Positions 1-50,562 of a stretch of 50,562 nucleotides of DNA are shown piece by piece. The notes under the pieces are model-generated. The model worked only from the letters and a program-made list of their open reading frames with translations, was not told the origin of the DNA and made no database searches. The stretch is from Actinomycetota bacterium (GTDB lineage: Bacteria; Actinomycetota; Thermoleophilia; Solirubrobacterales; Solirubrobacteraceae), in contig JADDQZ010000013.1 in the NCBI GenBank assembly GCA_016781085.1, forward strand, positions 1 through 50,562, written 5' to 3'. The first letter of the stretch is position 1. Each line of letters starts with the position of its first letter. The position numbers were made by a program, and so were the translations under genes.

Positions 1-771
1 ACTTCCTCGCTCTTGTCCGCTGTTCCGGGCGCGATTCGTTTCGACGCTCCTTCCGCCGGCAATCGGCCCGGGCGACACGGTTTATGGCAGCGGCCGGTGG
101 AAGCCGGTCGCCTCGTGCGCTCCCCGTTGCTCTTACCTTGGAGCGTGGAAGCGCTGGAGGAAGTTCCCTTACGGCATGGGCCCGCGCTGGTGGTTCCCAT
201 GCCGGCGGAGTCCTCGGGGCCTTGTGAGGAGAAACGCGATCTAGCGGCGATCACCTACGGCGCCAATCCCGACAAAAAAGGCCTCGACCTGGTGTTGGAC
301 GCTTGGAGCGAAGCTCAGCGGCCGGGAGAGCGGCTCCTGGTGGCAGGTATAACGGCTGACGCGGCCGCTCGGGCGCTCGGCCCGGCAAGGGTCGCGACAC
401 CGCAGGTGTCGTTCACGGGTCCTCTCGCTCACGATGCTTACCGCGCGCTTCTGCGGCGCTGCCGCGTCTTCCTGACCGCGCCGCGGCGCGAGGACTACGG
501 CATCGCGCAGCTCGAAGCCCTGGCCGACGGCTGTCAGCTGGTCACCGTTGAGGCCCCAGGGCCGTACGCCGCGCTGCCACTCGCGCGCCGGCTTGACTCC
601 CGTCTTGTCGGAGACGATCTCGGACGCGCGCTGCGCCTTGCCCTCGACGATCCACGTCCCGGCTATGCCGAGCAGGCCCGCGAGGAGCTTAAGCCGTGGC
701 GGCGCTCGGCTGTCGATCGGGTGGTGGCCGATCATCTTGTTCCGCGCCTGCGGGCCGAAGGAGGCGTCTGA
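1..771 (+). CDS. GT4-type glycosyltransferase, C-terminal part (5' truncated by window edge)
   Basis: The frame is open to the first base, so this is the C-terminal ~256 residues of a longer protein; the TTG at 13 is unlikely to be the real start. The stretch after ITYGANPDKKGLD looks like the second Rossmann domain of a GT-B enzyme. The motif EDYGIAQLEALADGC near residue 160 fits the E-x7-E donor-binding signature of GT4 transferases, which move a sugar from a nucleotide-sugar to an acceptor. The acceptor cannot be told from this half. It converges on the PolX gene with a 37-bp gap. Confidence 0.75.
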   Translation, partial: TSSLLSAVPGAIRFDAPSAGNRPGRHGLWQRPVEAGRLVRSPLLLPWSVEALEEVPLRHGPALVVPMPAESSGPCEEKRDLAAITYGANPDKKGLDLVLDAWSEAQRPGERLLVAGITADAAARALGPARVATPQVSFTGPLAHDAYRALLRRCRVFLTAPRREDYGIAQLEALADGCQLVTVEAPGPYAALPLARRLDSRLVGDDLGRALRLALDDPRPGYAEQAREELKPWRRSAVDRVVADHLVPRLRAEGGV

Positions 772-808
772 CGCCGAACGCCGCACGATGCGCGCGGCCG
801 CGACTTGG

Positions 809-2560
809 TCAGGCGCGGTTACGGGCCCGTTTGCGCAGGGGAGCGAAGTCCTCCCATGAGCGCGTGTTGGCCACTTGCTCCGCGGTGAGCCAAGCGCGTC
901 GCGCGGTGTAGACGCCGTAGCGGGTCAGCTCGAAGTTCGCCTTGGAGTGCGCATCGGAGTCGATCAGGATCAGCGCGCCCGCTTCCGCGGCCGCGCGGGC
1001 GTGCAGCTCGTTGAGGTCGCGGCGGTCCGGCGACGCGTTGATCTCGATCATCGTGTGCGTCCGCGCCGCGGCGGCGATCACCTGCTCCATGTCGATCGCG
1101 TACGGCTGACGGGTCTCGATCTTGCGCCCGGTCGGGTGGCCGATGGCGTCGACCCACGGGTGCTCGATGGCCGCCACCATGCGTGCGGTCATCTCGGCTT
1201 CGGGTGTCCGGAACGCGGTGTGAATGGACGCGATCACCCAGTCGAGGCGCTCGAGCAGCTCGTCGGGATAGTCGAGCGATCCATCGATTCCGATGTTCAC
1301 TTCGCTGCCGATCAGCAGCTTGAAGTCGTCCAGGCGCTCGTCGAGCTCGTGTGCTCGCTCGATCTGCCGTTCCAGTTCGTCCGCCGGTACGTGGTTGCCG
1401 AAGCCGTGTGAAGCGGAGTGGTCCGTGATCGCCAGGTACTCCAACCCGCGAGCGCGGGCGGCGAGCGCCATTTCCTCCATCGTGTGGCGGCCGTCAGACG
1501 CCGTCGTGTGCGCGTGTAGCTCGCCGCGGAGGTCTTCGAGCCGAACGAGCTCAGGCAATCCCGGCCCGCCGAGCGCCGCCGCTTCGAGCTCACCGCGGCC
1601 TTCGCGCAGTTCGGGCGGGATCCATGCGTAGCCGAGCGCGGCGTAGACCTCTTCCTCGGTGCGGCAGCGCAGCGTCTGTCCGGTGGCGTCGTCGAGAATC
1701 CCGTACTCAGAGACATGCAGGCCGCGTCGCACGGCAGCCTCGCGCAGCGCCACGTTGTGCGCTTTCGATCCCGTGAAGTGCTGCAAGACGTTGCCGAACT
1801 GGTCTGGTTCGACGACTTTCAAGTCGACTTTCATCCCGGTGTGAGTCACAACCCGCGCGCCCGCATCGCCCGCGGAAGAAACCGATTCGACGATCTCGAG
1901 CTCGCCGAGCGAGTGCGCCAGCGCGACGGGGTCGGCGGCGGTGGCCACGATGTCGAGATCCTTGACCGAGTCAGCTCTGCGGCGCGCGGAACCGGCCACC
2001 TCAACATCGCCCGCCCCGGGATGGTTACGTAGGGCGCCGGCGATCTGCTCGGCGAGCTTCAGAGCGCGAGACAGCAGGATGCGGGGGGCGGGGGACCCGT
2101 CGGCGCCGGCTTGCAGGGCACTCAGCAGGCTTTCCTCGACTTTTGGGCCGAAGCCCTTCAACTTGCGAATCTGGCCCTGCTCGCAAGCAGCGCGCAGGCG
2201 CTCCAAGGAATCGATGCCGAGCTCGTCGTGGAGTTTGCGCGCCCGCTTGGGCCCGAACCCGGGCAGATGCATGACGGCGATCAAGCCGGTGGGATAACTG
2301 GCGCGCAATCGCTGAGCGGCGGGGATGTCGCCGCTTTCGCCCAGGTCGCGCAGCTTCTGCTGCAGCGTCGTCCCAATGCCAGGCAGATCGGTGGCGCGAC
2401 CCTGCGCCGCGAGGCTCACGACCGACAACGGCGCCTCGCGAACCGCCTTGGCGGCGTTGCGATAAGCGAGCACGCGGTACTGGGCGGCGCCGTCAAGCTC
2501 ATAGAGGTCAGCCAGCTCGTCGAAGGCGGCTGCCGCCTGGGCGTTGGTGACGTCGGCCAC
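809..2560 (-). CDS. polX: DNA polymerase/3'-5' exonuclease PolX
   Basis: Bacterial family X polymerase of about 583 aa, with gap-filling polymerase and PHP phosphoesterase activities used in base excision repair. In order: N-terminal 8-kDa-like and HhH segments (GIGTTLQQKL, GFGPKRA, GFGPKVEE), the polymerase palm with GSARRR at about 190 and DLD at about 201, a third acidic residue in KVDLKVV at about 246, then a PHP domain starting with ELHAHTTASDG at about 348 and ending with DSDAHS. The frame could extend to 2611, but GTG at 2560 gives the usual family N-terminus and lies 7 nt from a TAAGCT box. Polymerase and PHP metal ligands all look present, so it should be active. Confidence 0.93.
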   Translation of the reverse strand: MADVTNAQAAAAFDELADLYELDGAAQYRVLAYRNAAKAVREAPLSVVSLAAQGRATDLPGIGTTLQQKLRDLGESGDIPAAQRLRASYPTGLIAVMHLPGFGPKRARKLHDELGIDSLERLRAACEQGQIRKLKGFGPKVEESLLSALQAGADGSPAPRILLSRALKLAEQIAGALRNHPGAGDVEVAGSARRRADSVKDLDIVATAADPVALAHSLGELEIVESVSSAGDAGARVVTHTGMKVDLKVVEPDQFGNVLQHFTGSKAHNVALREAAVRRGLHVSEYGILDDATGQTLRCRTEEEVYAALGYAWIPPELREGRGELEAAALGGPGLPELVRLEDLRGELHAHTTASDGRHTMEEMALAARARGLEYLAITDHSASHGFGNHVPADELERQIERAHELDERLDDFKLLIGSEVNIGIDGSLDYPDELLERLDWVIASIHTAFRTPEAEMTARMVAAIEHPWVDAIGHPTGRKIETRQPYAIDMEQVIAAAARTHTMIEINASPDRRDLNELHARAAAEAGALILIDSDAHSKANFELTRYGVYTARRAWLTAEQVANTRSWEDFAPLRKRARNRA

Positions 2561-2567
2561 GGGGCTT

Positions 2568-2573
2568 AGCTTA
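2568..2573 (-). promoter_or_regulatory. putative -10 box for polX (leaderless type)
   Basis: TAAGCT on the minus strand, 7 nt before the GTG at 2560, with no Shine-Dalgarno between them. The spacing fits transcription beginning at or next to the start codon. Inference from sequence only. Confidence 0.4.
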
Positions 2574-2589
2574 ATTGGCGGCCTGCCAC

Positions 2590-2617
2590 TTGCCCGCAAC
2601 GACGACGGCACTATTCT
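2590..2617 (+). promoter_or_regulatory. putative promoter of trxA
   Basis: TTGCCC at 2590-2595 and TATTCT at 2612-2617 with a 16-bp spacer, in the gap between divergent polX and trxA. The transcript would carry a short leader containing the GGAG ribosome-binding site of trxA. Confidence 0.5.
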
Positions 2618-2654
2618 TTTTGAAGCGAATCAACTGCGAAGGAGACCACTTCCG

Positions 2655-2977
2655 ATGGCCAGCATCGCCGAAGTCACGGACAACAACTTCCAAGCCGAGG
2701 TGATCGAGTCCGACACGCCCGTACTCGTCGACTTCTGGGCGCCCTGGTGCGGTCCGTGCCGCCAAGTAGCCCCTGTGCTCGAGGAGATTGCTGCCGACCG
2801 CGACGACGTCCGCATCGTCAAGCTCAACGTCGACGACAATCAGCAGACGGCCGCGGCCTACAACGTGCTGTCTATCCCGACGCTGCTGCTCTTCCGCAAC
2901 GGACAGGTAGCCACCACCGTTGTCGGCGCGATGCCGCGTAAGCGGCTCGAAGAGCAGCTCGAGCCCGCGCTGGCTCG

Positions 2978-2981
<4 letters not shown>
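2655..2981 (+). CDS. trxA: thioredoxin
   Basis: Classic 108-aa cytoplasmic thioredoxin that reduces protein disulfides. The redox motif WCGPC is at residues 31-35, the buried Asp is in VLVDFWAP, and the cis-proline is in SIPTLLLF. The ATG at 2655 is chosen over upstream starts because a GGAG ribosome-binding site precedes it and it gives the normal thioredoxin N-terminus. The stop codon overlaps that of the convergent histidine kinase gene: both use the same palindromic CTAG at 2978-2981. Confidence 0.95.
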
Positions 2982-6682
<3,701 letters not shown>

Positions 6683-6697
6683 ACGGCTTTCAACGGA

Positions 6698-6703
6698 TAT
6701 ATA
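6698..6703 (-). promoter_or_regulatory. putative -10 box for the hybrid kinase gene
   Basis: TATATA, an AT-rich island in GC-rich DNA, 15 nt before GTG 6682. It argues that the kinase begins at 6682 and not at the upstream TTG. No clear -35 was found. Confidence 0.4.
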
Positions 6704-6781
6704 GGCCGCCGGCTTGAGCAATTGGGCACATCGCCGTCGCCCTGCGCGAGGCGCTGCGAGCCTAGGCCCTGGACGGACGCA

Positions 6782-9919
<3,138 letters not shown>

Positions 9920-9929
9920 GAGACGGCCG

Positions 9930-9935
9930 ATTCTA
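9930..9935 (-). promoter_or_regulatory. putative -10 box for ileS
   Basis: TAGAAT on the minus strand, 10 nt before the GTG start at 9919, consistent with a leaderless or nearly leaderless transcript. Confidence 0.4.
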
Positions 9936-10003
9936 GGCGGCCTCAGGAAGCCGGCCGAGGGGGCGGCTTTTCAGCTGTGGCGCCCGTTCTGCCGCTGCCG
10001 GTC

Positions 10004-10024
10004 CCCGCACGGCGCCCGTGCGGG
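10004..10024. repeat. perfect inverted repeat between divergent ileS and a small membrane protein gene
   Basis: CCCGCACGG (10004-10012) and CCGTGCGGG (10016-10024) form a 9-bp stem with a 3-nt gap. The right arm ends 9 nt before the TAGCCT box of the next gene, so it could be an operator or a bidirectional structural element. No T-run follows, so it is not a normal terminator. Confidence 0.5.
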
Positions 10025-10033
10025 TAGCCTGGG

Positions 10034-10039
10034 TAGCCT
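10034..10039 (+). promoter_or_regulatory. putative -10 box (leaderless type)
   Basis: TAGCCT exactly 6 nt before the ATG at 10046. The nonamer GGGTAGCCT occurs twice in a row here (from 10022 and 10031). Confidence 0.4.
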
Positions 10040-10045
10040 GATCGC

Positions 10046-10507
10046 ATGGGCCGGGCCCTGCTCGCCGTCATAACGCTGTTGCTTTTGTGCATCGTCGGTC
10101 TCGGGCTGTCGGTCTACTTCACGCGCGGCGAGAAGACCTACGCGGTCGACAACCTGCTGGCCGAGGAGTTGGGGCGCGACGTGGCCACGGCAGAAGACCA
10201 AGGACGGCCCGTGGTGCTCGCCGACATCACGAAGTTCGAGTGGGACCAAGTGCTGGTGGTCGCCAAGGGAACGCCACGCGAGCGTATCGAGCGGGCGTTG
10301 GGACGCGACTTTCAGGGGCATATCAACTACGACGTCGAATCGGCCGAGCTGTTCGTCTTCGTCCGCGATGGCGAGCTCGTGCGCTACGCCGACTATCGCG
10401 GCCGCGGGCGGTTCACGGGCGTGAAAAAGCCGATCGACAAGCTGACGCCCGCGACGGCCGTGTTCGAAGTGCGCAACATGGTGGCGCGCCCGGCCAAGTC
10501 GCGCTGA
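10046..10507 (+). CDS. uncharacterised membrane-anchored protein
   Basis: 153 aa. I do not recognise the family. Residues 5-25 form one hydrophobic segment (LLAVITLLLLCIVGLGLSVY), then a soluble, presumably extracytoplasmic domain of about 125 residues with mixed charge and no cysteine motif. There is no clear signal-peptidase site, so a single-pass anchor is more likely than secretion. The ATG is preceded by a TAGCCT box and not by a ribosome-binding site. It stands alone between ileS and the convergent MATE gene; its 3' end is part of a duplicated segment. Confidence 0.7.
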   Translation: MGRALLAVITLLLLCIVGLGLSVYFTRGEKTYAVDNLLAEELGRDVATAEDQGRPVVLADITKFEWDQVLVVAKGTPRERIERALGRDFQGHINYDVESAELFVFVRDGELVRYADYRGRGRFTGVKKPIDKLTPATAVFEVRNMVARPAKSR

Positions 10508-10571
10508 CGCCTATTTCAGGCTTCTCGCGTTCGGCCGAGTTGCGCTGAGGGCCTTTTTCAGGCTTCTCGCG
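10491..10571. repeat. tandem duplication spanning both stop codons of two convergent genes
   Basis: Copy 1 (10491-10529) and copy 2 (10532-10571) are near-identical 39-40-mers about 41 nt apart. Each contains GCGCTGA, the last codon and stop of the plus-strand gene, and TTTCAGGCTTCTCGCG, the stop and last codons of the minus-strand MATE gene. The real plus-strand stop is in copy 1 and the real minus-strand stop in copy 2. Confidence 0.75.
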
Positions 10572-11880
10572 GCCGCGCCCCCGTCGACGCCCACGCATTC
10601 GACGCAAAGCGCGCGGCACAGGTGATCAATCGCACTCCGATCAGCGCGACCAGTCCCCACCAGACGCCTTCGATTCCCCAGCCTTGCTGGAGCGTCAGTA
10701 GCGACAGCGCGATGAAGGTGACCGCCGCAGCCAGCATCCCCCACATCAGATACCGCGTGTCGCCCGCGCCGATGAGGATGCCGTCCAGGGCGAACACCGC
10801 CGCGTTGGCCGGCATGGACAAGGCGAACAGCAGCCAAATCGCATCGGCCCGCTCGATCACCGCTTGATCGGAAGTAAACAAGCGCGGCAGCACGTCGCCG
10901 AGAGCAAGCAGGAACGCCCCGAAGATCGTCCCGGCGAGCACGGACCATCCGATCATGCGCATCGCGGCTTCGCGGGCTGCGCCTGGATCGCCGGCTCCGA
11001 GTAGCCGGCCGACCATCACCTGGCCGGCGATGGCGATCGCGTCTAGGACGAGCGCCATGAAGATGAAGAGGTTGAAGACGATCTGGTGTGCGCTCACCGA
11101 AGCGTCTCCCACACGCCCGAGCACCGCCGTGGCGATCAGGAAGGAGCCGACCAGCGCGGTGGTGCGCACCGCGATCTCGCTGCCGACGCGCATCAGCGGA
11201 ACGATCTGGCGCAGACGCGGCTTGCGCCAGCCGCCGCGTGCCTGGATGCGGGCGAAGGCCAGCCCCATGCCCACTTGGGCGAGCACCGTTCCCCAGGCCG
11301 AGCCCTCGAGTCCCCAACCGAAGCCGTAGACGAACAAAACTTCGAGGAGCGCGTTCATCACTTGCGCGACGACGAGGATGATCAGCGGCGTCCGCAGATC
11401 GGAGATACCCCGCAAGTAGCCCTGAGCCGACGCGGCGATCATGAACGCCGGTGCTCCGAGCGCCGAGATCCGTAGGTACGTCGCGGCCTCATCAGCCACC
11501 TCGCCCCGCGCGCCCATGAGCGCCACCGCCTGGTCAGCCAGCGCGATCAAAGCGACGAGCAGCACCATCCCGATCCCCAAGCCGAGCCAGAACGCCTGCA
11601 TTCCCAGCCGCGTAGCGCGCTCGTGCTCGCCGGCGCCATGCAGGCGGGCGACTTGCGCGGTGGTCCCGTAAGTCAGGAAATTGAAGACCGTGAACGTCGT
11701 GGTCAAGACGGTTCCCGCCCGCGCCAGCGCACTTAGTTGCATGGTCCCGAGGTGGCCGACGATCGCCGTGTCCACGAGGACGTAAAGCGGTTCAGAAGCG
11801 AGCGCGCCGAGTGCCGGGATCGCGAGGCGGAGGATCTCGCGGTCATGGGGAGAGCGCATGGCGCGATTAGGCGAGCGCAT
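10558..11880 (-). CDS. MATE family multidrug/metabolite exporter (DinF-like)
   Basis: About 440 aa with twelve hydrophobic segments in two similar halves, the MATE fold; such proteins expel drugs or metabolites in exchange for Na+ or H+. The opening after MRSPHDREILRLAIPALGAL and the segment YVLVDTAIVGHLGT match the DinF subgroup of MATE proteins. The frame runs on to 12018, but that part is Arg-rich and overlaps the divergent hydrolase. ATG 11880 gives the usual length and has TAGAGT 10 nt upstream; ATG 11859 is the alternative. The substrate cannot be predicted. Confidence 0.9.
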   Translation of the reverse strand: MRSPNRAMRSPHDREILRLAIPALGALASEPLYVLVDTAIVGHLGTMQLSALARAGTVLTTTFTVFNFLTYGTTAQVARLHGAGEHERATRLGMQAFWLGLGIGMVLLVALIALADQAVALMGARGEVADEAATYLRISALGAPAFMIAASAQGYLRGISDLRTPLIILVVAQVMNALLEVLFVYGFGWGLEGSAWGTVLAQVGMGLAFARIQARGGWRKPRLRQIVPLMRVGSEIAVRTTALVGSFLIATAVLGRVGDASVSAHQIVFNLFIFMALVLDAIAIAGQVMVGRLLGAGDPGAAREAAMRMIGWSVLAGTIFGAFLLALGDVLPRLFTSDQAVIERADAIWLLFALSMPANAAVFALDGILIGAGDTRYLMWGMLAAAVTFIALSLLTLQQGWGIEGVWWGLVALIGVRLITCAARFASNAWASTGARPREA

Positions 11881-11890
11881 GGCGGCAGGC

Positions 11891-11900
11891 ACTCTACGAT
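11891..11900. promoter_or_regulatory. overlapping divergent -10 boxes, MATE gene and hydrolase gene
   Basis: TAGAGT on the minus strand (11891-11896) is 10 nt from the MATE start, and TACGAT on the plus strand (11895-11900) is 15 nt from the hydrolase ATG. The two boxes overlap in a 35-bp gap, so the promoters would exclude or influence each other. Confidence 0.35.
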
Positions 11901-11915
11901 CGGCTCCGGGCGCTG

Positions 11916-12755
11916 ATGAGGCTCCGGCTCTACCACCACCACGACGGCGCGCGCGTCGCGTACCGGGAAGCCGGCACGGGGCCTGCGCTCGCCTTGCTGC
12001 ATTCCGCGCTGCTCTCACACCGCGAGTGGGAGCCGCTGGTCGAGGAACTCTGCCACCGTTTCCGGTTGGTGTTGCCCGATCTCCCGCTGCACGGGCATTC
12101 CGAGGACCGGCCGGAGCACCCTTACACGCCGCAATGGCTGGCGGAAGTGCTCGCCGGCTTCCTCCTCGAGACCTGCGGGCCGCGCCCGCTCGTGGCCGGA
12201 CACGACTTGGGTGCGCAGTTGCTGATCCGCGCGGTGATCGAGGAACGCGTACGGCCGGCGCGCATGGTGCTGATGCCGAACTGCCTACACGGTCGCTCTC
12301 CTCGCTACGGCATTGACAGAGCGGTGGGCGCTGCGCTGCGTCTTGGGTCCGTTCCCGGCTTTGACTGGGCGCTTTCGCATGCCATGCGGGCCGGGCTGCA
12401 CCCGGCGCTGGGGGTGAAGTTGTCGCATACGGGCAACCCGGCCGCCGCTGACTTGATACGTCACGCCGTCGCGGACTTCGGGGGCAACACCGCGCGGGCG
12501 CGCGCCTGGGCTGCTGCTGCCGCCGCGTGGCCGCCGCAACCAGATCGTTCGCTGCTCGACGCCTACGCCGGCATCGGCATCCCGGTGCTGTTGCTGTGGG
12601 CCGACCACGACGGCGCTCATCCCGAGTCGCTGGCCGAAGAGGCTCTGGACCTGCTGCCAGATGCCGACCTGCGGGTGCTTCCCGATACCGGCTTTCTCAT
12701 GGCCTATGACGATCCCATCGGCGTGGCCAGGGAGATCTCGTCCTTTTGCGGCTGA
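11916..12755 (+). CDS. alpha/beta hydrolase-fold protein with degenerate catalytic residues
   Basis: 279 aa with the alpha/beta hydrolase core: LALLHSALLSHREW (oxyanion region), LVLPDLPLHGHS, the nucleophile elbow VAGHDLGAQ at ~92-100, and the late strand VLLLWADHD. The elbow carries Asp and not Ser, as in haloalkane dehalogenases and epoxide hydrolases. The region that should supply the catalytic His reads LPDTGFLMAYDDP (~258), with Phe where the family has Gly-His. The protein may thus lack hydrolase activity or use another residue. It begins 35 bp from the divergent MATE gene. Confidence 0.8.
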   Translation: MRLRLYHHHDGARVAYREAGTGPALALLHSALLSHREWEPLVEELCHRFRLVLPDLPLHGHSEDRPEHPYTPQWLAEVLAGFLLETCGPRPLVAGHDLGAQLLIRAVIEERVRPARMVLMPNCLHGRSPRYGIDRAVGAALRLGSVPGFDWALSHAMRAGLHPALGVKLSHTGNPAAADLIRHAVADFGGNTARARAWAAAAAAWPPQPDRSLLDAYAGIGIPVLLLWADHDGAHPESLAEEALDLLPDADLRVLPDTGFLMAYDDPIGVAREISSFCG

Positions 12756-12836
12756 AGGCCGCGAAGTCCAACGGCGGCGATGCGATGCCGTTGGCGATAG
12801 CCTCGCCCCGTCCACGCCGTCGTTGAAGGAAGTGTC

Positions 12837-14174
12837 ATGAGCGTGCAAGACCAGTCGCGCGAACTATGGGGCGGGGAGACCCGCAAGGCGGTCGAGAACT
12901 TCCCGATCTCGGGGGAGCGAGTGCCGGTCTCGGTGGTGCACTGGTTGGGTCGCATAAAGGGTGCGGCGGCGCGCGCCAACGCCGATCTGGGGCTGCTTGA
13001 TGCGGGCGTCGCCGACCGGATCGCCAAGGCGGCCGACGAGGTCGCCGCCGGCACGCACGATGATCAGTTCCCGATCGATGTCTTCCAGACCGGCTCGGGG
13101 ACGTCGTCGAACATGAACGCCAACGAGGTGCTGGCCTCCCTGGCGGGCGAAGGCGTGCATCCCAACGACCACGTGAACATGGGACAGTCGTCCAACGACG
13201 TGTTCCCGAGCGCAGTCCACCTCGCGGCGCTCGACGAGGCGACAAATCGGCTGCTGCCTGCGCTCGGCGCCCTGGAGCGCTCCTTGGCAGTGAAAGCCGA
13301 CGAATACGCCGACATCGTCAAAGCCGGCCGCACTCATTTGATGGACGCAGTGCCGGTGACGCTCGGACAGGAATTCGCCGGCTACGCGGCGCAGATCCGC
13401 CTCGGCGCTCGTCGCATATCCAACGCTCTTCCGCAGGTAGCGCAGATCCCCCTCGGCGGCACCGCGACCGGCACCGGGCTGAACACTCACCCCGATTTCG
13501 CGCGGCGGGTGCGCGAGCTGCTGTCTTCAAACAGCCGCCTTGAGATCCGCGCGCCCGAAGACCCGTTCGAGGCGCAAGGCAACCGCGACGCGCTGGTCGA
13601 GTTGTCGGGCGCGCTGCGCACACTCGCCGTCTCGCTGACCAAGATCGCCAACGACCTCGCGATGATGGGCTCCGGGCCGCGTGCCGGCCTGGGGGAGCTC
13701 TACCTGCCGGAGCTGCAGAAGGGCTCCTCGATCATGCCCGGCAAGGTCAATCCGGTCATCCCGGAAGTCGTGTTGCAGGTCGCTGCTCAGGTGATCGGCA
13801 ACGACACGGCGATCACCCTCGGCGGCATGCAGGGGCAGTTCGAGCTCAACGTGCGCGTGCCGCTGATGGCCCGCAACCTCCTCCAGTCGATCCATCTACT
13901 GACGACCTCCAGCGACGCCCTTCGCGAGAAGTGCGTTGATGGCGTGCAACCGAACTTCGAAGGCTGTGAACGGTCGGCGGAGTCGACGCTCGCGGTCGCG
14001 ACCGCGCTGAACCCCTACATCGGCTACGACCGGGCAGCGGCGATCGTCAAGGACGCGGCGGGTTCCGGGCGGACTCTGCGCGAGGTCGCACGCGAGCACG
14101 GCGTTGACGAGGAGACCCTCGACAAGGCGCTTGACCTGCGCAAGATGGCTGCCGGGTCTTCGGCGCAGGGCTGA
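12837..14174 (+). CDS. fumC: class II fumarate hydratase
   Basis: Fumarase C of 445 aa, the iron-independent homotetramer that converts fumarate to L-malate in the TCA cycle. The superfamily signature GSSIMPGKVNPVIPE begins near residue 295; TGSGTSSNMNANEV (~83) and GQSSNDVFPSA (~117) form the other conserved active-site regions. ATG 12837 has a GGAAG ribosome-binding site. A strong hairpin follows the stop by 10 nt, so it is probably a single-gene transcript. Aspartate ammonia-lyase is the main alternative, but the motif context favours fumarase. Confidence 0.94.
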   Translation: MSVQDQSRELWGGETRKAVENFPISGERVPVSVVHWLGRIKGAAARANADLGLLDAGVADRIAKAADEVAAGTHDDQFPIDVFQTGSGTSSNMNANEVLASLAGEGVHPNDHVNMGQSSNDVFPSAVHLAALDEATNRLLPALGALERSLAVKADEYADIVKAGRTHLMDAVPVTLGQEFAGYAAQIRLGARRISNALPQVAQIPLGGTATGTGLNTHPDFARRVRELLSSNSRLEIRAPEDPFEAQGNRDALVELSGALRTLAVSLTKIANDLAMMGSGPRAGLGELYLPELQKGSSIMPGKVNPVIPEVVLQVAAQVIGNDTAITLGGMQGQFELNVRVPLMARNLLQSIHLLTTSSDALREKCVDGVQPNFEGCERSAESTLAVATALNPYIGYDRAAAIVKDAAGSGRTLREVAREHGVDEETLDKALDLRKMAAGSSAQG

Positions 14175-14183
14175 GTGTTGGGT

Positions 14184-14221
14184 GCCGTGGCGGTCGGCGG
14201 TTCGCCGCCGACCGCCACGGC
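14184..14221 (+). terminator. strong hairpin terminator after fumC
   Basis: A perfect 17-bp stem (14184-14200 with 14205-14221) closed by a TTCG loop, followed by TTT. It starts 10 nt past the fumC stop. The T-tract is short, so termination may be partly Rho-dependent or the structure may protect the mRNA end; it could also serve the convergent gene at 14401. Confidence 0.8.
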
Positions 14222-14400
14222 TTTGCCGTGCGGGCGCGCGCTCCGCGGATCCTGGCCCTGGACGGCGGCGAGCAGCTGCTCGGTCAACGCGAGGGTTCTC
14301 GGCCGGGGTGCCGGTCAGAAGCTGCGCTGCGAAGCGCTCGCGCAGCGCCTGCTCAGACGCGGGCACGGTATCGGCCTACGGCGCGTCCGGGCGGAAGAGC

Positions 14401-14751
14401 TCAGGCGCCCTCGCCGCGTGGGTCGCTGAGGAGGACGGCGCCGAGTTCGAACACGCCCGCGGCGATCGGGACGTAGCGGTCCCGCGCGTTCTGTTGCGTT
14501 AGCCCCACGAACACCAGGCCCACGGCGCTGATCGCGTCGAGCGCCAGATGCGCCTTGTAAGGCAGCTTGCGCAGCACGCCCAGTTCGTAATTCGTGAGCG
14601 GGCTGTAGGACAGATGATTGACGGCCGCCGAAAGCAGCGTCCGCCCGGCGAAGCTTCCGCGCAAGCCCGGAAGGCGAGAAGCGGCAAGCAGTCCCCCCGC
14701 GGTCGCGTAGTCGAGCACGCCGTGCATCTTCGATCCGATTGGCTGTGTCAT
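14401..14751 (-). CDS. small polytopic membrane protein, uncharacterised
   Basis: 116 aa. It opens MTQPIGSKMHGVLDYATAGGLLAASR and has about three to four hydrophobic stretches (residues ~12-26, 35-47, 70-88, 95-110). It resembles small SPW-repeat-like actinobacterial membrane proteins but I cannot name a family with confidence. The ATG overlaps the stop of a short upstream frame as ATGA, although no convincing gene fills that frame. Function unknown. Confidence 0.65.
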   Translation of the reverse strand: MTQPIGSKMHGVLDYATAGGLLAASRLPGLRGSFAGRTLLSAAVNHLSYSPLTNYELGVLRKLPYKAHLALDAISAVGLVFVGLTQQNARDRYVPIAAGVFELGAVLLSDPRGEGA

Positions 14752-15018
14752 GTTCGGGCGAGTACCTCACCTTTGACAGGGCGAAACCGAGACTCCTCCT
14801 GCGTCGGCTGGAAGTCGGTCACGGCGCCGTAAGCGGGGAGGAGAGCCAGACCGCGAGAGCCCGGCGGGCAGGGAAAGCCCGCCGGCTTCGCTACGTCGTC
14901 AGGCCGCCGCGGGAGACGGACGCGACCTTCTCCGGCGCCGTGGGCGCGACGGCGATGGAGGGCTGTGGTACTGCGCCGACGCGGCGACCCGCCTGGAGCG
15001 AGCCGTCGGCGGTCTTGA
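14752..15018. other. 267-nt non-coding gap with structured elements
   Basis: No convincing gene. It holds CTCCTCC (14793-14799) complementary to GGAGGAG (14837-14843), then the hairpin at 14861-14885. The string CCGTAAGCGGGGAGGAGAGC on the plus strand looks like the core of a cobalamin riboswitch, but the CACTG-type box and a downstream B12 gene are missing. Confidence 0.4.
14861..14885. terminator. hairpin, possible terminator of the 138-aa protein gene
   Basis: CCGGCGGGC (14861-14869) pairs with GCCCGCCGG (14877-14885) around AGGGAAA. It lies 134 nt past the end of the minus-strand gene at 15019 and lacks a T-run on either strand. Confidence 0.35.
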
Positions 15019-15435
15019 TCAGACCGGCGCCTGCGACAAGGCCTGCAGAACGGCTTGGAAGAGCTCGTAGGCCGCCATCGCACCCGCCACGAGGAGCGCC
15101 AGCAGCGCAGCCAAGGCGACCATGACGGCCTGCTTGGCGCGATGAGCGACATGCCTGCCCATCTGCCGGGTCGGTTCGGGTAGGCGGCGCTCTGACTGAT
15201 ACAGCAGCACCGCGCCGAGGACGCCCCGCCCGTAGATCTCGGATTCAAAGTCCGCCACGCGAGACTGCCAGCGCTCGCTCATCTCACGGGCTTCCCGGCG
15301 CTTGCGGACGGCGCGGACGGGCAGGCGCTCGGCCCGGTCCTCCCAGTACGCGAGGCACTCGCGCGCCTCGTCGAGCGACTCGCGCAGCGTTTCGGTGTCG
15401 GCTTCAGAGAAGGAGACGGCGGCCGTGCCCGACAT
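15019..15435 (-). CDS. uncharacterised coiled-coil protein with C-terminal membrane anchor
   Basis: 138 aa. Residues ~10-65 are highly charged and helical (SEADTETLRESLDEAREC, then Arg/Glu-rich repeats), suggesting a coiled coil. Residues ~105-125 form one hydrophobic helix (AVMVALAALLALLVAGAMAAY) near the C-terminus, so it looks tail-anchored. No enzyme motif. The family is unknown to me. The next gene upstream in the same direction is another small helical protein 147 bp away. Confidence 0.6.
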   Translation of the reverse strand: MSGTAAVSFSEADTETLRESLDEARECLAYWEDRAERLPVRAVRKRREAREMSERWQSRVADFESEIYGRGVLGAVLLYQSERRLPEPTRQMGRHVAHRAKQAVMVALAALLALLVAGAMAAYELFQAVLQALSQAPV

Positions 15436-15582
15436 GTCTCCATCAGATTAGACCGGTTTACCGGCGAAGTGCAAGAGCCACACAGCGCGTCGCGACCACG
15501 CCCGCGCACGGCGACGAGCCTGGCCACGGGCCGTCGACGGTTGACGCGAGCGATGGCTACCTCGCTCAATCCACGCGCCGGC

Positions 15583-15939
15583 TCAGCCCCGGGGGTCGTC
15601 CGTCCCGGGATGCAGGCTCTGCAGGTAGACCTCGGTCGCCGCGGCATGTTCGGTGACGTCGCGTAAGGCTTCTGTGAGCTCGTCGGTCGCCAGCTGAAGC
15701 TCGTCGGCGATGCGGTCGTGCCCGTCGAGCCAGACGCGGATGGTTTCGCCTGTCTCGCCGGACGGAAGCAAAGCGCGGACGTCGGCGTCGAGCTCGCGTG
15801 CGCGGTTGAGCTCATTGGTGAGGACTTCCAACCGGGTCAGCGCCGAGCGTGTTGAACCGATGAAGCGGTCAGTCGCTTCGCGTTGCTCTCGCCGCAGCCG
15901 CTCGCCGCCGTCGTCGTCGTCGTCGTGATGATCGGACAT
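15583..15939 (-). CDS. uncharacterised acidic helical protein
   Basis: 118 aa, starting with an acidic His/Asp run (MSDHHDDDDDGG), then a long predicted helix rich in Arg, Glu and Leu. It has no cysteine, membrane segment or known motif. It starts 10 nt after the stop of the succinate-semialdehyde dehydrogenase gene, in the same direction, so it may be the last gene of that operon. Function unknown. Confidence 0.6.
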   Translation of the reverse strand: MSDHHDDDDDGGERLRREQREATDRFIGSTRSALTRLEVLTNELNRARELDADVRALLPSGETGETIRVWLDGHDRIADELQLATDELTEALRDVTEHAAATEVYLQSLHPGTDDPRG

Positions 15940-15949
15940 CGCAAATCTC

Positions 15950-17422
15950 CTACAGCGCCATGGCGACGTACTTGGTTTCCAGGTACTCGGAAATTCCCTC
16001 GCGTCCGCCTTCGCGCCCGATGCCCGACGCCTTGACTCCGCCGAACGGTGCGGACGGGTTCGACACGATCCCCTGGTTAAGGCCGACCATCCCCGTCTCC
16101 AGCCGCTCGCACACGCGGAAGGCGCGGTTTATGTCGCGGGTGTAGACGTAGGCGACGAGCCCGAACTCGGTCGCGTTGGCCGCCGCGACCGCTTCGTCTT
16201 CGTCGTCGAAGGTTGCGACGGGCGCCACCGGGCCGAAGATCTCCTCGTCCAGCACGCGTGCGCCGGCGGGCACGTCGGCGAGCACGGTCGGCTCGTAGAA
16301 GTAGCCTCGCCCGTCGCGGTCCATGCCGCCGACGACCACGCTCGCGCCCTGAGCCGTGGCGTCCTGCACCAGCTCTGAGACCTTCGAACGCTGCTTGTCG
16401 TCGATCAGCGGGCCGACTTCGACGCCCTCGTCGGTTCCTCGTCCGACGCGCATGCCGGAGAGCTTGCGGGCCAGCTTCTCGGTGAACTCGTCCGCGAGCT
16501 TTTCGGCGACGTGGAAGCGGTTGGCAGCCGTGCACGCCTCGCCGATGTTGCGCATCTTCGCGATCACGGCGCCTTGCACCGCGGCGTCGACGTCCGCGTC
16601 GCCGAAGACGAGAAATGGCGCGTTTCCGCCGAGCTCCATCGATGTGCGTAGGACCCCATGGGCGGACTGCTCGAGCAGCTTGCGTCCGACTTCGGTGGAA
16701 CCGGTAAATGACAGCTTGCGCAGCCGGGGGTCGCTGAGAATCGGCTCTGACACGTCGCTCGATGACGAAGAAGTCACGACGTTGAGGACGCCGGCCGGCA
16801 ATCCCGACTGCTCGAGGATCTCCGTCAGTGCGAGTGCCGAGAGCGGCGTCTTGGACGCGGGCTTGAAGATCATCGTGCAACCCGCGGCGACCGCCGGGCC
16901 GATCTTGCGCGTGCCCATCGCCATCGGGAAGTTCCAGGGCGTGATCAGGTAACACGGGCCGACGGGCTGGCGCATGGTGATGAGGCGGCCCTGACCGTTG
17001 GGTGCGGTTGAGAAGCGGCCGTCGAGGCGCACCGCTTCCTCGGCGAACCAGCGGAAGAACTCGGCGGCGTACGCCACTTCGGCACGGGACTCCGCCAGCG
17101 GCTTTCCCATCTCGAGCGTCATCAGCAGCGCCAGCTCGTCTTGTCGCTGCATGATCCGCTCGAAAGCTCGGCGCAGGATCTCCCCGCGCTCGCGCGGGGG
17201 GTGCTTGGCCCAGTCGTCGCGCACCGAAGCGGCGGCGTCCATCGCGGCGCGGGCATCGTCGGCGGTGGCGTCGGCGACTTCGGTTATCTGCTCTGCGGTG
17301 GAGGGATCTTCGACGGCGAGCGTTCCAGATCCCGAAGCGGGACGCCACTCGCCGGCGATGAAGAGGTCGCGGGGAACGGAGTCGAGCACGGCCTTTTCGG
17401 CGTCCGCGGTGATCGCCATCAC
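15950..17422 (-). CDS. gabD: NAD(P)-dependent succinate-semialdehyde dehydrogenase
   Basis: Aldehyde dehydrogenase of 490 aa. The active-site Glu is in MELGGNAPF (~261) and the catalytic Cys in NIGEACTAANR (~296); PWNFPMAM and FTGSTEVG are the cofactor region. These contexts are typical of SSADH (GabD), which oxidises succinate semialdehyde to succinate. It begins 1 nt after the stop of the TPP enzyme gene, and its GAGGAG ribosome-binding site lies inside that gene, so the two should be co-translated. No 4-aminobutyrate transaminase is nearby, which favours a 2-oxoglutarate origin for the substrate. The start is GTG 17422 or the adjacent ATG 17419. Confidence 0.88.
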   Translation of the reverse strand: MMAITADAEKAVLDSVPRDLFIAGEWRPASGSGTLAVEDPSTAEQITEVADATADDARAAMDAAASVRDDWAKHPPRERGEILRRAFERIMQRQDELALLMTLEMGKPLAESRAEVAYAAEFFRWFAEEAVRLDGRFSTAPNGQGRLITMRQPVGPCYLITPWNFPMAMGTRKIGPAVAAGCTMIFKPASKTPLSALALTEILEQSGLPAGVLNVVTSSSSSDVSEPILSDPRLRKLSFTGSTEVGRKLLEQSAHGVLRTSMELGGNAPFLVFGDADVDAAVQGAVIAKMRNIGEACTAANRFHVAEKLADEFTEKLARKLSGMRVGRGTDEGVEVGPLIDDKQRSKVSELVQDATAQGASVVVGGMDRDGRGYFYEPTVLADVPAGARVLDEEIFGPVAPVATFDDEDEAVAAANATEFGLVAYVYTRDINRAFRVCERLETGMVGLNQGIVSNPSAPFGGVKASGIGREGGREGISEYLETKYVAMAL

Positions 17423-17423
17423 G

Positions 17424-19100
17424 TCAACTCCTCGTGTCCAGGGACTCTAGGTCCGCGACGTCCTGCGAATAATCGATGGGCACGACCAGCAGCGAAGGCA
17501 CGTCGAGCGTGAGCGCGTGCGCCAGGCGTGACCCGAAGTCCGGAGCCGAATCGCAACGCCATCCCGGCAGACCGAAAGCTCCGGCAAGTGCGACGAAGTC
17601 CGTACCGCCGAAGTCCGTCCCGAAATGACGTCCGAACTTCTTGTCCTGCTTGGAGACGATCATCGAATAAGCACCGTCTTGGAGGACGACGTTGACGACC
17701 GGTGTCTTCAAGCGCGCCGCCGTCTCGAGCTCCTGACAATTCATCAGCACGCCGCCGTCGCCGCTGACCGTCACGACCCGGCGCTCGGGGAAAAGCAGCT
17801 TGGCGCCGATGGCGCTCGGCACCGCCACGCCCATCCCGGCCAAGCCGTTGGAGATGAAGACCGAGTCAGGCGCCAGCGCGGGGTAGAGGCGCGCGATCCA
17901 CAGCTTGTGGAGCCCGACGTCTGAGAACAGCATGTCTTCGGGGTCCAGCGCTTGGCGCAGCTCCCATAAGACGCGAGCTGGACGCATGGGGAAGGCGTCG
18001 TCTTCGCTTCCGGCGTCGAGGGCGCGTGCCGCGAGCGCTCGCAGGCGCGACTCGCCGGCGGGGGTGGGGGATGGGCGAGACACCGTGGAAGGTTCCCGTC
18101 CTGCCGACCGTTGCCCGCTCAGTTGTGCTTCGAGCTGCGACAGGATCCCTCGCACGTCGCCGACCAAGTCGACTCGAGTCTCGAAGTGCGCGTCGGCCTC
18201 AGGGGCGACGCTGTCGATGCAGACGATCGTCTTGTCGCGACGTGGGTTCCACTCGCTTGGAGCATGTTCGACGAGGTCGTAGCCGACGGTGATGACGACG
18301 TCGGCTTCCTCGAAACCCGCGAGCTCGTAGTCGGCCGCGTCCATCCCGACCGTGCCGAAGGCGAGATCATCGGAAGGGCCGGCGCCCTTGCCCATGAAGG
18401 TCTCCGCCACGCCGATCCCGGCGGAGCGAGCCAACGACTGCAAGGCCGCAGAGGCCCCGGCGCGCAGCACGCCGTTGCCCGCCAGGATCACCGGACGACG
18501 CGCCCCCTCGATGGCCGCCGCTGCGGCGGCAAAGGCCTCGGGAAGGGGCGCGAGCACCGCCCGCCGCCGAGGTTCGCGCATCAGCTCCACGTCGACTCGG
18601 GCCGCCATCGTGTCTTCCGGGAGCTCGATGTGGGTGGCGCCCGGCTTTTCCGCTTCGGCGAGCGTAAAGGCCTTGCGCACGAGCTCGGGCAGCGTCGAGG
18701 GATCGGCGACGCCGGCGTTGTACTTCGTCACCGGATCGAGCACCGACAGAACGTCGATGTGCTGATGGGACTCCTTGTGGCGGCGTTCTGACCCGGCCTG
18801 CGCAGTCAGCGCGACAAGCGGTGTCCGGTCGAGAAAGGCGTGCGCGATTCCTGACACCAGATTCGTAGCTCCGGGTCCGAGCGTGGCGAGGCAGACGCCG
18901 GCGCGCCCGGTCAAACGGCCCTGCATGGCGGCCATGAGTGCTGCACCGTGCTCATGCCGGACGGCGACGAAGTCGATAGAAGACTTGGCCAGCGATTCGT
19001 TGACGTCCAGGGTTTCCTCGCCGGGAATGCCGAAGACGCGCGTAACGCCTTCTGACTCCAGGCATTCGACCAACAGGTCTGACGCCTTACGCTCACTCAA
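17424..19100 (-). CDS. TPP-dependent decarboxylase, acetolactate synthase-like; probable 2-oxoglutarate decarboxylase
   Basis: About 558 aa with the three-domain layout of acetolactate synthases. The proton-relay Glu is in RHEHGAAL (~50), and the TPP/Mg motif starts at VSGDGGVLMNCQELE (~448). The middle domain (FMGKGAGP, VGYDLVEHAPSEWNP) and C-terminal part (SDVGLHKLWIAR, ISNGLAGMGVA) recall the cyanobacterial IlvB-like proteins shown to be 2-oxoglutarate decarboxylases; this comparison is from memory. TTG 19100 is chosen because AAGGAGA lies 5 nt upstream. No IlvN small subunit is nearby, and the downstream SSADH would consume the product. Acetolactate synthase remains the alternative. Confidence 0.82.
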   Translation of the reverse strand: MSERKASDLLVECLESEGVTRVFGIPGEETLDVNESLAKSSIDFVAVRHEHGAALMAAMQGRLTGRAGVCLATLGPGATNLVSGIAHAFLDRTPLVALTAQAGSERRHKESHQHIDVLSVLDPVTKYNAGVADPSTLPELVRKAFTLAEAEKPGATHIELPEDTMAARVDVELMREPRRRAVLAPLPEAFAAAAAAIEGARRPVILAGNGVLRAGASAALQSLARSAGIGVAETFMGKGAGPSDDLAFGTVGMDAADYELAGFEEADVVITVGYDLVEHAPSEWNPRRDKTIVCIDSVAPEADAHFETRVDLVGDVRGILSQLEAQLSGQRSAGREPSTVSRPSPTPAGESRLRALAARALDAGSEDDAFPMRPARVLWELRQALDPEDMLFSDVGLHKLWIARLYPALAPDSVFISNGLAGMGVAVPSAIGAKLLFPERRVVTVSGDGGVLMNCQELETAARLKTPVVNVVLQDGAYSMIVSKQDKKFGRHFGTDFGGTDFVALAGAFGLPGWRCDSAPDFGSRLAHALTLDVPSLLVVPIDYSQDVADLESLDTRS

Positions 19101-19213
19101 TCGATTCTCCTTGTTGGCTCCCGCAACTCCGTCGCCTCCGGCGTGTCTCACTACCGTAGGCTCGGCGTTAGCCGCTGCCTGATTGCCCCTGTGGCTGCCC
19201 GCTTCTTCTCTCC

Positions 19214-20353
19214 ATGAATCTCACACGCCTTGCTCACGCGACTCTTGTCGCGCTCACTTTCGCCCTGCTGGGAGCGACCAACGCTTCCGCTGCTCCGCGC
19301 CTGGAAATCACCGGCGCCGGTTTCGGCCACGGCATCGGCATGAGCCAGTACGGCGCCTACGGGATGGCGCTCGAGGGCTACGACTACTCACAAATCCTGA
19401 GCCACTACTACACGGGTACCAGACTCGACGCCATCAACCCGAACAAGACGGTTCGCGTCCTGCTCAAGACGACGTCGGGCACGACGGTCTCGGGGGCGTC
19501 AGCCGCCGGGGACCGCGCGTTGAATCCCCGTGCCACCTACACCCTGCGCTCACGCGGCGGCAACAGCATCGAGCTGCTTTCGCCGCGCAAGAAGCGCCTG
19601 GCGCTCTTCGCCGACGCTGTCCAGGTGGTCGGACCGGGACCGTTGGTGACGGGTGATCGCGCTTATCGCGGCGCGCTCGAGTTCCGGCCGGCCGGGGGTA
19701 GCCTCAACACCATCAACGCCGTCAACATCGAGGACTACATCCGCGGCGTCGTCGCTTTGGAGTCGCCTGCGTCTTGGCCGCTGGAAGCGCTGAAGGCGCA
19801 AGCCGTCGCAGCGCGCACCTACGCGCTCACGACTTCCAAGGGCGGAAATGGCTTCGAGCAGTACGCCGACACCCGCTCGCAGGTCTATGGCGGTGTCGCG
19901 GCGGAGCGGCCGACAACTGACGCGGCTGTCCGTGCGACCAGCGGTCACGTCGTCACCTACAACGGCGCTCCGGTCGTCACTTACTTCTTCTCCACGTCGG
20001 GCGGGCAGACCGAGCACGTCGAGAACGTCTGGAGCGGCGCGCACGCCAGCCCCTGGCTGCGCTCGGTCACCGATCCCTACGACCGGGTGTCTCCCGTACA
20101 CCGCTGGCAGCGCGTCACCCTGTCGATGGGCGAAGCCAAGCGCCGCCTCGCCGGACTGGTTCATGGTCGCCTGCGCGGAATCCGAGTCACCAGGCGGGGA
20201 GTGTCTCCGCGCATCCTCTCCGCGGAGATCGTCGGTTCACGCGGCCGCACCACCGTCAGTGGCGCAACGCTGCGTCTGCGTCTGGGCTTGCGTGACACGT
20301 GGGCCTACTTCGAAACCGTGGGCGCCAAGAAGAAGAAGCCGGCTAGGCGCTAG
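19214..20353 (+). CDS. secreted SpoIID/LytB-domain protein, probable peptidoglycan lytic transglycosylase
   Basis: 379 aa with a signal peptide (residues 1-27, cleavage near NASAAP). SpoIID proteins cut glycan strands lacking stem peptides; in Bacillus this acts during engulfment. Visible motifs are GFGHGIGMSQYGAYGMA (~37), the catalytic region VVALESPASWPLEALKAQAV (~179), with the candidate Glu at ~182, and VVTYFFSTSGGQTE (~256). The C-terminus is basic (KKKKPARR). In a non-sporulating actinobacterium a role in cell-wall remodelling is more likely. It is divergent from the TPP enzyme gene. Confidence 0.87.
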   Translation: MNLTRLAHATLVALTFALLGATNASAAPRLEITGAGFGHGIGMSQYGAYGMALEGYDYSQILSHYYTGTRLDAINPNKTVRVLLKTTSGTTVSGASAAGDRALNPRATYTLRSRGGNSIELLSPRKKRLALFADAVQVVGPGPLVTGDRAYRGALEFRPAGGSLNTINAVNIEDYIRGVVALESPASWPLEALKAQAVAARTYALTTSKGGNGFEQYADTRSQVYGGVAAERPTTDAAVRATSGHVVTYNGAPVVTYFFSTSGGQTEHVENVWSGAHASPWLRSVTDPYDRVSPVHRWQRVTLSMGEAKRRLAGLVHGRLRGIRVTRRGVSPRILSAEIVGSRGRTTVSGATLRLRLGLRDTWAYFETVGAKKKKPARR

Positions 20354-20379
20354 TCGGACCGCCGGCTCGTTCGCCTGCC

Positions 20380-20414
20380 GGGTGGCGGGTGGCGGGTGGC
20401 GCGCGCCGGGTGGC
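20380..20414 (+). repeat. tandem heptamer GGGTGGC
   Basis: Three contiguous copies at 20380-20400 and a fourth at 20408-20414 after GCGCGCC, in the gap between the SpoIID gene and the exonuclease gene. Probably a slippage product. Confidence 0.7.
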
Positions 20415-20464
20415 GTTAGTGGTAGCCCGCCCTTGCTGGCGTTGGCGCGCCGGCTGCAGTCTCG

Positions 20465-20470
20465 TAGGCT
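20465..20470 (+). promoter_or_regulatory. putative -10 box for the exonuclease gene
   Basis: TAGGCT, 7 nt before the ATG at 20478 with no Shine-Dalgarno; the same hexamer precedes the mogA-like gene at 37211. Confidence 0.4.
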
Positions 20471-20477
20471 CACGGGG

Positions 20478-21374
20478 ATGGCCGGCCCGCTGCTGTTAGC
20501 CGACACTCCCGGGCTGCTGTACCGCGCGTTCTTCGCGCTGCCCGATTCGATCAAGTCGCCCGCCGGCTTGCCGGTCAACGCGCTGCTCGGCTCGGCCAAC
20601 CAGCTTCTGCAGGTCATCGAGCGGCACGATCCGCGGGCGGTGGTGTTGTGCTTCGGCGAGGAATCGGCGCTCTACCGCACGGACGCCTTTCCCGCCTACC
20701 ACGCCCACCGGCCACCCATGCCCGAAGCGCTCGCGGCGCAGTGGCGGCTCGCCCCCGCCTTCTTCGAAGCTTTCGGCTGGCTCGTCGTCACGCACCCGGA
20801 GCTCGAAGCCGACGACCTGCTGCACTCCTATTCGCGCCGTGAAGCCGATGCGGGCGGGCAGGCGCTGATCCTGACCGCGGATCGCGACATGTTCCAGTGC
20901 GCGAGCGAGCGGGTCCGGCTGCTGCTGCAGGGCGGTGGCAAGGGCGAGCCGCTGGAGATGGGGCCGGAAGAAGTGTGCGAGCGCTACGGGATCGAGCCGG
21001 CGCTCGTCCCCGACTTCATCGCCCTGCGTGGCGATCCCTCCGACGGGATTCCCGGGGCCAAGGGCATCGGCGAGAAGACCGCGGCCGACTTGCTGCGCCG
21101 CCACGGCTCGCTGGAGGCGGCGCTGGTGGGCGCCGTGCGCGAGAAGCCGGCGGTGCGCCGAGCGCTGATCGACCAAGCCAAGCAGCTGCGGATGTTTCGC
21201 GACTTGGCGCTGCTTCGCGACGTGGACGTCGAACCTCCGCCCGACTCCCCGACTGATTGGGGGGGAGGCGCGACCGCCGCGCGCGCGCTCGGAATGCAGC
21301 GTCTCGCCGCTCGGGCCGACAACTTCCGGCGCAAGTCCGACGAAGCGCTCACGGTGCTTCCGCCAGGCGACTGA
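20478..21374 (+). CDS. stand-alone 5'-3' exonuclease (FEN-like, Pol I N-terminal domain family)
   Basis: 298 aa, equal to the 5' nuclease domain of DNA polymerase I without a polymerase. Metal-binding acidic residues are in LLLADTPGLLYRAFF (~6), ELEADDLL (~111) and LTADRDMF (~133). The helix-hairpin-helix is in GDPSDGIPGAKGIGEKTA (~180). The set is complete, so it should cleave flaps and RNA primers. A reading frame extends upstream to 19848, but it overlaps the SpoIID gene. ATG 20478 gives the family start. Confidence 0.9.
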   Translation: MAGPLLLADTPGLLYRAFFALPDSIKSPAGLPVNALLGSANQLLQVIERHDPRAVVLCFGEESALYRTDAFPAYHAHRPPMPEALAAQWRLAPAFFEAFGWLVVTHPELEADDLLHSYSRREADAGGQALILTADRDMFQCASERVRLLLQGGGKGEPLEMGPEEVCERYGIEPALVPDFIALRGDPSDGIPGAKGIGEKTAADLLRRHGSLEAALVGAVREKPAVRRALIDQAKQLRMFRDLALLRDVDVEPPPDSPTDWGGGATAARALGMQRLAARADNFRRKSDEALTVLPPGD

Positions 21375-21389
21375 CGTCGCGGGCCCGGC

Positions 21390-22469
21390 TCAGGGCGTGA
21401 ACTTGACGGTGATCACGTCACCGTCGCGCATGAGGTAGTCACGGCCCTCGAGTCGCAGCACGCCCTTGTCGCGCCCACCGGCGTAACCGCCAGCCTCCAC
21501 CAACGCATCCCAGCCGATGACTTCCGCGCGGACAAATCCGCGCTGGATGTCGGAATGAATTGCACCCGCGGCATGCCAGGCGGTGAGGCCGCGGCGCAGA
21601 TGCCAGGACTGGGCGGGCTTTGCTTCGCCGGCGGTGAAGAACGCCATCAAGTCCAATAGCTCAAAGGCGCCACGCACCACGCGCTGGAGGCCGCTTTCCG
21701 GCAGACCCATCTCTTCGCGCAGCGCCAGCCCTTCCTCATCTTCGAGCTCACGCAACTCCGCTTCCAGCCGCGAGGAGACGGCGACCGACTTCGCGCCCTG
21801 CGCTTCGGCATAGGCCGCCACTTCTGGTGGAACGTCGTGATCGCCTTCGTCGACGTTGGCCACGAACAGCACCGGCTTGCCCGTCAACGGCCAGAGGTTG
21901 CGCATGGCGTCGGGCGCGTCGGCGGGCGCGGGCACCGTCCGCGCCGGGCGGCCTTCTTGCAGCGCAGCGATCACTGCGCGCAGCCACGCTTCTTCGGCCA
22001 CCGCAGCGCGGTCACCGCTACGCGCGTCGCGAATGACCCGCCCGTGTCGGCGCTCGGCTTGCTCGAGGTCGGCGTAGATCAGCTCGGTTTCGATCGTCTC
22101 GATATCGCGCAGCGGATCGACATCGCCTTCCGGATGGATCACGTTGACGTCGCGGTGGCAGCGCACGACGTGGACGATCGCGTCCGTCTCTCGGATGTTG
22201 CCGAGGAACTTGTTGCCCAGTCCTTCGCCCTTGTGGGCGCCTGCGACCAAGCCGGCGATGTCGTGGAACTCGATCGTGTCGTGCACGACGTTGGACGCGC
22301 GCACGGTCTTCGCCACCGCGTCGAGGCGCTCATCTTCGACACCGACCACAGCGACGTTGGGCTCGATCGTCGTGAAGGGGTAGTTCGCCGCCTCCGCGCC
22401 TGCCTGCGACAGGGCGTTGAACAAAGATGACTTACCCGCGTTTGGCAGCCCGACGATGCCGACTTTCAT
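21390..22469 (-). CDS. ychF: redox/ribosome-associated P-loop ATPase YchF (OLA1 family)
   Basis: 359 aa. The Walker A is GLPNAGKSSLFN (residues 6-17) and the family hallmark is FTTIEPNVAVV followed by DIAGLVAGAHKGEGLGNKFL. YchF proteins look like Obg GTPases but prefer ATP because the NKxD motif is altered (here NVDEGD). The C-terminal TGS-like domain ends YLMRDGDVITVKF. ATG 22469 gives the normal length; a longer frame upstream belongs to the PAP2 gene. It overlaps that gene by 4 nt (ATGA), so the two are translationally coupled. Confidence 0.94.
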   Translation of the reverse strand: MKVGIVGLPNAGKSSLFNALSQAGAEAANYPFTTIEPNVAVVGVEDERLDAVAKTVRASNVVHDTIEFHDIAGLVAGAHKGEGLGNKFLGNIRETDAIVHVVRCHRDVNVIHPEGDVDPLRDIETIETELIYADLEQAERRHGRVIRDARSGDRAAVAEEAWLRAVIAALQEGRPARTVPAPADAPDAMRNLWPLTGKPVLFVANVDEGDHDVPPEVAAYAEAQGAKSVAVSSRLEAELRELEDEEGLALREEMGLPESGLQRVVRGAFELLDLMAFFTAGEAKPAQSWHLRRGLTAWHAAGAIHSDIQRGFVRAEVIGWDALVEAGGYAGGRDKGVLRLEGRDYLMRDGDVITVKFTP

Positions 22470-22990
22470 CGCCCCAGCCTTCCCATCACCGTGCCGAGCG
22501 CGGCCCCGGCGGCTATGTCGGACGGATAATGCACGCCGAGGTACATGCGCGAGAACGCCATGCCCGCCGCCGCGGCGTAGAGCAGCGGCTGGGGCAACAG
22601 CTCTCCGAAGGCCTGCGCGGCGGCGAAGGAGGACGACGAGTGCGAGGACGGAAAAGACAGGCCGGTCGGCGTGCGCATCAACTGCGGGAGGTTCTCGACG
22701 ACGGGCCGCTGGCGGCCGATCATGGCTTTCACCGAAGTTGAAGTCAGGTAGGTGGCCCCGACCGTCGCGGTGGCCTTGATCCACCGCCGCCTGCGCCGGT
22801 CGTCCAGCGTGGCCCCCCAGGCGCCGAGGCCGAGCCAGACGATGCCGTGCTCACCCAGCGCCGAGTAGCGCCGGACCCATTCCACGGTCTTCTCGTCTTT
22901 GTCGACCGCGAGTCCGCGCACGGAGCGGTATATCCGCAGGTCGAGGGCGTTGGCCCTGACCCGCAGGCGCTGCCAGCCGAGGTAGCTCAG
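22466..22990 (-). CDS. PAP2-family membrane phosphatase
   Basis: About 174 aa. All three PAP2 motifs are present: KAMIGRQRP, FPSSHSSSSFA and SRMYLGVHYPSD, with hydrophobic helices between them. Such enzymes dephosphorylate phosphatidic acid or polyprenyl diphosphates at the membrane. The start is uncertain: no ATG fits. A CTG at 22990 overlaps the stop of the upstream 72-aa gene, and a GTG at 22921 would give a shorter protein. It is the middle gene of a three-gene overlapping set ending in ychF. Confidence 0.8.
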   Translation of the reverse strand: MSYLGWQRLRVRANALDLRIYRSVRGLAVDKDEKTVEWVRRYSALGEHGIVWLGLGAWGATLDDRRRRRWIKATATVGATYLTSTSVKAMIGRQRPVVENLPQLMRTPTGLSFPSSHSSSSFAAAQAFGELLPQPLLYAAAAGMAFSRMYLGVHYPSDIAAGAALGTVMGRLGR

Positions 22991-23205
22991 AAGCCGACGC
23001 GGTTCTCGTCGGATTCCACGCGCAGGTAGACGACCTGGCCAAGGTCGATCAACACGGCGCCGTCGATCGCGTTGGCCTCGTGCCAACGATCGCGTCCCTC
23101 GCGCAAGGCGTCACGCAAGCTCGTGAGCTCTTCCTCTGTGATCCGCAAAGAGAGGACTTGTCCGCCTTGAAAACCAGCGGCGAGGCGGCGGTTGACGTCA
23201 GCCAT
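22987..23205 (-). CDS. small uncharacterised protein
   Basis: 72 aa. It has alternating charged and hydrophobic residues: LSLRITEEELTSLRDALREG, then a strand-like C-terminus with AVLIDLGQVVYLRVE. It is soluble, has no cysteine and no known motif. Its stop overlaps the likely start of the PAP2 gene, so it heads that overlapping operon. Function unknown. Confidence 0.6.
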   Translation of the reverse strand: MADVNRRLAAGFQGGQVLSLRITEEELTSLRDALREGRDRWHEANAIDGAVLIDLGQVVYLRVESDENRVGF

Positions 23206-23300
23206 CAGTTCGAGTACCTCTGCAGATGCGTGGGAGAAAGGACGGCGGCGCGGACAAATAGTTGACCGTCGCGCGTGCCGGGCAGTCTACTTTGGAAGCA

Positions 23301-24158
23301 GTGAAGATCGCTCTCATCGCCAACGCCGGGTCGGGCGGTAGCACCGACCCGGACGAAGTGGCGGCCGCGCTCACAGCGCAGGGAGCGCGCGTGCAGGTCT
23401 TCGCCATCGATGAGTGCGACCGGGCTAAAGTGCGCGAAAGTGGAGCGGAGCGCATTGTCGTCTGCGGCGGCGATGGCAGTATCGGTTTCGCCGCCGAGAT
23501 AGCAGCCGCCCTCGACGTTCCGCTCGCGGTCATCCCGGCGGGCACGGCGAACGATTTTGCGCGAACGCAAGACATTCCGCTCGATGACATCCCGCGGGCC
23601 TGCGTGCTCGCGGCCTGCGGCACGCAGCTCAAACGCCTTGATCTGGGGCGGCTCTCCAACGGGTCCCCGTTCGTCAACGGAGCTAACACCGGTCTTTCTT
23701 CGCATGCGGCACGCGACGCGGCGGTCCTCAAGTCGGCGCTTGGCCCCGTCGCCTACGGCGTCGGTGCGGCTCGCGCTGCAGTGAAAGCCGATCCCTTGCG
23801 CTGCAAGGTCACGATCGACGGTCGCGAAGTCTTCAGCGATCGCACGTGGCAAGTGCTCATCGCCGTGACCGGGGGGTTCGGCGGTGGCTCAGGGCTTTTT
23901 TCCGCTGATCCGCAGGACGGTTTGCTCGACGTCGCGGTGGTGCCGGCCGGATCGCGTTTTGGGCTCGCCCGGCGCGCGTGGGGAATGCGCCGCGGCAATC
24001 TCGCCGATCAGCAAGACGTCATTCATTCCCGCGGACGCGAGATCCTGTTGGAGCTCCCGCCGGGCACGGAGCTCAACGTCGACGGGGAAGTGATCGAGGC
24101 CGGCCGGCCCGAACGCGCCGTCATCGAGCCCGGAGCGTTCGCGCTGGTGGTCGGCTGA
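23301..24158 (+). CDS. diacylglycerol kinase-family lipid kinase
   Basis: 285 aa with the DAGK catalytic fold: IANAGSGG at the N-terminus, VVCGGDGSIGFAAEIA (~54) for nucleotide binding and VIPAGTANDFAR (~79). The C-terminal beta domain ends LNVDGEVIEAG. Members phosphorylate diacylglycerol, sphingoid bases or related lipids; the true substrate is not visible here. GTG 23301 is preferred over an upstream start at 23262 because GGAAG precedes it and the domain begins at once. The neighbouring PAP2 phosphatase catalyses the opposite type of reaction. Confidence 0.87.
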   Translation: MKIALIANAGSGGSTDPDEVAAALTAQGARVQVFAIDECDRAKVRESGAERIVVCGGDGSIGFAAEIAAALDVPLAVIPAGTANDFARTQDIPLDDIPRACVLAACGTQLKRLDLGRLSNGSPFVNGANTGLSSHAARDAAVLKSALGPVAYGVGAARAAVKADPLRCKVTIDGREVFSDRTWQVLIAVTGGFGGGSGLFSADPQDGLLDVAVVPAGSRFGLARRAWGMRRGNLADQQDVIHSRGREILLELPPGTELNVDGEVIEAGRPERAVIEPGAFALVVG

Positions 24159-24260
24159 AGAAGCGTGGCTCAGGCGCCGTCGCGGGGCTGGCCGAGGCCG
24201 GGCTGGGCGCCGTCGTTGGTAGTCGGCTGAAGAGGCGAGCTCAGGCGCCGTCGCTCGTGG
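24140..24260. repeat. tandem duplication spanning both stop codons of two convergent genes
   Basis: Core copies lie at 24150-24183 and 24222-24254 (34 and 33 nt, three substitutions and one gap), with weaker similarity on both sides; the period is about 72 nt. Each copy carries GTCGGCTGA (end of the lipid kinase gene) and GCTCAGGCGCCGTCGC (end of ftsH on the other strand). The used stops are in copy 1 for the plus-strand gene and copy 2 for ftsH. Confidence 0.75.
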
Positions 24261-25791
24261 CCACGACGCGGAGGTTGTGATTGCCGGCCGGCAGAGGCAT
24301 CGCCCCGACGTCGCCCATGATCTCGTCGATGGCGTCGCGGTCGAGCGTCTCGGTGTCGAGCAGGTGCCGGGCAAGTTGCTCGAGCTTGCCGCGGTACTGG
24401 ATCAGGAGCTGATGCGCCAGACGCATCGCCTGATCGGCGAGGTGCTGTTGCTCTTCGTCGCGCATCTCGCGCGTGCGGTCGGAGACTTCGCCCCCGTGAG
24501 ACGAGATGCGCAGCGACTTGATGGTGGTTCCCATGGCGAACTCATGGACCATCGAGCGCGAGATGTCCGCCACCCGCGACAAGTCGTCAGAAGCGCCGGT
24601 TGTCACCGCGCCGAAGATGATCTGCTCAGCGGCGCGGCCCGCCAGCAGGACGGCCATCTGGTTGATCAGCTCGTCGCGCGTCTTGAGGTAGCGGTCTTCT
24701 TCCGGGAGGTTGAGCGTGTAGCCCAGCGCGCGGCCGCGCGGGACGATCGAGACCTTGTGCACGCGGTTGACGCCGGGAAGGACTTCAGCGGCCAATGCGT
24801 GGCCGGCCTCGTGGTAGGCGACGACCTTGCGCTCGTGGTCGTTGAGGGCACGGCGGGACTGAACGCCGGCGACGACGCGTTCGAGCGCGTTGTCGAAGTC
24901 CGACTGGACGATCAGGTCGCGGCTGTCGCGGGCGGCGCCGATCGCGGCCTCGTTGCAGATGTTGGCGAGCTCGGCGCCGGTGAGGCCGGCGGTTTGGCGC
25001 GCAATGATCTCCAGGTCGACGAGGCCCAGCGGCTTTGATCGCGTGTGAACGGCAAGGATCGCCTTGCGGCCCGTCACGTCAGGAGCTGAAACCAGCACTT
25101 GGCGGTCGAAGCGTCCGGGGCGCAGCAGCGCCGGGTCTAGCTTCTCCAAGAGGTTCGAGGCCGCAATCACGACCACGTTTTCCGAAGTGTTCATGCCGTC
25201 GAGCTCGACCAGGAGCTGGTTGAGCGTCTGCTCGCGCTCGGAGTTGTTGTCAGAGCCACGGACACCGGCGACAGCGTCGATTTCGTCGATGAAGACGATC
25301 GCCGGGGCGTTCTTGCGTGCTTCGGCGAACAAACGGCGGATGCGGGCGGCACCGAGGCCGGCGAACATCTCGACGAACGAGGCGGCCGATTGAGAGTAGA
25401 AGCGTGCTCCGGACTCGTTGGCCACAGCCTTGGCCAGCAGCGTCTTGCCGGTGCCGGGAGGTCCGTGGAGCATGATGCCCTTCGGCACCCGCGCGCCAAG
25501 CTTCTTGAAGCGAGCCGGGTCGCGCATGAACTCGACGACTTCCTGGAGTTCCCCCTTGGCCTCGTCGGCCCCGGCGACGTCGCTCCAAGCGATCGAGGAC
25601 TTAGAAGCCGGCTCGATCTCCTGCGGCTTGGTGCGCGGCATCATGCGCATCGTCCGCCAGATGAAGAAGACCAGCAGGCCCATGAAGATGATCGGCGCCC
25701 AGGTCTGCAGCCACAGCGAGATGCGATCCCAGTCGTACCAGTGGGTCTCTGGCATGACGGCGAGCAGCGGGATCAAAACCGACGTTGGCAT
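24241..25791 (-). CDS. ftsH: FtsH-type AAA+ zinc metalloprotease, short membrane form
   Basis: 516 aa. Walker A GPPGTGKT (~112), Walker B in VFIDEIDAV, the second region of homology LDPALLRPGRFDR, the zinc site HEAGH (~326), and the third metal ligand region in TTGASDDL. Only one membrane helix is clear (residues ~34-50, APIIFMGLLVFFIW); the first helix and periplasmic domain of ordinary FtsH are missing. The pore segment is FVEMFAGLGAARIR, where most FtsH have MFVGVGASRVR. It likely degrades membrane and unfolded proteins as a hexamer and may be a paralogue beside a full-length FtsH elsewhere. ATG 25791 is preferred to upstream starts. Confidence 0.88.
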   Translation of the reverse strand: MPTSVLIPLLAVMPETHWYDWDRISLWLQTWAPIIFMGLLVFFIWRTMRMMPRTKPQEIEPASKSSIAWSDVAGADEAKGELQEVVEFMRDPARFKKLGARVPKGIMLHGPPGTGKTLLAKAVANESGARFYSQSAASFVEMFAGLGAARIRRLFAEARKNAPAIVFIDEIDAVAGVRGSDNNSEREQTLNQLLVELDGMNTSENVVVIAASNLLEKLDPALLRPGRFDRQVLVSAPDVTGRKAILAVHTRSKPLGLVDLEIIARQTAGLTGAELANICNEAAIGAARDSRDLIVQSDFDNALERVVAGVQSRRALNDHERKVVAYHEAGHALAAEVLPGVNRVHKVSIVPRGRALGYTLNLPEEDRYLKTRDELINQMAVLLAGRAAEQIIFGAVTTGASDDLSRVADISRSMVHEFAMGTTIKSLRISSHGGEVSDRTREMRDEEQQHLADQAMRLAHQLLIQYRGKLEQLARHLLDTETLDRDAIDEIMGDVGAMPLPAGNHNLRVVATSDGA

Positions 25792-25936
25792 ACGTCGATA
25801 CTTCCCGCGAATCGACCCGCGCACAAGGCATGGACGAAAGTTGGGGTCTGGACCCCAGGAGCCGTCAGCTGGCCCGCGGCCTATCGCATCCGCGGCGTCG
25901 AGCAGGTGCTGGCGCCTGCCCGTCGCCGCTCGTGTC

Positions 25937-26065
25937 TTAGCCCGCGAACAAATCGAGCACGTTGATGAACGTATTCGTGATGCCGTAGGCCAGCGCCACG
26001 AGTACCAGAACCCACAGCCCGAGGGCTATACGGGCCGAGGAGCTGTCGAGGCCTGAATCCTTCAT
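25937..26065 (-). CDS. small membrane subunit of the adjacent MFS transporter
   Basis: A 42-aa protein, start ATG 26065, stop TAA at 25937. After a polar start (MKDSGLDSSSAR) it is one membrane helix, ALGLWVLVLVALAYGITNTF, ending NVLDLFAG. Its ATG overlaps the MFS stop codon as ATGA, so it is translationally coupled. Very short one-helix proteins of this style follow oxalate/formate antiporter-family MFS genes in other bacteria, where databases call them MFS transporter small subunits. The helix probably packs against the transporter. Confidence 0.75.
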   Translation of the reverse strand: MKDSGLDSSSARIALGLWVLVLVALAYGITNTFINVLDLFAG

Positions 26066-27471
26066 GAGCTACTCCTCGTCGAAGCTGCGGTTTCCTGAGT
26101 CGATGCCGAGGCGAAGCGCCGGCGTTCGCTCGTCCCGGCGGCGGCCGTCTCGCCGACGGCGACGTAATGCTTCTCGGCCACCGGACGAATCATCAGATTC
26201 GCGACGAAGCCGATCGTGAGCACCCCCACCATGATGAACAGCGACAGGCCATAGAGCTCTGGGCCCGTCGCCCCCTGCCCGGCACGAAAATCGGCGAGGC
26301 CGTTGACGATCAGCGGTCCTGCCACTCCAGCGGCCGCCCACGCCGTCAGCAGACGTCCGTGGATCGCGCCAACTTCAAGTGTCCCGAAGAGATCCTTCAG
26401 GTATGCGGGAACGGTGGCAAAGCCGCCGCCGTAGAAGGAGAGGATCACACCCGTCAGCAGGACGAAAAGCGCGATCGAGGAGGTGCCCGCCGAGGCGACC
26501 AGGAAGTAGAGCACGGCGCCTACGCCGAGGTAACCCATGTAGATCGGCTTGCGGCCGACGACGTCGGAAGTCGATGACCAGACGAAACGCCCGATCATGT
26601 TGCACAGTGAGAGCAAGCCGACGTAGCCGGCGGCGGCCGCAGGCGAGACGTCGGCGAAGAAGTCCTGCACCATCGGCGAGGCCTGCTCGAGGATTCCGAT
26701 CCCCGCCGTGACGTTGCAGAACAACACCGTCCACAGCAGCCAGAACTGCGGCGTCTTGATCGACTCGGTGGCGGTGACGTTGCCGCTCGTGATCATCGCG
26801 TTGTGCTGCTTCTCGGGAGGCGTATAGCCCTCCGGGCGCCAGCCTTCGGGCGGAACACGCACGGTGAAGGCGCCGAGCAGGATGGTCACGAGGTAGAGCG
26901 ACCCGAGCGTCAGGAAGGTCGGCACGATTGCGTCCGCGGGGTTGTCGGCGTAGGTCTCGAGCAGCGTGCGGGAGAGCGGCGAGGCGATCAGCGCGCCGCC
27001 GCCGAAGCCCATGATCGCCAGGCCGGTAGCCAGGCCTGGCCGGTCCGGAAACCACTTGATCAGCGTGGAAACCGGCGAGATGTATCCGATGCCCAGTCCG
27101 ATGCCGCCGATGAAGCCATAACCGAGGTAGACGAGCCAGAGTTGTTCGGTTGCCACGCCCAGCGCTCCGATGAAGAAGCCGCTGGACCAGCAAACTGCCG
27201 ATAGCACCATCGCCTTGCGCGGCCCGTTGCGCTCCATCCAGCGCCCCCCGAACGCCGCTGACAAACCGAGCATGACGATCGAGATACTGAAGATGATCCC
27301 GATCGGCGTGAGACTGGTGCCAAAGTGGTCGACGAGCGGGTTCTTGAACACGCTGAAGGCGTAGACCTGTCCGATAGACAGGTGCACGGCGAGGGCGGCC
27401 GGCGGTATCAGCCAGCGGTTGTAGCCGGTAGGAGCGACAGATCGCTCACGATCGAGCATTGACAACGCCAC
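26062..27471 (-). CDS. OFA-family MFS transporter (oxalate/formate antiporter-like)
   Basis: 469 aa, twelve hydrophobic segments. Family traits are the N-terminal helix with SIGQVYAFSVFKNPL, GGRWMERNGPRKAM after helix 2, GIGYISPVSTLIKWFPDRPGL, and the second-half loop DVVGRKP. OFA proteins exchange or import small carboxylates such as oxalate, formate or lactate; the substrate is not determined by sequence. GTG 27471 follows an AAGGGGGG ribosome-binding site. It overlaps the 42-aa partner gene by 4 nt. The C-terminal tail is polar and Ser/Thr-rich. Confidence 0.88.
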   Translation of the reverse strand: MALSMLDRERSVAPTGYNRWLIPPAALAVHLSIGQVYAFSVFKNPLVDHFGTSLTPIGIIFSISIVMLGLSAAFGGRWMERNGPRKAMVLSAVCWSSGFFIGALGVATEQLWLVYLGYGFIGGIGLGIGYISPVSTLIKWFPDRPGLATGLAIMGFGGGALIASPLSRTLLETYADNPADAIVPTFLTLGSLYLVTILLGAFTVRVPPEGWRPEGYTPPEKQHNAMITSGNVTATESIKTPQFWLLWTVLFCNVTAGIGILEQASPMVQDFFADVSPAAAAGYVGLLSLCNMIGRFVWSSTSDVVGRKPIYMGYLGVGAVLYFLVASAGTSSIALFVLLTGVILSFYGGGFATVPAYLKDLFGTLEVGAIHGRLLTAWAAAGVAGPLIVNGLADFRAGQGATGPELYGLSLFIMVGVLTIGFVANLMIRPVAEKHYVAVGETAAAGTSERRRFASASTQETAASTRSSS

Positions 27472-27766
27472 AGCGCCCCCCTTAACAGTCGATAAAGAGC
27501 GGTTTACCGTCCGTTCGCAGGAAACAGTCGGAGCGAAGTAAACTGGCGCGTAGGGCCTCGTGCAAGCCGACGGCGGTGGCCATCCCTGGCGTTAGTGCGG
27601 GGCGGGCTCTGGCTGCGGTAGTCGCAGGCGGATGGCGCCGCGCGCGTCGGCAAGGTCGACCACCCTGCGGACTGAGTCGCTTCCAGCTCTCCGCGGAGAT
27701 CATGTCGGCCGCCGTGGAGGGGACCGGCTTCATCAGCGGGCGAAAGTCCTCACGGCCCGACATACG
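27472..27766. other. 295-nt gap upstream of the MFS gene
   Basis: I see no convincing gene. A 93-codon frame on the minus strand (27482-27763) has no recognisable features. The part next to the MFS start is AT-richer and contains AAACCGCTCTTTATCGACTG, likely promoter DNA, then the AAGGGGGG ribosome-binding site. The palindrome CTCCGCGGAG lies further upstream. Confidence 0.4.
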
Positions 27767-28585
27767 TCAAGCAGCGGCAGCGCTCTCGACGCGCAGGATC
27801 TCCGCTAGCGCGGCGCGGCCGACTTCGAGCTGGCGCTCGTTGGGCTCGCGGGTGCCGACCAACCGCTGGATTTCGTAGCCCGGGCGTCGCAGCGCCCCGG
27901 CGAGCGCGGTTTTCGAGTTGCGCTCACACCAGGCGAAGATCTCGACCGAAACTGCCGTAGAAGCCAGCGCGAGCCCCGTGCCCGCCAATGGCCCCGGCTT
28001 TTCGACGGCTTTGCTGAGGATCAGCGAGCCGGCGAGATTGGAGGCCAGCATCGGCGCCACGAGGTGCGAGCCACATCGGTCATGCTCCTTGGCCGCGTCC
28101 GATGCGTCAGCGGCGCCCTGCTCGTAGGCGGCGATCGCCTTGTGCTCGACGCCGTGGTAAGCCGCGACCTCGCCGCTACGCAACGAGAACAAGGCCGGAA
28201 CGAGCGAAACGACCGCCGCGGCGCTTTCCCCGACGGGGCCGATGCGCCGGCGCAGTACCCATCCGGCGACCGATGCGCTTACCGCCATCCCGGCGACAGC
28301 CGGGCTTTCGAACGCCAGTCGGGCTTGTGGCAAAGCGCGCCGGACGAGCGGGATGACCGCCATCGCTTCGGCCAGGCGCACGACGCCCCGCACGCCCGGG
28401 ACCTCGTCGAGGCGCTCGGTCAGGCGCGGCTTCACGCCGGAAGCGACCTTGATCTGCCCTTGTGGCGTCCGCACCGCGGCCGCCCAGTGCGTAGGTCCGT
28501 GCACCAGTAAGCCGTTGCGTAAAGCCATCCCGCCGAGGCGCAGCTTCTCCTCGCCGTCGGGTGAGACGGGCGTGTCGTCGCTCAT
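27767..28585 (-). CDS. DUF1385 (YqhQ-like) membrane protein
   Basis: 272 aa. Hallmarks of this uncharacterised family are the opening LRLGGMALRNGLLVHGP, YHGVEHKAIAAYE (~165) and HDRCGSHLVAP (~190). It has several hydrophobic helices. The His/Glu/Cys motifs suggest a metal-binding or enzymatic membrane protein, but no activity is established that I know of. ATG 28585 is chosen: it overlaps the stop of the M20 peptidase gene as ATGA. Confidence 0.85.
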   Translation of the reverse strand: MSDDTPVSPDGEEKLRLGGMALRNGLLVHGPTHWAAAVRTPQGQIKVASGVKPRLTERLDEVPGVRGVVRLAEAMAVIPLVRRALPQARLAFESPAVAGMAVSASVAGWVLRRRIGPVGESAAAVVSLVPALFSLRSGEVAAYHGVEHKAIAAYEQGAADASDAAKEHDRCGSHLVAPMLASNLAGSLILSKAVEKPGPLAGTGLALASTAVSVEIFAWCERNSKTALAGALRRPGYEIQRLVGTREPNERQLEVGRAALAEILRVESAAAA

Positions 28586-29886
28586 CCGAGCAGCCTCCGA
28601 GGAAGATCGAGGAAGAAAGCAGTTGCGAACTCGAGATCGCGGACGTCGATGCGCTCGTCGTCGGCGTGCATCAACGGCCATGACTCATACAGCGAGGTGT
28701 GGCGCATGGGAAAGAAGCCGTAAGCGACGCAATCCGGGAATGCGGCCCGAAACCAGCGCGAATCAGTGAAAGCGGGCAGCACCGTCGGGACGACTTCGGC
28801 GCCCGGCTCTTGTTCTCCCATCCAGTCGGCGATCGCGTCCATCAACGGTGAAGCGATCGCCGAACGATTGCCCGGGACTTCCTCGATGAACGAGACGTCG
28901 AGCGAGTCGTCGCCGAGCAGCTCGCGGATGCGCTGCATCGCTGCTTCTCCCGACATCCCCGGCGGCACCCGGCAGTCGACTTGGAGCTCCGCGTGCGCCG
29001 GAATGACGTTGATCTTCTCCGAAGCGAAGATGCGTGTGGGGACGGCGGTGACCCGCATTGTCGGCTCGACCATCTGCGCCAGGCGCGGTTCGACCTCACG
29101 GATCTTGCTGACGGCGCCGGCCGGGTCGGACGGATCTTCACCTAAGGCGGCGATGAAGGCGCGTGGCTCTTCGGTGATGTCGAATTCCGGCTGACTGGCG
29201 CCGATTCGCTCGAGCACCGGGGCTAGCTTGAGCAAGGCGTTCTCGCCCAGCCCGGGAACGGAGGCGTGGCCGGCAACGCCGCGCGTCTTGACGCGAAAGC
29301 GGTAGGTGCCCTTTTCCGCGCAGCAGACGCCGTAGAGCCGTCGCTCGCCGAATGGCATCACCGCGCCGCCGCCTTCGTTGAGAAGCCAGTCGGCGCGCAC
29401 GAGGTCCGGGTGCTGCTGCGTGAGCCACTTCGCTCCCAAAGTGCCGCCGACTTCTTCGTCGACGAGAGCCATCAGCTTCAGCTCCCCGCGCGCGGGGCGC
29501 CAGCCCGAGCGGGCCAATCGCGCGACGGCGACGACTTCGGCGGCGGTCTGACTCTTCATGTCGATTGCTCCGCGACCCCAGAGAAATCCTTCGCGGACTT
29601 CGCCGGACCACGGATCACGCTGCCAGTCAGCGGAATTCGCCAGGACCGTGTCGACGTGGGAGAGGTAGCCCAGCACAGGACCCGGTTCGTCGCCGCGCAG
29701 CCGCGCGATCAGATTGGGGCGCGCGTCTTCGGCGCCGTGCAACTCACACTCGAGCCCGGCGGCTTCGAGGTAGCCGCGCAGCCATTCCTGCAACGCCCGC
29801 TCGTTACCCGGTGGGTTCACCGTGTCGAACTGGATCAGGCGGGTGAGAACTTCTTGAACTTCCTCGGAAAGTGAGCGCGGATCCAC
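28582..29886 (-). CDS. M20-family metallopeptidase/amidohydrolase
   Basis: 434 aa. Zinc ligands are in YLSHVDTV (~76), GRGAIDMKS (~104), VDEEVGG (~142, catalytic Glu first), LLNEGGG (~168) and LMHADDERI near the C-terminus. The dimerisation domain carries GVAGHASVPGLGENA. M20 enzymes cleave dipeptides, N-acyl amino acids or similar amides; this subgroup (DapE/ArgE/carboxypeptidase G2-like) cannot be narrowed from sequence. It overlaps the DUF1385 gene by 4 nt, forming a two-gene operon. Confidence 0.88.
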   Translation of the reverse strand: MDPRSLSEEVQEVLTRLIQFDTVNPPGNERALQEWLRGYLEAAGLECELHGAEDARPNLIARLRGDEPGPVLGYLSHVDTVLANSADWQRDPWSGEVREGFLWGRGAIDMKSQTAAEVVAVARLARSGWRPARGELKLMALVDEEVGGTLGAKWLTQQHPDLVRADWLLNEGGGAVMPFGERRLYGVCCAEKGTYRFRVKTRGVAGHASVPGLGENALLKLAPVLERIGASQPEFDITEEPRAFIAALGEDPSDPAGAVSKIREVEPRLAQMVEPTMRVTAVPTRIFASEKINVIPAHAELQVDCRVPPGMSGEAAMQRIRELLGDDSLDVSFIEEVPGNRSAIASPLMDAIADWMGEQEPGAEVVPTVLPAFTDSRWFRAAFPDCVAYGFFPMRHTSLYESWPLMHADDERIDVRDLEFATAFFLDLPRRLLG

Positions 29887-29975
29887 ACCGTGAATCTACC
29901 CGCCACACCGACGCCTGAGCGGTCGGCCGCGGGGGTAGCTCGCCATGAACGCAATGGCGACACCAGGAGGCAAAC

Positions 29976-30179
29976 GTGGCTTGGCAAGTGACCGACGTGC
30001 AGAAGGCGCTCAAGGGCGCGGACTATCCGATGAATGGCGAGCAGCTGGCGGACTTGGCGCAGAAGAACGGCGCAGACGATGCACTCGTCGACGAGCTGCG
30101 CCAGATCAAGCGCGAAGTCGACGGGCCCAACGGCGTCATGAAGGAGTTCAAGGGCGAGCTCGGAGGACCTGAGGGCTGA
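29976..30179 (+). CDS. DUF2795-like small protein
   Basis: 67 aa: a small helical protein with the pattern VQKALKGADYPMNGEQLADLA followed by LVDELRQIKR, matching my memory of DUF2795 proteins of actinobacteria. The GTG start at 29976 has a perfect AGGAGG 5 nt upstream, one of the strongest ribosome-binding sites in the window, so it is probably abundant. Function unknown. It is followed by a 47-bp tandem repeat. Confidence 0.75.
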   Translation: MAWQVTDVQKALKGADYPMNGEQLADLAQKNGADDALVDELRQIKREVDGPNGVMKEFKGELGGPEG

Positions 30180-30193
30180 CTTCACGCGTACGC

Positions 30194-30304
30194 GACGGCG
30201 TCCGCCACAGGCAGTCCCCACAGCCGATCGCGCGCTGACCGACGGCGTCCGCGACAGGCAGAGCCGACAGCTGATCGCGCGCTGACCGACGGCGTCCGCC
30301 ACAG
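30194..30304 (+). repeat. 47-bp imperfect tandem repeat, 2.4 copies
   Basis: Units at 30194-30240 and 30241-30287 are both 47 nt and differ at about six positions. A third, partial unit is at 30288-30304. All begin GACGGCGTCCGC; the full units end GATCGCGCGCTGACC. No spacer separates them, so it is not a CRISPR. It fills the gap between the DUF2795 gene and rarA. Confidence 0.85.
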
Positions 30305-30326
30305 CCGGGGGCATACTGCCGTGTGA

Positions 30327-31673
30327 GTGGATTCACTGTTCGACTCCTCGCCTGTCACCGCGGACGCCGTCGGCTCGGCCTCCTCGTCAGTGCCTGCGGG
30401 CGGTCCGCTGGCCGCGCGACAGCGGCCGCGGTCGCTGGCGGAGTTCGTCGGCCAGCAGCACCTGCTCTCTGAGGGTTCGGCGCTGCGGACGGCGATCGAA
30501 TCGGGTCATCCGCATTCGATGATCTTGTACGGGCCGCCGGGCAGCGGCAAGACGACGCTGGCGCGGCTGGTGTCGGTGCATGCCCAAGCACCGTTCGAAG
30601 AGCTTTCGGCCGTCAACGCCGGCAAAGCCGAAGTGCGCGCGGTGCTCGAGCGTGCGCGGCACCGCCGCGAGAACGCGCCGACCGCCGTGCCGGCGGTCTT
30701 CTTCCTCGACGAGATCCACCGCTTCAACAAAGCCCAACAGGATCAGTTGCTGCCGGCGGTGGAGGAAGGATTGGTCGTACTGGTCGGCGCAACCACCGAG
30801 AATCCCTATTTCGAAGTCAACTCCGCCTTGCTCTCGCGCACGCAGGTGTACGAGCTCGAGCAGCTCAAGGCCGAAGACCTCAAGGGCCTCTTGCGGCGCG
30901 CAACCGGCGATGACGCGTGTGCCGGCGTCTCGATCAGCTCGGAAGTGCTCGACTTCCTGGCCACGCGCGCGGGGGGCGACGCGCGGGCGGCCCTCAACGC
31001 CCTCGAGGTCGCATGTGAGACCGCGCAACTGAGCGGCGATGGCGAGGTAACGCTGACAGACGCCGAAGACGCATTGCAGCGGCGCGCGATCCGCTACGAC
31101 AAAGCGGGAGACCAGCATTACGACTACATATCGGCGTGGATCAAGTCGACGCGCGGTTCAGATCCCGACGCCTCGCTCTACTACCTGGCGGCGATGCTCG
31201 AAGGTGGAGAAGACCCGCGCTTCATCGTCCGGCGGATGGTGATCTTCGCTTCTGAAGACGTGGGCAACGCCGATCCTGGTGCATTGTCGGTGGCCGTCGC
31301 GGCGGCGCAGGCGGTCGAGCACGTGGGGCTCCCGGAAGCTCAGTACGCGCTGGCTCAGGCCGCCATCTACCTGTCGCTGGCTCCCAAGTCCAACGCGGCG
31401 AAAGTCGCGATCGGGGCCGCCCGCGAGCACATCCGCAGCTCAGGAGCCGGGGCGCCACCCGCGTCGTTGCGCTCGGCGGCCTATCCGGGTGCCGGCGCGC
31501 TCGGTCGTGGCAGGGGCTACGACTATCCGCATGACAGCCCCGGTCACGTCAACGCGCAGGAGCATCTGCCATCGGGAGCCGAGCACCTGCGCTTCTACCG
31601 TCCCGACGACGCGGAAGCTCAGCTCGCCGATCGTCTGGAGCGGGTGCGTCGCGCGCGAGGACGCGAAGGGTGA
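30327..31673 (+). CDS. rarA: replication-associated recombination protein A (AAA+ ATPase)
   Basis: RarA/MgsA of 448 aa, a clamp-loader-like ATPase acting at stalled forks. Walker [10 protein letters not shown] (~68), Walker [16 protein letters not shown], sensor 1 [18 protein letters not shown], and a C-terminal part with [21 protein letters not shown] and [16 protein letters not shown]. All are characteristic of the family. GTG start at 30327. Its stop TGA overlaps the GTG of the next gene, so the two are coupled. Confidence 0.94.
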
Positions 31674-32506
31674 AGACCCGACAAATCCTCGAAGTTGCTG
31701 ACGCGCTGCGTCGCGGCAACCAGCGCCAGGACTGGGGCCTCTTCGGGCCCGGCAGCGCCACTTGGAAGATCAACCGCGAGACAGTCCTGCTCTTGGGCGG
31801 TGGCCGTGCGCTGCTGATGCAAGTCGCGCATCCCTCGGTTGCGGCCGGTGTCGTGCAGCACTCTCGCTACGACGTCGACCCGTGGGGGCGATTGCTGCGC
31901 ACGCTCGACGTCGTGACCGCCATCACCTTCGGCGACACGGAGACATCAGAAAGGGCGGCGGCGCGGCTGCGTGCCGTCCACCGGTACGTCCGTGGCAACC
32001 GCGAGGACGGGACGCAGTACGAGGCGGGCGATCCGGAGCTGTTGCGGTGGGTGTGGGCCACTCTGGTCGACACCTCGCTGCTCGTGTACTCCACTTACGT
32101 GGAGCCAGTGCCCGTGATCGAAGCCGAGCGCTTCTACGAGGAACAGAAGCGCTTCGCGCAGGCGTGCGGGATCCCCGAGGGCTCGTGGCCCGTGAACTAC
32201 GAGGCCTTCAAGGCCTATGTGCACGAGACGATTTCCCATGGGCTCAACGTGGGCCCGGAGGCGCGCGACATCGCGGCGCATGTGCTCGCGCCTCCGCTGC
32301 CGGCGCCGGTGGCTCTGGTCGCGAAGCCCTCGCTCGAACTGCTCAAGCTTACGACGCTGGGGCTGCTTCCTGTCTCACTGCGCGAGCAGTACGGGTACGA
32401 ATGGGGACCAGTCCGCGAACAGGTCTTCCGGCGTTCGACGGTCGCCACCCGGGGACTCGTGGGATTGCTGCCTGGCGTCGTGCGCCAGTTCCCGGCTGCG
32501 CGCTGA
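31670..32506 (+). CDS. DUF2236/MpaB-family oxygenase
   Basis: 278 aa. DUF2236 includes fungal MpaB and relatives of latex-clearing protein, heme-b oxygenases. The signature region LMQVAHPSVAAGVVQHSRYDVDPWGRL (~48-75) holds a conserved His, and RWVWATLVDTSLLVYSTYV (~125) is the next conserved block. Substrate unknown. The GTG start overlaps the rarA stop. A second member of the family lies 0.7 kb downstream on the other strand. Confidence 0.85.
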   Translation: MKTRQILEVADALRRGNQRQDWGLFGPGSATWKINRETVLLLGGGRALLMQVAHPSVAAGVVQHSRYDVDPWGRLLRTLDVVTAITFGDTETSERAAARLRAVHRYVRGNREDGTQYEAGDPELLRWVWATLVDTSLLVYSTYVEPVPVIEAERFYEEQKRFAQACGIPEGSWPVNYEAFKAYVHETISHGLNVGPEARDIAAHVLAPPLPAPVALVAKPSLELLKLTTLGLLPVSLREQYGYEWGPVREQVFRRSTVATRGLVGLLPGVVRQFPAAR

Positions 32507-32613
32507 GATCACCGGTCGCACTTGGCGGTCAGCGCGCGGGAAAGACCGCTGGAGTTCGCGGCTATCCAGCAGTACGCTTGCGACGTGACCGAGACTGTGT
32601 GGCACTTCTGCTG

Positions 32614-32907
32614 ATGTCTTCGCCTCCCTCCGCCGTCGTCGAACTCGCCAAGAGGCACGGCCGTCCAGCCCTTCTGCAGGTCGCCAAGTGGCTGCTCGAC
32701 AAGGGCCGGGACTTGTGGGAGCGGAACCTGACTCCCGCCGAGCGCAACGAGTTCATCCGCATCGTTGCTCTGTCCAAAGGCCGCCGCAGGAACCTGACCG
32801 ACTCGGAAGCGACCCGGCTGACGAAGCTCGTCGGACAGGCGCTCTTTGGCAAGGACGGCGCTGACCTCGGGGACTTGAGCGACATTCTCAAGCGCCTACG
32901 TAAGTAG
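32614..32907 (+). CDS. uncharacterised basic helical protein
   Basis: 97 aa, rich in Lys, Arg and Leu (KRHGRPALLQVAKWLLDKGR, then LTPAERNEFIRIVALSKGRRR). No known motif or membrane segment is visible; the basic character would fit nucleic-acid or membrane-surface binding. ATG 32614 overlaps the stop of a nine-codon frame beginning GTG 32584 (TGATG). A hairpin follows the stop. Confidence 0.6.
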   Translation: MSSPPSAVVELAKRHGRPALLQVAKWLLDKGRDLWERNLTPAERNEFIRIVALSKGRRRNLTDSEATRLTKLVGQALFGKDGADLGDLSDILKRLRK

Positions 32908-32913
32908 CGGCGG

Positions 32914-32940
32914 CGACACAGGCGGAAAGCACCTGTGTCG
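32914..32940 (+). terminator. hairpin after the 97-aa protein gene
   Basis: CGACACAGG (32914-32922) pairs with CCTGTGTCG (32932-32940) around a 9-nt loop, 6 nt past the stop. AATTGGTT follows, which is only weakly T-rich. Confidence 0.55.
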
Positions 32941-33090
32941 AATTGGTTCCGTAGGGCAGCCGCGTCGTCTCCGACGGCCCCGGCATCGGCATCTTCAAAC
33001 CGCCGCAGCGCGCCCATTTCGCCGGTCTCAGCCAGGACCAATTGCGTCGGCAACGTTTCCGTACCGCCGAGGCCGGGGAACTATGGCGCC

Positions 33091-33174
33091 ATGAATGCTT
33101 GCCCTAATTGTGGATCTTTCCTCTTCGCCAGCGCGTGCCTCAGCTGCCGCACGAAGCGGCGTCGCTGCCGGTAG
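33091..33174 (+). CDS. possible 27-aa zinc-ribbon micropeptide
   Basis: Starts MNACPNCGSFLFASACLSC and ends in a basic tail (KRRRCR). The two CxxC knuckles, 10 residues apart, match the minimal zinc-ribbon pattern. The DNA is AT-richer than its surroundings. No ribosome-binding site is evident, and the frame is open upstream to 32935, so it could instead be the C-terminus of a 79-aa protein. Confidence 0.35.
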   Translation: MNACPNCGSFLFASACLSCRTKRRRCR

Positions 33175-33234
33175 TTCGTCCATCCAGTCAGTCCGCGGCG
33201 GGCTCTCACGCCGTCGCGGCGACTCCCGGGCCGC

Positions 33235-34035
33235 TCAGCCGTTGACGCCTGGCAGGTAGCGCACTTTGGCCGGAAGAACTGGCACTACCAAGCGCCGCAG
33301 GTACTCAGCCCCGCCGTGCAGCGCCATCGCACGGAGGGGATCCCACGAGAACCCGTATTGCCGGCGAATCTCCTTCGGCAGCAGGCCGATGGTGGTCTGG
33401 TTGATTGCCTCCACCAATCCGCGCGACCACAGCGGCGCGGGCGGATTGAGGACGATGTCGATCGACAGTTCTCGCGCCTGCGGCGTGACGTAGAGCTTCC
33501 CGCTCGCGAGCATGTCGCTCATGTAGGCGTCGAAGTCGAGGATGTCCGCGGGCATGTCAGAGTCGGCGAGGCCGAACAAGCGGCCGACGACCTTGTACTG
33601 CTGCCAGTAGTCGTCGCGCTCCGCCTCAGACAACGGCGTGACGTACTTCGAGTAGACGACCAGGGCCGAATCGACCAGCGTGGCCAGCACCCACAGCAAC
33701 AACTGGGGGTCGTCGGCGGCGTAGGGGGTTCCGGCCGGAAACGGGCCGGCATCTTCTTCGAGCGTGCCGCGCACTTTGGAATGCATCGCACGGACGCGGC
33801 GCGTCAGGCGCTCGGCGACTTCACGTTCGCCGAAGTAGATGGAGTGCATCGCCAGCGCGGTGCGCTCGAGGCGCCGGTACGGGTCTGACAGCGCGTTGGT
33901 GTGCGCGTAGAAGCCGGCGAACGCCAGCGGATGCGCCGCCTGCATCAGCAGCGCGCGGCCGCCGGAGATGGCAACGGAGCGCTCGCGGTTGACGCGGCGC
34001 AGGATCGAGTCGTCGGTGAACAGTTGCGTGCCCAT
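33235..34035 (-). CDS. DUF2236/MpaB-family oxygenase (second paralogue)
   Basis: 266 aa. Shares with the protein at 31670 the block [23 protein letters not shown] (~24-46), with the conserved His, and [21 protein letters not shown]. The C-terminal region [16 protein letters not shown] matches LGLLPVSLREQYGYEW of the other, so they are true paralogues. The ATG at 34035 has TCTAAT 6 nt upstream and no Shine-Dalgarno; the longer frame to 34155 runs into the divergent siroheme gene. Confidence 0.85.
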
Positions 34036-34041
34036 GTTCTG

Positions 34042-34067
34042 ATTAGAAGTACGCGTCTGGATACCCT
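34042..34067. promoter_or_regulatory. divergent leaderless-type -10 boxes
   Basis: TCTAAT on the minus strand (34042-34047) is 6 nt from the MpaB-type ATG, and TACCCT on the plus strand (34062-34067) is 10 nt from the ATG at 34078. The whole gap is 42 bp, so both promoters must overlap. Confidence 0.4.
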
Positions 34068-34077
34068 CTGGATCGTC

Positions 34078-34821
34078 ATGCCCGCACAGGCTTACGCCGG
34101 CAAGGAATGTGTCTGCCAGTTTCGCAAGGGGATCTGCGACCAGACATGCGTGCAAGGCATGCTGGAAACCCCCTTCTACATCGCTTGCCTGAAGCTGACC
34201 GGTCGCCGCTGCGTGGTCGTCGGCGGCGGTGAGATCGGGCTGGAGAAGATAGAAGGCCTTCTCGCCTGCGACGGGCGCGTGGTCCTGATCTCGCCGGATG
34301 CGCTGCCCCAGTTGCAGGAACTGGCGGCTGAAGGTTCGATCGAGTGGTTCCGTCGTGAATACGAGACCGGCGACCTGGAAGGCACGTTCATCGCCATCGC
34401 CGCCACCGACGACACGGACATCAACATCCGCGTCTACGACGACGCGGAAAAGCGCGCGATGCTCGTGAACGTCGTTGACGTCCCGCCGCTGTGCAACTTC
34501 ATCCTGCCGGCGATCCTGCGCACCGGTCCGCTCGCCATCGCGATTTCTACCGCCGGTGCTTCACCCGCCCTGGCCAAGCGGATCAAGAGCCAGATCGCCG
34601 AGGAATACGGCGAGCCGTACGCGCGGCTAGCCGTGCTGCTCAACGAGGTCCGCGGGTGGGCGAAGGGAACGCTGCCCACTTATCAAGACCGGAAGGCGTT
34701 CTTCGAGGGAATCGTCAACGGAAAACCGGATCCGATCGAGCTCCTACGGCACGGCGATGAAGCGGGCGTGCGCGAGTTGATTTCAGCCGCGCAAGCCGAG
34801 CACGAGCCGGCTGCGGCCTAG
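34078..34821 (+). CDS. precorrin-2 dehydrogenase (siroheme synthase N-domain) with Cys-rich N-terminal extension
   Basis: 247 aa. The NAD-binding Rossmann part is [27 protein letters not shown] holds the conserved catalytic Asp; [18 protein letters not shown] is the family block. It oxidises precorrin-2 to sirohydrochlorin and may also insert iron (CysG-N/Met8/SirC). Most relatives start near the equivalent of MLETPFYIA (ATG 34159). Here 27 more residues precede it with four Cys ([15 protein letters not shown]), suggesting a metal or Fe-S site. It supplies siroheme from the uroporphyrinogen methylated by the fusion enzyme at 42366. Confidence 0.87.
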
Positions 34822-34909
34822 CCGCAGCGCGCAAAGTGTCGCTGCGCCAAGGTCGGGCAAGCAGCGAAATAGCCTGAAGGTCAGGGGCTTCGGCGCCGAT
34901 GACCACGTT

Positions 34910-37081
34910 GTGCCCAGGATTCGCCCTAACCGCTCCGGCGCCGCCTCCCGCCGTCGCTTTTCACTGAAGATCAAGATCGCGGTGCTCGTCGGCGTCGCCG
35001 TTGCCGTCAGTGTGGCGGTTCCATCGCTGCTGGCGCTCAGCACGATCCTTGCGAACGTGGAGGAGATCAAGGAACGGCAAGGGCGTACTTCGCGCAGCGC
35101 GGCGGAGATGCTCGCTGCCGGTGCTCGTGCCGAGATGGACGAAGTCAGAGGACGGCTGGAAGCGGCAGGATCGGCGGCCGGCGCACGCCCGGCGCTCGCA
35201 CACGTTGGCAAAGTCGACAAGACCAGGATCGTCGCCCTCGATTCGACCGGCGCCGTGGTCGACGGCGGGCCGGCCGGCAAGACGCTGCAGCTGGCCTCCC
35301 AGCTGCCCGAAGGCGAGTCGAACTCCGACTTTGCGCTTGTCGCCGCCGCCGACCTCGAGATCTTGGGCCTCGCCGAAACGGCACAACTCGAAGTCAAGAC
35401 GTCGGAGCTCGGCCGTCCGGTCGACTTCTCAGCTCTCGACGCCGGACTGGCGATGGTCTCGAGCGCGCCGACGTCCGACGGCGGACGCCTGGTCGCCGTC
35501 CGCTTGCTGGCCGGCGACTACAGCCTCGTCGACGCCAACCAGCGCCTGATGGGCAAGGGCGCCTACAACACCATCTTCCAGGGGGACGTCCGCGTCGCCA
35601 CCACCGTGCGCAAGGAGGGCAAGCGCGCCGTCGGCACGACCGTCAGCGAAAAGGTCCACGACGCGGTGTTCGAAGGCGCAGGCTCCTACACGGGCGAAGC
35701 CCAGGTGGTCGACCAGACGGTGGTCAGTCACTACGAAGCGATGCTCGACGGCGACGGCAACAAGATCGGCATGTGGTACTCGGGTTATTCGAAGGCCGGA
35801 GTGGAAGCGCAAGCGGTCCGCACGCTCTGGGGCTTCGCCGTCTGCGCGCTGCTTCTGCTGGTCGCGGGCACCGGCGCCGGCGTCCTCTTCGCTCGTCGTC
35901 TGGGCAAGCGCCTGGACCGTGCCGTCGACGGCCTGCAGTCGCTCAGCGACCATGACACCGCTGCGCTTGAGGCGGCGCTCGAGGCAGCGGCGCGCGGGGA
36001 CTTCACCCGTACCGTCACGCCTGTGACGGAGCCGCTCGAAGACTCCATCGACGACGAGATCGGCGACGTGGTGCGAGCCGTCGACCAGGTGCGCCGCCAC
36101 ACCGCTTCCTCCGTCGAGGCCTACAACGAGACGCGCGAGCAGACCGCAGGGTTGATCGGGCAGGTGAGCGCGACGGCCGGCACGGTTTCCGCTTCTTCGG
36201 TCGAAGTCGCGCAGGCGTCGGATGAGACCGGTCGCGCGATCGACGAGATCGCCACGGCCATGACCGAAGTGGCGCACGGAGCCGAGCAGCAGGTGCGGAT
36301 GGTCGAGCACACGAGAGAGCTCAGCGCGGAAGTCGCCGCGGCCACTGAGACCTCTGCCGTAAATACGGCGGAAACCGCCGAAGTCGCCAAGGCTGCCCGC
36401 AAGCTCGCCGACGAGGGTGCTCGCGCGGTCGCCGACGCCTCCGACGCCATGACGGGAGTCCGCGAGGCCTCGCAGGAGGTCACCGACGTCATGCGGGAGC
36501 TGGGTGCCAAGAGCGAGCAGATCGACGGCATCGTCCAGACGATCACCGGGATCGCGGAGCAGACCAACCTGTTGGCGCTCAACGCCGCGATCGAAGCGGC
36601 CCGTGCCGGCGAGCAGGGCCGCGGGTTCGCAGTCGTGGCCGAGGAGGTCCGCAAGCTCGCCGAGGAGAGCCAGGCGGCTGCGGGCTCGATCGCGGGCCTG
36701 ATCGGAGAGATCCAGACCGAGACCCAGCGCGCGATGTCGACCGTCGAATCGGGTGCCGTACGCACCGAGCACGGCGTGGTGACGGTTGAGGAAGCGCGGG
36801 CTTCGTTCGTCCGCATCGGGCACTCCGTCGAGGACATGTCCTCCCGGATCGCCGACATCTCCGCCGGCGTGTTGCGCATCGCGGAGAGCTCGCGGCAGGT
36901 GCAAGGCGACATCGGGCAGGTCACGGACGTGGCCGAGCGCTCTTCCGCAGCTTCTGAGCAGGTCTCCGCCTCCACGCAGCAGACGTCGGCTTCGACGCAG
37001 CAGATCGCGGCGTCGGCACAGGAGCTGTCCCGTTCAGCCGAAGAGCTCCAGCAGCTCATCGGCCGCTTCCAGTTCGTGTGA
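34910..37081 (+). CDS. methyl-accepting chemotaxis protein
   Basis: 723 aa. Membrane helix 1 at ~20-46; a periplasmic single-Cache-like sensor at ~50-300, with [11 protein letters not shown] and the repeated [18 protein letters not shown] type strands; helix 2 at ~303-330; a HAMP-like linker; and a long coiled-coil signalling domain whose tip is [20 protein letters not shown] (~555-575). It would relay ligand binding to CheA/CheW, but no che genes are in the window. GTG start at 34910. The end is Ser/Thr/Gln-rich and has no CheR pentapeptide. Confidence 0.92.
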
Positions 37082-37165
37082 ACAGCGGCGCTCCGTGGCG
37101 AGCGCTCGTGTGAGGCGGGCGCGCGGCTGCGGGCGGGACCGAAACGGCGTGCCCGGGGGCCGTCA

Positions 37166-37204
37166 AGCCTACTCGCGGCGAGCTGGACTCGGCGCGAGTA
37201 GGCT
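37166..37204. repeat. 12-bp perfect inverted repeat overlapping the mogA-like gene promoter
   Basis: AGCCTACTCGCG (37166-37177) and CGCGAGTAGGCT (37193-37204); inside them CGAG/CTCG (37179-37182, 37188-37191) pair around CTGGA. The last six bases of the right arm are TAGGCT, a -10-like box 6 nt before the ATC at 37211. It could be an operator on the promoter, or an RNA hairpin ending the chemoreceptor transcript. Confidence 0.7.
37199..37204 (+). promoter_or_regulatory. putative -10 box of the mogA-like gene
   Basis: TAGGCT, 6 nt before the presumed ATC start at 37211, the same hexamer and nearly the same spacing as before the exonuclease gene at 20478. Confidence 0.35.
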
Positions 37205-37210
37205 GCGGGC

Positions 37211-37702
37211 ATCCGTACCGCGATCCTCACCGTCTCGACGTCGGTCTCCCGCCGACAGGCCGATGACCTCTCCGGGCCCCGCCTCGCGGCGCTCGCCGAG
37301 AGCGCCGGCTGCGTGGTCGAAGCCATGGAAGTCGTTCCCGACGACTACGCGCTGATCGAGGATCGCCTGCACCACTACGTCGACGACGGCTTCGTTTTCA
37401 TCTTCACCACGGGCGGGACCGGCTTGACGCCCGACGACGTGACGCCCGAAGCCACGCGCGCGGTGATCGAGCGTGATGCGCCGGGCTTCGCCGAAGCGAT
37501 GCGCCGCGAGGGGCAGCGCCACACCGTTCACGGCATCCTCACGCGCGGTGTCGCCGGGACTGCCGGGCGCACGCTGATCGTCAACTTCCCGGGCAGCCCT
37601 CGCGCCGTCGAGCAGCTCTTTCCGGTCCTGGCTCCCACGCTGGCCCACGTCGCTCAAACTCTGCGCGGCCAGTCGGACCATGGACGCCAAGGCGGCCGCT
37701 GA
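37211..37702 (+). CDS. MogA/MoaB-family molybdopterin adenylyltransferase, apparent ATC start
   Basis: About 163 aa if read from ATC 37211: IRTAILTVSTSVSRRQADD, then DGFVFIFTTGGTGLTPDDVTPEAT and VNFPGSPRAVEQL. These are the MogA/MoaB core motifs (TxS, TTGGTG, PGSP); the family adenylylates molybdopterin before metal insertion. In this frame a stop lies at 37199 and no ATG, GTG, TTG or CTG occurs until GTG 37313, which would remove the first strand and the substrate loop. Either ATC is the start, or the gene is damaged at its 5' end. It overlaps ccmA by 23 nt. Confidence 0.75.
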   Translation: MRTAILTVSTSVSRRQADDLSGPRLAALAESAGCVVEAMEVVPDDYALIEDRLHHYVDDGFVFIFTTGGTGLTPDDVTPEATRAVIERDAPGFAEAMRREGQRHTVHGILTRGVAGTAGRTLIVNFPGSPRAVEQLFPVLAPTLAHVAQTLRGQSDHGRQGGR

Positions 37703-38378
37703 CAGCGCGATCGAGCTCGACGGGCTTGGTCGTCGCTACGGCGAGCGCGACGTTTTGACCGGGGTGACGTTATCTGTGCCGATGGGCTCGACCCTCGCCG
37801 TCTTCGGCTCAAACGGCGCGGGCAAGACGACGCTGTTGCGGATACTGGCCACGCTGTTGCGGCCGCACGCCGGCCGAGTTCGGGTGCTGGGCTCGGAGCT
37901 ACCCAAGGAGAGCTGGGCGCTGCGCGGGCGAGTCGGATTGCTGGCCCACGAGCCGATGCTCTACCGCGAGCTGACTGCGCGCGAGAACCTGCTCTTCCAC
38001 GCCCGCCTGCACGGCGTAGGAGAGGAGCGGGTGTCGGCTTTGCTCGAGCGCGTCGGCCTCGGGCGGCGGGCCGAAGAAGCGGTGGCCACGCTGTCGCGCG
38101 GGATGACTCAGCGCGTGGCCATCTGCCGCGTCGCCCTGCCCGAGCCGGAGTTGTTGTTGCTTGACGAGCCGCTGGCCAATCTCGACCCGGGCGCTTCCGC
38201 GGCGATCGAGCCCCTGATCGGGCGCGAGACAGGTTCGACGCGCGTAGTGGTTTCCCACGACATCGACCAGGGCCTTTCCGAAGCCGATCATGTGCTCGGG
38301 TTGCGCGACGGCAAGGCGGCCGTCCTCGCGCCGGCGGCTGAAGTCACGCGGGCGCAGATCGCGGAGCTGTACCGATGA
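37680..38378 (+). CDS. ccmA: heme ABC exporter, ATP-binding protein CcmA
   Basis: 232 aa. Walker A GSNGAGKTTLL (~43), signature LSRGMTQRVA (~140), Walker B LLLLDEPLANLD (~158), and switch His in VVVSHD. Order with ccmB, ccmC and ccmD identifies it as the ATPase of the heme-handling complex of cytochrome c maturation. On its own it could be any small ABC ATPase. It overlaps the mogA-like gene and leads the operon. Confidence 0.88.
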   Translation: MDAKAAADSAIELDGLGRRYGERDVLTGVTLSVPMGSTLAVFGSNGAGKTTLLRILATLLRPHAGRVRVLGSELPKESWALRGRVGLLAHEPMLYRELTARENLLFHARLHGVGEERVSALLERVGLGRRAEEAVATLSRGMTQRVAICRVALPEPELLLLDEPLANLDPGASAAIEPLIGRETGSTRVVVSHDIDQGLSEADHVLGLRDGKAAVLAPAAEVTRAQIAELYR

Positions 38379-38439
38379 GGAGCCGGGAACGCGTCCCCGC
38401 TGCCCCAGCGACGCGGACGGCGTTACGGGAGCTAGGTCG

Positions 38440-39114
38440 GTGAGAGGAGCGGTCGTGGCCTTGATTCGCAAGGACTTCCGCTTGGAGCTGCGCACGCGGG
38501 AGTCGGTGCCGGCGATGCTGCTGTTCTCGATCAGCACTTTCGTGCTCTTTCACTTCGGGCTTGATCGCGACGCACTGTCAGGCGACCTCGCCGCGGGCGT
38601 GCTGTGGGTGACGCTGCTGTTCGCCGCCGTCCTCGGCATCAACCGACTGTTCGTCTCTGAACGCGAAGAAGGCGGCTTCGACGGCTTCCTGCTCGCGCCC
38701 GTCGACCGTACTTCGATGCTGGTCGCCAAGGCCACCGTGCTCTTCACCTTCTTGGTGGTCGTCGAACTCGGCGTCGTACCGGCGTTCACGCTGCTCTTGC
38801 TCGACCCGCCGCTGTGGCCGGCGCTGCCAGAACTACTTGTCGTCCTGCTGTTGGCCGATGCCGGCATCGCAGTCGTCGGAACGCTGGTGGCAGCTCTTGC
38901 CGTGCAGACGCGGGCACGTGAGCTGATCGGTCCGCTCCTGACTCTTCCCCTGTTGGTTCCGCTGTTGACGGCAGCTGCCCAGGCCACCGCACCGCTGTTC
39001 GACGAAGCTGGCGCGCTGCCTGCTCCGGGAAGCTGGCTGGGAGTGCTCGGCCTCTATGATGTGGTCTTCGGGCTGGTCGCGTACGCGGTGTTCGACTTCC
39101 TCCTGGAAGACTGA
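38440..39114 (+). CDS. ccmB: heme exporter protein CcmB
   Basis: 224 aa with six hydrophobic helices. It begins VRGAVVALIRKDFRLELRTR and contains FVSEREEGGFDGFLLAPVDR, the typical CcmB loop after helix 2. It is the membrane partner of CcmA. GTG 38440 gives the family N-terminus with a GGGAG-like site upstream. A 61-bp gap separates it from ccmA. Confidence 0.88.
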   Translation: MRGAVVALIRKDFRLELRTRESVPAMLLFSISTFVLFHFGLDRDALSGDLAAGVLWVTLLFAAVLGINRLFVSEREEGGFDGFLLAPVDRTSMLVAKATVLFTFLVVVELGVVPAFTLLLLDPPLWPALPELLVVLLLADAGIAVVGTLVAALAVQTRARELIGPLLTLPLLVPLLTAAAQATAPLFDEAGALPAPGSWLGVLGLYDVVFGLVAYAVFDFLLED

Positions 39115-39180
39115 GCGCCGAGAAGTGCCTTACAAGCCGGGTCACCTGCTGAAGGTTCTCCGGCTGCGACCGCCGAAAGC

Positions 39181-39945
39181 GTGAAGAAGGAGCCGCGTAA
39201 GTTGCATACACCGTCGTTTGGCCGGGGATTGAGGGCTCTCTCCCTGCTGTCGGTGGTGCTGCTCATCGGCGCTTTCTCGATGGTGTTCTTCTACGCGCCC
39301 AATGACGCCGACCAGGGCTTCATCCAGAAGATCTTCTACGTCCACGTCCCAGTGGCGATCGTCGCCCTGCTGGGGTTCATCGCCGGTGGAATCTACGGCG
39401 CTCTGTACCTTTGGCGCGGCCGTCGTGCCGACGACCTGCGCTCTTATGTCGCGATCCATCAGGCAGTGATCCTCGGCGTCGCCGCGCTGGTCACCGGCTC
39501 GATCTGGGCGCGCGCCTCATGGGGCCATTGGTGGGTCTGGGACGAGCCGACGCTGGTGTCGTTTCTGGTCGTCTTCCTGCTGTTCGCCTGTTATTGGCCG
39601 CTGCGCTTCTCGCTCGAAGACCCGGAGCGCCAGGCGCGCTTCGCTGCCGTCTTCGCGGTCATCGCGGGGGCCTTCGTGCCGATCAATTTCATGGCCGTCC
39701 GCCTGGCCCAGTCCTACGCACCGCATCCGAAGGTGTTCATGGCCACGGGCGGAGGCATGCCGACCTCGATGTTCGTCACCTTCCTGCTCTGCCTGCTGGC
39801 GGTCGCCGTCCTTGCCGTGACGCTGTGGAAGTACGAGCTCACTTCCAAGCACGCGACGATGCGGGTGCGGCAACTCAAGCGCCGGCTCAGCGCAGATTCA
39901 TCGGGCACGACCGTCGGCCGTAGCGCCGCGCCACAGCAAATCTGA
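39181..39945 (+). CDS. ccmC: heme-handling membrane protein CcmC/CcsA type
   Basis: 254 aa, six helices. The tryptophan-rich heme motif is WGHWWVWDEPTL (~110-122), and conserved His residues flank it (YVHVPVA at ~55, APHPKVF at ~178). CcmC presents heme to the periplasmic chaperone. Length and WWD context fit CcmC better than the longer CcsA. GTG start at 39181. Its stop overlaps the next ATG by 1 nt (TGATG). Confidence 0.9.
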   Translation: MKKEPRKLHTPSFGRGLRALSLLSVVLLIGAFSMVFFYAPNDADQGFIQKIFYVHVPVAIVALLGFIAGGIYGALYLWRGRRADDLRSYVAIHQAVILGVAALVTGSIWARASWGHWWVWDEPTLVSFLVVFLLFACYWPLRFSLEDPERQARFAAVFAVIAGAFVPINFMAVRLAQSYAPHPKVFMATGGGMPTSMFVTFLLCLLAVAVLAVTLWKYELTSKHATMRVRQLKRRLSADSSGTTVGRSAAPQQI

Positions 39946-40163
39946 TGATGCCCGCGCTACCGCTCGACCAGGCCGGCCCGTACGTCGCCGGCGCTTATCT
40001 CGTCTTCTTGGCGCTCGTCCTGATCTACGTCGCAATCATGGCCTCGCGGCTAGCTCGTATCGATCGCGAACTGGGGGAGCTGACGGAGCTCGTGGAGCGT
40101 CAGCAAGCCGGTGACGCGGCCGCGGTGCCGGTTGCCGAACCCTCACGCGAGCCCGTGGCATGA
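39945..40163 (+). CDS. ccmD: CcmD-like small membrane protein
   Basis: 72 aa: one N-terminal helix (AGAYLVFLALVLIYVAIMASRL) and a charged tail with RIDRELGELTELVE. This is the layout of CcmD, which stabilises the CcmABC-CcmE complex. Sequence alone is weakly informative; the position after ccmC supports it. Overlaps ccmC by 1 nt and hemA by 4 nt. Confidence 0.75.
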   Translation: MMPALPLDQAGPYVAGAYLVFLALVLIYVAIMASRLARIDRELGELTELVERQQAGDAAAVPVAEPSREPVA

Positions 40164-41491
40164 CGGAGCTGCTGGCGCTCGGCGCTTCGCACAAGACCGC
40201 TCCTCTCGCCCTGCGCGAGCGCCTGGCTGTGAGTGACGCCCAGTCACAGCGGCTGCTGCGTGAGCTCGTCGAGCACGACGCGATTTCCGAAGCCGTGGTC
40301 ATCTCGACTTGCAACCGCATCGAGCTCTACCTCGTCGTGAGCGATGCGGTGGAAGCCGAAAGTGCGGTTCTGGCGATGCTTGCGCGCCGCGCCGGCATTC
40401 GCCCGACCGAGCTGGTCGACCACATCTACTCGTTGCGCAACTGCGACGCCGCACGGCACCTCTTCCGCGTGACGGCCGGGCTTGACTCGATGGTCGTGGG
40501 TGAAGCCGAGATCCAGGGGCAGGTCAAGCGCTTCTACGAGATGGCGCTCGAGCATCAGACGGCGGGGCCGCTGACGAACCGGCTGTTCCGCGGAGCGCTC
40601 GCCGCCGGCAAGCGCGCGCGGACCGAGACGCGGATCTCCGTCGGTCACGCCAGCGTGGCCAGTGTCGCCGTCGACTTGGCCCGCGAGACGCTGGTGGAGC
40701 TCGAAGACCGCCACGTTCTGATCGTCGGTGCCGGTGAGACGGCCGAGCTCACCGCTCGCGCCTTGTACGACCGCGGCGTCACAAAGATGTTCGTCGCCAA
40801 CCGCCACCGCGAGCGCGCCATTGCGCTGGCCGAGCGGTTCGGCGGCTCGACTATTTCCTTTGACTCGTTGCTGACGCAGCTCGAGCGCGCCGACATCGTT
40901 TTGAGCTCCACCGCGTCGCCGCACTACTTGATCGACGCCGTCGAACTCGGGGAAGTCGTGCAAAAGCGGCGCGGGCGTCCGCTCCTGCTGATCGATTTGG
41001 CGGTTCCGCGCGACATCGATCCCGATTGCGTCCAGCTCGACGGCGTGTCGCTTTACGACATGGACGGGCTTCAGGCCCAAGTCGATTCCCACAAGCTCGT
41101 CCGCCGCGCCGAGGCTCGCAAAGCCGAAGGCCTCATCGAAGAAGAGATCCAGTCGTTCGCCGGGTGGCTCGGGTCACTGGAAGTACTGCCGACGATCGCC
41201 GCACTGCGCCAGCACGCCGCGGACGTCGCCCAAGGCGTCCTCGCGGACAACGCCAACCGCTGGGAATCGCTGACGGAAAATGACGACAAGCGGCTCACCG
41301 CGGTCGCCGACACGATTGTCAAGCGCCTGCTGCACGAGCCGACTGCGCGGCTGCGGCAACTCGATGCCGACCACCGTCACGCCCGACTCCAATTGCTCCG
41401 AGAGCTGTTCGGGCTCGACGACGTGGTCGCCGAAGAGAGCACGGAGCGCCCGAGTGCGGAAGTGCGTTCCCTCCGCCCGCGCGGGTCTTGA
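40160..41491 (+). CDS. hemA: glutamyl-tRNA reductase
   Basis: 443 aa, first enzyme of the C5 tetrapyrrole route, reducing Glu-tRNA to glutamate-1-semialdehyde. The catalytic Cys is in STCNRIELY (~49-57); GEAEIQGQVK and the NADPH Rossmann motif IVGAGETAELTARAL (~190) follow; a C-terminal dimerisation helix domain ends the protein. Starts with ATGA overlap to ccmD and ends with TTGA overlap to hemC, so heme synthesis and cytochrome maturation are translated together. Confidence 0.95.
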   Translation: MTELLALGASHKTAPLALRERLAVSDAQSQRLLRELVEHDAISEAVVISTCNRIELYLVVSDAVEAESAVLAMLARRAGIRPTELVDHIYSLRNCDAARHLFRVTAGLDSMVVGEAEIQGQVKRFYEMALEHQTAGPLTNRLFRGALAAGKRARTETRISVGHASVASVAVDLARETLVELEDRHVLIVGAGETAELTARALYDRGVTKMFVANRHRERAIALAERFGGSTISFDSLLTQLERADIVLSSTASPHYLIDAVELGEVVQKRRGRPLLLIDLAVPRDIDPDCVQLDGVSLYDMDGLQAQVDSHKLVRRAEARKAEGLIEEEIQSFAGWLGSLEVLPTIAALRQHAADVAQGVLADNANRWESLTENDDKRLTAVADTIVKRLLHEPTARLRQLDADHRHARLQLLRELFGLDDVVAEESTERPSAEVRSLRPRGS

Positions 41492-42369
41492 CCGCGCTGC
41501 GAGTCGGCACGCGCGGGAGCGCCCTCGCCCTCGCCCAAGCCGGCATGGTCGCCGACAGCCTGCCAGGACAAGCCGTTCTGGTGACGATCACCACCGCGGG
41601 CGACATTCGTCGCGACGTGGGCGACAAGGGTCGCTGGGTCAGTGCTCTGGAGACAGCGTTGCTGTGTGGGGAGATCGATCTCGCGGTGCATTCGGCCAAG
41701 GATGTGCCGGGAGAGCTCGCCGACGGCTGCGTGCTGGCGGCGGCGCCTGAGCGGGCGTCTGCGCTTGACGTGCTGGTCGGCTTCGGGTCTTTGCGGGAGC
41801 TGCCGGCCGGCGCGCGGGTGGGGACGAGCGCGCTGCGACGACAAGCCCAGCTGCTGGCCACTCGCCCCGATCTCGATGTCGTCGAACTGCGCGGGAACGT
41901 CGACACACGGCTGGCGAAGCGGGCGGCCGGCGAAGTGGACGCCCTGGTGCTTGCCCGCGCCGGGTTGGACCGGTTGGGGGTGAAGCTCGACGTGCCTGTG
42001 TGCGAGCTCGACGACGAGCTCTTCGTTCCGGCCCCGGGACAGGGAATCCTGGCGCTTGAAGCGCGCGCGGGCGACGAGCAGGCCCTGGCCGCGGCCGGCG
42101 GCGTCAATCACGCGCCCACGTTCGCGGCCTTGGAAGCTGAGCGCGCTGCCGTGCGGTCGTTGAACGCGTCTTGTGACACGCCGGTCGGCGCTCACGCCCA
42201 GCCACTCGACGGCGGGCGCTTCTTGTTGCGTGGCTTCGCCGGGATGCCGGACGGATCCGACTGGGTGCTCGACGAAGTCCAAGCTGATTCCGGGCAGGAG
42301 CTGGCGCGCAGGATGCTCGCCGCCGGTGCCGGAGAGCTGCTCGAGCGCGCGGCGGCGGCGCGGGCATGA
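41488..42369 (+). CDS. hemC: hydroxymethylbilane synthase (porphobilinogen deaminase)
   Basis: 293 aa. Polymerises four porphobilinogen units into hydroxymethylbilane. The cofactor-binding Cys is in SLNASCDTPVGAHA (~229); GTRGSALALAQ opens the protein and VHSAKDVP (~70) carries the active-site Lys-Asp. TTG start overlapping the hemA stop; its own stop overlaps the next ATG (ATGA). Confidence 0.94.
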   Translation: MTALRVGTRGSALALAQAGMVADSLPGQAVLVTITTAGDIRRDVGDKGRWVSALETALLCGEIDLAVHSAKDVPGELADGCVLAAAPERASALDVLVGFGSLRELPAGARVGTSALRRQAQLLATRPDLDVVELRGNVDTRLAKRAAGEVDALVLARAGLDRLGVKLDVPVCELDDELFVPAPGQGILALEARAGDEQALAAAGGVNHAPTFAALEAERAAVRSLNASCDTPVGAHAQPLDGGRFLLRGFAGMPDGSDWVLDEVQADSGQELARRMLAAGAGELLERAAAARA

Positions 42370-43847
42370 CTCGCGGGATCGTTCATCTCGTCGGCGCGGG
42401 TCCCGGCGACCCTGGACTGTTGACCGTCCGCGCGCTCGAGCTGATCGCGTCGGCCGAAGTAATCCTTCATGACCGGCTGATTCCCAAGGGCGCTCTCGAC
42501 GGCGCACGAGCCGACGCTGAGCTGATCTACGTCGGCAAAGAAGGCGGCGGGCCGTCGATGGGTCAGAACGAGATCGAGCGCCTGCTGGTCGAACATGGCC
42601 AAGCGGGAAAGCGCGTGGTCCGGCTCAAAGGCGGCGATCCGTTCGTCTTCGGCCGGGGCGGGGAAGAAGCGCTGACGCTGCGCGCCGCCGACGTGGCGTT
42701 CGAAGTCGTGCCCGGCGTCACCGCGGGGATCGCGGCACCCGCTTACGCAGGCATTCCCGTCACCCAGCGCGAGGTGGCGAGCGCAGTCGCCTTCATCACC
42801 GGTCACGAGGATCCGGACAAGCCGGAGTCGGCGCTCAACTGGGCCGCTCTGGCGGCGTTTCCAGGAAGCCTCGTCTTCTACATGGGTGTTCGCGCGCTGC
42901 CGCGCATCGCCGAGCAGCTGATCGCCGGCGGCCGTCCGTCAAACCAAGCGGTAGCGGTGATCGAGCGCGGGACGCTGCCCGGGCAACGCACGCTCGTTGC
43001 CACGCTGGCCGACGTTGCCGAGCGAGCGCAAGGAGAAAAGATTCGCGCGCCCGCCATCACGCTCGTCGGTTCTGTAGCCGGCTTGCGCGAGCAGCTCCAA
43101 TGGCTTGAGCAGCGGCCCTTGCACGGCCGCCGCGTCACGGTCACGCGGGCTCGCGCTCAAGCCAGTCCGCTCGCCGCGCGACTGCGCGAGTTAGGCGCCG
43201 AAGTCATCGAAGCTCCGGCGATTCGCACTGTTTCGGTCGAGGCGACGGTTCCGTCGCTCGCTGACTACGAACTCGTCTGCGTCACTTCCCCGAACGGCGC
43301 TCATGAGCTGTTCGCCCGGCTGCGCGCGAGCGGCCGGGACGCGCGCGCCCTCTCGGATTGCCATGTCGCCGCCATCGGCCCAGGCACCGCCGCGGCGCTT
43401 TCCCAGCACGGCATCGTGGCCGACACCGTGCCCGAGCGCCCCGTGGCCGAGGGTCTCGTCGAGGCGCTCGGCAACTACCGGCCGAGGCGAGTGCTGATTG
43501 CGCGCGGCAAGCAAGGACGCGACGTCCTGCCCGACGCGCTGCGTGCGCGGGGCGCTGAGGTGGACGTCGTCGTGCTCTACGAGACGGTCGCCGAGCCGCT
43601 CTCGCCCGACGTGGCCCAAGCGGCGGCTGACAGTGACTACGTTACGTTTACTTCCGCTTCAACCGTGCGGTTCTTTCTTGAAGCTGCAGGCGCGGACGCC
43701 CTGCAAAAGCCGCGTATCGGTTCGATCGGCCCGGCCACCAGCGAGGAGCTGCGCTCGCATGGCTCCAAGCCGGACTTCGAAGCAGTGCCGCATACACCGG
43801 ATGGTCTCCTCGACGCTCTGCTGGCTGACGTCGCTCACCAGATCTGA
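42366..43847 (+). CDS. cobA-hemD: fused uroporphyrinogen-III C-methyltransferase / uroporphyrinogen-III synthase
   Basis: 493 aa in two domains. Residues 1-~245 are Cob[63 protein letters not shown]-like region and the SAM site. Residues ~250-493 are Hem[33 protein letters not shown] and [14 protein letters not shown]. The fusion closes uroporphyrinogen III and methylates it twice to precorrin-2, feeding siroheme and B12, with HemD also serving heme. It ends the operon. HemB is not in the window. Confidence 0.94.
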
Positions 43848-43871
43848 CCGGGCGCCAGACTGATCGCGGCG

Positions 43872-44675
43872 TTAGTCCGTCACGCGCCCCGTGGTCTTGG
43901 CAGGAATCGCTTCCAGGCGCTCGTCGCGCGTGAGCGCCTCGATCAGCTCCCGACTTCCTCCTACGTAAGTGGAGCGAAAGTCGATTTCCGAGGCGACACA
44001 CCATGACCGATCGTCGGGCCACCATAGGTTCGGACTCTGCGAAACGAGTCCGTCGTAGAAGGCGCTCGCCGCCTGGATCGGGCCTCGGTAGAGGATCATC
44101 GGTCGTCCTGGGATGTTGACCCGTAATGCGGCGGCGCTCGCAACGTGTAGCGACAGCAACTCTGAGTGCGACGGCGACTTCGATCCCGACGGCCTCATAG
44201 CCGGTTCGCCGGCTTCAGCGAGCGGCGACAACTCAGCGACGGCCGGCGGTCCTTCCATCCATCCGTAGCCGTCCCACCACGCCAGCCAGCACTTCTCGGG
44301 GCTGGCGGTTGCGGGCGTGAGGAGCTCGATCAAGACCTCGAGCACGTCGCGGTCGAGCGTGCCTTCTTCGGGCTCGCGCAGCCCGTGCGGTTCCGCCTGC
44401 GCTTGTAGCTCTTCGAATTGGGTTCCACCGTCCAACTCACAGCCAGATTCCGAAGCCAATCGCCCCCAGCGCACTTTGGGTCCGTTGCGGGTTCGTGGAT
44501 GCCAGGGATGGAGGATGCGGGCGTAAGCGCCGAAACCGGCCGGAATGATGGAGCCGAGATCGGTCCCGAAGGGATGTAGCCGGTCGATGATCCACTCGGC
44601 GGCGCTGACGTCGGACGTCATGGCCGTCAGGGCGTCCCGCGGCGGCTGTGCTTCTGCGTGGAAGGCGGCGCTCAT
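43872..44675 (-). CDS. conserved uncharacterised actinobacterial protein
   Basis: 267 aa, soluble. I recall similar proteins in other actinobacteria but no function. Notable stretches are FGAYARILHPWHPR (~47), CWLAWWDGYGW (~128), and the C-terminal PDDRSWCVASEIDFRSTYVGG (~225), the best conserved part in memory. The many Trp and acidic residues suggest a carbohydrate- or nucleotide-related fold, which is speculation. It converges on the hemD end with a 24-bp gap. Confidence 0.7.
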   Translation of the reverse strand: MSAAFHAEAQPPRDALTAMTSDVSAAEWIIDRLHPFGTDLGSIIPAGFGAYARILHPWHPRTRNGPKVRWGRLASESGCELDGGTQFEELQAQAEPHGLREPEEGTLDRDVLEVLIELLTPATASPEKCWLAWWDGYGWMEGPPAVAELSPLAEAGEPAMRPSGSKSPSHSELLSLHVASAAALRVNIPGRPMILYRGPIQAASAFYDGLVSQSPNLWWPDDRSWCVASEIDFRSTYVGGSRELIEALTRDERLEAIPAKTTGRVTD

Positions 44676-44716
44676 TTCGCTTCAACCCTCATTTCGCTGA
44701 ACCCACGAGGCGCAAC

Positions 44717-45649
44717 CTACTGCCGCGGCTTGCCGTCACGGGGAAAGCGGACGCCGCCGAGCAAACGAACCTGCACTCGCGCGCCGACCGGCGGACCGGG
44801 AAGTGGCGCGATCGCCTGGAAGCGCCCCTCCGGGACCACCAGCTCTAGTCGCGCACCGTCTTCGACCGGTATTGCTCGCTCGACCATTGCGGTGAGATCG
44901 CCATCTGCGTCGAGCGCCACGTCTTGGGGTCGCAGCAGGCGGGTGTAGTCGCCCTCACGAACCGCGCCGGAAAAGCCAAGGAAGCGCGCGACTTCAGCAG
45001 TCGGTGGCCGGGCGAACAATTCCGCCGGAGCCCCGGACGCCTCCACGCGACCCGCCAGCATGACGACGACGCGATCGGCCAGCCCCCAAGCCTCGGCGCG
45101 GTCGTGGACCACGACCAACGTGGCTCGGCCTGAGTCGCGCAGGGCGGAAGCCGCGTCGTACAGGAGTTCCGCCCGGGTCGGCGCGTCGAGCCCCGCGAAT
45201 GGCTCGTCCAGCAGCAGGACGTCGGGTTCGAGCGCGAGGGCGCGCGCGAGGTGCACGCGCCGGGCTTCTCCGCCCGACAGCGATGTTGCCCTGCGCGCCG
45301 CGAGATGGGAGGCGCCCATCCGCCCGAGCGCCGCCGCCGCCCGCGCGCCCCGTTCTGCCCGCGGTACGCCCCACCAAGCGAGGGCAGCACGCAGATTGTC
45401 GTCGACCGAGCGGCTCGCCAGCGCGGAATCCTGTAGGGCCGCGGCTACTCGGCCGTCGACGTCAATCTCGCCGCTGCGCAGCGGCGATAATCCCGAAAGC
45501 GCCGCCAGCAACGTGGACTTGCCCGCGCCGTTGGGCCCCAGCATGGCCACGACTTCGCCGGCGTGTAGCTCGAGGTCGACGTCATGCAGGACGTCGACGC
45601 CCCCGCGTATGACACGCGCCTGCCGCGCACGCAGGATCGGCTTACTCAC
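44717..45649 (-). CDS. tupC: tungstate/molybdate-type ABC transporter ATP-binding protein
   Basis: 310 aa. Walker A GPNGAGKSTLL (~38), signature SLSGGEARRVHLARAL (~123), Walker B DVLLLDEPFAGLD (~143), switch His in VVVHDR; a C-terminal TOBE-like domain (RLLRPQDVALDADGD onward), as in molybdate/tungstate/sulfate importers. The permease next to it is of TupB type, which sets the substrate class. Overlaps tupB by 4 nt. Confidence 0.83.
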   Translation of the reverse strand: MSKPILRARQARVIRGGVDVLHDVDLELHAGEVVAMLGPNGAGKSTLLAALSGLSPLRSGEIDVDGRVAAALQDSALASRSVDDNLRAALAWWGVPRAERGARAAAALGRMGASHLAARRATSLSGGEARRVHLARALALEPDVLLLDEPFAGLDAPTRAELLYDAASALRDSGRATLVVVHDRAEAWGLADRVVVMLAGRVEASGAPAELFARPPTAEVARFLGFSGAVREGDYTRLLRPQDVALDADGDLTAMVERAIPVEDGARLELVVPEGRFQAIAPLPGPPVGARVQVRLLGGVRFPRDGKPRQ

Positions 45650-46362
45650 GACGAGCGTGCGAGCAGCGGAACACTCTGACGTTGCTGTACGACGGTGAGG
45701 ATTGCCGCGAGCAACAGGATGATTCCCATCAGTATCAGCCCGAGCGCGATGGCACGACCGTACTCGCCGGACGACACGCGCACGAGCACGGCGCTGGCCA
45801 GTGTCTGCGACTCGCCTTGGATGTTGCCGCCGACCAGCACGACGGCCCCCACTTCAGAAAAAGCCGAGCCGATTGCCGCGATCGTGGCGGCGAAGACGCC
45901 GACGCGCGCCTCGCGCAAGGCGAGGATCCCGACCTGCCAGGAGCTGGCACCGAACGCGCGCGCTTGGTCGAGCAGGGCCGCTGGCACGGCTTGGGTCGCA
46001 GCTGCGGTCAAGGCGACGACGAGCGGTAGAGCGAGCAGGGTCTGCGCGACTATCACGCCGTTGAGGGTGTAGAGGAGGTTCAGATTCCCGAGCGGAGCGC
46101 CCCGGAACAAAAGCAGCGCCACGACGAGGCCGACAACCACGGGCGGCAGTCCCATTCCCGCGTTGGCCAGGGATAGAAGCGGGCGCCGGCCCCGCCACGA
46201 TCCGATTCCCAGCGCCAAGCCGAGCGGCAGTCCGCCGACGAGCGCGAGCAGTGTTGACCAGAACGCCAGCTGCAGGGTCGTAACGGTGATCTCGAGTACT
46301 TGCGGATCGCCCGTCCGCAGCAGCTGGAGCGCCTGCTTGAAGCCATCGAGCAAGAACTCCAT
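45646..46362 (-). CDS. tupB: tungstate/molybdate-type ABC transporter permease
   Basis: 238 aa, about six helices, with the permease EAA-like loop ARAFGASSWQVGILALREAR (~140) and the TupB-type helix SAFSEVGAVVLVGGNIQGES. A 5-7-helix permease without a fused ATPase fits TupB/WtpB. No periplasmic binding protein (TupA) is encoded here. The 5' leader upstream is unusually able to fold. Confidence 0.83.
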   Translation of the reverse strand: MEFLLDGFKQALQLLRTGDPQVLEITVTTLQLAFWSTLLALVGGLPLGLALGIGSWRGRRPLLSLANAGMGLPPVVVGLVVALLLFRGAPLGNLNLLYTLNGVIVAQTLLALPLVVALTAAATQAVPAALLDQARAFGASSWQVGILALREARVGVFAATIAAIGSAFSEVGAVVLVGGNIQGESQTLASAVLVRVSSGEYGRAIALGLILMGIILLLAAILTVVQQRQSVPLLARSS

Positions 46363-46633
46363 CAGCGGCCTTTCAGCACGAGCGGCGTGTTTGCCCGGCG
46401 CGGCGGGGGCGCTTGGGTTCCGTGATCATCGTCCTGGCGGGGCCCCCGGGATGGCTTCGCCACTCGATCACCAGGTTCGCGCTAGCTGTTCTCATGGATC
46501 ACCGCACGCCGGACACGCACATGTTCAACTGGCATATCCCATAGTGGCACAGGTGGCAAAGACGATTTGAGCCCGCCCGTGACCTGCAAGTATGCAGAGG
46601 TCCCGATTTGTCGTCTCGCGGGCGGGCATCCTC
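46363..46633. other. 271-nt divergent regulatory gap between tupB and its regulator gene
   Basis: On the tupB side, GTGATC (46422) and GATCAC (46468) can pair, enclosing a GGGGCCCCC palindrome and the TGGCTTCGCCA hairpin. The middle (46520-46570) is AT-richer, likely promoter DNA. On the regulator side is the inverted repeat at 46571-46627. A molybdenum/tungsten-cofactor riboswitch was considered, but I cannot match its consensus. Confidence 0.45.
46571..46627. promoter_or_regulatory. nested inverted repeats before the GntR-PBP regulator gene, probable operator
   Basis: Outer arms GCCCGCCCG (46571-46579) and CGGGCGGGC (46619-46627) are perfect complements; inside, GACCTGCA (46581-46588) and TGCAGAGGTC (46593-46602) form an imperfect palindrome. 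The right arm ends 6 nt before ATG 46634. A plausible binding site for the regulator itself. Confidence 0.5.
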
Positions 46634-47548
46634 ATGACGCGGTACCTCGATCTCACGACCGCTATCGCCCAGCGCATCGCGTCCGGCGACCTGGCGCCCG
46701 GGACCGCGTTGCCGTCGTTGCGCGAGCTGGCGCTGACCGAGCAGACGACTCCGACGACGGTCCGTCGCGCCTTTCAGGAGCTAGCCGACGCGGGAGCCAT
46801 CCAGATCGAGCCGCGCCGGACGGCGAAGGTTGCGCCCACCGGTGCGGTCGCCGCTCGCGCTGTGCTGCGCGGCCGGCGGTCATTTCGCTTGGCGGGAAGC
46901 GACGATCCGGCGCTCAGTCTGCTCACTGCGCATGTCGCTGACGCCATCACGCCCGTCAGCTCGGCCGGTTCCTATCGCGGTCTTTCCGCCCTGTGGTCAC
47001 GGCGCGCCGACGGTGCGGCGCTTCACTTGCGCCACCGCAACGGTGAATACAACGCGCCGTTCGCTCGAGGGCTTGCCTGGGACGGAAAGCCGGTCCTCGT
47101 GCATCTCTGGCAGCGCGAGCAGGGGATCATCGTCCCGAGAGGAAATCCCCGCGGCATTGGCGAACCCGCGGACTTGGCCTCGCTGCGCGTGGCGCTCCGT
47201 CCCCACGGGACCGGAACGCGTACGTTGCTCGAGCGGCTGGTCTCCGACGGTGGCGGTGCGCCGGGTGAGCTGAGCGGACCCGAGGTGCAACTGCACCTCG
47301 ACGTGGCGGTTGCGGTGGCGACGGGCGAGGCCGACGCCGGCCTCGGCCTGCGAGCTACCGCCGCCTCTCTCGAGCTTGACTTCGTTCCGATCGCGACCGA
47401 GCCGTTTCAGGTTGCGACGACTGAACAGGACGCCGGGGGCTTGAACCCCCTACTGGAAGCCCTCGAAGACCAGCGACTGAGGCAGCAGGTCGAGGAGCTG
47501 GGCGGTTATGACCTGACGGGCGCGGGCGAACACCTGCCGCTTGGGTGA
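46634..47548 (+). CDS. GntR-type regulator fused to a PBP-like oxyanion-sensing domain
   Basis: 304 aa. Residues 1-~75 form a GntR winged helix (YLDLTTAIAQRIASGDLAPG, LPSLRELA, TVRRAFQELADAGAI). Residues ~90-300 match the PBP-like domain (PF12727, from memory) of molybdate/tungstate regulators: LAGSDDPALSLL, HRNGEYNAPF, REQGIIVPRGNPRGI, GTGTRTLLERL, ADAGLGLRATAASLELDFVPI, and LGGYDLTG at the end. It likely senses intracellular oxyanion and controls the divergent tupBC operon. The frame could start at 46592, but that lies inside the inverted repeat. Confidence 0.85.
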   Translation: MTRYLDLTTAIAQRIASGDLAPGTALPSLRELALTEQTTPTTVRRAFQELADAGAIQIEPRRTAKVAPTGAVAARAVLRGRRSFRLAGSDDPALSLLTAHVADAITPVSSAGSYRGLSALWSRRADGAALHLRHRNGEYNAPFARGLAWDGKPVLVHLWQREQGIIVPRGNPRGIGEPADLASLRVALRPHGTGTRTLLERLVSDGGGAPGELSGPEVQLHLDVAVAVATGEADAGLGLRATAASLELDFVPIATEPFQVATTEQDAGGLNPLLEALEDQRLRQQVEELGGYDLTGAGEHLPLG

Positions 47549-47557
47549 CCGCCAGGT

Positions 47558-48310
47558 TCATTCCGGTTCTGACACCACCAGCCGCAGCGCGCCGTCGAAC
47601 GTCTCTTGTTCGCGCAGGGCGCCATGGTCGGCGTCCCAGTGCCCGGAAGCCAGCGCGCCGGCAAGCCGGCCGATCATCCGCCGCTCGATTTCCGGGTCGA
47701 GCAAGGCCCACATCGACTGGGCGCTGCGGATCTTGGGGTCCAGCAACGCTTCCGGCCTTCGCCAGAAGGCTTCGAAGAACCCATCGACACAGTCTCCGGG
47801 CGTCGGGATCTTCTCGATCCGCACGTGACCGCCGAGGGCTGCAGCGACCTGCTGCATCGTCGGAAAGGGAGAACGCTCGAGCGCCAGACCCTCTTGCAGG
47901 TACTCCTGCTGCCACGCTGGGAGCGCATCCAGCTGGAATGTGAAGACGACCACCGGCCCTCGCGCCACGCGGCGTAGCTCGGCGAGGCCGGCTTCGGCCG
48001 GGTCCCAGTGATGAATCGTCACACAAGCCATGGCGGCATCCACGGCGCCGTCGTCGAATGGCAGCGCTTCGGCGCGCCCGTCGATCACCGGGGCAGCGCC
48101 GGCCGGGCGCTGCGCCCGCATGGTGGCGCTCGGCTCGACGGCCAGCACCCAGCGGTCTGTCGGCTCGTAGGAGCCAGTGCCGGCACCAACGTTGAGCACC
48201 GTCCGGGCGCTGCCAAGTGCCGCATGAATCCGCGCGGCGATGCGAGGGTCGGGCCGCCGATGTTGCGCGTATGTCTGCCCGTAGCGCTCGTAGTCGACTT
48301 GTCGTGTCAC
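47558..48310 (-). CDS. class I SAM-dependent methyltransferase
   Basis: 250 aa. Motif I VLNVGAGTGSYEP (~39), acidic end of strand 2 in VLAVEPSATM, motif II region EALPFDDGAVDAAMACVTIHHW. It resembles UbiE/COQ5-like small-molecule methyltransferases (Methyltransf_11); the substrate is unknown. GTG start at 48310 has TAGGGT 6 nt upstream and no Shine-Dalgarno. It converges on the regulator gene with a 9-bp gap. Confidence 0.87.
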   Translation of the reverse strand: MTRQVDYERYGQTYAQHRRPDPRIAARIHAALGSARTVLNVGAGTGSYEPTDRWVLAVEPSATMRAQRPAGAAPVIDGRAEALPFDDGAVDAAMACVTIHHWDPAEAGLAELRRVARGPVVVFTFQLDALPAWQQEYLQEGLALERSPFPTMQQVAAALGGHVRIEKIPTPGDCVDGFFEAFWRRPEALLDPKIRSAQSMWALLDPEIERRMIGRLAGALASGHWDADHGALREQETFDGALRLVVSEPE

Positions 48311-48316
48311 CGCCCG

Positions 48317-48370
48317 ACCCTATCCCGCCACGCCCATCGCCGTGCCCATCGCCGTGCAGGCCTGTAGCCT
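48317..48370. promoter_or_regulatory. divergent leaderless-type -10 boxes
   Basis: TAGGGT on the minus strand (48317-48322) is 6 nt from the methyltransferase GTG, and TAGCCT on the plus strand (48365-48370) is 8 nt from the TTG at 48379. The gap also contains the near-repeat CGCCCATCGCCGTGCCCATC. Confidence 0.4.
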
Positions 48371-48378
48371 CCGACCGG

Positions 48379-49197
48379 TTGGCGGTCCTAACGTTTCTCT
48401 CTGATTACGGCTACCGGGACGAATTCGTCGGCGTGGTCCATGGGGTAATCGCCGGGATTGCTCCGGACGCGCGGATCATCGACGTCACGCACGGGATCCC
48501 GCGCCACGACGTCCGTGCGGGAGCGGTGATGCTCGCGCGCGCCTTGCCGCACATGCCGGCGGGGATCCACTTGGCGGTGGTCGACCCAGGCGTCGGCGGT
48601 GACCGCCGCGGCGTGGCGCTGCGCGTGCGCGACGGCAACCGAGTCCTGGTCGGGCCGGACAACGGCTTGTTGACGGCGGCGGCGGACGTCTTCGGCGGAG
48701 TGGTCGAAGCCGTCGAGATCACGCACTCGCCGTGGCGGCTGGAACCCGTGTCGGCGACTTTCCACGGCCGGGACGTTTTCGCCGCGGTTGCGGCACGGCT
48801 GGCGGCCGGCGGCGATCTCAGTCGGGCGGGCCGCGATTTCGACCCCGACGCGCTGGAGCGCCTTGAGCTGCCTCCGGCCAAACGCGAAGATGACGGCACG
48901 CTGGTGACCGAGGTCACCGTGGTCGATGCTTACGGCAACATCGGCTTGGCCGGCGAGAAAGAAGAGCCGGGCGTCGCCGGAGTGAGTGGCTGGGAGTACG
49001 GAACGCGGCTGCTGGTACAGACGCGGCTCGGCCGCGAGCTTGCCCGTGTGGCGCGGGCCTTTTCCGACGTCGAACCTGGCGAGCTTCTCTACTACCAAGA
49101 CTCGGCCGGGGACCCGGCCCTGGCCGTCAATCGCGGTGACGCCGCTGGTCGGCTCGGGTTGATGCCCGGAGACACGGTCTGGATCTCGACGCCTTAG
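48379..49197 (+). CDS. SAM hydroxide adenosyltransferase (DUF62)
   Basis: 272 aa. Relative of the fluorinase/chlorinase that hydrolyses SAM to adenosine and methionine. Conserved blocks are LTFLSDYGYRDEFVGVVHG at the N-terminus, RHDVRAGAVML (~38), VDPGVGGDRRG (~67), GPDNGLL (~92) and HGRDVFAAVAA (~130); these supply the Asp-Arg-His set of the family. The fluorinase-specific loop is not apparent. TTG 48379 gives the standard start; the longer frame from 48217 is Ser/Arg/Pro-rich and overlaps the divergent gene. Confidence 0.9.
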   Translation: MAVLTFLSDYGYRDEFVGVVHGVIAGIAPDARIIDVTHGIPRHDVRAGAVMLARALPHMPAGIHLAVVDPGVGGDRRGVALRVRDGNRVLVGPDNGLLTAAADVFGGVVEAVEITHSPWRLEPVSATFHGRDVFAAVAARLAAGGDLSRAGRDFDPDALERLELPPAKREDDGTLVTEVTVVDAYGNIGLAGEKEEPGVAGVSGWEYGTRLLVQTRLGRELARVARAFSDVEPGELLYYQDSAGDPALAVNRGDAAGRLGLMPGDTVWISTP

Positions 49198-49229
49198 TCC
49201 CCCTTGGGCGCCCGCGCCTGCACCTGCGC

Positions 49230-49913
49230 GTGGTCGACTCAACCAACGCTCGCGCGGCCGTGCTGGCGCGAAGCGGCGTGCCGCACGGGACCCTCGTAAC
49301 CGCCGACAATCAAACAGCAGGCCGCGGCCGCCGCGGCCGCCGTTGGAATGCACCATCCGGGCAAGCCTTGCTGCTCTCGCTCGTGCTGCGCCGTTGGGAC
49401 GACCTGCTGGCGCTCCGGGCGGGCTTGGCGGCGGCCGACTTGGCCGGCGCGCAAGCCACGGTGAAGTGGCCGAACGACGTTCTGGTCGGAGGTCGCAAAG
49501 TTGCCGGAGTACTGGCCGAGCGCCGACACGGTGAGGAATGGGTCGTCCTGGGAGTCGGCGTCAACGCTGCTGTGGACGTCGAGCGGCTGGAGCCGGCTCT
49601 CCAAGCCACTGCCGGCTCCCTCGGACGCGACCCATCCGAAATGGGAAGAACGCTTGAAGACTTTCTGCGCTTGCTTCAGGCGCGCCTGCATCAGCCGCAA
49701 ACCGCGGCACTGCGGGACTTGCGGGCTCGGGACGCGCTTGCCGGTCAGGAAGTCTCTTGGGCTACGGCAGGCGGACCGCTGGACCGAACCGGCACGGCGG
49801 TGGGAATCGATGGTTGCGGGCGTCTACTCGTGCGCGGCCGCCACGCTGACGAGATCGTCGCTCTTTCGGGTGGTGAGGTTCAGACGGTGCGCGCGGCGAC
49901 CGAACGGCACTAG
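49230..49913 (+). CDS. birA: biotin-[acetyl-CoA carboxylase] ligase
   Basis: At least 227 aa. DSTN (~3), TADNQTAGRGRRGRRW (~25), LKWPNDVLV-like VKWPNDVLVGGRKVAGVL (~80), LGVGVN (~107), then a C-terminal BPL domain. No helix-turn-helix precedes it, so it is a pure ligase without repressor function. GTG 49230 starts right at the conserved strand. The frame is open upstream, and a CTG at 49179, with GGAG 7 nt before it, would add 17 residues (LDLDALVPLGRPRLHLR) that fit the family better and overlap the SAM enzyme gene. Confidence 0.9.
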   Translation: MVDSTNARAAVLARSGVPHGTLVTADNQTAGRGRRGRRWNAPSGQALLLSLVLRRWDDLLALRAGLAAADLAGAQATVKWPNDVLVGGRKVAGVLAERRHGEEWVVLGVGVNAAVDVERLEPALQATAGSLGRDPSEMGRTLEDFLRLLQARLHQPQTAALRDLRARDALAGQEVSWATAGGPLDRTGTAVGIDGCGRLLVRGRHADEIVALSGGEVQTVRAATERH

Positions 49914-49937
49914 TAAGGCCTCTGCCCGGTCGTGACC

Positions 49938-50562
49938 TCAGGCGGCGTCGGCAGAGCCCGGATCGCCGCCGGCGCTGGCGACATCTCGAGCCACCATGGC
50001 GCGCTGCACGGCGTCCGTCATGTTGGAAGCGCCACTAGCCGACTTTCTTGCTGCTGTGGTACGCCGACGGGGCGTAGGGGCGGCGGCAGTGGCCTGCTCA
50101 GCCTGTGCTCCCTCCACCGCGCTCGACGCCGTCGTCCGGGCCCGCGACGGCCGCTTCCGCGCTGCTGGTGGGGGCGCCGCGACGTCGGACGCTGCCTCGG
50201 GAGTCGTCGTGGCCGCGCGGGCAGGACGCTTGCGAGGAGCGGATTTCGCGGGCGCGGGGCTTGCTGGAGGAGGGTTCGTACTCAATCGATCCGCCTGGTC
50301 CGGCCGCGAGGGACCGTCATCTGTAACGGTTGCCTTGCGCGCGCGGCTGGGTCGCTTACGGACCGGCGTGGCCTGCGCCTCTTCAGCGCCATCAGCGCCT
50401 CGCTCCTCGATGGTGGTCCTGCCCGCCTCCGGCAAGGCGGCCGACTTGCGCGCGCGACTGGTCCGCTTGGGCGGGGTGGGGGTTTCCTCGGCGGTATCGG
50501 TGCTCGTGTCCCCGTTGGGCGCCGACTTGCGCGCGCGACTGGTCCGCTTGGGCGGCGACGGG
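49938..50562 (-). CDS. basic Ala/Pro/Arg/Lys repeat protein, histone-tail-like (N-terminus beyond window)
   Basis: The frame stays open to the window end, so only the last ~207 residues are seen. It is a low-complexity chain with degenerate repeats around PPKRTSRARKSA (twice exactly), VRKRPSRARKA, PRKRPARA, ARKRPSRAR and PRRRTTAARKSA, joined by Thr/Ala/Pro/Glu spacers. Such tails bind DNA in HupB- and H1-like proteins; KRPxR recalls an AT-hook without the Gly. It ends in a short non-repetitive helix (SNMTDAVQRAMVARDVA). The N-terminal domain needed to name it is outside the window. Confidence 0.65.
   Translation of the reverse strand, partial: PSPPKRTSRARKSAPNGDTSTDTAEETPTPPKRTSRARKSAALPEAGRTTIEERGADGAEEAQATPVRKRPSRARKATVTDDGPSRPDQADRLSTNPPPASPAPAKSAPRKRPARAATTTPEAASDVAAPPPAARKRPSRARTTASSAVEGAQAEQATAAAPTPRRRTTAARKSASGASNMTDAVQRAMVARDVASAGGDPGSADAA
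50440..50555 (-). repeat. 35-bp exact direct repeat in the basic-repeat protein gene
   Basis: 50440-50474 and 50521-50555 are identical, 81 nt (27 codons) apart, and both encode PPKRTSRARKSA in frame. Exact DNA identity, against diverged copies downstream, suggests recent duplication. Confidence 0.8.

What the first reader, a model, noticed from the sequence alone, without database searches (positions are those of the whole stretch)
37166..37702. MogA-like gene with no normal start codon: apparent ATC start behind a -10 box inside a 12-bp inverted repeat
Between the in-frame stop at 37199 and GTG 37313 there is no ATG, GTG, TTG or CTG, yet the family N-terminus (TAILTVSTS, SRRQADD) is encoded from ATC 37211. 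TAGGCT sits 6 nt before ATC, the leaderless spacing seen at several other genes here, and is the right arm of a perfect inverted repeat. ATC starts are very rare. A non-AUG leaderless gene with an operator over its -10 box would be notable for a cofactor gene heading a ccm-hem operon.
Basis: partly seen in the sequence, partly recalled or inferred. Interest (0 to 1): 0.6.

Follow-up and report, generated by a model that had tools for sequence, protein, structure and literature searches.

The report
Conserved AUC/AUU start on leaderless mogA
A molybdenum-cofactor gene lacks any normal start codon and apparently begins with ATC right where its messenger RNA should begin; the same oddity (ATC or ATT) is kept in all seven sampled genomes of the related soil bacterium Solirubrobacter, so it is real and at odds with the reported rule that such mRNAs need AUG or GUG.

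Summary
In detail: in the mogA frame, TAG 37199 is followed by GCT GCG GGC ATC, and no ATG, GTG, TTG or CTG occurs before GTG 37313. It is neither a sequencing error nor a pseudogene. All seven Solirubrobacter genomes found also have ATC or ATT at exactly this codon, 6-8 nt behind a TANNNT box, with no usable NTG. Other genera of the family use ATG, GTG or TTG there or nearby. Codons 2-34 evolve as coding sequence. The codon is kept although the upstream gene differs (mcp, met8, subtilase, divergent aldo-keto reductase), which argues against reinitiation. The initiator tRNA is ordinary (CAU). A second gene, ymdB, has ATC in six of seven Solirubrobacter and is divergent from its neighbour. Best explanation: leaderless mRNAs starting with AUC/AUU, decoded by fMet-tRNA. 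Leaderlessness is inferred from promoter spacing; no RNA or protein data exist. The inverted repeat is real (17-bp arms, one mismatch) but seen only in this genome; it more likely terminates mcp than serves as an operator. The surprise is the combination: conserved AUH starts were known behind strong Shine-Dalgarno motifs, whereas mycobacterial leaderless mRNAs required AUG/GUG.

The parts
37211..37702 (+). mogA/moaB-like molybdopterin adenylyltransferase CDS, 163 aa, read from ATC
   Evidence: PF00994 3.9e-31; PDB relatives Cnx1G, gephyrin G, MoaB, Mog align from query residue 1-5 onward
37211..37213 (+). ATC start codon (proposed; also the proposed +1 of the mRNA)
   Evidence: ATC/ATT at the same codon in all seven Solirubrobacter genomes; NTG there or nearby in other genera
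37199..37204 (+). TAGGCT, -10-like box, 6 nt before ATC; its TAG is also the in-frame stop
   Evidence: TANNNT at spacing 6-8 in 7 of 7 distinct clade sequences, none in six control windows
37166..37204 (+). inverted repeat / hairpin, arms 37166-37182 and 37188-37204, 16 of 17 pairs, 5-nt loop; probable mcp terminator overlapping the mogA promoter
   Evidence: not seen upstream of mogA in relatives
34910..37081 (+). methyl-accepting chemotaxis protein gene lying between met8 and mogA only in this genome among those compared
   Evidence: PF00015 1.2e-44; synteny
33901..34821 (+). met8/cysG-type siroheme gene (longest ORF; true start lies further in), the direct neighbour of mogA in four Solirubrobacter genomes
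   Evidence: PF13241, PF14824, PF10414
37680..38378 (+). CcmA-like ABC ATPase gene overlapping the end of mogA
   Evidence: PF00005; TIGR01189 1.4e-36 but below its cut-off
38290..39114 (+). ccmB (longest ORF)
   Evidence: PF03379 1.2e-25
39181..39945 (+). ccmC/ccsB-type cytochrome c assembly gene
   Evidence: PF01578 2.1e-23
40160..41491 (+). hemA, glutamyl-tRNA reductase
   Evidence: TIGR01035 1.6e-121, above cut-off

Best explanation
mogA is transcribed from its own promoter with TAGGCT as the -10 box, so that the mRNA begins at or next to A37211. The ribosome takes the 5'-terminal AUC as start codon, read by the ordinary formyl-methionine initiator tRNA (anticodon CAU) with a mismatch in the third position, without Shine-Dalgarno pairing. 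The AUC/AUU start probably arose in a common ancestor of this genus and Solirubrobacter and has been kept, probably because low output of this cofactor enzyme is enough or wanted. The neighbouring 39-nt hairpin is a private feature of this genome and most likely ends transcription of the inserted mcp gene. Shown by sequence: no NTG start, conservation of ATC/ATT, coding N-terminus, -10 spacing, changing upstream neighbours, ordinary tRNA set. Inferred: the transcription start, initiation at AUC, Met as first residue, low output, terminator role of the hairpin.
For: ATC or ATT at the same codon in the window and all seven Solirubrobacter genomes, with no usable ATG/GTG/TTG nearby. Codons 2-34 diverge mainly at third positions (within Solirubrobacter 0.073, 0.069, 0.343), as does the rest of the gene. 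TANNNT 6-8 nt upstream in 7 of 7 distinct clade sequences and 5-10 nt upstream in 20 of 36 other relatives, none in the clade's control windows. No AUH-specific initiator tRNA in Solirubrobacter G012. The upstream gene differs: mcp 130 nt away (window), met8, subtilase, and in G163 a divergent aldo-keto reductase, which leaves nothing to reinitiate from. Second case: ymdB has ATC in six of seven Solirubrobacter where the window genome, S. soli and G009 have ATG/GTG; codons 2-17 diverge 0.075, 0.033, 0.383; the neighbour is divergent. No other compared gene of the cluster lacks an NTG start.
Against: No RNA 5' end or protein N-terminus has been measured in any of these organisms. In M. smegmatis a selection found ATG or GTG necessary at a leaderless start, while ATT worked only in a leadered position with a Shine-Dalgarno sequence (PMC4633059). 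No good -35 box is seen in the window (one search finds no sigma-70 match). The grouping of the window gene with Solirubrobacter has only moderate support (80/82), so a single origin is not proven. For ymdB, G032 and G165 have a CTG two codons upstream, G163 a GTG three codons upstream that overlaps its -10 box, and G162 has no clear -10 box.
Confidence: 0.7

Rival explanations
1. AUC is the start, but on a longer mRNA: ribosomes that finish the upstream gene reinitiate at the nearby AUC, or the AUC is used on a leadered transcript.
For: In G012, G032, G164, G165 (met8) and G162 (subtilase) the upstream gene's TAG stop lies about 12-17 nt before the ATC/ATT.
Against: In the window the upstream stop is 130 nt away, behind a hairpin of about -43 kcal/mol; in G163 the upstream gene is divergent. 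No Shine-Dalgarno motif precedes the clade's starts. ymdB is also divergent from its neighbour.
Confidence: 0.15
2. Translation starts inside the gene (GTG codon 35 or the conserved ATG codon 39) and the preceding region is not translated.
For: ATG at codon 39 is present in all seven distinct clade sequences.
Against: Codons 2-34 are under purifying selection much as in the rest of the gene; they encode the conserved N-terminus that aligns with solved Mog/MoaB/Cnx1G structures, and relatives start with ATG/GTG at codon 1.
Confidence: 0.06
3. Start further upstream by readthrough of TAG 37199 or by frameshift.
For: In G032 the met8 stop is in frame with mogA.
Against: In G012 met8 is out of frame; in the window the short frame upstream of TAG shows no homology and no start; in G163 the upstream frame lies antisense to an aldo-keto reductase.
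Confidence: 0.03
4. Assembly error or pseudogene in the window genome.
For: The window is from a draft genome, 89% complete.
Against: The same ATC/ATT appears in seven further assemblies, with the reading frame intact and conserved.
Confidence: 0.01
5. The inverted repeat is an operator: a repressor bound over the promoter controls mogA and the ccm genes. (Separate question from the start codon; compatible with the best explanation.)
For: It spans the place of both promoter boxes and is far beyond chance.
Against: Not seen upstream of mogA in relatives, no further exact copy of its arm in the genome, and the only other hairpin of this size lies right behind fumC.
Confidence: 0.25

Closest known systems
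Leaderless genes of Actinobacteria (TANNNT about 12 nt before the start; PMC3160421; mycobacteria, PMC4633059)
   Same: TANNNT at the same distance, no Shine-Dalgarno sequence, start codon at the expected 5' end.
   Different: Known leaderless starts are AUG or GUG; in an M. smegmatis selection ATG/GTG at +1 was necessary. Here AUC or AUU.
Conserved AUU/AUA starts of Staphylococcus cvfC1, ccpN and citZ (PMC13009471); E. coli pcnB and infC AUU
   Same: A near-cognate AUH start kept across a genus, with reduced output; third-position mismatch with fMet-tRNA.
   Different: The staphylococcal sites rely on extended Shine-Dalgarno motifs; here none is present and the context is leaderless.
MogA/MoaB molybdopterin adenylyltransferase (Cnx1G, gephyrin G, MoaB, Mog in PDB)
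   Same: Whole-length homology including the N-terminus, TTGGTG and NFPGSP motifs.
   Different: Only the start codon and the genomic place (after met8/mcp, before ccm-hem) differ.

Membership tests
MogA/MoaB family (PF00994) | MoCF_biosynth domain over its full length | tested here: met
   residues 4-146 match profile 1-144 of 144, 108 bits against a cut-off of 26.6
MogA/MoaB family (PF00994) | score above an NCBIfam equivalog cut-off for MogA or MoaB | tested here: not met
   only the domain model TIGR00177 passes (112.5 against 85.35); PRK09417 and TIGR02667 stay below cut-off, so the subfamily is open
Leaderless gene | -10 box ending 6-10 nt before the start codon | tested here: met
   TAGGCT, 6 nt; 7 of 7 distinct clade sequences at 6-8 nt
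Leaderless gene | transcript 5' end at the start codon | not testable with these tools
   no RNA data found for Solirubrobacter
Leaderless gene | AUG or GUG at +1 (rule from M. smegmatis) | tested here: not met
   ATC/ATT in all eight genomes; rule from PMC4633059
Non-canonical AUH start gene (infC, pcnB, cvfC1 type) | conserved AUU/AUA/AUC start without an NTG alternative | tested here: met
Non-canonical AUH start gene (infC, pcnB, cvfC1 type) | strong Shine-Dalgarno motif before the codon | tested here: not met
   none in the printed upstream sequences of the clade
Altered initiator tRNA | an initiator tRNA with anticodon GAU | tested here: not met
   G012: one initiator with CAU, one ordinary tRNA-Ile GAT
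Intrinsic terminator | GC-rich hairpin behind a gene followed by a T run | tested here: inconclusive
   hairpin present about 85 nt behind mcp, no T run

The most novel reading that the evidence does not exclude
In the Solirubrobacter lineage leaderless initiation is set by position at the mRNA's 5' end and accepts AUC/AUU, and a small class of genes (mogA, ymdB) keeps these codons as a built-in brake or regulator, contrary to the AUG/GUG requirement found in mycobacteria.
Probability: 0.4. Interest if true: 0.75.

Novelty: new variant of a known kind. Interest (0 to 1): 0.62.

Why it matters
Leaderless mRNAs are thought to depend on the start codon itself, and AUG or GUG was found necessary in the best-studied actinobacterium. 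Two genes whose AUC/AUU starts are conserved across a genus in a leaderless setting would mean that this rule is not general and would give a natural system for asking what the ribosome reads at a bare 5' end. Practically, gene finders that allow only NTG starts would miss or truncate such proteins.

Tried and rejected
Sequencing error and pseudogene: rejected by relatives. Special initiator tRNA: none found. Reinitiation: disfavoured for the window and G163 by gene arrangement. Other copies of the repeat: no further exact copy of the arm; one-mismatch hits are no more frequent than the reversed control. A survey for other genes without an NTG start in Solirubrobacter: the first version timed out; the pairwise versions gave many false flags from antisense frames and conserved upstream overlaps. 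The multi-genome version (190 groups) left mogA as the only convincing group in which two or more genomes lack an NTG; the enlarged leaderless search again gave mogA and ymdB. A cytidylate-kinase-like gene with a conserved ACG was set aside because four species have an NTG or CTG two codons upstream. Two rows (809-2629, 8538-10760) are artefacts of my text filter and were ignored. G044's ATC has a GTG ten codons upstream and is not counted.

Full report
What is there. The mogA frame has an in-frame TAG at 37199, then GCT GCG GGC, then ATC at 37211; the first ATG, GTG, TTG or CTG after the stop is GTG 37313, codon 35. Read from ATC the product is a full-length MogA/MoaB protein (PF00994, 3.9e-31) that aligns from its first residues with solved Cnx1G, gephyrin, MoaB and Mog structures. 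It overlaps a CcmA-like gene and is followed by ccmB, ccmC, hemA and hemC.

Conservation. I searched 61 and then 146 genomes and one genome per species in GTDB and read the codon aligned with ATC 37211. In all seven genomes of one genus it is ATC or ATT, again with no usable NTG. In the other genera the same codon, or one close by, is ATG, GTG or TTG. A tree of 43 MogA proteins puts the window gene next to Solirubrobacter with moderate support (80/82); the third base switches between C and T inside the group but is never G. Sequencing error and decay are thereby excluded.

The N-terminus is translated. Within Solirubrobacter, codons 2-34 differ at codon positions 1, 2 and 3 in 7.3%, 6.9% and 34.3% of comparisons; between the window and Solirubrobacter in 17.7%, 12.1% and 42.4%. 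The rest of the gene shows the same pattern. Translation must therefore begin within the few codons between the stop and codon 2, at least in the window and in G032, where the in-frame TAG is only four codons before codon 1.

Leaderless setting. In 7 of 7 distinct clade sequences a TANNNT box ends 6-8 nt before the codon, with none in six control windows; 20 of 36 other relatives have one 5-10 nt before the aligned codon. In a sample of 160 genes of Solirubrobacter G012 the same box peaks at 6-10 nt before the start and is rare elsewhere. TANNNT about 12 nt before the start is the published signature of leaderless genes in Actinobacteria (PMC3160421). No Shine-Dalgarno motif precedes the codon. 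The neighbour upstream is mcp in the window (130 nt away), met8 in four genomes, a subtilase in G162 and a divergent aldo-keto reductase in G163. The start codon is thus kept while the upstream gene changes, and in G163 there is no upstream gene on the same strand from which to reinitiate. In several genomes the TAG of the -10 box doubles as the stop codon of the upstream gene.

Not a tRNA matter. A Solirubrobacter genome in four contigs has one initiator tRNA with CAU and an ordinary tRNA-Ile GAT.

A second gene. To see whether mogA is alone I compared more than half a megabase each of G012 and G163, plus parts of three other genomes. Of 190 ortholog groups, mogA was the only convincing one in which two or more genomes lack a nearby NTG. 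A pairwise screen and a search aimed at leaderless spacing added ymdB. In six of seven Solirubrobacter genomes ymdB has ATC where S. soli and G009 have GTG and the window genome ATG. In G012 the arrangement is TAG CTT CTA GGG ATC, the same as in mogA. Its codons 2-17 are conserved as protein, the product passes TIGR00282 and PF13277, and the gene is divergent from its neighbour. Two weaker cases are hemL (ATA in G012, CTG in S. soli, with a Shine-Dalgarno-like AGGAG) and a cytidylate-kinase-like gene (ACG, ambiguous).

The inverted repeat. It is real and larger than reported but is not seen upstream of mogA in the relatives, and its 12-bp arm has no further exact copy in the genome. The only other hairpin of this size in the window sits 10 nt behind fumC. 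I take it to be a terminator of the mcp gene that this genome carries between met8 and mogA; that it overlaps the mogA -10 box could still matter for regulation, but nothing here shows it.

Against what is known. Changes to AUU are extremely rare: 1 of 61,358 ancestral AUG starts and 1 of 5,080 GUG starts in one survey (PMC5622118). Conserved AUU/AUA starts exist in Staphylococcus but rely on extended Shine-Dalgarno motifs (PMC13009471). For leaderless mRNAs an M. smegmatis selection found ATG or GTG at +1 necessary, with ATT working only in a leadered position with a Shine-Dalgarno sequence (PMC4633059). The combination seen here, leaderless context plus conserved AUC/AUU, is what I found no precedent for in the papers searched; that library is only partial. 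The leaderless part and the use of AUC by the ribosome remain inferences until 5' ends and N-termini are measured.

Noticed in passing
L266, L267, L268, L269, L271, L272 (ymdB loci): ymdB has an ATC start in six of seven Solirubrobacter genomes, at leaderless-like spacing in most; GTG in S. soli (L270), ATG in the window genome (L274).
   Followed up: yes
G012 hemL (survey sequence A, strand +, ORF 226140-227487): hemL seems to start with ATA in G012 and CTG in S. soli where others have ATG or GTG; AGGAG lies 8 nt upstream, and a TTG five codons on is an alternative.
   Followed up: partly
L296-L302: A cytidylate-kinase-like gene keeps ACG 6-7 nt behind a TANNNT box in all seven Solirubrobacter, but several genomes carry an NTG or CTG two codons upstream.
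   Followed up: partly
window 14184-14221: Perfect 17-bp hairpin with a 4-nt loop, 10 nt behind the stop of a fumC-like gene (12837-14174), followed by TTT: a likely terminator.
   Followed up: partly
window 34910-37081: An mcp (chemotaxis receptor) gene separates met8 from mogA only here; other genomes have different genes at this place (subtilase, aldo-keto reductase) or none, so it looks like a repeated insertion point.
   Followed up: partly
L008, L009, L039, L041 upstream of mogA: The TAG stop codon of met8 forms the first half of the mogA -10 box (TAGGCT or TAGGGT).
   Followed up: no
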